A stretch of 35,338 nt of DNA from Verrucomicrobiia bacterium (GTDB lineage Bacteria > Verrucomicrobiota > Verrucomicrobiia > Limisphaerales > JAOAIM01). The first letter of the stretch is position 1; each line of letters starts with the position of its first letter. Under the pieces are notes generated by a model that was given only the letters and a program-made list of their open reading frames with translations, did not search any database and was not told the origin of the DNA. Made by a program: the position numbers and the translations under genes. The stretch is from positions 1 through 35,338 of the forward strand of contig JAOAIM010000013.1 in assembly GCA_026414705.1 (NCBI GenBank), given 5' to 3'. Below are positions 1 to 35,338 of the stretch, one piece after another.

Positions 1-1193
1 CGATAAAGCAGGCCCAGGATCCGCATGCCGACGGCCAGCAGGTACAGGCTCACAAACGCAAAAACCACGGCAGGCAGGATCGGCAGCGGCAAGACCCACG
101 CCAGCAGGTCACCTCCAAACCAATACAGCGCCATGATCACCTCGAACACGGCGGCGGCGACCAGGTATTGCAGCGGGATTCGGAAAAACGAGATCACCAA
201 CAGCACGGGGTTGAGCGCGCCAATCCGATCAAGCATCGCCAGGGCCATCATTCCCATCGGAAACACCAGCGCGCCCAGCGCCGCTACGCCCAGCGCCGCC
301 AGCCCGGAGAGTTCTTCACCAAACGGCTCCCAGCCCAGCACGACGATCGCCGGCCCGAAGCACAACAGCACCAGCGCCAGAAATTGTCCGAACGGCACGA
401 GCACGTCCTCAAACGGATCGCTCAACTCCGGCCAGTCGGGCGGATGATTCTCACCGCCGGCGGTGCTGGCGACGATGCGCTTGGCATAGTTGAACAGGTA
501 ACCCGTCATAAACACCGTCAGAATCAGCGCGCCGGCCAGCCCGAACAATCCCCCGAAGGCGGCCACGAACCGCGCGCCTTTGAGCAGCAGGAAGAAAAGC
601 CCGCCGACCGCCAGCAAAACCAGCCCGCTGCCCTGGAACGGGTAGGAGAACGCTCCTGGCAGCGACGCGAAAAATCCCGCTTCCACTGGCAACTCCAACC
701 GCGCGACCACCGGTTCACATTCCACGCCACAGGGCCGACAGAAATGATTGCTCGACTTTCCGCCGGGCCGCACCGCAACGCACAACTCGCAATAGAACTG
801 GCCGCAACGCGGGCATCGCCAGCGCGCCAATGCGCGCGGATGAAACCGGCAACGTTGTGATCCGACCGCCGCGGCGGCGGCAACAGGCGGCGGCGCCACC
901 GGGGGCTGATCCGACACCAGCTCCAGTTCAACCTGGCCCAGGCGAAAACGCGCCCCCGGCGCCAGCGCGGCCTCTTCAACGAGCTCCCCGCCCACAAAAC
1001 TGCCCGCCGTGGAGCCGCAGTCCCGCAACCGCACGGTGTCCCCGGTCACGTGGAGTTCGCAATGCCGGCGGGACACCGAACCGTGCTCGAGCACGACGGT
1101 GTTGTCCGGTCCGCGTCCGAGCGTGTGAACGCCTTCGGGGAGGGGGACTTCCCACGCCGCGTCGGTGCCGGGGTTGACGACCAGTCGAAACAT
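1..1193 (-). CDS. FHA domain, zinc-binding, multi-pass membrane protein (3' end outside window)
   Basis: The frame reads from ATG at 1193 off the window edge (397 codons visible). Residues 1-95 form an FHA domain, with the G-R and S-R-R-H phosphothreonine-binding signature around residues 26-44. After a Pro/Ala linker, residues 115-155 carry a Cys/His array (C115, H118, C127, C130, C135, C138, H150, C152, C155) spaced like a B-box-type zinc finger. From about residue 188 to the edge the protein is a run of hydrophobic segments, at least five or six membrane helices, resembling the Yip1/DUF4013 style of bacterial membrane protein. FHA domains bind phosphothreonine, so a role in Ser/Thr-kinase signalling at the membrane is inferred; the ligand is unknown. 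The frame stays open upstream with GTG/TTG options, but ATG starts exactly at the first FHA strand. It lies 120 bp downstream of the oxidoreductase gene. Confidence 0.8.
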   Translation of the reverse strand, partial: MFRLVVNPGTDAAWEVPLPEGVHTLGRGPDNTVVLEHGSVSRRHCELHVTGDTVRLRDCGSTAGSFVGGELVEEAALAPGARFRLGQVELELVSDQPPVAPPPVAAAAAVGSQRCRFHPRALARWRCPRCGQFYCELCVAVRPGGKSSNHFCRPCGVECEPVVARLELPVEAGFFASLPGAFSYPFQGSGLVLLAVGGLFFLLLKGARFVAAFGGLFGLAGALILTVFMTGYLFNYAKRIVASTAGGENHPPDWPELSDPFEDVLVPFGQFLALVLLCFGPAIVVLGWEPFGEELSGLAALGVAALGALVFPMGMMALAMLDRIGALNPVLLVISFFRIPLQYLVAAAVFEVIMALYWFGGDLLAWVLPLPILPAVVFAFVSLYLLAVGMRILGLLY

Positions 1194-1313
1194 GGGCTGT
1201 GCCGGGTTGCCGTTTGCCTGCGCGCTCAATAACCCGGTCCCCGCGCCGCCGTCCACTCCAAATGCGGCCAGACTCCGTGAATGGCGGGCCGGAACCCGCC
1301 CGCGCCCGACGGC

Positions 1314-2705
1314 TCAGGCGGGCGCGCTGCCGTAGTCGGGAATTTTCATGCACGCGCCGCCGGCCAGGGCCGACTTGTGCGCAATGATCCCCGGCAGCGT
1401 GTAGGCGATGGACTCCCAGACGTTCACCTCCGGGTGCCGGTCTTCGAGGATGGCGCTGATGAATTCGTGGGTGATAAAGGCGTGCGAGTTACCGTGGCCG
1501 GTTTGGATGCGCAGGGGTTCGGGGAGTTTCTCAAAATGGTTCGGCTGCTCAAATTGCCGCCCGATGGCCTCACCGCCCAAAACCCCAAACGGACCGGCCG
1601 GATCGAATTTTTGCTCAACCACCACGTTGGGCGAACCTTCGGGTCTGGCCATGATGTAGGACATCTTGTCGCCGTAGAACAGGCCGCGCTCGGTGCCCGG
1701 CGCGGCGATGTGCCAGCCGATCGAGATGCGGCAGCAGTGGCCCGGCTTGGACATCTTGAACAATCCCACCGTGTGAATGAACGGGTTGTTGTCGTAGTAG
1801 TTCTTTTTGAGCATCTCGTGGTCGAAGCCCCAACCGTGGGCGGTGACCTCCGTGAGCCGCTCGCCCGTGACCGGGATGATCATGCCGGTGCAATGGGTCG
1901 GGTAGAGCATCGGCGGATACGCGTGCGCCCAGGTCGGCACGAGCTTTTGCGGCGCGTTGACGTCTTTTCGCACCTGGTCAATCGAGTGGATGAAGTCGCA
2001 GCTCTGACAATCGAAGCTCGACCCGAACGCATACGGTCCGAGGCCCGTGTGATGGTATTCGGACTCGGAATAGAAAATTTCGCCAAAGCGGCCTTCGCGC
2101 GCCCATTCGATGCACGTCATGATCTCGGGGCGGTAGCGGCTGGTCTCGGCCATCATGTATTTGAGGCCGGTCTGCTTGACCACCGCGAGCAGTTCTTCGA
2201 GTTCCTCGACCGACATGCCCGCCGGCACGGCGCAACAAACGTGTTTGCCCGCCCGCAGGGCCTCGACCGTCATCCAGACGTGATACGGCGCGGGCGTAAA
2301 GAGCGCCACCGCGTCGAGCTCCGGGTGCTTGAGAAATTCCCGGTAATCCTTGTAACCCACATCGCACCGGTAAACCCGCTTGAGTTTGGCGATGCGTTCC
2401 TCGCGCAGGTCGCACACCGCCGTGACCTTCGCGTGCGGGTGCAAATGCCACTGAAACGTCGCGCCGAAACCGCCGCCCACCACGCCCACGCGAACCGTCC
2501 GGGGTGTCGGGCGCGGGCCGATCGGCGCGCTGTTGGTGGCCGCCAGCACCGGCGCGGTCGAGAGCGCCACGGCACCGGCACTCACCTCGCGCAGGAACTG
2601 CCGACGCGACCGGCCCGCCCGGCCCGGAGTTTTGGAAAGTTGAACGGCTTCGGAATGGCTGATTTGACGACGACGCACCACTTGGGCACACGAGTTTGCA
2701 TTCAT
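1314..2705 (-). CDS. Gfo/Idh/MocA family oxidoreductase, Tat-exported
   Basis: 463 residues. A Tat signal is visible: S-R-R-Q-F-L at residues 33-38, a hydrophobic stretch and an Ala-rich cleavage region near 55. A Rossmann nucleotide-binding loop GVVGGGFG follows at 74-81, then the usual C-terminal Gfo/Idh/MocA fold. Such enzymes use NAD(P) to oxidise or rearrange sugars and cyclitols, and Tat-exported versions carry their cofactor across the membrane. The family EKP motif is replaced by A-V-P (residues 159-161), so the usual active-site lysine is missing; E-V-P/A-V-P variants exist in exported subfamilies, but chemistry cannot be assumed. Thirty residues precede the Tat motif, so the true start may be downstream of 2705. 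Genes for a sodium symporter and an HpcH-type aldolase lie upstream on the same strand with gaps of about 120 bp, suggesting shared carbohydrate metabolism. Confidence 0.9.
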   Translation of the reverse strand: MNANSCAQVVRRRQISHSEAVQLSKTPGRAGRSRRQFLREVSAGAVALSTAPVLAATNSAPIGPRPTPRTVRVGVVGGGFGATFQWHLHPHAKVTAVCDLREERIAKLKRVYRCDVGYKDYREFLKHPELDAVALFTPAPYHVWMTVEALRAGKHVCCAVPAGMSVEELEELLAVVKQTGLKYMMAETSRYRPEIMTCIEWAREGRFGEIFYSESEYHHTGLGPYAFGSSFDCQSCDFIHSIDQVRKDVNAPQKLVPTWAHAYPPMLYPTHCTGMIIPVTGERLTEVTAHGWGFDHEMLKKNYYDNNPFIHTVGLFKMSKPGHCCRISIGWHIAAPGTERGLFYGDKMSYIMARPEGSPNVVVEQKFDPAGPFGVLGGEAIGRQFEQPNHFEKLPEPLRIQTGHGNSHAFITHEFISAILEDRHPEVNVWESIAYTLPGIIAHKSALAGGACMKIPDYGSAPA

Positions 2706-2829
2706 CGGAGCGGATGATTAATCCCGTTCGGGCAGGAATCAACACCGCGCGCATCCCTGCCGGAAAGGCATAGCGGTGCGGGTTACAGCCCGGAGTGTTT
2801 CGGTATCGCTGCGCCAGGCCGCCAGACGG

Positions 2830-4308
2830 TCAACGTTCAACCAGTTCTGGCGCGGCAGTGCGCTTTGACGCCGGACAAAGGCAACTGACGAACCAGCCGA
2901 TCAGCATCGTCACGCCGCAACCCACAACCCCATACCATAGAAAGGAAACCTTCGTGCGAAAGGCAATCGGCACCAGCACCAGCACGCCCACCAACCAGCC
3001 GGCAATCGCGCCGACGGTGTTGGCGCGGCGCACCAGAATGCCGAGCAAAAACAGCCCCAACAGCGGCCCGCCGACCAGGCCGATGGCCTTGTTGCTGGCT
3101 TCCAGCAGCGGTCCGAGCTTGCTCACCACGAACGCCAACCCGATCACCACCGCCCCGTAGCTGAACGTCAGCCATCGCGCCAGGCTCAATTCCACGCCCT
3201 CGGGGTCGGAAGACCTGCGCCAGCCGCGTTGATGGAAATCCACCAGCGTCGCCGTTGTCAGCGCATTGATGCCGGCCGAGATGGTGGACATGCTGGCCGC
3301 GAAAATGGCGGCAATCAACAGGCCCGGCATCCCGCGCGGCAGTTCGTTGATGACGAAGTAGGGCAGGATGTAGTCGGCCCGCTTGATGGCACCGGCCGCC
3401 AGCGGGTCGCCTTGGACGTGGTAAAACGCCCAGATGGCCAGACCGGTCACGTAAAACACGATCAACACCGGCAACAGCAGCCAGAGCTTCAACCACAGTG
3501 AGCGTTTGGCCTCCTGGATCGTGCGCGCCGTCAGGTAGCGCTGCACCGAAACCTGATCGGTCGCCATTTGCACCAGGTTGATCACCGCCCCGCCCAACAA
3601 CATCCCCCACAACGTCAGGCGCACATTGGGGTCGAGACTCAAGCTCACGTTGAATTTGCCCGCCTCGCGGCCCATTTCGATCATGGCGCTCGCGCCGCCG
3701 GGAACCTGCTTGAGCGCGATGAACATGATGACGAGTTGCCCGCCGAACAACACGAAGAACTGCATCACGTCGGTCCAGATCACCGCCTTCATCCCGCCCG
3801 CCGTCGTGTAGAGCGTCGTCAACGCGCCGGTGCAGAGGATGGTGAACCACAGCGGCAGCCCGGTGACCTGCTCCAACGCCAGCGCGGGCGCATACGTGGC
3901 CAGCGCCAGCCACAACAGCACGCGCAGGATGAACAGCGCCGAGGCCAGCAGCCGCACCTGCACCGAAAACCGCTCCTCCAAATACTGGTAGGCCGTGTAC
4001 ATCCGCGAGCGGTAGAACACCGGCATGAAGACCACGTTGGTGATCGGCGTGGCGATGAAAAAGCTGAAGAAAAACAGGAAAAAACCCACCCCATACGCAT
4101 ACACCTCCGCCGGGGCACCCAGATACGTGATGCCCGAGAAAATCGCCGCCAGGACCGAAATTGCCACCACCACCCGGCCCATGCTCCGGCCCGCCAGAAA
4201 AAAATCCCGCACCGTCCTCTGCTCCCTGGTGAAGAGCACACCGATGAGCACCGACGCGGCCAGATACGCCGCAAACAGTCCGTAATCCACCCACGAAAAC
4301 CGGGTCAT
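2830..4308 (-). CDS. SSS-family sodium:solute symporter
   Basis: 492 residues from the chosen ATG at 4308, which places M-T-R-F-S-W-V-D-Y at the start of the first helix; an in-frame start at 4368 would add 20 polar residues and is less likely. About thirteen hydrophobic helices are evident. Family marks include the helix-1 core near residues 55-70 (I-F-S-G-I-T-Y-L-G-A-P-A-E) and, late in the protein, A-A-S-M-S-T-I-S-A-G-I-N, which holds the Ser/Thr pair of the Na2 site. SSS proteins bring sugars, carboxylates, amino acids or vitamins across the inner membrane with Na+; the substrate cannot be read from sequence. Position between an HpcH/HpaI aldolase and a Gfo/Idh/MocA enzyme suggests a sugar or sugar acid. 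Gaps to both neighbours are about 120 bp, so co-transcription is possible but not shown. Confidence 0.92.
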   Translation of the reverse strand: MTRFSWVDYGLFAAYLAASVLIGVLFTREQRTVRDFFLAGRSMGRVVVAISVLAAIFSGITYLGAPAEVYAYGVGFFLFFFSFFIATPITNVVFMPVFYRSRMYTAYQYLEERFSVQVRLLASALFILRVLLWLALATYAPALALEQVTGLPLWFTILCTGALTTLYTTAGGMKAVIWTDVMQFFVLFGGQLVIMFIALKQVPGGASAMIEMGREAGKFNVSLSLDPNVRLTLWGMLLGGAVINLVQMATDQVSVQRYLTARTIQEAKRSLWLKLWLLLPVLIVFYVTGLAIWAFYHVQGDPLAAGAIKRADYILPYFVINELPRGMPGLLIAAIFAASMSTISAGINALTTATLVDFHQRGWRRSSDPEGVELSLARWLTFSYGAVVIGLAFVVSKLGPLLEASNKAIGLVGGPLLGLFLLGILVRRANTVGAIAGWLVGVLVLVPIAFRTKVSFLWYGVVGCGVTMLIGWFVSCLCPASKRTAAPELVER

Positions 4309-4425
4309 GTCGTTCGTTGTTCGAGCACGAGTTTCATTCAACGACGCGGTCGGGGCGTCGCCCCTCAACCGCGACAGGGCAGCACATGGTTTCCAGCCCG
4401 GAGGCCCGCGCGGGGCCGGTCGCGC

Positions 4426-5250
4426 TTAATCGTAAACTCCCACCGCGCCACGCCGCTTCCGACCCCGACCGGGCTGGCCCGACGCCGACTCAAATTCCGC
4501 CAGGCGCGCCCGGAAATACTCTCCGAGCGCCAGCACGTCTGCGCCCAGAGTGAAAATCCGGAACCCCTCGGCCTCGAGCACTGGCCGCGGCGCCATCGGC
4601 CCCGGGGCCATGAGGATTTTGCCGTGACGCCGCGCCGCTGCCGCCACGCGGCGTCGCGCCGCCACCACCTCCGGCGCGTTGAAATCACCCGGTTTGCCAA
4701 TCCGATGGCTGAAATCTCCCGGGCCGAAGAGCAGCACGTCAAAACCGGGCACTGCGGCGATGGCCTCGACGTTTTCGAGCGCTTCGGGAGATTCGATTTG
4801 AAAGATCAACAGGCGCTGGCGGTTGCTGTGCGCGATGTACCGGCTCACGGGCACCTGACAGTAACGGCCGTCCACGTTGCCACCGTCCATCGCGCGGCGG
4901 CCCAGCGGATGAAAGCGCGTCATTTGCACCACCGCGCGCGCCTCTTCGGCCGTGGTGACGTGCGGCACCATGATCGCCGTGGCGTCGGCCTCGAAGGGTT
5001 TGACGTAATCGCTGTAGCTGCCGCGCGCCACGCGCACGATCGTGTCCATGTCGAAGAGCTTGGCGGCCCGAATCTGGTTTTCCAGATTCACCCAGTCGTT
5101 GGGCACGTGCTCGTTGCACAGCCACACCGCCGAGGCGCCGGCCAGACCGCACAACTCCACCACGCGCGGGTCGTTGAGATTCAACTTGAAGCACACCGGG
5201 CGTCGGCCGGCCCGCAGCTCGCGCAAAATGCGACTGGCCCGCAAGGTCAT
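4426..5250 (-). CDS. HpcH/HpaI aldolase / citrate lyase family protein
   Basis: 274 residues, normal for this class II pyruvate-aldolase TIM barrel. Visible family features: F-K-L-N near residue 21; a M-V-P-H-V strand near 95 that corresponds to the substrate-binding segment; P-L-G-R-R-A around 116; and Q-I-E-S-P-E-A at about 150 with the metal-ligand Glu, followed by F-G-P-G-D-F-S with the metal-ligand Asp. Members cleave 2-keto-3-deoxy sugar acids or hydroxy-keto acids to pyruvate plus an aldehyde, using a divalent metal. The exact substrate is not predictable. The C-terminal 20 residues are basic and unstructured-looking. It is the first gene of a minus-strand run with a symporter and an oxidoreductase, and is transcribed away from the dGTPase gene, so the 155-bp gap at 5251-5405 should hold divergent promoters. 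Confidence 0.88.
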   Translation of the reverse strand: MTLRASRILRELRAGRRPVCFKLNLNDPRVVELCGLAGASAVWLCNEHVPNDWVNLENQIRAAKLFDMDTIVRVARGSYSDYVKPFEADATAIMVPHVTTAEEARAVVQMTRFHPLGRRAMDGGNVDGRYCQVPVSRYIAHSNRQRLLIFQIESPEALENVEAIAAVPGFDVLLFGPGDFSHRIGKPGDFNAPEVVAARRRVAAAARRHGKILMAPGPMAPRPVLEAEGFRIFTLGADVLALGEYFRARLAEFESASGQPGRGRKRRGAVGVYD

Positions 5251-5405
5251 GCGCGGACGTTAGCGAAGCGGCGCGGGCGGAAAAGTTTTTTCCTTGCGCC
5301 TCCGCTGCCAATTCGCATGGCCGGGACTGCGCGCGGGCGTCCGGGTCGCCCGTTGCGTTGCGTCGCGCGGTTGAGCCGCTCATACTGCGGCGGTTTTCGA
5401 TTTCC

Positions 5406-6557
5406 ATGCCGCGAACGCGACAGGAACTGGAGGAGCTGGAGCGGCGCACGCTCGCGCCGTATGCGCAGTTGAGCGCCGAGACGCGCGGGCGCACGCACCC
5501 CGAACCGCCGCCGGAATGGCGCACCGAATACCAGCGCGACCGCGAACGGATCATTCATTCCCGCGCGTTCCGCCGACTCGAATACAAAACTCAGGTCTTC
5601 CTCAATGGCACGGGGGACCATTTGCGCACGCGCCTGACCCACACGATGGAGGTCGCCTCGGTCGCCCGTGCCATCGCCCGCGCTCTGCGCCTGAACGAAG
5701 ACCTCACTGAAGCCATCGCGCTGGCGCACGATTTGGGACACTCGCCGTTTGGTCACCGGGGCGAGGCGGCGCTGGCCCGGCTCATGCGCGAGCACGGCGG
5801 CTTTGAGCACAATGGCCAAAGCCTCCGGATTGTGGAGGAGCTGGAGCAGACCTACCCGAATTTTCCGGGTCTGAATCTGACCTGGGAGGTGCGCGAAGGG
5901 CTGATGAAACATGGGGTGCCGGGCGACCATCCGTTGCGGCGGGCGGGGGTTGCAGCGCGCCACCCCTCGCTGGAAGCGCAGGTGGCCGACCTGGCCGACG
6001 AGATCGCCTACTACAGCCACGATCTGGACGACGGTCTGGGCGCGCGGCTGCTCTCGGAGGAGGACCTGACGCGGCGCGTTCGGGTCTGGGCGCGGGCCGC
6101 GCGGCGGGTGCAGCGGGAGCACGGCCGGTTGCCCGACGAGTGTCGCCGTTACTTCATCATTCGCACGATCACCGACAGTCAAATCCGCGACGTCGTCCAG
6201 ACCAGCGAAAAGCTCATTGAGCAGGCCGGGGTTCGCTCGGCCGACGAGGTGCGGCAGTGGCCGCGCCCCCTGGTGCAATACAGTCCCGAACGCCGACGCG
6301 AAAACCTCGAACTGCGCCGGTATTTGTATCGCAACCTGTATTTCAATCCGGAGGTCAGCGGGCCGAACACGCGCGCCGTGCGCGTGCTTGAAAAGCTTTT
6401 TGCCTTTTACCTCGAGCATCCCGAGCAGATGAGCCGGCAGGCGCGCCAACGGGTGCGGCGCGACGGCCTGCACCGGGCCGTGTGCGATTATCTGGCGGGG
6501 ATGACCGACCGCTACGTGATGCGCGAATACGAGCGGCTCTTCGGCACGGCGTTTTGA
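5406..6557 (+). CDS. dgt: Deoxyguanosinetriphosphate triphosphohydrolase-like protein (HD domain)
   Basis: 383 residues from ATG at 5406; an in-frame ATG at 5358 would add 16 residues not typical of the family. HD-phosphohydrolase metal ligands are present: H79 in R-L-T-H-T-M-E-V, the H108-D109 pair in H-D-L-G-H-S-P-F-G-H, and a later Asp in L-A-D-E-I-A-Y-Y-S-H-D. Further family motifs are R-A-F-R-R-L near 53-58 and G-F-E-H-N-G-Q-S near 132-139. Type-2 dGTPase-like proteins hydrolyse dNTPs to deoxynucleosides plus triphosphate in the cytoplasm and influence dNTP pools and replication fidelity. The length matches the short bacterial subfamily rather than E. coli Dgt. It is convergent with pilC, with 47 bp between the two stop codons. 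Confidence 0.95.
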   Translation: MPRTRQELEELERRTLAPYAQLSAETRGRTHPEPPPEWRTEYQRDRERIIHSRAFRRLEYKTQVFLNGTGDHLRTRLTHTMEVASVARAIARALRLNEDLTEAIALAHDLGHSPFGHRGEAALARLMREHGGFEHNGQSLRIVEELEQTYPNFPGLNLTWEVREGLMKHGVPGDHPLRRAGVAARHPSLEAQVADLADEIAYYSHDLDDGLGARLLSEEDLTRRVRVWARAARRVQREHGRLPDECRRYFIIRTITDSQIRDVVQTSEKLIEQAGVRSADEVRQWPRPLVQYSPERRRENLELRRYLYRNLYFNPEVSGPNTRAVRVLEKLFAFYLEHPEQMSRQARQRVRRDGLHRAVCDYLAGMTDRYVMREYERLFGTAF

Positions 6558-6604
6558 AGCGGCGCGAGGGCGTGTGCTGAGGCCGCGTTGCCGACGCCGT
6601 GCGC

Positions 6605-7813
6605 TCAACGTTTGCCGACGATTTCGGCCATCTTGAAGATCGGCAGGAACATGCAAATGACCATGCCGCCGATCACCACGCCCAGAAACACAATCAAGAT
6701 CGGTTCGATCAGTGAGGTCAGACCCGAAAGCGTGGTCTCAATTTCCTCGTCGAGGAAATCGGAGACGCGCTCGAGCATGTTGTCAATTTTGCCGGTCTGT
6801 TCTCCGGCGGTGATCATGCGGATGATCATGTTCGGAAAAATCGGATGCTTCCCCAGCGCCGCGGAAATGCTCTCGCCGCGCTCGATGTCCGAGGCGGCGA
6901 CCTTGATGGCCTTTTCCATGACGACGTTGCCGACGGTTTGAGAGACGATCTGCAAGACTTCCAGGATCGGCACGCCGCTGCGGATGAGCGACGCCAGCGT
7001 GCGGGTGAAGCGCGCCAGGCAAATCTTGTGCGCGATCGGCCCGAAGATCGGCAGTTTGATGCGGCGCGAGTCCCAGAACTCGCGGCCGGGCTTGGTTTTG
7101 ATGAAGTAAAGCCAGCCATAGACCGCACCGCCGCCGCCCAGAAGAATCAGCAGGATGTATTTCTTGACCGTCTCGCTGAGCTGAATCAGGAACAGCGTCG
7201 GCCCGGGTAATTTCGCTCCGAAGCCGGCATAAATTTCGCCGAACACCGGCACGACTTTCACCAGCAGGAAAATCGTGATCAACACCGCGACGATGCTGAC
7301 GATGGTCGGATACATCATCGCGGACTTGACCTTTTTGCGGAGGCGGGCGGCGTTTTCCAGGTAGGTCGCCAGCCGGGCGAGGATTTCCGCCAGCAGACCG
7401 CCCCGTTCGCCCGCGCTGACCATCGAGACGTAAAGCCGGCTGAACGCCTTGGGATGTTTTTGCAGCGCCTCCGAGAAGCTGTCGCCGCTTTCCACCCGCG
7501 CGCACACGTCCTTGATGATGTCGCGCATGACCTTGTTGGTGGTCTGCTCGGCCAGCGCCTGGAGCGATTGCACCATCGCCAGACCGGCGTCAATCATCGT
7601 CGCCAGTTGTCGGGTGAAAATGACCAGGTCGGCCAGACCCACCTTGCCCCCGCTGGTGCGGCCTTTTTTGCCGACCTTTTCCTGGATGGACACCACCAGC
7701 AGGTTGCGATTGAGCAGCGCCGCGATGGCAGCCTGTTCATTGGCGGCTTCAACGGTGCTGCGGATTTCGCGTCCGCTCCCGGCCTCGCGGGCCACATAGA
7801 CGAAGGATGGCAT
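6605..7813 (-). CDS. pilC: Type IV pilus / type II secretion inner-membrane platform protein (PilC/GspF)
   Basis: 402 residues, the usual length. Two T2SSF repeats are apparent: the first at about residues 65-190 (F-T-R-Q-L-A-T-M-I-D-A-G) and the second at about 268-395 (F-T-R-T-L-A-S-L-I-R-S-G-V-P). Hydrophobic helices lie near 165-190, 215-235 and 370-395. The N-terminal 60 residues match the cytoplasmic lead-in that begins M-P-S-F-V-Y. The protein anchors the assembly ATPase for pilin-like fibres or secretion pseudopili in the inner membrane. No pilB, pilT or gspD gene is visible nearby; a prepilin-type gene sits at 15564-16172 but belongs to a different operon. The start region faces the kinase gene at 8155 across a 341-bp gap. 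Confidence 0.95.
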   Translation of the reverse strand: MPSFVYVAREAGSGREIRSTVEAANEQAAIAALLNRNLLVVSIQEKVGKKGRTSGGKVGLADLVIFTRQLATMIDAGLAMVQSLQALAEQTTNKVMRDIIKDVCARVESGDSFSEALQKHPKAFSRLYVSMVSAGERGGLLAEILARLATYLENAARLRKKVKSAMMYPTIVSIVAVLITIFLLVKVVPVFGEIYAGFGAKLPGPTLFLIQLSETVKKYILLILLGGGGAVYGWLYFIKTKPGREFWDSRRIKLPIFGPIAHKICLARFTRTLASLIRSGVPILEVLQIVSQTVGNVVMEKAIKVAASDIERGESISAALGKHPIFPNMIIRMITAGEQTGKIDNMLERVSDFLDEEIETTLSGLTSLIEPILIVFLGVVIGGMVICMFLPIFKMAEIVGKR

Positions 7814-8154
7814 ACAGCTTTTTGCTCAACGTTGAGTTCCGTCCCCAGACCGCCTGGCCGCCTGCAGTCGGCCAAGGGTTTGGCAGCCACCCTACCAGCA
7901 GTCGTTGTTCCAGCGGCGCAATGTGTTCCACTCCCGCAACCTCTCCCCGCACAAATCTGCCACCGCCCATCGAGCCGGCGAGGGGCGACTGCCCAAACCT
8001 CGGACAATGCGACGTTGAAAAAGACACACTGGCAGGGTTCGTCGAGGCCCGTTTGCGCGCCGTCCCGATCCTGAACAGTGCTCGCTCCGGCACGGCCGAT
8101 GAGCGAGCGGGTTTCGGCTTGTCGGGGGTTCGATCCCCGATACATTCAAAGCTG
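7814..8154. other. Intergenic region between divergent pilC and the kinase gene
   Basis: 341 bp with no convincing gene on either strand. Plus-strand reading frames continue upstream from the kinase start, but the translation is low-complexity and unlike any family. The right-hand end holds a tRNA-T-arm-like hairpin, listed separately. Preceding it is a shorter stem at about 8071-8104 (CTCGCTC paired with GAGCGAG). Both promoters for pilC and the kinase gene presumably lie here, but I cannot identify their elements with confidence. Confidence 0.5.
8122..8140 (+). other. T-arm-like hairpin, possible tRNA/tmRNA remnant
   Basis: A six-base-pair stem TCGGGG/CCCCGA encloses GTTCGAT, very close to the T-arm of tRNAs and tmRNAs. 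The bases just before it (GTTTCGG) recall the segment preceding the T-arm in tmRNA. No D-arm, anticodon arm, tag-peptide frame or matching acceptor strand could be found upstream within tRNA distance, and no CCA follows. It could be a decayed 3' fragment of a tRNA/tmRNA gene, an old attachment site, or chance. The hairpin ends 14 bases before the kinase start codon. Confidence 0.3.
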
Positions 8155-9450
8155 ATGACGGCTTCGATGCCTTCCAACCCGCAGGCGCCCGCCGCTCCGG
8201 CGCCAACCCGCGAACGTTCTGCGGCATCCTCAAAACGCCGAGGCACCGTGCTGGTCGTGGACGACGAGGAGGGCGCGCGCCGGTCGCTGGAGGTCATTTT
8301 CAAGGACGACTACAACGTGCTGCTGGCGCCCGATGGCGCCACGGCGGTCGAGCTGGCCCAGCGCCACAAAATTGACGTGGCGGTGTGCGACATCCGCATG
8401 GCCGGCATGTCCGGCATCGAGGTGCTCGAACGGCTCAAATATGTGGACCCGCGCATCGAGGTCATCATGATGACCGCCTTCGAGACCGTTGAAACGATGC
8501 GCTCGGCGCTGCGGTTGCGCGCCTGTGATTACATCAACAAACCCTTCGATGTCGCCACGATGCGCGCCGCCGTGGCCAGCGCCATGCAGCGCCGCACCCT
8601 GGAGAGTGAAATTCACAACAACGCCGAAAAGCTCCAGGAATTGCTCGCCGAGCTTCAGAACCAGAAAATCAGCGAGCAGATCGCCCGCACCCGGGGCGAC
8701 ATCTACGCCAGCATCATTCACGACATCAACGGGCCGCTGACGGTCATCTCCGGCTTCATTCAACTGATGAACCAGCGGTTGGGCAGCGCCACGCGCCTGG
8801 AGGTCGAAGACCTCGAATTCATCAAAGACCGCCTCAAAATCATCACCCGCCAGGTCACCAACTGCATCGAAATCTCCCGCCGTTACCTGGGCTTTTTGCG
8901 GCGGCAGAACGACGAGTCGGCGCGCGTGGGCGTCAACCAGTTGCTCACCGACCTCGAACACCTGCTGCGCGTGCATCCGAGCCTGCAGAACAATCAGCTC
9001 CGCGTTCAACCCCTGGCGCGCGACGCCCACGTCAAGCTTCACGGCACCGACCTCATCCAGGTATTGCTCAATCTCGCCGTCAACGCCTTCCAATGCGCGC
9101 CCCACGGTTGCCAGGTGGACATCGGCGGCGAGGTGCTCGACCAACCGCTGAGCCTGACGACCTTCCGCGACGGGCCGGGCGAGCGCCTCCTCAACGTCGA
9201 AAGCTTCGAAAACCCCCCGCCGCTGGTGAAACTCTTCGTGCGCGACACCGGCCCCGGCATTCCACCGCACGTGCTTCCGAAAATTTTCGACCCTTACTTC
9301 ACCACCAAGGGGCCGCGACAGGGCACGGGCCTGGGGTTGAACATCGTTCAGCGCCTTGTCCGAAACGGGGGTGGAGCGCTCCACGTCAGCACCCAGTCGG
9401 GCAAGGGCACGACCTTCACCGTCTATCTGCCGGCCGCGCCGGCCGCCTGA
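8155..9450 (+). CDS. Receiver-histidine kinase (REC-HisKA-HATPase), soluble
   Basis: 431 residues from ATG at 8155; the frame is open further 5' but has no domain there, and this start sits about 30 residues ahead of the first receiver strand. Residues 31-145 are a receiver domain with acidic pair D36-D37, phospho-acceptor D79 and conserved K129. A helical linker (150-185) leads to a HisKA segment with H189 in I-I-H-D-I-N-G-P-L. The C-terminal HATPase domain shows an N-box (L-L-N-L-A-V-N-A), a G1 box (D-T-G-P-G-I-P) and a G2 box (G-T-G-L-G-L-N). No membrane helix or sensor domain is present, so it is probably a cytoplasmic relay kinase whose own receiver controls its activity. No partner is adjacent; orphan response regulators occur at 14024-14716 and 22596-22979. 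Confidence 0.93.
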   Translation: MTASMPSNPQAPAAPAPTRERSAASSKRRGTVLVVDDEEGARRSLEVIFKDDYNVLLAPDGATAVELAQRHKIDVAVCDIRMAGMSGIEVLERLKYVDPRIEVIMMTAFETVETMRSALRLRACDYINKPFDVATMRAAVASAMQRRTLESEIHNNAEKLQELLAELQNQKISEQIARTRGDIYASIIHDINGPLTVISGFIQLMNQRLGSATRLEVEDLEFIKDRLKIITRQVTNCIEISRRYLGFLRRQNDESARVGVNQLLTDLEHLLRVHPSLQNNQLRVQPLARDAHVKLHGTDLIQVLLNLAVNAFQCAPHGCQVDIGGEVLDQPLSLTTFRDGPGERLLNVESFENPPPLVKLFVRDTGPGIPPHVLPKIFDPYFTTKGPRQGTGLGLNIVQRLVRNGGGALHVSTQSGKGTTFTVYLPAAPAA

Positions 9451-9588
9451 GCGGACGCTTCAGCAAAAAAACCGGCGACCAGCCCGGGGCGCGGGCAATC
9501 GGCCCGGGGCAGTTTCGCTTCGACTCAAAAGCGCCATGGCGCAAAGGGTGTGAGCGTGGAGCGTCGGAGCGCTGATTGGAAATCTGTG

Positions 9589-9764
9589 GTGTCGCCGACC
9601 GGTGGTCGGCAGCCCAACCAACGCGGCGGCAGGCCGCCGCACTCCAAAACGCTGGCGCGTTGGCGGGGTGGCCCGGCGGGGACGAAGCCCTTGGAGTGCG
9701 CCAGCTTACTGGCGCTTTGCACGGCAGGAGGCTTTGCCAGTCAGCGAACGGAAAGCGGCGACAC
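9589..9764. repeat. 176-bp palindromic non-coding element (MITE-like)
   Basis: This lies in the 442-bp gene-free stretch 9451-9892 between convergent genes. Its ends are a 9-bp inverted repeat, GTGTCGCCG at 9589-9597 and CGGCGACAC at 9756-9764. A second nested pair is GCACTCCAA at 9639-9647 and TTGGAGTGC at 9691-9699. Smaller hairpins sit inside: GCCGACC/GGTCGGC at 9594-9610 and GCCAG/CTGGC at about 9699-9712. The nested symmetry suggests a foldable dispersed element without a coding frame. From general familiarity, similar intergenic sequences recur in Verrucomicrobia genomes; that is not proven here. Confidence 0.55.
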
Positions 9765-9777
9765 GAACCACACAAAA

Positions 9778-9814
9778 CTCTGAACTTTGAACCTTGAATT
9801 TTGAACTTTGAACA
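9778..9814. repeat. Short imperfect tandem repeat (TTTGAAC units)
   Basis: Four or five imperfect copies of a 7-9 bp unit (TGAACTT, TGAACCT, TGAATTT, TGAACTT, TGAAC) run in tandem just after the palindromic element. The run is AT-rich against a GC-rich background. Nothing indicates a coding or binding role. Together with the element before it, this fills the gap between the kinase gene and the PIN toxin gene; the remainder (9451-9588 and 9815-9892) holds nothing I can name. Confidence 0.6.
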
Positions 9815-9892
9815 GGAGCGCGCGGGGCGCGTGAAGCGTCAATGCGAGAGCGAGGTTCGGAGGAGCTTGAACCCGTGTGGGAAGTCCTCCGA

Positions 9893-10294
9893 TCAACGGG
9901 CCGGTCCAAAATCGCAGGGGATGATTTGATTTCGGAAGCGTCGGTAAATTCGGAAATGCTCCCGGTCCACGGTCAAGACCACGGCTTTGGGGTAAAGTTC
10001 TGAAAGTCGAACGATGCAGGCGTCGGCGAGGTCGGCGTAGGGAGCATACTTTTTGCAGAAGGCGTGCAGGTTCTCAATTTCCTCCGCTTCCTCCAAAGGC
10101 AGGGCCACATCCCCGTCCAAAACCATCCTCAAAACGAGCTCATGGTTCCCGAGCAGGTAACCTGCTTCATGGAGATTCGCAATGGAGCTGAGCAAGGGAC
10201 GCTCGAGCCGCTCGCACCAGCGCTCGACCCAGGCCCTGCGCCGCGGCGTTTCCCATCTGGCGACCAGAAACCCCGTATCAGCGATGCCTTGCAC
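9893..10294 (-). CDS. PIN-domain toxin of a VapBC-like pair
   Basis: 133 residues if started at GTG 10294, which overlaps the end of the antitoxin gene by 17 bases; the open frame extends further but that part only shadows the antitoxin. PIN nuclease acidic residues are visible: D6 in I-A-D-T-G-F-L, E43 in L-H-E-A-G-Y, D88 and D91 in Y-A-D-L-A-D-A, and D110 in L-T-V-D-R. PIN toxins of this family cut RNA (tRNA, rRNA or mRNA) with Mg2+ and are neutralised by the co-encoded antitoxin. Base composition is less GC-rich than the flanking genes, in keeping with a mobile module. Start choice is the main uncertainty. Confidence 0.85.
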   Translation of the reverse strand: MQGIADTGFLVARWETPRRRAWVERWCERLERPLLSSIANLHEAGYLLGNHELVLRMVLDGDVALPLEEAEEIENLHAFCKKYAPYADLADACIVRLSELYPKAVVLTVDREHFRIYRRFRNQIIPCDFGPAR

Positions 10295-10523
10295 GGAGGG
10301 TCTTTTGAAGGAATTTCTCGGGGTGCGCGATTGCATCAGGAGCAACCGCAACCTTGTCCCGATATCGAAGCATCGCCCAACGCTTTCGGCCCGCGGACTT
10401 CTGGGCGACGGCGCGCGCAGCTTCGACCATGAAACGCCCCAACGACATGCCCCGCGCCCGCGCAGCCGCTTCAAGCTGCTGGCGATCCTCCAACGAGAGA
10501 CGAACTGTGGTCTGAAACGGCAT
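10278..10523 (-). CDS. Ribbon-helix-helix-type antitoxin paired with the PIN toxin
   Basis: 81 residues from ATG at 10523. The N terminus reads Q-T-T-V-R-L-S-L-E-D-R-Q-Q-L-E-A-A-A-R, a strand then helix typical of ribbon-helix-helix DNA-binding antitoxins, followed by G-M-S-L-G-R-F-M and a second helix. The basic C-terminal half should wrap and inhibit the toxin. It precedes and overlaps the PIN gene, the standard antitoxin-first order, so the complex probably represses its own promoter in 10524-10760. The frame is open upstream of this ATG, so a longer form cannot be excluded. Confidence 0.78.
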   Translation of the reverse strand: MPFQTTVRLSLEDRQQLEAAARARGMSLGRFMVEAARAVAQKSAGRKRWAMLRYRDKVAVAPDAIAHPEKFLQKTLRARHR

Positions 10524-10678
10524 CGCACGACTTATCTCATCCGCTGCTTCGGGCGTCAATCCCGCGCAGTCAAGCGGGCGCCGGGCAACCTGATCCGTGC
10601 GTGTTGCTGTGCGTGTGGACCGGCTTGGGGATTGCCTGTGCCGCCGGGAAGAAACGCGGGCGTGAGGATTCAGAAAAA

Positions 10679-10710
10679 CATCGAACAACCGACATCCAAC
10701 ATCGAACAAC
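10679..10710. repeat. Short intergenic direct repeat
   Basis: The 11-mer CATCGAACAAC occurs at 10679-10689 and again at 10700-10710, separated by ten bases, in the 237-bp gap between the antitoxin and the propeller-protein gene. This looks like another of the low-complexity repeats scattered between genes in this window. No function is apparent. The rest of the gap should contain the antitoxin promoter, which I cannot pinpoint. Confidence 0.5.
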
Positions 10711-10760
10711 GAATGTGGAGGTTGGCGGGCGGAGGCCGGGCGCGGGGCCCGAGCCTCTGG

Positions 10761-12026
10761 TTACGGGTTGATTGCGCTGACCTTTGCCGGGCGCACGTCG
10801 AAGGCGGCGAGTTTGTCGAGGTTGCGCACGTAGATGCGGCCGTTGGCGAGCACCGGCGGCGCCCAGGTGTCCCTGCCGCCGAGCGCCTGGAATTGAGCGA
10901 GCGGTTTGTAGGCGTCGGGATTCACAGCGGCCAGGCCCAGTTGACCGCGTTGCCCGTAGAGGATGAGCTTGCCGTCGGCGGCCATGAGCGAGCCTTTGCC
11001 GTAGTCGCGCGCGCTCCATTTGACCTCGCCGGTGTTCCAATCCAGACAGCGCAGTTCACCCTCGTCGTAACCGTAGAGGTGCTGGTCAAGCAGCACGCAG
11101 GAGTTGACGTGGTTGCGCATGTTTTTGTTGCGCCAGAGTTCGGTCGGACCCTTGAGGGTGATTTTGAAGAGCGCGCAACCGAAGCCGTAGGCGGAGGAGA
11201 GGAACAGTTTGTCCCCGGCGATGATGGGCGTGGCGGCGTTGACGCCATAGCTGGTGGGCCAGGGCGTGCGCCAGAGTTCGGAGCCGTCGGCCATGCGACG
11301 AAGCACGAACTGATCGGCGCAGAACTGCGCCAGGCAGCGCTCGCCTTCGAGGTTGAAGGCGATCAAGGAGGAATAACCGGCGCGCTCGCGTCCGTTTTTC
11401 CAAACGACCTCGCCGGTGCGTTTGTTGAAGGCGACCACTGAGGCGCCGTTGGTGGCGTTGACCTCGCAGAGCACCCAGTCTTTTTCGATCAAGGGCGAGC
11501 CGGCGAACCCCCATTTGGGGGAGGTGGCGCCGAAATCGCGCGCGAAATCTTTCGACCAGAGAACCTTGCCGGTGGCGGCGTCGAGGCAGAAAAAGTGGCC
11601 GTGTCGGCTCACGGCATAAACGCGGTCGCCGTCCACGGTGGGGGTGCAGCGGGGGCCGGGATAGCCGTTGGGGTCTTTGCTGGAGCAGGGGTATTCATGT
11701 TTCCAGAGCAGTTTGCCGGTTTCGGCGTCGAAGCAGGAGATCGCGTCGGTCTCGTTGACGTTGCCCATCGTGAAGACGCGCCCGGCGCTGACCGACATCG
11801 AGGAAAAGCCGACGCCCACGTCCGCTTCCCAGAGCTTTTTCGGGCCCTCGGCGGGCCAGTCGGCGCGCCAGCCTGTTTCGCGCGAAATGCCGTCGCGATT
11901 CGGCCCGCGCCATTGCGGCCAGTCGTCGGCCGGCGCTGCTGCGGCGCACAACAAAACAGTGAGCAGCCACCCCGCGGGGCGGCAACAGCGACGCGTCAGG
12001 GAGAGCATTGTCATAGCGTGGGCCAA
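10761..12026 (-). CDS. Secreted PQQ-type beta-propeller repeat protein
   Basis: 421 residues. A signal peptide spans roughly residues 1-34 (basic start, hydrophobic core, A-P-A-D cleavage region); ATG codons at residues 1, 5 and 7 are all possible starts. The mature protein begins D-W-P-Q-W-R-G-P, an opening very common in exported PQQ-like propellers of Planctomycetes and Verrucomicrobia. Repeats of the type D-A-x-T-G-K-x-L-W recur at about 92, 150 and 200, with a weaker N-T-G-E-V-K-W copy near 340, consistent with a 7- or 8-bladed propeller. No quinoprotein dehydrogenase catalytic residues are evident, so a scaffold or binding role is more likely than an enzyme. It lies 40 bp downstream of the serine hydrolase gene on the same strand and may share its transcript. 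Confidence 0.88.
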   Translation of the reverse strand: MAHAMTMLSLTRRCCRPAGWLLTVLLCAAAAPADDWPQWRGPNRDGISRETGWRADWPAEGPKKLWEADVGVGFSSMSVSAGRVFTMGNVNETDAISCFDAETGKLLWKHEYPCSSKDPNGYPGPRCTPTVDGDRVYAVSRHGHFFCLDAATGKVLWSKDFARDFGATSPKWGFAGSPLIEKDWVLCEVNATNGASVVAFNKRTGEVVWKNGRERAGYSSLIAFNLEGERCLAQFCADQFVLRRMADGSELWRTPWPTSYGVNAATPIIAGDKLFLSSAYGFGCALFKITLKGPTELWRNKNMRNHVNSCVLLDQHLYGYDEGELRCLDWNTGEVKWSARDYGKGSLMAADGKLILYGQRGQLGLAAVNPDAYKPLAQFQALGGRDTWAPPVLANGRIYVRNLDKLAAFDVRPAKVSAINP

Positions 12027-12066
12027 AGGTGCGCGGGCGCTGCCACGCTGTCAACGACGGGGCGGG

Positions 12067-13305
12067 TCACCGCAGCGCCTGATAATAACCGGTCTGGAAT
12101 CGGGCAAAAAACCCGTGCTCGTTGAAGGGGAAATGCTGGGCGAAGGCAAGCGCCACGAGCCGCTCTTTCGGGTCCACCTGGCAATACGTCGTGGCCGCGC
12201 CATACCAGCCGAATTGACCGACCGACGCCGGCGTGGCGAGTCGGCCCAAGTCGGTGACGACTTCGACGCCCAGGCCAAAGCCTTTGGCGCGGTCGGCGCG
12301 TTCCTTTTCCGGGAGGGTGACGAGGTGGTTGGCGGTCATCAGTTCGACCGTTTTGCGGCCGAGGATGCGCTGGCCCTCGAGTGTGCCCCCGTTGCAGAGC
12401 ATCTGGGCGAAGCGCGCGAAATCGCCGGCGGTGGAGAAGAGGCCCGAGCCGCCGGCCTCGATGCCCCGGCCCGGTTCGGGCCAGGTTTCGAGGATCGGCT
12501 CGGCCTCAATGAACCGGCCTTCGGGCGTGCGCTTGTAGGTCCTGGCGAGGCGCGACAGTTTTTCAGCGGGCATGTCAAAGCCGGTGTCGGTCATGCGCAG
12601 CGGACTGAAGATCCGCGCCTGAAGAAACGCGCCGAAGCGCAGGCCGGAAACGCGCTCGACCAGCGCGCCGAGCACGTCCTGGTTGACGCCGTAGGTGTAG
12701 GCGTCGCCGGGCTGGTGTTTGAGCGGCAGTTTGGCCAGGCGCGCGATGAACTTCGTCAGGTCAGGCGCGTTCCAGAGGTCGGCCCTGCGCCAGAGCTTCG
12801 TCAACTCGTTTTCGCCGGCGAAGTCGTAGATCAGGCCGCTGGTGTGGGTGAGGAGATGTTTGATGGTGATGGGACGTTTGAGCGGTTCGAGTTGCGGCGC
12901 GTCCGCCGTGCCACCCGCCCAGACTTTCATCTCCTTCATTTCGGGCAGGTAATTGGAGACCGGGTCGTCGAGGTTGAATCGGCCCTCCTCAAAGAGGATG
13001 AGCGCCGCGACGCAGGTGATGATCTTGGACATGGAATAGACGCGGCAGATGGTGTCGCGCTGCATGGGCAGTTGCCGCTCGACGTCGCGTAGTCCGCAGG
13101 CCTGAAAGTCCACGAGCCGCCCGTCGCGCGCCAGGAGGGTGATGAGGCCGGCGTAAAGTTTCTCATCCACAAAGCGGCGCGTGGTTTGGTGGAGGAACTT
13201 CAAACGCTCCGGGTCGAATCCGGCGGCCTTTGGCGAAACCGGCGGCAACTGAGCCCGCAGCGTGACGGCGAACAGGCCGAGCAGTAGCGCGATGACCATT
13301 TTCAT
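12067..13305 (-). CDS. Secreted serine hydrolase, beta-lactamase class C family
   Basis: 412 residues from ATG at 13305, chosen because it begins a clean signal peptide (M-K-M-V-I-A-L-L-L-G, cleavage after A-Q near 19); the open frame continues 52 codons upstream with no signal character. The catalytic S-x-x-K tetrad is S91-M-S-K94, and the Tyr of the second motif is Y205 in P-G-D-A-Y-T-Y-G-V-N. The family includes class C beta-lactamases, D-amino-acid peptidases and carboxylesterases; lone exported members in environmental bacteria are mostly esterases or peptidases, so antibiotic resistance should not be assumed. Its 5' end faces the glutaredoxin gene, so 13306-13478 is a likely divergent promoter region. 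Confidence 0.92.
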   Translation of the reverse strand: MKMVIALLLGLFAVTLRAQLPPVSPKAAGFDPERLKFLHQTTRRFVDEKLYAGLITLLARDGRLVDFQACGLRDVERQLPMQRDTICRVYSMSKIITCVAALILFEEGRFNLDDPVSNYLPEMKEMKVWAGGTADAPQLEPLKRPITIKHLLTHTSGLIYDFAGENELTKLWRRADLWNAPDLTKFIARLAKLPLKHQPGDAYTYGVNQDVLGALVERVSGLRFGAFLQARIFSPLRMTDTGFDMPAEKLSRLARTYKRTPEGRFIEAEPILETWPEPGRGIEAGGSGLFSTAGDFARFAQMLCNGGTLEGQRILGRKTVELMTANHLVTLPEKERADRAKGFGLGVEVVTDLGRLATPASVGQFGWYGAATTYCQVDPKERLVALAFAQHFPFNEHGFFARFQTGYYQALR

Positions 13306-13478
13306 GCCGCTGGATTTAACTCGGGGCGGCGTCGCTTGTCTCTGAGAAAAACGGCTTCGGGCCTCCGGCGGCGGCAGGGAGGTGCCGGGCGCGTCCACCC
13401 GCAACGCGGTCGCGTGGTGCGACTCAAATTCCATGTTGTTTTTTGGCGGTGAGCATGGCAATTTTTGCGCAGTTCGAA

Positions 13479-13823
13479 ATGACCATGAACAAGCCCAAGA
13501 TCATTGCGTATTTGAAGCCGCACTGCGGCTGGAGCAACGGCGTGCGCGCGGTGTTGCGCAAATACGACCTGCCCTACGAGGACCGGGACATCATCAACGA
13601 CCCGGCCCAGCGGGAGGAAATGATCCGCAAGAGCGGGCAGACGCTCAGCCCGTGCGTCGAGGTCAACGGCCACATGCTCGCCGACATCAGCGGCGAGGAA
13701 CTGGAAGCGTGGCTTCTGGCGCACAAGCTGGTCGAACCCAACGACCGTCAGCCCGAAGTGCCGATCAACCAACCCTGCGTGCACGAACCCTCCGAGGGTG
13801 CTCCCATGCACCTGCGTTTGTAA
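13479..13823 (+). CDS. Glutaredoxin-like protein with CGWS motif
   Basis: About 114 residues from ATG at 13479; ATG 13485 and 13455 are alternatives and no strong ribosome binding site decides. The thioredoxin fold starts K-I-I-A-Y-L-K-P-H-C-G-W-S, giving a C-G-W-S active site, the single-cysteine form like C-G-F-S of monothiol glutaredoxins. The substrate-side cis-Pro segment is T-L-S-P-C-V-E-V-N-G, with a Cys directly after the Pro. A polar C-terminal tail of about 30 residues contains another Cys. Glutaredoxins reduce disulfides or glutathione adducts, and monothiol ones often carry Fe-S clusters. It looks like a single-gene transcript, ended by the terminator at 13846-13879. Confidence 0.87.
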   Translation: MTMNKPKIIAYLKPHCGWSNGVRAVLRKYDLPYEDRDIINDPAQREEMIRKSGQTLSPCVEVNGHMLADISGEELEAWLLAHKLVEPNDRQPEVPINQPCVHEPSEGAPMHLRL

Positions 13824-13845
13824 TTTCGTTCCCTGGTTCACGGAG

Positions 13846-13879
13846 AACGCCCCGGCCTGCGGTCGGGGCGTTTTCTTTT
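13846..13879 (+). terminator. Rho-independent terminator after the glutaredoxin gene
   Basis: A perfect nine-base-pair stem, AACGCCCCG (13846-13854) with CGGGGCGTT (13864-13872), has a nine-base loop and runs into TTCTTTT. It begins 23 bases after the glutaredoxin stop codon. This is the clearest intrinsic terminator in the window. Confidence 0.88.
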
Positions 13880-14023
13880 GCGCGTCACACCGGCCGGGGG
13901 CCCGCCGACAGCCCGACCCACCCTCAGCGAGCTTGACCGCGCGTGCTTTTACGAACGGAACAACGTCGGCGGGCGCGATCGAGACCGGAAGGTTTTTGCG
14001 GGCCGGTTTTGAGGCGACGCCGC

Positions 14024-14716
14024 TCAGGCAGCGGGGCGGCCCGGTTCGCCGGGTTTGATTTCCAGCGGGGTGAGGCCGTTGCGGATGGCGAATTTGGTCA
14101 GGCCCGCGACGCTGTGGATGTCGAGCTTGTCCATGATGCGCTCGCGGTGGGTTTCGATGGTGCGCACGCCGATGCCCAGTTCGTTGGCGATTTCCTTGTT
14201 GCTGCGGCCCTCGGCGATGAGCGTGAGGACCTGGCGTTCGCGCTGGCTCAGGCGCGAGAGGGGATTGGTGTGGCTGGCCTCGCTCACAAACTGGTCCAGA
14301 GCGATGCGCGCCACGGGCGGACTGAAGAAGGTTTCGCCGGCATGCACGGCCTCGATGGCGCGCACCAGTTCATCGGGCGGGGCGTCTTTGAGCACGTAAC
14401 CGCGCGCGCCGGCCTTGATGATGCGCATGACGCAGTCGCGGTCGCTGTGCATCGAAAGGATCAGGACTTTGACGTTGGGGGCCTCGCGGGTGAGCCGTTC
14501 GGTGACGGCCAGCCCGTCAAGCTGCGGCATGTAAATGTCCATCAGCACCAGGTCGGGCGCCAGTTCGGCAACCTTGCGGATGGCGTCCTGACCGTCCACG
14601 GCTTCGCCGATGACCTTGAGGTGATCCCGGCTGGCCAGGCAGGAACAGAGGCCTTTGCGGACGACGGGATGATCGTCCACGACCAGGATTTTGATCTTCT
14701 TCTTTGTGTTGCTCAT
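14024..14716 (-). CDS. NarL/FixJ-type response regulator (REC-LuxR HTH)
   Basis: 230 residues from ATG at 14716; the reading frame is open upstream but carries no domain. Receiver residues are D14-D15, phospho-acceptor D60 in L-V-L-M-D-I-Y-M-P, and the conserved Lys in Y-V-L-K-D-A-P. The C-terminal LuxR-type helix-turn-helix reads L-S-x-R-E-R-Q-V-L-T-L-I-A-E-G then K-E-I-A-N-E-L and V-E/I-E-T-H-R-type recognition helix (here R-T-I-E-T-H-R). It is a DNA-binding transcription regulator whose phosphorylation state is set by a sensor kinase. No kinase is adjacent; the soluble receiver-kinase at 8155-9450 is the nearest candidate. It is divergent from the operon starting at 14944, which makes that operon a possible target. 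Confidence 0.94.
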   Translation of the reverse strand: MSNTKKKIKILVVDDHPVVRKGLCSCLASRDHLKVIGEAVDGQDAIRKVAELAPDLVLMDIYMPQLDGLAVTERLTREAPNVKVLILSMHSDRDCVMRIIKAGARGYVLKDAPPDELVRAIEAVHAGETFFSPPVARIALDQFVSEASHTNPLSRLSQRERQVLTLIAEGRSNKEIANELGIGVRTIETHRERIMDKLDIHSVAGLTKFAIRNGLTPLEIKPGEPGRPAA

Positions 14717-14943
14717 CGGTAGCGAGTTGACTGCAAAGATCGGGCCAGACTCTGAAGGTGTCGGCGCGACTGCGCTCTGACACCGCCCTTTCCTTATATC
14801 GGAACGCGTCGCCCTTCGCAAGTGTGGCGGCGAAAACCGCTTCTGTTCGACGCGGTTTCGGTTTAGGGTCCAAGCCCAGCGGCACGAAGCGGTTGCGGGC
14901 AGGCTCGCGGCAGAGCCCCCACGCAGGTGCCGCAGCGGCAGAG

Positions 14944-15567
14944 ATGAAAGCACGGACACGCGGATTGTGGCTGGCAGCCGGCGGATTGCTGGCGGTGTGG
15001 TTGCTGGCGTGGGTGGGCTACTCGCTGGCCGCACGCGCCAAGGTCACCGTCGAAAAAATCCAGGCCTACGTGAACTCCGTGGACCTGCGACGGCTCAACG
15101 AGCGCGAACGCGCCCGGGCCATCCAGCGGCTGGCCGACATGATCAACGCGCTGAGTTTCGAGGAGCGCCGCCGCGCGCGGGTCGAGGGCATCTGGCGCAA
15201 CTGGTTTGACGACATGACCGAGGCCGAAAAGGGCCAGTTCATCGAGGCGACCATGCCCACCGGGTTCAAAAAAATGATCGCCGCCTTCGAGGAATGGCCC
15301 GAAGAACGCCGTCGCCGCGCCGTTGAGGAAGCGGTTCGGCGTCTGCGGGAAGCGCAGCGCCAGGCGCCGCAACCCTCGCGCGCGCTGAGTGAGCGCAACC
15401 CGCCGCCCCTGAGCGAGGAACTTCAGCAGCGGATCGTGGCCATCGGCTTGAAAACCTTTTACGCGGAAAGCTCGGCGCAAACCAAGGCGGAGGTCGCGCC
15501 GTTGTTGGAGGAGATGCAGCGCATGATGCAAAGCGGGCGTTTCATGCGCGGGCCGCGGGGACGATGA
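14944..15567 (+). CDS. Membrane-anchored helical protein of unknown function
   Basis: 207 residues. A basic start (M-K-A-R-T-R-G) leads into one hydrophobic helix at about residues 8-30, and the rest is charged and predicted helical, rich in R-R-R, E-E-R and Q-R-L patterns that suggest coiled coils facing the periplasm. I do not recognise the family. The stop codon overlaps the ATG of the prepilin-like gene (ATGA at 15564-15567), and the next two genes overlap in the same way, so the four products should be made together. A role as an accessory part of the pseudopilin or ABC system is inferred from that arrangement only. The frame is open upstream, but this ATG gives the first sensible membrane anchor. 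Confidence 0.8.
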
Positions 15568-16172
15568 ACCGCCGCTGTCCAGTGACGTTGCCTCGGGGCC
15601 GGCGCGGCCCGCGGGCCGGGCGATGGGATCGGCCGGGCACGCGGGCCTTTACGTTGATCGAACTGCTGGTGGTGCTTGCGATCATTGGTTTGCTGGCGGC
15701 GCTGTTGATGCCGACACTGGCGCGGGTGAAGGAAGCCGGGCGCGCGACCGCGTGCGTGAGCAACCTGCGGCAGATCGGTCTGGCGCTGCAAATCTACGTC
15801 AGTGACAACGGCAATCGGATGCCCGTGATGCGCGACCGTTTGCCCGGCACCAACGCGCCGCCGCCGGGCACCCCGCCGAGTGTGGACGTGGTGTTGGGAG
15901 GTTACCTGGGCAACCTGCAGGTGTTGCGCTGCCCGTCCGACCGGGAGGGAATTTTCGAGCAAACCCGCTCCAGCTACGCCTGGAACAGCCTGCTCAACGG
16001 CCAGAACGCCGATCAGTTGCAGGTCATGACCCTGGAGCTGGGGCCATCGCGCACGCCGGTGATGTTTGACAAGGAGGCGTTTCACCGCGCGCGGGGCGAG
16101 AAGCGCGGCGTGAACTACCTGTACGCCGACGGCCACATCAAAAATCTTCTCGTCATCGAAGGCTCGCCATGA
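15564..16172 (+). CDS. Prepilin-type N-terminal cleavage/methylation domain protein
   Basis: 202 residues. A long basic leader (about 27 residues, Arg-rich) ends in the type IV prepilin signal [14 protein letters not shown], with the conserved Glu five residues after the cleavage point and a hydrophobic helix after it. The downstream part has [12 protein letters not shown] near 70 and a C-terminal Y-A-D-G-H segment, both typical of the DUF1559/H-x9-DG group of pseudopilin-like proteins that is greatly expanded in Planctomycetes and Verrucomicrobia. Such proteins are processed by prepilin peptidase; their cellular job is poorly known. Overlaps by 4 bases with genes on both sides. Confidence 0.92.
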
Positions 16173-17068
16173 TCGAACTCCGCAACGTGCGCAAGGTCTT
16201 CGGTTCGCGGGTGGCGGTGGAGAACCTGACCCTGACGGTGCCGCGCGGGGCCATCTTTGGTCTGCTCGGCCACAACGGCGCGGGCAAAAGCACGGCCATC
16301 GGCATGATGCTCGGCCAGGTCTGGCCCACCGCCGGGGAGGTGCGCCTTTGCGGTTACGACGTGACCACGCACCGCGCCCCGGCGTTGCGTCGCGTGGGGG
16401 CGATCTTCGAAACCCCGGCCTTCTACGATTACCTCAGCGGCTGGCGCAACCTGCAAATCCTCAGCACCTACTCGGCGCCGACGCCCGCCTCGCGCATCCG
16501 CGAGGTGCTCGACTGGGTGGGCTTGAGCGGGCGCGAACATTCGCCGGTGCGAACCTATTCGCACGGAATGCGCACGCGCCTGGCGCTGGCGCAGGCGCTC
16601 CTGCCCCAACCCGAATTGCTGATTCTGGATGAACCGGGGGACGGGCTTGACCCCGAGGGCACGGCCGAACTGCGCCAGACCATCCGCCGGTTGCATCGCG
16701 AGCTGGGCCTGACGATCCTGCTGTCCTCGCACCTGTTGCCGGAGGTCGAGCAACTCTGCACCCGCATTGCCGTGCTGCGCGAGGGCCGCCTGGTGTTTGA
16801 AGGTTCGATTGAGGAAACCCGCCGCCGCACGCACTGGGTGCGCCTGCGCGTGAACGATTTCCCGCGCGCCGTCGCCGGTCTGCGCGCAGCGGGCTGGATC
16901 CACACCGCGCGCGACGACGGGCGCGTGGCGTTGTGCGACGGCATCGAGACCGATCAGATCACCCGCTGGCTGGTGGAACGCGGTTTTGCCGTGTTCGAGA
17001 TCGCGCGCGAGGCCGATTCGCTGGAAAACTTTTATCTCGCGTTGATGAACGACGCCCGCGGCTCATGA
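16169..17068 (+). CDS. ABC transporter ATP-binding protein
   Basis: 299 residues. Walker A is G-H-N-G-A-G-K-S-T at 34-42; the segment after the Q-loop position has E81 (F-E-T-P) rather than Q, a variation seen in the drug/lantibiotic-exporter group. The signature is Y-S-H-G-M-R at 130-135 (degenerate S-G-G-Q), and Walker B L-L-I-L-D-E-P at about 150-156. The residues after 215 form the C-terminal regulatory tail seen in CcmA/NatA-type exporters. It energises the membrane subunit encoded next. Its ATG overlaps the prepilin stop and its stop overlaps the permease start, both as ATGA. Confidence 0.95.
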
Positions 17069-17955
17069 ACATTCCAACCGGTCTTGACCCCGGCATCGCG
17101 CCGACCCGCGCGGGCGCGATGTGGTTTTTGCATTTGCGCAACGAGCTGTGGAAGCTCTTCGGCAAGAAGCGCACCTACATCGGCTTTGGGATGTTTCTGC
17201 TGGCGCAGAACGTCATGCTGCTGTTGTTCCGGTTCACGCGCTGGCAGGAGCAGGTCGAGCGGTTGCTGGAGGGCAACGGGTATCTGGCGCAGGAGTTCAT
17301 CTCGGCGTTGACGGTGGCGGTGATCATGCTCATTCCGCAGGTGGTGTTGTTGATGCCGCTTTACACGACGCTGGTGGGCGGGGACATGGTGGCCAAGGAG
17401 GCCGAGGACGGCACGCTGCGGATGATTCTGTCCCGACCGGTGTCGCGTTACCGGTTGCTGCTGGTCAAGTGGGTGGCCGGAGCGTTGTTTGCCCTGCTGC
17501 TGGTGCTGGTGCTGGGGGCAACGGCGCTGTTGTGCGCGCGCATCTGGTTTCCGTGGAAGGGCATGTTTGTGTTCGCGCCCGGCCAGGCGTTTGCCGTGCT
17601 GCCGGCGGGCGAGGGCCTGGCACGTTACATCCTGGCCCACGCCTTCATGGCCGTGAACGCCACCACGATGTTCAGCCTCGCGTTCATGTTCTCGTGCTTC
17701 AACATGAAACCGGCGGCGGCGACGATCCTGGCGTTGTCGTATCTGTTCGTGAATCTGGTGTTGGAGGCGATCCCGTTTTTCGACCGGTTCGAGGTCTGGC
17801 TCTTGCCGCATCATTTCCGGTGCTGGCTGCGGGTGTTTGACAGCCCGATTCCCTGGCCGGAGGTGCTTCAGTCCCAGGCCGTGCTGCTGGGGGCGAATCT
17901 GACGGCGTTGATCATCGGCGCGGCGGCATTTCACACGCGCGACATCAAGTCGTAG
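17065..17955 (+). CDS. ABC-2 type transporter permease
   Basis: 296 residues from ATG at 17065, overlapping the ATPase stop by 4 bases. About six hydrophobic helices are visible, with the pattern of ABC-2 export permeases: a first helix near residues 38-60, then a pair near 80-110 preceding G-G-D-M-V-A-K-E-A-E-D-G-T-L-R, the cytoplasmic coupling motif characteristic of NatB/ABC-2 permeases, then R-P-V-S-R and further helices. With the preceding ATPase it should form a homodimeric or two-subunit exporter in the inner membrane; the cargo is unknown. It ends the four-gene operon that begins at 14944. Confidence 0.92.
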   Translation: MNIPTGLDPGIAPTRAGAMWFLHLRNELWKLFGKKRTYIGFGMFLLAQNVMLLLFRFTRWQEQVERLLEGNGYLAQEFISALTVAVIMLIPQVVLLMPLYTTLVGGDMVAKEAEDGTLRMILSRPVSRYRLLLVKWVAGALFALLLVLVLGATALLCARIWFPWKGMFVFAPGQAFAVLPAGEGLARYILAHAFMAVNATTMFSLAFMFSCFNMKPAAATILALSYLFVNLVLEAIPFFDRFEVWLLPHHFRCWLRVFDSPIPWPEVLQSQAVLLGANLTALIIGAAAFHTRDIKS

Positions 17956-18268
17956 GCTGTCTTCGGGCCGAAGGCCTCGCCTCGCATCTGCAACCGGACT
18001 CCCGCGCGCCAACCAGCAGGATGCCATCCGGCAGCAGTCAACGGTCTGGACTCCGTGCTGAAAGCTGCTGGAGCGTCTGGCGGAGGACAGGTGCGCCTGT
18101 GAGTCAGGCTGAAGGCCGGGCGCGTTTCCCCGATCACCAACGGGCAGCACCACTGCAGGTCATCACGTGTTGCGCGTTGAACGCTTCGGCAGTTGCGTTT
18201 GTTCCGAAGCCGCGCGGCCCTGCCGCAGCGGGATTCCGTCAAGGCTTTTGCTGCCCAACCGTGCGATG
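17956..18268. other. Gene-free stretch between convergent genes
   Basis: 313 bp between the permease stop and the stop of the PIN toxin gene. No reading frame on either strand resembles a protein. Its GC-rich, locally self-complementary character near 17960-17990 could help end transcription, but there is no T-tract, so I do not call a terminator. It may be degenerate repeat DNA. Confidence 0.5.
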
Positions 18269-18652
18269 TCACAGGACCGCAACCGCATATTGCCGAATCA
18301 ACGGATCGGACGAGGCCAACGTCAATCCGTGAGCCAGCGCCTGGCAAATCAACATTCGATCGAAGGGGTCACGGTGGAGTGCGGGCAAAACGCCCAACCG
18401 TGCCACCGCAACCTCATCCAGGGCGAGTGACGCAATGAGATGCTTTTCGCGTTGAGTGGGAACGAATTGAGCGGGCGGTAGCGGCAGCGAGAGCTTGCCC
18501 AGGCTGTGTTTGACGGTGATTTCCCAAAACGACACCACACTCAGGAAGACCTGGTTGTTGGGGTCGCGTGCGGCTGTGGCCACTGCCGAAGGCAGCCTCG
18601 AGTCGCCGGAAATGAGCCAGAGGAACTCGCAGGTATCGAGCAGGATTTTCAT
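18269..18652 (-). CDS. PIN-domain toxin (VapC-like), second pair
   Basis: 127 residues, the normal size of small PIN toxins. Acidic catalytic residues: D6 in K-I-L-L-D-T-C, E44 in S-F-W-E-I-T-V-K, D95 and D98 in H-R-D-P-F-D-R-M, D116 in L-A-S-S-D-P. The W-E-I and R-D-P-F-D-R-M motifs are those of the subgroup with D-T-H-x-x-L-W starts. Predicted Mg2+-dependent RNase. Its ATG overlaps the antitoxin stop codon (ATGA), so translation is coupled, and it is unrelated in detail to the PIN toxin at 9893-10294. Confidence 0.92.
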   Translation of the reverse strand: MKILLDTCEFLWLISGDSRLPSAVATAARDPNNQVFLSVVSFWEITVKHSLGKLSLPLPPAQFVPTQREKHLIASLALDEVAVARLGVLPALHRDPFDRMLICQALAHGLTLASSDPLIRQYAVAVL

Positions 18653-18870
18653 CGCGCCTCGAACGACCGCAAAACGTCTTCGGGCAGTGGCGCATTGAAG
18701 TCATCCGGCACGGCGAACAAGCCCCGGGCCAGGCCGATCGGGCGGGTTTGAGCGGGCGGGCCGGCGCTCAGAATGGTGAGCAGACCCGACGCCTTTTCGG
18801 GAAGCGTTTCCCCGCTTTTGGATGCGATGCGACCGTGGTCAATTTCGACTTCTACCGTCCAATAGCTCAT
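18649..18870 (-). CDS. Antitoxin of the second PIN toxin pair
   Basis: 73 residues from ATG at 18870. A short N-terminal strand region (W-T-V-E-V-E-I-D-H-G) is followed by a Pro-rich middle and the C-terminal signature G-L-A-R-G-L-F-A-V-P-D-D-F-N-A-P-L-P-E-D-V, which is typical of small antitoxins that precede this type of PIN toxin and serves as the toxin-binding tail. It precedes the toxin with a 4-base overlap. The preceding gap 18871-19093 (223 bp) holds no gene I can see and should contain the promoter. Confidence 0.85.
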   Translation of the reverse strand: MSYWTVEVEIDHGRIASKSGETLPEKASGLLTILSAGPPAQTRPIGLARGLFAVPDDFNAPLPEDVLRSFEAR

Positions 18871-19093
18871 ACCCAAAACTACGCGGGGGTCTGCTGACCA
18901 GCAAGCGCCCCGAACGATGTCATCCCAGGGGCCAACGAGACGTGCGCGGGGTTTGAGCCGGGTAGCGGATCTTCCAAAGCCTTTTCCTCGAAGCCAACCC
19001 CGCATCGCGCGTCCCGGATTCTCGATCCCCGCTGCTGCCCAATGCGATTCGGTCACCCGGGTAACGCCGACAATCCAAACCCGTGCCGCGTCC

Positions 19094-19615
19094 CTACCAA
19101 CTTCCCTCCACGAGCAAATCTCGGATCTGGCGGGCCAGGTCGGCGGCCAGCAGGGGCAGCGCCTGCCGTTCGGTGCCGGACAAATCGCCGCCCACCCGAA
19201 TCAGCGTGTAACCGGTCACGTCCTGTTCGAGCAACACGCGCCCCGTGGCGCGTTCGCGCGCGGTCACGCGCGCGGTCAGTTGCACCCGATAGTCCCGCGC
19301 CGTGGCGATGTCTTCGGGCACGAAACTCAACTCCCGCCGCCGATACTGGATCAATTCGCCCGTGAGCACGATGTCGCCCGGCTCGAGCGTGGCCAGGCGC
19401 GCCGAGCCGTCGCGTTGCAACTCCTTGCGCACCGCTGCCGTGACCGCGTCGGCCAGGCGCGGCTCCATGGTGCGGTTGGTGAAGGGAACGACCTGAACGG
19501 TTTTGCCGGCGACCGGCGAGTCGGCGCCCGGGCCGAGCCGGTAACCGGCGCAGCCGCTGCCCAGCGCCAGGGCGACGGCGGCTGATGCCCAAAGCGGCAG
19601 GGTCGGGTGCTTCAT
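19094..19615 (-). CDS. lptE: LptE-family lipopolysaccharide-assembly lipoprotein
   Basis: 173 residues. A lipoprotein signal peptide ends in L-G-S-G-C with the acylated Cys at residue 22, followed by A-G-Y-R-L, the G-Y motif found right after the lipid Cys in LptE proteins. The body has V-V-P-F-T-N-R-T near 43-50, matching the family (P-x-F-x-N). LptE sits inside the LptD barrel in the outer membrane and helps insert LPS. Its ATG overlaps the stop of the upstream bamD-like gene (ATGA), so it is the second gene of a two-gene outer-membrane unit. Family identity is by pattern; overall LptE similarity across phyla is low. Confidence 0.82.
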   Translation of the reverse strand: MKHPTLPLWASAAVALALGSGCAGYRLGPGADSPVAGKTVQVVPFTNRTMEPRLADAVTAAVRKELQRDGSARLATLEPGDIVLTGELIQYRRRELSFVPEDIATARDYRVQLTARVTARERATGRVLLEQDVTGYTLIRVGGDLSGTERQALPLLAADLARQIRDLLVEGSW

Positions 19616-20595
19616 CCGGCGGTGTCGCGGCGTTGTTTGAGTTGTTCGATGCGCTTTCGCGCCTCCTCGGCCAGCGGGGAGGTCGGGTCGGCCAGCACGA
19701 CCTCGTTGTAATAGACCAGCGCGCCGTTCCATTTCTTGCGCTTTTCGTAGAAACGCGCCGTGGCGAAGTAACCGCGCGCCTGTTCGGACTTGAGCGCCGT
19801 GATGATTTTCTGCGCCTCGGGCACGCGCGGGTCGTTCGGAAAGAGCGTCACGAAATCGGTCAGTTGCGCGATGGCATGCCCGGCGGCGCTCTGGTCGTAT
19901 TCGGCAGTGCGCGCCTGTTTGTGCCACGCCATGCCCGCGCGATAGATCGCGTCGGCAGCGATTTCGCTCCGGTCAAAGTAACGGTCGGCGGCGGTTTCGT
20001 AAGCCTTCACCGCGTCGGTGTAGTGGCGCTGTTTTTCGCGGGCGGCGCCCACGCGCAGTTGCGCGTGCGGCGCGACCTCGCTGTAAGGGCCGGTTTTGAC
20101 GATGTTTTCGAACATCGTCGCGGTGCGTTCCATCGAGGGGAACATCGGGATGTAACCCCAGAGCTTGAACCACTGGCCCTGGAGGAAACGCATCGCGATG
20201 GCGTATTGGCGCTGGAGCACCTCGTTGACCTTGGCGCTGCGCGGATATTTTTCGAGCACCTTCTGGTATTCCTTGAACGCCTTCTCGTCGTAGCGTTTGG
20301 CCTCGTAGCAGCGGCCCAGCAGGTATTGCGCTTCCGGGGCGTAATCCGACAACGGCCATTGCCGCACCAGGTGTCGCGCGGCCTTGATCGCCGTGCCGTA
20401 ATCGCCCTGTTCAAACGCCGCCTGCGCCACTTCCAACTGATCCTTGGCGCGGGTGCGACGCCATTTGCCCTCGGCGCCGACCGGCTCATAGGTCCAGCCC
20501 TCGCCTGGCGTATAAACCAGCGGCGCGGGCGAGCGGAAGGGAACAAGCGCCACGAACACCGCCAAAAGCCCAACCCACCTCATGCGCCGATTCAT
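19612..20595 (-). CDS. BamD-like tetratricopeptide protein (outer-membrane assembly)
   Basis: 327 residues. A signal peptide covers about 1-24. From about 52 onward come TPR-like helical pairs with A-x-x-x-F-x-x-G-D-Y and Y-P-x-S spacing, for example A-A-F-E-Q-G-D-Y at 59-66, L-G-R-C-Y near 93 and a further set at 230-320 containing F-P-N-D-P-R-V-P-E-A. This is the repeat style of BamD/YfiO, the outer-membrane beta-barrel assembly lipoprotein. Unlike classical BamD there is no Cys at the end of the signal peptide, so it may be soluble periplasmic. It is coupled to lptE by a 4-base overlap and is divergent from rimO across 232 bp. A CpoB/YbgF-like role is the main alternative. Confidence 0.8.
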   Translation of the reverse strand: MNRRMRWVGLLAVFVALVPFRSPAPLVYTPGEGWTYEPVGAEGKWRRTRAKDQLEVAQAAFEQGDYGTAIKAARHLVRQWPLSDYAPEAQYLLGRCYEAKRYDEKAFKEYQKVLEKYPRSAKVNEVLQRQYAIAMRFLQGQWFKLWGYIPMFPSMERTATMFENIVKTGPYSEVAPHAQLRVGAAREKQRHYTDAVKAYETAADRYFDRSEIAADAIYRAGMAWHKQARTAEYDQSAAGHAIAQLTDFVTLFPNDPRVPEAQKIITALKSEQARGYFATARFYEKRKKWNGALVYYNEVVLADPTSPLAEEARKRIEQLKQRRDTAG

Positions 20596-20827
20596 GGCGC
20601 GACGCTAGTGAGCGCAGGCAGCCAAGTCAAGGCAACCGGCGGCATCAGGCTCGCGCCCGCGGGTCTCAGTAAAAACCCATGTGTTCGAGCGCAACGGCGG
20701 TGGCAGTTCGCGCGCCCGCGCTCAAACGCCCGGCTCGCGCCGCTCCGGGCATGCTCTGAATCGGCGCGTCGAACTGTAAGCGCGCCCCGTTGCGCGCGGT
20801 CGCGTCCCCCGGTATGCTGCGCAGCCT

Positions 20828-22480
20828 GTGACCCGGCCTGATTCCAACCGCCGGCCCATCCGGGTCGGCCTCGTTTCGCTCGGCTGCGCCAAGAACCTGG
20901 TGGACGCCGAGATCATGCTCGGCGCGCTGCTGCGCGACGGCATGGAGATCACCAACGACGCCGCCCGGGCCGACGCGCTCATCGTCAACACCTGCTCCTT
21001 CATCGCGCCCGCTCAGGAGGAAAGCGTGGACGCCATTCTGGAAGCCGCCGCCGCGCGCGATGCGCAACGCCCCGAGCAGGGCCTGATCGTGGCCGGCTGC
21101 CTGCCGCAACGATTTCGCGAGGAACTGCCCGCCCTGCTGCCGGAAGTGGACGCGTTCATGGGCGTGGATCAGGTCGCCGAAGTCGCGCGCATCGTCCGCG
21201 CCGCGCTGGCGCGCCGGGCCGAGAAAATCCGCGCCCGGCCGGAGTCAAACGACCGGGTTGCCACAAAAAGCCGCCACCGCACGGCCCGGGTGGTGAGCCG
21301 GTTTGCGGAACTGGACCGGCAACCGGCGGCAGCGCCGCGGGCCCCCGAGCCTGTTGCAAACGCAGCCGCCCCGCTCGTGCAAGTGGACCGCCGTCCGCAT
21401 TACGTGCCCGACTTCGCCACCCCGCGGTTTCGGCTCACGCCCGGGCACTTCGCCTACGTCAAAATCGCCGAGGGCTGCAATCACCCGTGCAGTTTCTGCA
21501 TCATCCCGCGCATTCGCGGGCCGCATCGCAGCCGACCGCAGGCCGACATTGTCGCCGAGGCGCGCGCGCTTCTGGCCCAGGGCGTGCGAGAGCTGAACCT
21601 CATTTCACAGGACACCACCTGGTATGGACTGGACCTGCGCCCGCGCGGGGGCGGGGCGGCTTCGCCCGAAACCTTCGCCGCCGTCACGCGCGCGTTGCCC
21701 GACGGCACGCCCACCCTGTGCACGTTGCTGCGCGAACTCAACGCGCTGCCGGGCGAATTCTGGATTCGGCTGCTCTACACGCACCCGGCCCATTGGACCG
21801 ACGAACTCATCCGCACCATCGCCGAGTGTCCCAAGGTCGCGCGCTACGCCGACATCCCGCTCCAGCACATCCACGACAACATGCTCGAGCGGATGCGCCG
21901 CGAAACCTCGCGCGCCTGGCTCGAAGACCTGCTGCGCCGCATTCGCGCCGGCGTGCCGGGCATCACCCTGCGCACGACCTTCATCGTGGGGTTCCCTGGC
22001 GAAACCGAAACGTGTTTTGAGGAACTGCTGGCGTTCATTCGCCAGGCGCGGTTTGAGCGGCTGGGCGCGTTTGCGTATTCGCCCGAAGCAGGCACGCGCG
22101 CGGCGCTGATGGGCGAACAAATTCCCCAAGCGGTCAAACGCCGCCGGCTCCGCGCGGTGCTGGCCGCGCAGCGCGAAATCGCCCGCGCTCACGCCGCCTC
22201 CTGCGTGGGACGCGAACTCAAGGTGCTGGTGGAGGGGCGCGCCGACGGCCAGACCTTCCCGGCGGGCGGCCCCGGGGCGGCCGAGCACGGTGCGTTGCGG
22301 GTCGGACGCCCCCGCACGACCGGGGCGCGCGCGGGCGAGTTGATGATCGCGCGCAGCGAGGCCGACGCGCCGGAGATAGACGGCCGGGTCTTCGTGCGCG
22401 GACGCCTGCCGGTGGGCGAATTCGCCCGCGTGCGCGTGGTGGATCACACCGATTACGACCTCATTGCCGAGCCGGCGTGA
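20828..22480 (+). CDS. rimO: Ribosomal protein S12 methylthiotransferase RimO, enlarged
   Basis: 550 residues from GTG at 20828. The N-terminal methylthiotransferase domain has all three cluster cysteines: C20 in S-L-G-C-A-K-N, C56 in N-T-C-S-F and C91 in A-G-C-L-P. The radical-SAM triad C217-x3-C221-x2-C224 lies in E-G-C-N-H-P-C-S-F-C, and the end is a TRAM domain. S-L-G-C-A-K-N-L-V-D-A and D-I-P-L-Q-H mark RimO rather than MiaB. RimO adds a methylthio group to an Asp of ribosomal protein S12. At 550 residues it is about 100 longer than usual: extra sequence is a basic, Ala/Pro-rich linker at about 133-190, a Gly-rich loop near 270-290, and an Ala/Gly-rich insertion in the TRAM region. Confidence 0.96.
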   Translation: MTRPDSNRRPIRVGLVSLGCAKNLVDAEIMLGALLRDGMEITNDAARADALIVNTCSFIAPAQEESVDAILEAAAARDAQRPEQGLIVAGCLPQRFREELPALLPEVDAFMGVDQVAEVARIVRAALARRAEKIRARPESNDRVATKSRHRTARVVSRFAELDRQPAAAPRAPEPVANAAAPLVQVDRRPHYVPDFATPRFRLTPGHFAYVKIAEGCNHPCSFCIIPRIRGPHRSRPQADIVAEARALLAQGVRELNLISQDTTWYGLDLRPRGGGAASPETFAAVTRALPDGTPTLCTLLRELNALPGEFWIRLLYTHPAHWTDELIRTIAECPKVARYADIPLQHIHDNMLERMRRETSRAWLEDLLRRIRAGVPGITLRTTFIVGFPGETETCFEELLAFIRQARFERLGAFAYSPEAGTRAALMGEQIPQAVKRRRLRAVLAAQREIARAHAASCVGRELKVLVEGRADGQTFPAGGPGAAEHGALRVGRPRTTGARAGELMIARSEADAPEIDGRVFVRGRLPVGEFARVRVVDHTDYDLIAEPA

Positions 22481-22595
22481 CTTCGGCGCGTGCCGCCGCC
22501 CGCGCCCGGATGTCTGTCACGTCGGAAAAACAAGGCTGGCGACAGCCCCGTGCTGGGTTATTCTGCCGAACGAACTGGAAGCGGCTGGGCTTACC

Positions 22596-22979
22596 ATGAG
22601 CACGCCGGGTATCGCGCCCAAGCACATTCTGGTCGTGGACGATGAACCCATCGTCTGCGACGCGGTCAAAATGATGCTCGAATTCGACGGGCATCACATC
22701 GAAACGGCCCACGGCGCCGAGCAAGCCCTGGCGTTGTTTGAGAAGTCGGATTTCGACGTGGTCATCACCGACTACTCGATGCCCGGCATGAAGGGCAACG
22801 AACTGGCCGCGCGTTGCAAAACCCTCAAGCCCGGCCAGCCGGTCGTCATGATCACCGCCTACGCCGAAATGCTCGCCGCCGAGCAAATCCCGCTCGACGC
22901 TGTGGACCACCTCATCAGCAAGCCCTTTCTGCTCGAGGACCTGCGTGCCGCGATTGCCAAGGTGACCGCTGCCCGATGA
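22596..22979 (+). CDS. Single-domain response regulator
   Basis: 127 residues from ATG at 22596; no output domain follows. Receiver residues: D15-D16 in L-V-V-D-D-E, phospho-acceptor D59 in V-V-I-T-D-Y-S-M-P-G-M, a Thr in M-I-T-A-Y, and Lys in L-I-S-K-P-F near the end. Such CheY/Spo0F-like proteins pass phosphate between kinases or bind a motor or enzyme target. No kinase is adjacent. The frame is open 44 codons upstream, overlapping the rimO stop, but that part has no receiver character. The sulfatase gene starts 55 bp downstream. Confidence 0.93.
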   Translation: MSTPGIAPKHILVVDDEPIVCDAVKMMLEFDGHHIETAHGAEQALALFEKSDFDVVITDYSMPGMKGNELAARCKTLKPGQPVVMITAYAEMLAAEQIPLDAVDHLISKPFLLEDLRAAIAKVTAAR

Positions 22980-23034
22980 AGCTCGAACCGGGACCGCTGC
23001 AATCGGCGCTCCGGGCCGATACACAACCGCAGAC

Positions 23035-24597
<1,563 letters not shown>

Positions 24598-24782
24598 TGC
24601 CACCGGCCCGGCCCGCCCGCCCCGCTCAACCCGTCATCCCACGATTCTCTCGCAGTTCGAAAAACGTTCCCCGCCGCGCCCGCATTTCCGTATTTTCCCG
24701 GCGCGCGATACGTAATCGGCCAGATTGCCGGCGCGAGGGAGCTGGGGAAAACTGCGCGCGGCTGACGTTGGGGACTCACGAC

Positions 24783-25364
24783 ATGGATGCCAGGACCTTG
24801 GACAAGCCCGACCCGGTCGCCACCGCGCCCATCGGCACAACGGCCACCTCGCAACGCGAGACCGACCGGCGATCCGTTCCGCTGAGTCGTCAGATCATCC
24901 AATGCGTTGTCGTGGCGCTGCTGTCTTTTGCCAGCTACTTTTGCATCAGCCATTTCCTGTTCCAATCCGTGCAGGTCGTCGGCGCGAGCATGTCGCCGAC
25001 GCTCCACCATTCGGGCTTTTACATCCTGAATCGGTGCATTTACTGGGTGCGCGATCCGCGTCCGGGCGACGTGGTGGTGCTCCGCGATCCGGTGGATCAG
25101 AGCTATTCGGTCAAACGCATCATCGCCGGCAACGGAGACACGGTGCGGCTGTTTGCCGGGCGGGTGTATGTGAACGGACGCGAACTCTACGAGCCGTATC
25201 TGCCCTCGACAGTGGCCACCTACCCCCATGCGCACAACCATGACACCTTCCGGTGCGGGCCGGGCGAATACTTCGTGATGGGTGACAACCGCATGGACAG
25301 CACCGACAGCCGCGTTTACGGGCCCGTCCACCGCAGCCGCATCCTCGGCACGGTCCTCCGCTGA
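24783..25364 (+). CDS. lepB: Signal peptidase I
   Basis: 193 residues from ATG at 24783. One membrane anchor at about residues 37-59 is followed by the catalytic Ser S69 in G-A-S-M-S-P-T-L and catalytic Lys K111 in S-V-K-R-I-I-A, with the box E motif G-D-N-R-M-D-S-x-D-S-R-x-Y-G near 166-180. The single anchor and small size fit the Gram-positive-like/compact form. It cleaves export signals off secreted proteins at the outer face of the inner membrane. The frame is open upstream without domain content. It is 185 bp after the sulfatase and convergent with comB, 23 bp away. Confidence 0.95.
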   Translation: MDARTLDKPDPVATAPIGTTATSQRETDRRSVPLSRQIIQCVVVALLSFASYFCISHFLFQSVQVVGASMSPTLHHSGFYILNRCIYWVRDPRPGDVVVLRDPVDQSYSVKRIIAGNGDTVRLFAGRVYVNGRELYEPYLPSTVATYPHAHNHDTFRCGPGEYFVMGDNRMDSTDSRVYGPVHRSRILGTVLR

Positions 25365-25387
25365 ACCGCCATCCCCAACGCCGCGCT

Positions 25388-26170
25388 TCAACCGGCGGGC
25401 AACCGCCGCACCCAACCCGCCGCGTCCAGCCCCGCCACAATCGGAAACCGATCCCGCTGCAAACAAAACGCCACGTCGTCCCGCAACTCCGGGTGCGCCA
25501 GCAACCGCCGCGCGTTGCGCGCCCGGCGCACCGTCCCGACCAGGTCCTCGCGTGCACCCGCATACGCCGCGCGCGCGATCTCCGCTGAATCCAGCAGTTC
25601 CAACCCCGGCAACGCCACGGCCAGCGCCGCGGCCAGTGCCCCGGCCAGCAACGTGTCCTCCAACGCCGCGCCCTCGCCCGTGCCGGCGCAAACCACCAGC
25701 ACCCGCGCTGTCTCGGCCAAACCGCCAAACCGCCCCTCCAACTCCGCGACCGTCGCCGAAACATTCAACCAGGAGGCGACCAACACGCCCGACGCGCCCG
25801 CGCACGCGCGCAGCGCGCCCGTGCCGTTGGTCGTCGTTGAAACAATCAGCCGTCCCGCCACCCGCTCCGAGGTGAATTCGCGCGGCGAGTTGCCCAGGTC
25901 AAACTCCACCCCGCCGGTCAGGGCCGCGCCGATGCGCCGGCCCTCCCGCTCACCTGCCAGCAGCACGTCGGGCCGCCGGGCGCGCTGCTCCAGCGCCTCG
26001 GCGATGCTCGCCACCGGCACGACCGCTTCGGCCCCGTGCGCCAGCGCCGTCACAAACGCGCTGCTGGCCCGCAACACGTCCACCACCACGCACACCGTCC
26101 CGGTCAGATCGCCCGCTGACAACGCGCGCCACTCCGCCGGACTGAACAACACTTCAAGGGTCGGGTTCAT
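25388..26170 (-). CDS. comB: 2-phosphosulfolactate phosphatase
   Basis: 260 residues from ATG at 26170. Family motifs are V-V-V-D-V-L-R-A-S-S near residue 30, G-E-R-E-G-R-R-I near 74-81, G-N-S-P-R-E-F near 93-99, and S-T-T-T-N-G-T-G-A near 110-118. ComB removes phosphate from 2-phosphosulfolactate with Mg2+ to give sulfolactate, known from coenzyme M synthesis in methanogens and sulfolactate formation in bacteria. The other genes of the route are not in the window. The start ATG overlaps the stop of the DNA glycosylase gene (ATGA), so both are co-translated, with no obvious functional link. Confidence 0.93.
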   Translation of the reverse strand: MNPTLEVLFSPAEWRALSAGDLTGTVCVVVDVLRASSAFVTALAHGAEAVVPVASIAEALEQRARRPDVLLAGEREGRRIGAALTGGVEFDLGNSPREFTSERVAGRLIVSTTTNGTGALRACAGASGVLVASWLNVSATVAELEGRFGGLAETARVLVVCAGTGEGAALEDTLLAGALAAALAVALPGLELLDSAEIARAAYAGAREDLVGTVRRARNARRLLAHPELRDDVAFCLQRDRFPIVAGLDAAGWVRRLPAG

Positions 26171-27102
26171 CTTGCACCTCCCGGGCAGGGCGCCCGACCG
26201 GATGCGCGGCCGGCGCCGGTTCGCATGAAGTGAAACAAATACTGTTGGGCATAACCCGCGTGCGGGCCGAAATGCGTTTCCACAAACGCCCGCAGCGCCG
26301 CCGGGCGCACGCGTTGACGCGGAAAATACCACTCCCGCAACGCCCGCTGCACCCACACGTCGAGCGGAAACGCCCGCTCAAAACCCAGCGCGAACAACAG
26401 CACGCAATCGGCAATCTTCGCGCCCACGCCCGGCAGTTCACACAGGCGCGCCCGCGCCGCCTCCAGTCCCAGCGCGCTGAGGGCCGCCGGATCAAAGCGC
26501 CCGTCGGCCACGCGCCGCGCGGTCTCCAGCAGATACGGCGCGCGGAATCCCATCCCGCACGCGCGCAACGCCCGGGCGTTCAGGCGCGCGATCCGTTCCG
26601 CCGTCGGAAACGCATAGGCGGGTCGCTCGCCCGGCGGCACCGCCACCGGTTCGCCGAAGCGTTCGCACAACCGCTCCACGATCTGTCGGATATGTCCGAT
26701 CCGTTTCGTCGAGGAAAGGATGAACGAGGCCAGGCATTCCCAGGGCTCCTGACGCAGCAGGCGCAGGCCATAACAGGCGCGCACCGCCGCGCGCAGCGGC
26801 GGGTCGGGCGGAAACGTCGCCAGCACGGCGTCCAGGTCCACGGCCACCTGCAAGTAATCCGCCAGCCAGTGCCAATGCCGCAGCGGCAGCGCGGCCTCGG
26901 CCCCAATGCCGTCCGAAGTCTGCCGCAGTCGCACCCAGCAGCCGCGCACCACGCCGGTCCAGCTTCCGTCCGGCCCCGCGCGCCAGCGGAACGCCTGACC
27001 CGAATCCAGCGTCGCGGCCAGGTCGTAGCCGCGCACCGCAAAGTGCGTCCTCGGCACCGGGCCGTGCTGCGCCGGCGGCTCAACGCAGATTCCGACACTC
27101 AT
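26167..27102 (-). CDS. 8-oxoguanine DNA glycosylase (OGG1 family)
   Basis: 311 residues. The N-terminal part has D-S-G-Q-A-F-R-W near 33-40, a hallmark of OGG1-type enzymes. The helix-hairpin-helix follows as L-P-G-V-G-A-K-I-A-D-C with catalytic K229, and the essential Asp is D248 in F-P-L-D-V-W-V-Q-R. This is a bifunctional glycosylase/lyase removing oxidised guanine paired with C. The OGG1 asparagine motif that contacts the estranged cytosine is altered: where S-S-N-N-N is usual, it has S-S-T-K-R at 130-134. The 3' end overlaps comB by 4 bases. The 5' end overlaps the PAP2-GT39 gene by 23 bases, so all three genes probably share a transcript. Confidence 0.92.
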   Translation of the reverse strand: MSVGICVEPPAQHGPVPRTHFAVRGYDLAATLDSGQAFRWRAGPDGSWTGVVRGCWVRLRQTSDGIGAEAALPLRHWHWLADYLQVAVDLDAVLATFPPDPPLRAAVRACYGLRLLRQEPWECLASFILSSTKRIGHIRQIVERLCERFGEPVAVPPGERPAYAFPTAERIARLNARALRACGMGFRAPYLLETARRVADGRFDPAALSALGLEAARARLCELPGVGAKIADCVLLFALGFERAFPLDVWVQRALREWYFPRQRVRPAALRAFVETHFGPHAGYAQQYLFHFMRTGAGRASGRAPCPGGAR

Positions 27103-29302
27103 AGACCTGAATCGTGCGCAGCACGCGACCCCGATCCCGAACTTCGCGCAGCCCCAGGTCCGTCACGCTTTCAAACTCCGCCAGCAACACCGGCGGCGGC
27201 GGTTCGGGACGTTTGTTTTCCTCGACGTAGATCGCGTTTTGGCCTTTGCGATCGCGGTAACCCGGCCAGTAAAAGAACTGGTTCACCGGGCGCGGGGAGG
27301 TGCGATAAAACACCAGCGGATCGTGCGGCACCCGTGCCCTGGCCTCCGGCAAATAGAACGTGATCTGGCTCGTGATGCCGTAATGACCGCCGATGATGAA
27401 CACGGGTTTGCCCTCGCCCTGCAACCGCGCCCGTTCCTCGCCGACCAGGCGCGCCAGTTCCGACCAGCCGCGCACCCGCCGCAGCGGGTCGAGCCGCGCC
27501 GGCAGCGGGCGGCCCGCGAGTTTCTCAATCCATTTGCTCTCATGCGCCAGAACCACGGCGGTCAGCCCCAGCATCAATCCCGCCACAAACCAGGGTTTGA
27601 CAAACCGCGCGCCAGCGCGCGCCCGCGCCTCCCAGTAAATCACCGCCATGCAGCAGAGCGGCGGCACGGCAGCGGCGATCCAGTTCGGCTGCACGCGCGC
27701 ATACAACGTCCAGAGCAGATACACGGCAAACAACGGCGCGCCCATGCTGAAAAAAAACACCAGGCGCGGGTCGTTGCGATGCGTTCGCCACCACAGCACC
27801 GCGGCTGCGAGGATGCCCGCGAAGAACACCGGGTTGAGCAGCGCCGCCTCGGCACCCAGGAATCCAAGCAGTTGGCCGGGAACGTCCGCCAGCCGCCACG
27901 CCCGGCCCAGTTGCGCGTTGTCGGCCACGTGCGCGGCGGTGATCCAGCCGTGCTGCGCGTTCCAGATCACCACCGGCAACGCGCACACCGCGTTGACCAG
28001 CAACGCCAGATACGGACCGGGCCGACGCAAATGCACGCGCGCCGGCGGCCATAACACGAACAACACGGCCCAGCAGAGCCATTGGAGCAGCGCGGTGTAT
28101 TTGCTCAGAAAGGCCAGGCCCGACCACCAACCCACCCACAACCACGCGCCCACGCCGGCTTCGGGGCGAATCGCCCGCCAGCCCGCCAACATCGCCGCCG
28201 TCCAGAACAACACCAGCAACGGGTCCACCGTCATCAAGACCGCCCCCGCCGCCAGCAACGGCATGGCGGTGACCATCACCACCAGCGCCACGCCCGCGCG
28301 CGCGTTGACCTCCCGCGCGAAAAACCGCAACAACAGCACGCTCAGCACCGCAGAAATCAACGGCGAGAAAAATCGCACGCCAAACTCGGTGTCGCCCCAC
28401 AGGTGCGTGCCGAGCCATTGCGCGTAGGCAATCATCGGCGGCTTGCTGAAATACGACAACGCCGGGCGCTTCGACCAGAGCCATTGATACGCCTCGTCTT
28501 CGCTCAGTTGCATCGTGCCGCTGGCCAGATAAGCCCACCGCGCCAGCAACACGGCGGCAATGAACAGATAACCGGCGCGCAACCAGTGATCGTCGGTCGC
28601 CGACGGCCTCGCGTGCGGAACAGTTTCAGAACCCTGCGGTTGGCCATCGCCCACCGTTTTTTCCGCGGCAGGCACGATCGAGGGCAGTTTTTCCCACCAG
28701 AGCGGAAACCAGCGTTTGCCAATCGCGCTCCAGGCGGTTTGCAGCGCCACGACGCCGGCAACGGCGTAGCCGGCGCCCAGAATCGCCCCCGCCAGCACGT
28801 CGCTCGGATAATGCACCCCGTTGTAAACCCGCGAGAAACCCACCGCCGCCGCCAGCGGAATCGTCACGCGCGCACTGCGCCGAAAAAACAGCCAGCCGAT
28901 CATCGCGCCCGCGAACCAGTTCGCCGCGTGCGAGGAGGGCATGCTGGCGTGCCGCCCGCCGTGATTGGCTGGCAGGCGCGTTTCCGGCAGGGTCTGGAAC
29001 GGACGGGGGCGTCCGATGGCGGCCTTGAGCGGCCGGCAAATGTAGGAATCGCCCAGCGGCAAAATGATCACCAGCGTGAGCACGCACAGCGCCCCGCGCA
29101 GCCGGTAACGCCAGATCAGCCACGCCGCCCCCGCCAACAGCAGCGGCACAAACAGCGGATTGCCGCTCAGCCACGGCATGAGCCGGTCGAAAAGCGGATT
29201 GGCTGTTCCCTGGTTGATCAGCCGAAACAGCGCCGTGTCCAACGCCAGCAGCGATTGCACGAGCGGCAATGTAAACGGCGCACCCGACCCGGAAAAACTC
29301 AA
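27080..29302 (-). CDS. PAP2 phosphatase-glycosyltransferase 39 fusion membrane protein
   Basis: 740 residues. The first 200 residues are a PAP2-type lipid phosphatase: K93-x-x-x-x-R98-P, the P-S-S-H set at 122-125, and S-R158-V-Y-N-G-V-H164-Y-P-S-D168, all catalytic residues present, with about five or six helices. A polar linker (205-238) precedes a GT39/ArnT-like multi-helix transferase: L-S-E-D-E-A-Y (267-272) with the acidic pair, then Y-F-S-K-P-P-M-I-A-Y, followed by roughly ten helices and a soluble C-terminal domain of about 160 residues. PAP2 enzymes recycle polyprenyl pyrophosphates or phospholipids, and GT39 enzymes move sugars from polyprenyl-phosphate carriers, so one protein may couple lipid-carrier recycling with glycosylation. 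Domain fusion is visible in one uninterrupted frame. Overlaps the DNA glycosylase gene by 23 bases. Confidence 0.93.
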   Translation of the reverse strand: MSFSGSGAPFTLPLVQSLLALDTALFRLINQGTANPLFDRLMPWLSGNPLFVPLLLAGAAWLIWRYRLRGALCVLTLVIILPLGDSYICRPLKAAIGRPRPFQTLPETRLPANHGGRHASMPSSHAANWFAGAMIGWLFFRRSARVTIPLAAAVGFSRVYNGVHYPSDVLAGAILGAGYAVAGVVALQTAWSAIGKRWFPLWWEKLPSIVPAAEKTVGDGQPQGSETVPHARPSATDDHWLRAGYLFIAAVLLARWAYLASGTMQLSEDEAYQWLWSKRPALSYFSKPPMIAYAQWLGTHLWGDTEFGVRFFSPLISAVLSVLLLRFFAREVNARAGVALVVMVTAMPLLAAGAVLMTVDPLLVLFWTAAMLAGWRAIRPEAGVGAWLWVGWWSGLAFLSKYTALLQWLCWAVLFVLWPPARVHLRRPGPYLALLVNAVCALPVVIWNAQHGWITAAHVADNAQLGRAWRLADVPGQLLGFLGAEAALLNPVFFAGILAAAVLWWRTHRNDPRLVFFFSMGAPLFAVYLLWTLYARVQPNWIAAAVPPLCCMAVIYWEARARAGARFVKPWFVAGLMLGLTAVVLAHESKWIEKLAGRPLPARLDPLRRVRGWSELARLVGEERARLQGEGKPVFIIGGHYGITSQITFYLPEARARVPHDPLVFYRTSPRPVNQFFYWPGYRDRKGQNAIYVEENKRPEPPPPVLLAEFESVTDLGLREVRDRGRVLRTIQVYECRNLR

Positions 29303-29454
29303 ATGCGGAGGCTCGCCCGCCGTTGCTTGTCCCTCGAAACGGCAGTGGCCGCGAGCTGGAATTGCCGGCTGCGGGTGGAAGAACGATTGAGCACGTCTGG
29401 CTTGGCCAGACCGGCGCTCTGCTACCCGATGAACCGCCGTTTTGCGGAAGGATG

Positions 29455-29498
29455 GCCGGCGGTTTCCTGCGTGACTGCGCCGTCACGCGTCCGCCGGC
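29455..29498. repeat. Long imperfect hairpin beyond the hpnJ-remnant
   Basis: Outer arms GCCGGCGG (29455-29462) and CCGCCGGC (29491-29498) enclose inner arms GCGTGAC (29469-29475) and GTCACGC (29482-29488). It lies 21 bp past the end of the hpnJ 3' copy, within the 216-bp gap 29303-29518. A folded RNA here could end or protect the minus-strand transcript, but no T-tract follows. The rest of the gap has no gene I can see and should contain the promoter of the PAP2-GT39 gene. Confidence 0.5.
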
Positions 29499-29518
29499 TT
29501 CAGCGTGAACGCTTCGGC

Positions 29519-29656
29519 CTACGCCGCTTGTGCCGCCTCCGCCGCCAGGTCGTTGCGCCGCTGCGCCATGCTCTTGAAAAATTCGTAGCCCTCCCGCAAC
29601 CGCCGCACGCACACGTCGCAATCTTCCAAGGCGGTGTCGGGCGAGCGGTTTTCCGC
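29519..29656 (-). pseudogene. Headless second copy of the hpnJ 3' end
   Basis: Read on the minus strand, this translates to 45 codons ending in TAG at 29519-29521, with the sequence L-E-D-C-D-V-C-V-R-R-L-R-E-G-Y then F-F-K-S-M-A-Q-R-R-N-D-L-A. It matches the last 40 residues of HpnJ, with only R-to-C and T-to-A changes in the shared part. There is no start codon and no upstream HpnJ sequence: it follows directly, in frame, after the TAA of the small gene at 29657. Nucleotide identity is about 96% over 29521-29617 and then falls abruptly, while protein similarity continues for about ten codons through synonymous changes. It is therefore a truncated relic or the target-site end of a duplication, not a functional gene. 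Confidence 0.85.
29521..29617. repeat. Direct repeat, copy 1 (partner at 31058-31154)
   Basis: 97 bp matching 31058-31154 in the same orientation, offset 1537 bp, with four mismatches (29527, 29543, 29564, 29612). The two copies bracket the parA-like gene and the small downstream gene. Homology starts precisely at the hpnJ stop codon on one side and fades after about 97 bp on the other. Confidence 0.9.
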
Positions 29657-30064
29657 TTATTTTTCTGGCTCGCTAAAATGCGCCGGCTCGAGGCTCGGCA
29701 AGGGATACTTGGCCGATAGCTGCTCCTCCTCTCGAATTCGCGCGAGAAGTTGTTCCCGAATGCCCGCTTTGCCGTGGCGCAGATCAATCGGCAGATGATT
29801 CACGGCGCAGAACAGTGCGAGGTCGGATTTCGGGCGGGCGAGCAACTCATCCAGCTTTTGCGTCGTTCGGCCTTGCGCGTATTCCCTGCGAATCTCGGCA
29901 TAGAGGGTTCGCGCCTCTTCCACGGACAATTTCTGAGGTCGTGACCGCCCGACGGGCTTGACAGCGGTGCTCGTGAGGGTTGCCTCAATGCGTTCCAGCG
30001 CCCGCCGAAGCAACCGCACCTCTTCAAGCACGGTTTCCAAAATTTTTTGCTCTTCGGTGCTCAC
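29657..30064 (-). CDS. Small coiled-coil protein of unknown function, coupled to parA-like gene
   Basis: 135 residues from GTG at 30064, which overlaps the ParA stop by 4 bases (GTGA); the frame is open further upstream only because it shadows parA. The first 35 residues (S-T-E-E-Q-K-I-L-E-T-V-L-E-E-V) form a strong heptad-like helix. A basic linker P-V-G-R-S-R-P-Q-K precedes a second, mixed region with A-R-T-L-Y-A-E-I-R-R-E-Y and K-S-D-L-A-L-F-C-A-V-N-H-L-P-I-D. I do not recognise a family. Its place right after a ParA ATPase is where a ParB-like or cargo-adaptor partner is often found, but no ParB or helix-turn-helix motif is visible. Base composition is less GC-rich than the flanking genes. 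Confidence 0.8.
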   Translation of the reverse strand: MSTEEQKILETVLEEVRLLRRALERIEATLTSTAVKPVGRSRPQKLSVEEARTLYAEIRREYAQGRTTQKLDELLARPKSDLALFCAVNHLPIDLRHGKAGIREQLLARIREEEQLSAKYPLPSLEPAHFSEPEK

Positions 30065-31059
30065 ACGATGGTCTCGATTTCTTTGAACAGCTTCTCGAAA
30101 TCGCCGGTATAACGCTGCGCCCAACCGCCGTAGTGGATGGCGCGCTTTACGTCCACCCGATCCGGGATGAAGGTGTTGAGCCAAAACACTCGGGCGCCCC
30201 GGGTCTGCCATTCCTCGCAAACGGCTTTGCACCGCTCGATGTAGAGGCGCGTTTCACGAAACAGCCCCGTGTTGGGTCGCCATCCCGCTTTGTTCATGAA
30301 CACGCCCACGGTCGGCAACGGAAAGGGTTCAATGCGCAGCTTCAAATGATGCAAAATCAGGTTCAATCCACGGGCTGCGTAAAAATCGGGATTGACCGGC
30401 ACCAGAATGAGCTTGCATGTCGCCAGCGTGGAATACGACAGCACGGAGAAATTCGGCGGGCAGTCGAAAAATACGTATTTGTATTTGGGCATCCGGGGCG
30501 CGTTGGCGATTTTGCCCAGCAAGTCTCGGATGAAATGCTTCACTCGATCGCGCTCGAAAACTTCCAGCTCAAACCAGTAGAACTCCTCCGATGAGGGAAT
30601 GAAGTCGAGGTTCTTGCCGTCCACGTGAAAGATGAAGTCGTGCTTGATGGGAAAATCAAAATACGCGCCCTTTTGAGGACTGGTGTAAATCTCAAGCGCG
30701 TGAAAGAGTGTTCGCTTGTTCTGAACCGCCTTTTCATACCACTCGCCCAACGGCGTTAACCCGCCTGTGTCGGGTTTCAACGCCACCGCCTGCGTGAGGC
30801 TCATCTGCGCGTCCAGGTCAAAAAGCAGCGTCGGATAGTTCATCGTGGCGGCAGACACGTTTGCAAGGCACCAGGTCACAGTGGTCTTTCCGACACCGCC
30901 CTTAAAATTGATGGTGGCGACCGTAGTGGCTTGCACACGCGAAGTTTTGCTGAGGCCCGTGACGTTTGCGAGAGTAAACTCGGTGCGTTTGCCGGGGCCG
31001 CCGGGTTCAAATCCTTCCGGCGCATGAGAGCGGATGTTCGCGCTTTTGGGATCAGTCAC
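30061..31059 (-). CDS. ParA/MinD-type ATPase coupled to hpnJ
   Basis: 332 residues from GTG at 31059, overlapping the hpnJ stop (GTGA). A disordered N terminus of about 42 residues precedes the deviant Walker A K-G-G-V-G-K-T-T at 53-60 with both lysines, then L-F-D-L-D-A-Q near 80 (Walker A') and Y-V-F-F-D-C-P-P near 195 (Walker B). ParA ATPases dimerise on ATP, bind DNA or membrane, and position plasmids, chromosomes, chemoreceptors or other cargo. No parS site or ParB gene is visible, which argues against a plasmid partition system, and a MinD-like amphipathic C-terminal helix is not obvious. The gene is in the 50-55% GC range by eye in several lines, against about 70% around it, suggesting acquisition. 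It lies between two direct repeats of the hpnJ 3' end. Confidence 0.9.
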   Translation of the reverse strand: MTDPKSANIRSHAPEGFEPGGPGKRTEFTLANVTGLSKTSRVQATTVATINFKGGVGKTTVTWCLANVSAATMNYPTLLFDLDAQMSLTQAVALKPDTGGLTPLGEWYEKAVQNKRTLFHALEIYTSPQKGAYFDFPIKHDFIFHVDGKNLDFIPSSEEFYWFELEVFERDRVKHFIRDLLGKIANAPRMPKYKYVFFDCPPNFSVLSYSTLATCKLILVPVNPDFYAARGLNLILHHLKLRIEPFPLPTVGVFMNKAGWRPNTGLFRETRLYIERCKAVCEEWQTRGARVFWLNTFIPDRVDVKRAIHYGGWAQRYTGDFEKLFKEIETIV

Positions 31060-32519
31060 GCCGTTTGTGCCGCCTCCGCTGCCAGGTCGTTGCGCCGCTG
31101 GGCCATGCTCTTGAAAAATTCGTAGCCCTCCCGCAACCGCCGCACGCAGACGTCCCGGTCCTCCAGCATCGTCTTGAGAATCCGCAGAATCGGCTTCGGA
31201 CGCAGGTAGTAGGCGTGATAGAATCGCTCTACCGCCTCGAAAATTTCATCCTTTTTCAACTCCGGGTATTCGAGCGCGGCGTCCTGGAAGCCGTCTTCGT
31301 GGACGATGTCGGTCTTGTCCTGCTTGGCGAACCAGCCGTTGAGGCGCGCCTGCTCGTAAAGTTCGGTGCCCGGATACGGCGCGGCCAGCGACACCTGAAT
31401 GCTGAAAACATCCAACTCCTGGGCGAACCGGATGGTCTGCTCGATCGTCTCGCGCGTTTCCACCGGCAGACCCAGGATGAACGTGCCGTGAATCACCACG
31501 CCGGCCTTGTGGCACGCCTGCGTGAAGCGCCGCATCTCATCGGTCGTGACGCCCTTCTTAATGCGCCGGAGAATTTCGTCGTTCCCGCTTTCGTAGCCGA
31601 CCAGAAACAGCCGCAGCCCGTTGTCCTTGAAGAATCGGATCGTGTCGTAGTCCAGGTTCGCGCGGCTGTTGCAGCTCCAGGTCAGGCCCAGCGGGCCGAG
31701 TTTTTTCGCGATCTCCCGCGCGCGCGGCAGGTTCGCCGTGAAGGTGTCGTCGTCGAAGAAAAACTCCTTCACCTGCGGGAAGAGCCGCTGCATGTAGGCC
31801 ATTTCGTCGGCGACGTTTTGCGGGGAGCGCACGCGGTATTTGTGGCCGCCGATGGTCTGCGGCCAGAGGCAGAAGGTGCACTGCGCCGGGCAACCGCGCC
31901 CGGTGTAGAGGCTCACGTAGGGATGGAGCAGGTAGCCGATGAAGTAGCGCTCGATTTGCAGGTCGCGCTTGTAAACGTCCGCCACCCACGGCAGCGCATC
32001 CATGTCGGCGATCAACTCGCGCTCCGGGTTGTGGCGGATGCGCCCGTCGGCGTCCTTGTAGGAGAGCCCGGCGATGGTTTCGAGCGGGCGGCCTTCGGCG
32101 ACCTCCTTGCAGGTGAAGTCGAATTCCTTGCGCCCGACCCAGTCAATCGCCCACGACGCCTTGAGCGTTTCGGTGGGCAACACGGCGGCGTGCGCGCCGA
32201 CAAAGCCGATTTTCGTCGCGGGCTTTTGTGCCTTGATCGCCTCGGCCACCTTGCAGTCGTTGCGCAGCGAGGGCGTGGAGGTGTGGATGATGACGTGATC
32301 GAAATCGCGGGCGATGCGGAGGCACTCGGTCAGGCCGATGCCGTGCGGCGGGCAATCCAACAGGCGCGAATCGGGCACAAGCGCCGCCGGTTGCGCCAGC
32401 CAGGTCGGATACCAGAAACTGGTCACCTCCCGCCGGGCCTGGTAACGCGACCCGGCCCCGCCGTCAAAACCCTCAAACGAGGGCGGATTCAAAAACAAGG
32501 CGCTCATCGGTGTGCTCAT
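31056..32519 (-). CDS. hpnJ: Hopanoid biosynthesis radical SAM protein HpnJ
   Basis: 487 residues from ATG at 32519; ATG at 32507 gives M-S-A-L-F-L-N-P-P-S-F and fits the family N terminus better. The N-terminal third is the cobalamin-binding-type domain (F-E-G-F-D-G-G-A-G-S-R-Y, W-Y-P-T-W-L-A-Q-P). The radical SAM triad is C210-x3-C214-x2-C217 in G-R-G-C-P-A-Q-C-T-F-C. These strings match HpnJ closely in memory, including F-F-F-D-D-D-T-F and L-A-A-P-Y-P-G-T. HpnJ acts late in bacteriohopanepolyol maturation; work in Burkholderia linked HpnJ with HpnI and HpnK to bacteriohopanetetrol cyclitol ether formation. No shc, hpnH, hpnI or hpnK is in the window. It leads a GTGA-overlapped run with the ParA-like and coiled-coil genes. 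Confidence 0.93.
   Translation of the reverse strand: MSTPMSALFLNPPSFEGFDGGAGSRYQARREVTSFWYPTWLAQPAALVPDSRLLDCPPHGIGLTECLRIARDFDHVIIHTSTPSLRNDCKVAEAIKAQKPATKIGFVGAHAAVLPTETLKASWAIDWVGRKEFDFTCKEVAEGRPLETIAGLSYKDADGRIRHNPERELIADMDALPWVADVYKRDLQIERYFIGYLLHPYVSLYTGRGCPAQCTFCLWPQTIGGHKYRVRSPQNVADEMAYMQRLFPQVKEFFFDDDTFTANLPRAREIAKKLGPLGLTWSCNSRANLDYDTIRFFKDNGLRLFLVGYESGNDEILRRIKKGVTTDEMRRFTQACHKAGVVIHGTFILGLPVETRETIEQTIRFAQELDVFSIQVSLAAPYPGTELYEQARLNGWFAKQDKTDIVHEDGFQDAALEYPELKKDEIFEAVERFYHAYYLRPKPILRILKTMLEDRDVCVRRLREGYEFFKSMAQRRNDLAAEAAQTA
31058..31154. repeat. Direct repeat, copy 2, within the hpnJ 3' end
   Basis: The final 97 bp of the intact hpnJ gene; its relic copy is at 29521-29617 in the same orientation. 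Beyond 31154 similarity is seen only at the protein level for about ten codons. See the pseudogene entry for how the copies differ. Confidence 0.9.
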
Positions 32520-32612
32520 GCTGGCAGGAAAACCGTCCGGGGCAATCTGTTTTCGTCAGGGATCATCAGCAGGCGATGTTGGCGATGGGTGGTTCGTGAT
32601 TCGGGATTTGTC

Positions 32613-32662
32613 ATTGGTGATGGGTGACGGGTGATTCGTAATTGGTGATGGGTGAGGGGTGA
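32613..32662. repeat. Imperfect tandem repeat between hpnJ and the ROK gene
   Basis: A 22-bp unit starting ATTGGTGATGGGTGA occurs at 32613-32634 and 32641-32662 with a single mismatch, within a wider run of GATGGGTGA- and GTGATTCG-like words from about 32582. The 286-bp gap 32520-32805 that contains it separates two divergent genes and must hold their promoters. The repeat itself has no recognised function; sequences of this sort are common between Verrucomicrobia genes, as far as I recall. Confidence 0.65.
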
Positions 32663-32805
32663 TTGAGGAGCAGCGATCTGGGGACCGCGCGGCTTGGGAC
32701 AAGACCGCACCCGCGTGGCAGCGGCCCGGACGGCGGCCAGTGAGAAGCCGCGCACGATTTGAATTCTTGAACCAGCAAAGCGCGTGCATTAGAACGGTCG
32801 GCGCT

Positions 32806-34230
32806 GTGAGCGAGAACAACGGATTGCCTCTGATCGCCCCGGGAATCAAACCGCCGCTCGACCCGCAGTTTCGCCCGGCGGCGCTGGCCAATCGCGCCTT
32901 CCGCCAACAGTTGCGTCAGTTCGGCCAGAGCGTGCCGGTGCGCATCGCCCTCGAACAGGCCGACGGTTCGGTCTATCACTTCGCCACGGAGATTTTTCCC
33001 GAGGCCGCGCCGCAGGCCGCCGCCAATTTTCTCTACCTCGAACGGCTCGTGAAGTTCCTGCTCTGGTCGCGCGGCGGCTGGCGGATTTATTTCGACGGCC
33101 CGCCCGCCCTTGCCCAACGCCTCACAGCCTACTACCGCGAGACACCCACCGGCCGATTCGATTCGGAACTGGTCGGCCAGAAAATTTACGATCACCCCAT
33201 CGAGGTCGTACCGACGCGCGAACTGCCGCCGGAGCACGCCCAAACCCGTCCCCTGGGCCGGCATCTGGACGGCTGCCGCATCGGGTTTGATCTGGGCGGC
33301 AGCGACCGCAAGGCGGCGGCGGTCATCGAGGGCGAGGTGGTCTTCAGCGACGAGACGGAGTGGGACCCGTATTTCCAGAGCGACCCGCAGTATCACTTCG
33401 AGGGCATCATGGACTCGCTGCGCAAGGCGGCGGCGCATCTGCCGCGCGTGGACGCCATCGGCGGCAGCGCCGCCGGCGTTTACGTCAACAACCGCGTCAA
33501 GGTCGCCTCGCTCTTCCGCGGCGTGCCGCCGGACGTGTTTGAGCGGCGCGTGAAGAATTTGTTTCTCGAAATCCGGCGCGCGTGGAACGACGTGCCCTTT
33601 GAGGTTGTCAACGACGGGGAGGTGACGGCGCTGGCCGGTTCGATGGCGCTGGGCCGCAATGCGGTGCTGGGCATCGCGCTGGGCACGAGCACCGCCGGCG
33701 GCTGGGTCAATCCCGAGGGCAACATCACCACCTGGCTCAACGAACTGGCGTTCGTGCCGGTGGATTATCATCCCGACGCGCCGCGCGACGAGTGGTCGGG
33801 CGACTACGGCGTGGGCGCGCAGTATTTCTCGCAACAGGCGGTGGGCCGGTTGCTCCCGGCGGCGGGCATTGACGCCCCGGCCAAAATGCCGCTACCCGAA
33901 AAACTCAAGCTCGTGCAGTCGCTCATGGAGCAGGGCGACGCGCGCGCACACAAAATCTACGAAACCATCGGCGTCTATCTGGGCTATCAGATCGCGCATT
34001 TCGCCGACTTTTACCCGCTCCGCAACGTGCTGGTGCTCGGCCGGGTCACCAGCGGCAAGGGCGGCGAGGTCATCGTCAACACCGCGCGCCAGGTGCTCAA
34101 GTTGGAGTTTCCCGCGCTGGCCGCGCGCGTGGAACTGCACGTGCCCGACGAGCGCATGAAACGTCACGGCCAGGCCATCGCCGCAGCGAGCCTGCCGGAA
34201 ATTCCCAAACCCGCCGCGTCGCGCGCCTGA
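32806..34230 (+). CDS. ROK-family (sugar kinase-like) protein with N-terminal extension
   Basis: 474 residues from GTG at 32806; the frame is open upstream through repeat DNA, which argues against an earlier start. Residues 1-150 form an extra domain I do not recognise (V-R-I-A-L-E-Q-A-D-G-S-V-Y-H-F). The ROK/actin-type ATPase part begins I-G-F-D-L-G-G-S-D-R-K at about 159-169 (phosphate 1), has V-V-N-D-G-E-V-T-A-L with the catalytic-type Asp, and G-I-A-L-G-T-S-T-A-G-G-W (phosphate 2). The C-x-C-G-x-x-G-C-x-E zinc motif of typical ROK kinases is missing. A sugar or amino-sugar kinase role is possible, but the missing motif and extra domain make the substrate open. A PIG-L deacetylase gene follows after 30 bp, suggesting a joint role in amino-sugar metabolism. 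Confidence 0.82.
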   Translation: MSENNGLPLIAPGIKPPLDPQFRPAALANRAFRQQLRQFGQSVPVRIALEQADGSVYHFATEIFPEAAPQAAANFLYLERLVKFLLWSRGGWRIYFDGPPALAQRLTAYYRETPTGRFDSELVGQKIYDHPIEVVPTRELPPEHAQTRPLGRHLDGCRIGFDLGGSDRKAAAVIEGEVVFSDETEWDPYFQSDPQYHFEGIMDSLRKAAAHLPRVDAIGGSAAGVYVNNRVKVASLFRGVPPDVFERRVKNLFLEIRRAWNDVPFEVVNDGEVTALAGSMALGRNAVLGIALGTSTAGGWVNPEGNITTWLNELAFVPVDYHPDAPRDEWSGDYGVGAQYFSQQAVGRLLPAAGIDAPAKMPLPEKLKLVQSLMEQGDARAHKIYETIGVYLGYQIAHFADFYPLRNVLVLGRVTSGKGGEVIVNTARQVLKLEFPALAARVELHVPDERMKRHGQAIAAASLPEIPKPAASRA

Positions 34231-34260
34231 GCCGGCGCCGCCATCCCCAAGGGCCCAACC

Positions 34261-35124
34261 ATGAACCCCTACGCGAAGTTCATCTCCGATTACGAGCAAC
34301 TGATTCAGCACGCCAAATCGCTGCCGCTGGGCGGGTTGCCGCCCGCCCCGCGCCCGGACGTGCCCTTCGACGCCCCGCGCGCGCTGATCTTTTCGCCGCA
34401 CCCGGATGACGAATGCATCATCGGCGGGCTGGCGTTGCGCCTGATGCGCGAGGCGCGTATGAAGGTTTTCAACGTCGCCGTCACCCAGGGCAGCAACAAG
34501 GCGCGGCAGGCCGAGCGGTTCAAGGAATTGCAAAACGCCTGCGATTATCTGGGCTTTGGCCTGCTGGCCACAGCCGCCAACGGCCTGGAACGCATCAACC
34601 CCAAAACGCGCGAAAGCGACCCGACTCACTGGAACGAGTGCGTGCAGGTGATTGCCCACATCCTCCAACAACATCAGCCGCGCGTGATTTTCGTTCCCCA
34701 CGACCAGGACTGGAACACCACCCACATCGGCACGCACCACCTGGTCATGGACGCACTGGCGCGGATGCCGGTGGAATTTGAGTGTTTCCTGGTTGAAACG
34801 GAGTATTGGGCGCCGATGGCCACGCCGAACCTGATGGTCGAAATCTCCGCGAAGGACCTCGCCGACCTCATCAGCGCGCTGAGCTTTCACGTCGGCGAAA
34901 TCCAGCGCAATCCCTACCACGTCTCCGTGCCCGCCTGGATGCAGGACAACGTGCGCCGGGCCGAGATCGTGGGCGGCCAGGGCAGCGCCGCGCCGCCGTT
35001 CACGTTTGCGACGCTCTACCGGCTGCGCAAATGGTCGCAGGGTCGCGTCGTGTCGGTGCTCAAGCAGGGCCGGTTCCTCTCCAGGGCTGAAAACCCCGCT
35101 GAACTGTTTGCGCCCCCGGCGTAA
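34261..35124 (+). CDS. PIG-L/LmbE-family deacetylase
   Basis: 287 residues. The zinc-binding motif S-P-H-P-D-D-E-C is at 45-52 (H47, D50), and the later P-H-D-Q-D-W-N-T-T-H-I-G-T-H segment carries the third ligand His. PIG-L proteins remove acetyl groups from N-acetylglucosamine units in lipids, small thiols or antibiotics, or from free amino sugars. The N terminus has about 40 residues before the motif, longer than the minimal family. It starts 30 bp after the ROK-type gene and is presumably co-transcribed with it. The substrate is unknown; the pairing suggests an N-acetyl amino sugar. Confidence 0.92.
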   Translation: MNPYAKFISDYEQLIQHAKSLPLGGLPPAPRPDVPFDAPRALIFSPHPDDECIIGGLALRLMREARMKVFNVAVTQGSNKARQAERFKELQNACDYLGFGLLATAANGLERINPKTRESDPTHWNECVQVIAHILQQHQPRVIFVPHDQDWNTTHIGTHHLVMDALARMPVEFECFLVETEYWAPMATPNLMVEISAKDLADLISALSFHVGEIQRNPYHVSVPAWMQDNVRRAEIVGGQGSAAPPFTFATLYRLRKWSQGRVVSVLKQGRFLSRAENPAELFAPPA

Positions 35125-35338
35125 AATCGGTCAGGTGCTGAAGTCCTGAAGCGTTGGGGAGCACGCGGGTCTCGCGTGCGATTTCGGCGTCTCGCCGAAA
35201 ACATCGTTTCACCGGCGGCTTCGAGCGCCGAAGAAGGCGCGACCACAAGGTTAGCCCGGGGCAACGCCCTGGGTAGGGGACGCCCCCAACCCCCTCAAGC
35301 CACGAAGGGGCGTAACAGAGTCCCGCGAGCATGTGGAC
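35125..35338. repeat. Non-coding repeat DNA with two tandem hairpins at the window end
   Basis: No gene is seen in these 214 bp. Two perfect hairpins stand next to each other: GCACGCG/CGCGTGC at 35161-35179 and TTTCGGCG/CGCCGAAA at 35182-35200. The last 90 bases are GC-rich with GCCCGGGG-like and CCCCAACCCCC-like words. The pattern fits a dispersed intergenic repeat of the kind I associate with Verrucomicrobia and Planctomycetes genomes. The hairpins could also lie in the transcript end of the PIG-L gene, 37 bp upstream, but lack a T-tract. Confidence 0.5.

Follow-up and report, generated by a model that had tools for sequence, protein, structure and literature searches.

Introduction

Integration at the 3′ end of a gene, with a replacement end carried by the incoming element, is known from e14 at icd. 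The integrase-free movement of small restriction and defence genes is a long-standing question, for which long direct repeats of gene ends are the main clue. In the accounts cited in PMC3031569 and PMC1643837 (Nobusato 2000; Furuta 2010), restriction-modification genes insert with a long target duplication. Here we describe a locus in a 35,338-nt window (the whole stretch of DNA that was analysed) in which the genes for a ParA-type ATPase and a small partner protein are bracketed by the 3′ end of an intact hpnJ and a headless copy of that same end.

Duplication of the hpnJ 3′ end around a two-gene insert

Along the minus strand the order is hpnJ, parA, partner gene, hpnJ relic, PAP2/GT gene and ogg, with the following features:

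31056..32519, minus strand: hpnJ, resident and intact, 487 aa (TIGR03471, E=1e-230, 766 bits)
31058..31154 (97-bp core; extended 31058-31165), minus strand: direct repeat copy 1, the 3′ end of intact hpnJ
30937..31057, minus strand: leader from the hpnJ stop to the likely parA start; it extends parA in frame but is without counterpart in homologues (from the family's starts)
30061..30936, minus strand: parA, ParA-type ATPase, 291 aa (AAA_31, E=3e-26)
29657..30064, minus strand: small partner gene, 135 aa, with a 4-bp overlap with the parA stop (homologues, AlphaFold2, SAP/Rho_N profiles)
29629..29656, minus strand: 28-bp spacer from the partner stop to the relic, the downstream, illegitimate-looking junction (sequence)
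29519..29628 (core 29521-29617), minus strand: direct repeat copy 2, a headless hpnJ relic with its own TAG stop (tblastn, E=1e-12)
27080..29302, minus strand: PAP2/PMT_2 gene, old chromosomal neighbour past the relic (PAP2 and PMT_2 matches)
26167-27102, minus strand: ogg, old chromosomal neighbour together with the PAP2 gene

The score of the resident gene exceeds the TIGR03471 (NCBIfam) cut-off of 578 bits, which marks it as a true HpnJ, and it has a radical SAM match and a weak B12-binding match; hpnJ was found in 118 of 196 genomes of the window's order. As the initial annotation had reported, the segments at 29521-29617 and 31058-31154 are direct repeats, differing at 4 of 97 positions. 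Ungapped extension lengthens the match to 108 bp at 92.6% identity, and no other direct repeat in the 35-kb window reaches both 60 bp and 85% identity. The second copy, 1,537 bp downstream of that in the intact hpnJ, is indeed a headless relic, translating as LEDCDVCVRRLREGYEFFKSMAQRRNDLAAEAAQAA followed by a TAG stop of its own, and the homology boundary does lie at the hpnJ stop, with similarity ceasing within the stop codon (TGA versus TAG). The further claim that protein but not nucleotide sequence is shared for about ten codons past the core was overstated, as only L-E-D and one T match there.

The insert (~1.44 kb, 29618-31057) codes for ParA and its partner only, and ORF and profile searches of it found no integrase, in agreement with the original reading. 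Its GC content of 0.564 is the lowest of the 1.4-kb windows (rank 0 of 340; mean 0.646), with values of 0.548 and 0.583 for the two bracketed genes, which had rightly been described as GC-poor. A ParA start overlapping the hpnJ stop, as in the longer ORF at 30061-31059, is probably wrong; homologues begin at the position of the GTG at 30936, which is most likely the real parA start, giving a 291-aa protein and a leader of ~120 bp after hpnJ. Beyond the relic, the PAP2/PMT_2 gene is present in 190 of 313 genomes. In those of the relatives' PAP2/GT loci that were retrieved, ogg adjoins in most and hpnJ in none, and these loci yield no empty site because hpnJ never lies upstream there.

A conserved ParA and partner module of scattered distribution

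The window ParA carries the KGGxGK[ST] motif of ParA-type ATPases and falls in the AAA_31/CbiA fold family, and the deviant Walker A sequence FKGGVGKTT is invariant among 29 ParA homologues; the nearest solved structures are Soj/ParA (PDB 6iub, 8jmj). The AlphaFold2 model of the partner is all helical (mean pLDDT 88.6; helices at 3-32, 48-63, 69-76, 79-88 and 99-119), in which a linker joins a long N-terminal helix, predicted to form a coiled coil, to a helical C-terminal domain. In homologues of the partner the C-terminal domain is SAP/Rho_N-like, with weak profile matches in several (SAP, best E=1.6e-5). A fold search with the partner model gave no significant match, profile searches found no ParB match for it, and no plasmid homologue of it was found. 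Plasmid and phage searches matched only distant ParA proteins, the closest plasmid ParA homologues having ~26-28% identity, and 2.9 million viral contigs contained no relatives of the module. ParA and partner matched nothing among PADLOC models better than E=0.001.

We defined the module as a ParA of 285-304 aa followed by an overlapping or abutting gene of 107-209 aa with a coiled coil, and the window pair fits this definition. Scanning genome contigs gave 62 loci in many phyla (numbered L below), with ParA mostly 40-53% identical, and the partner overlaps or abuts parA in nearly all of 61 loci, the window included. Within the window's order (genomes numbered G) the window-type ParA is present in two of 320 genomes and absent from 318. 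The proteins of the second carrier, G123, are those of Pedosphaera RYN_629 (L065), a match by which the order is probably Pedosphaerales. Phyla are mixed in the ParA tree, where the window ParA is not grouped with this other Pedosphaera copy, and ParA is near-identical among Nitrospirota, Chloroflexota and Bacteroidota assemblies. From the scattered loci, the phylum-mixing tree and the rarity in the order it follows that the pair moves horizontally as a unit.

Neither parA nor the partner gene lies within 1.5 kb of hpnJ in any of 29 relatives, so the prospect that all relatives share the arrangement was not borne out, and hpnJ joined to a ParA module was not found in any other genome. As relatives with hpnJ are without the module, the ParA-partner pair in the window was acquired horizontally. 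The proposal that a module entered at the hpnJ 3′ end is thus upheld as regards acquisition, by its absence behind hpnJ in the relatives, the 318 genomes without this ParA, the low GC content and the mixed tree; the other suggestion, a collapsed tandem hpnJ-parA unit, finds no support, no relative having hpnJ-parA.

Neighbours of the module are otherwise not common to the loci, yet restriction-type genes recur: GmrSD_N lies directly 3′ of the partner in L054, L065 and L096, and near the module are REase-ARP/PD-(D/E)XK (L055, L089), Eco57I (L050), Mrr_N (L048) and HARE-HTH (L105). The window insert contains no nuclease. Judged solely from the neighbouring genes, the module probably serves a nearby restriction or defence effector, missing in the window, through ParA-driven positioning or accessory work. 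Publications linking ParA with restriction genes in this way were sought in the literature, and none was found.

Parallel brackets and further hpnJ relics

The same module was sought at other gene ends, and in L096, a gammaproteobacterial 5.7-Mb single-chromosome record, parA, partner and GmrSD_N lie behind the 3′ end of a DAO/GcvT gene. The nuclease gene is followed by a headless, same-strand duplicate of the DAO/GcvT end with its own stop, matching over 584 bp at 95.9% and 144 bp at 95.8%, and here too the stop codon marks the end of homology. L096 shows the same layout as the window and is independent of it. It also bears on whether the window bracket is an artefact of assembly or binning, given a draft metagenome assembly of 390 contigs and 90% completeness. 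However, hpnJ, parA, partner and relic all lie inside the 35-kb contig, the downstream junction has no common sequence to mis-join, and the parallel sits in a single-chromosome record, and we find an artefact barely credible.

Flanking duplications in 57 testable module loci were clear in the window and L096, and possible in L088. The L088 repeat is weak, resembles by eye a common secretion-tail end and may be coincidental. Because 13 unrelated, non-bracketing repeats occur in the same module loci, the bracket count alone is weak statistics, and it is the shared details that carry the argument.

Using the last 59 HpnJ residues we also searched the 320 genomes of the order for hpnJ relics. Headless, same-strand relics were found in G142 (289 bp, 12.7 kb downstream, homology ending at the stop codon), G024 (207 bp, 9.8 kb downstream) and G148 (about 1 kb, 3.7 kb downstream), while that in G186 is on a separate contig. 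Large sensor kinases lie between hpnJ and relic in G142, and a type II restriction enzyme and methyltransferase in G148; in G024 the relic is next to a methyltransferase gene and a GmrSD-type gene, and the same dprA-recQ genes adjoin the relic in both G148 and G186. As a 5′-end control, extra hpnJ fragments in the order were counted at both ends, with 5′ fewer than 3′ by a small difference. When congener pairs were compared around hpnJ, upstream flanks mostly aligned and downstream flanks of most pairs shared nothing, with synteny resuming further on in G024/G075 and G158/G123.

These observations bear on the idea of a site-specific integrative element that, like prophage e14 at icd, would attach at gene 3′ ends and carry a replacement for the end. 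In its favour, homology ends at the stop, the host gene is intact, replacement ends would differ mostly synonymously, and the module sits behind the 3′ ends of two unrelated genes in two phyla. However, there is no integrase in the insert and no fixed attachment core, relic lengths vary (108 bp with its 97-bp core, 289, 207 and about 1000 bp), the hpnJ and DAO/GcvT target ends are non-homologous, a duplicated gene end is absent at most module loci, and viral contigs held no relatives. Such an element is very improbable here. Of the earlier proposal, entry at a gene 3′ end gains a parallel in L096, but the classical site-specific element finds no support, with no integrase, hpnJ relics from ~97 bp to ~1 kb and clear brackets at 2 of 57 testable loci.

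Codon divergence and the origin of the second gene end

The hpnJ end and its relic differ by seven synonymous codons (stop change included) and two nonsynonymous ones; within the 97-bp core five codons differ (four synonymous, stop included, and one nonsynonymous). Compared with neutral decay, the synonymous:nonsynonymous counts between copies were 7:2 in the window (P=0.002), 14:7 in L096 (P=2e-4) and 38:11 in G148 (P=7e-14), where the P values treat all change as neutral and would be weakened by synonymous change in the resident copy, most of all in the window, whose evidence is nine changed codons and whose 7:2 count includes an edge possibly at chance level. Because these differences are mainly synonymous, both gene-end copies seem once to have been functional, each in a history of its own. 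Homology ending at the stop, as in the window, G142 and L096, is what orthologous coding ends would show if the DNA behind them were unrelated, and together with the codon pattern it favours import of DNA with its own gene end, by homologous recombination on one side.

We give an even chance to an origin by homologous recombination with DNA of a related lineage that bore both its own hpnJ end and the module. Under this proposal a mobile unit of ParA and a coiled-coil/SAP-like partner, elsewhere often followed by a restriction-type nuclease, would have arrived on related-lineage DNA bearing an hpnJ 3′ end of its own; recombination would have been anchored in hpnJ on one side, with an illegitimate junction on the other. 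The outcome would be an intact hpnJ, the unit starting from the hpnJ stop codon, a headless hpnJ end of 97-108 bp, and then the old PAP2/GT and ogg genes. hpnJ itself has also been transferred between lineages: the hpnJ tree joins G000 with G156 (100/100), and the rpoB tree joins G156 with G192 (100/99). In a mosaic test of the window hpnJ against G156, similarity falls toward the 3′ end with no clear breakpoint, and neither a donor of the hpnJ end and module nor an empty site was found among the genomes searched, in which this one is the only member of its genus and family. The relic resembles the window's own hpnJ (92.6%) more than the hpnJ of any other genome (G156 best, 87.8%), which leaves room for a duplication within the lineage.

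The main rival, which predicts the same codon pattern as import, starts from a tandem hpnJ duplication: insertion of the module between the two copies would then have removed the head of the second. A decapitated full second hpnJ is conceivable because the copies differ mostly synonymously, as would two once-functional paralogues; in G148 a second, long hpnJ fragment (~310 codons, 90-97% over parts of it) is accompanied by further hpnJ bits, and G293 has two full hpnJ matches. However, the G293 copies are on separate contigs of a draft assembly, no genome has two adjacent intact hpnJ genes, and the scheme needs two events, which the different gene of L096 would require to be repeated. We regard it as unlikely.

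Less probable again is insertion of the module into the hpnJ end with a long target duplication, the target being copied during insertion. The repeats are long and of variable length (97-108 bp in the window, 584 bp in L096), G148 and L096 have restriction-type cargo, and restriction genes lie near the module in several other loci. Against this, newly made copies of a target should be identical and then decay with no codon bias, while the differences seen are mostly synonymous (a weak point for the window taken alone), random target edges need not coincide with a stop codon, and the window insert is without a nuclease. Recombination with related-lineage DNA is the reading carried forward below.

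Discussion

This locus adds to the question of integrase-free movement a two-gene ParA unit with cross-phylum distribution, two independent brackets at unrelated genes, and hpnJ as a gene that has taken several invasions on its 3′ side. That an unrelated gene of another phylum shows this arrangement too points tentatively to a recurrent, integrase-free means of genome entry, and the association of ParA, partner and nuclease suggests a possible role for ParA ATPases in restriction-type defence. A broader reading, which we offer as speculative and on present evidence unlikely in full, is that the ParA and coiled-coil/SAP pair, with or without a nuclease, would be an undescribed mobile defence-type unit that spreads across phyla without a recombinase, lands behind stop codons and leaves a duplicated gene end as its footprint, with hpnJ a recurrent site in Pedosphaerales for the unit or its kin.

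Among described ParA systems, McdAB carboxysome positioning likewise pairs a ParA-type ATPase with an adjacent small coiled-coil partner gene, and McdA is among the weaker PDB matches of the window protein. However, homologues of our partner have a SAP/Rho_N-like C-terminal domain, and none of the annotated neighbours was recognised as a carboxysome gene. The ParA/Soj partition ATPases (AAA_31; PDB 6iub, 8jmj) share the deviant Walker A motif KGGVGKT and are the best profile matches, whereas here the partner is not ParB-like, the pair is chromosomal and stands alone, and plasmid homologues are only ~26-28% identical.

As with e14 at icd, the host gene is intact and the old 3′ end persists as a headless relic, but in the present case there is no recombinase and no fixed attachment core, and the target genes are non-homologous. 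With the long target duplication of restriction-modification genes, as described in the sources cited above, this locus shares an integrase-free insert and long, variable direct repeats and, in L096 and G148, restriction-type cargo. In contrast to those descriptions, the copies here differ mainly synonymously and end at stops, and the window carries ParA and its partner with no nuclease; such divergence speaks for recombination with related DNA rather than for plain target duplication.

hpnJ transfer and headless hpnJ relics

The hpnJ gene of the window (31056-32519) is 94% identical to that of G156 (locus L007), a genome from a different family, while rpoB from the same two genomes is 82% identical, and we therefore conclude that hpnJ was recently transferred between families. 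Beyond the relic in the window, a PAP2/PMT_2 gene and the ogg DNA glycosylase gene (26167-29302) form an adjacent pair that is widely conserved across the order, without an obvious functional link between them.

Headless hpnJ relics are also carried by genomes G148, G186 and G024 of this order. In G148, paired genes for a type II restriction enzyme and a methyltransferase (L113:3888-5606) separate intact hpnJ from its relic (L113:5600-6964), which is broken up by short insertions of a ~67-bp repeated element (copies at 6010-6076 and 6359-6425, 83% identical), with further hpnJ bits ~8 kb downstream (L044:16086-16289). The G186 relic adjoins paaX-dprA-recQ (L114:4882-9400), and the same dprA-recQ lies next to the G148 relic, marking either an old relic site common to both genomes or the former position of hpnJ. 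The relic of G024 sits within an insertion (L112:9929-15169) specific to this genome compared with its congener G075, together with genes encoding an amino-acid permease, a DNA methyltransferase and a GmrSD/NsnA-like protein.

ParA modules at other loci

On a gammaproteobacterial chromosome (L096:3389-9879), parA, the partner gene and the nuclease gene GmrSD_N lie between a DAO/GcvT gene and a second, headless copy of that gene's 3' end, with an additional 160-bp duplicated piece (1838-1997 = 5086-5245) upstream. An Ignavibacteria ParA module (L088) is flanked by a duplicated 3' end (3851-3999 and 8120-8268), which resembles the coding end of a secretion tail and could simply be a dispersed sorting domain of the ordinary kind. 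Finally, the ParA proteins of L086, L089 and L094, from assemblies labelled Chloroflexota, Nitrospirota and Bacteroidota, are nearly identical, reflecting either very recent transfer across phyla or mis-binned contigs.
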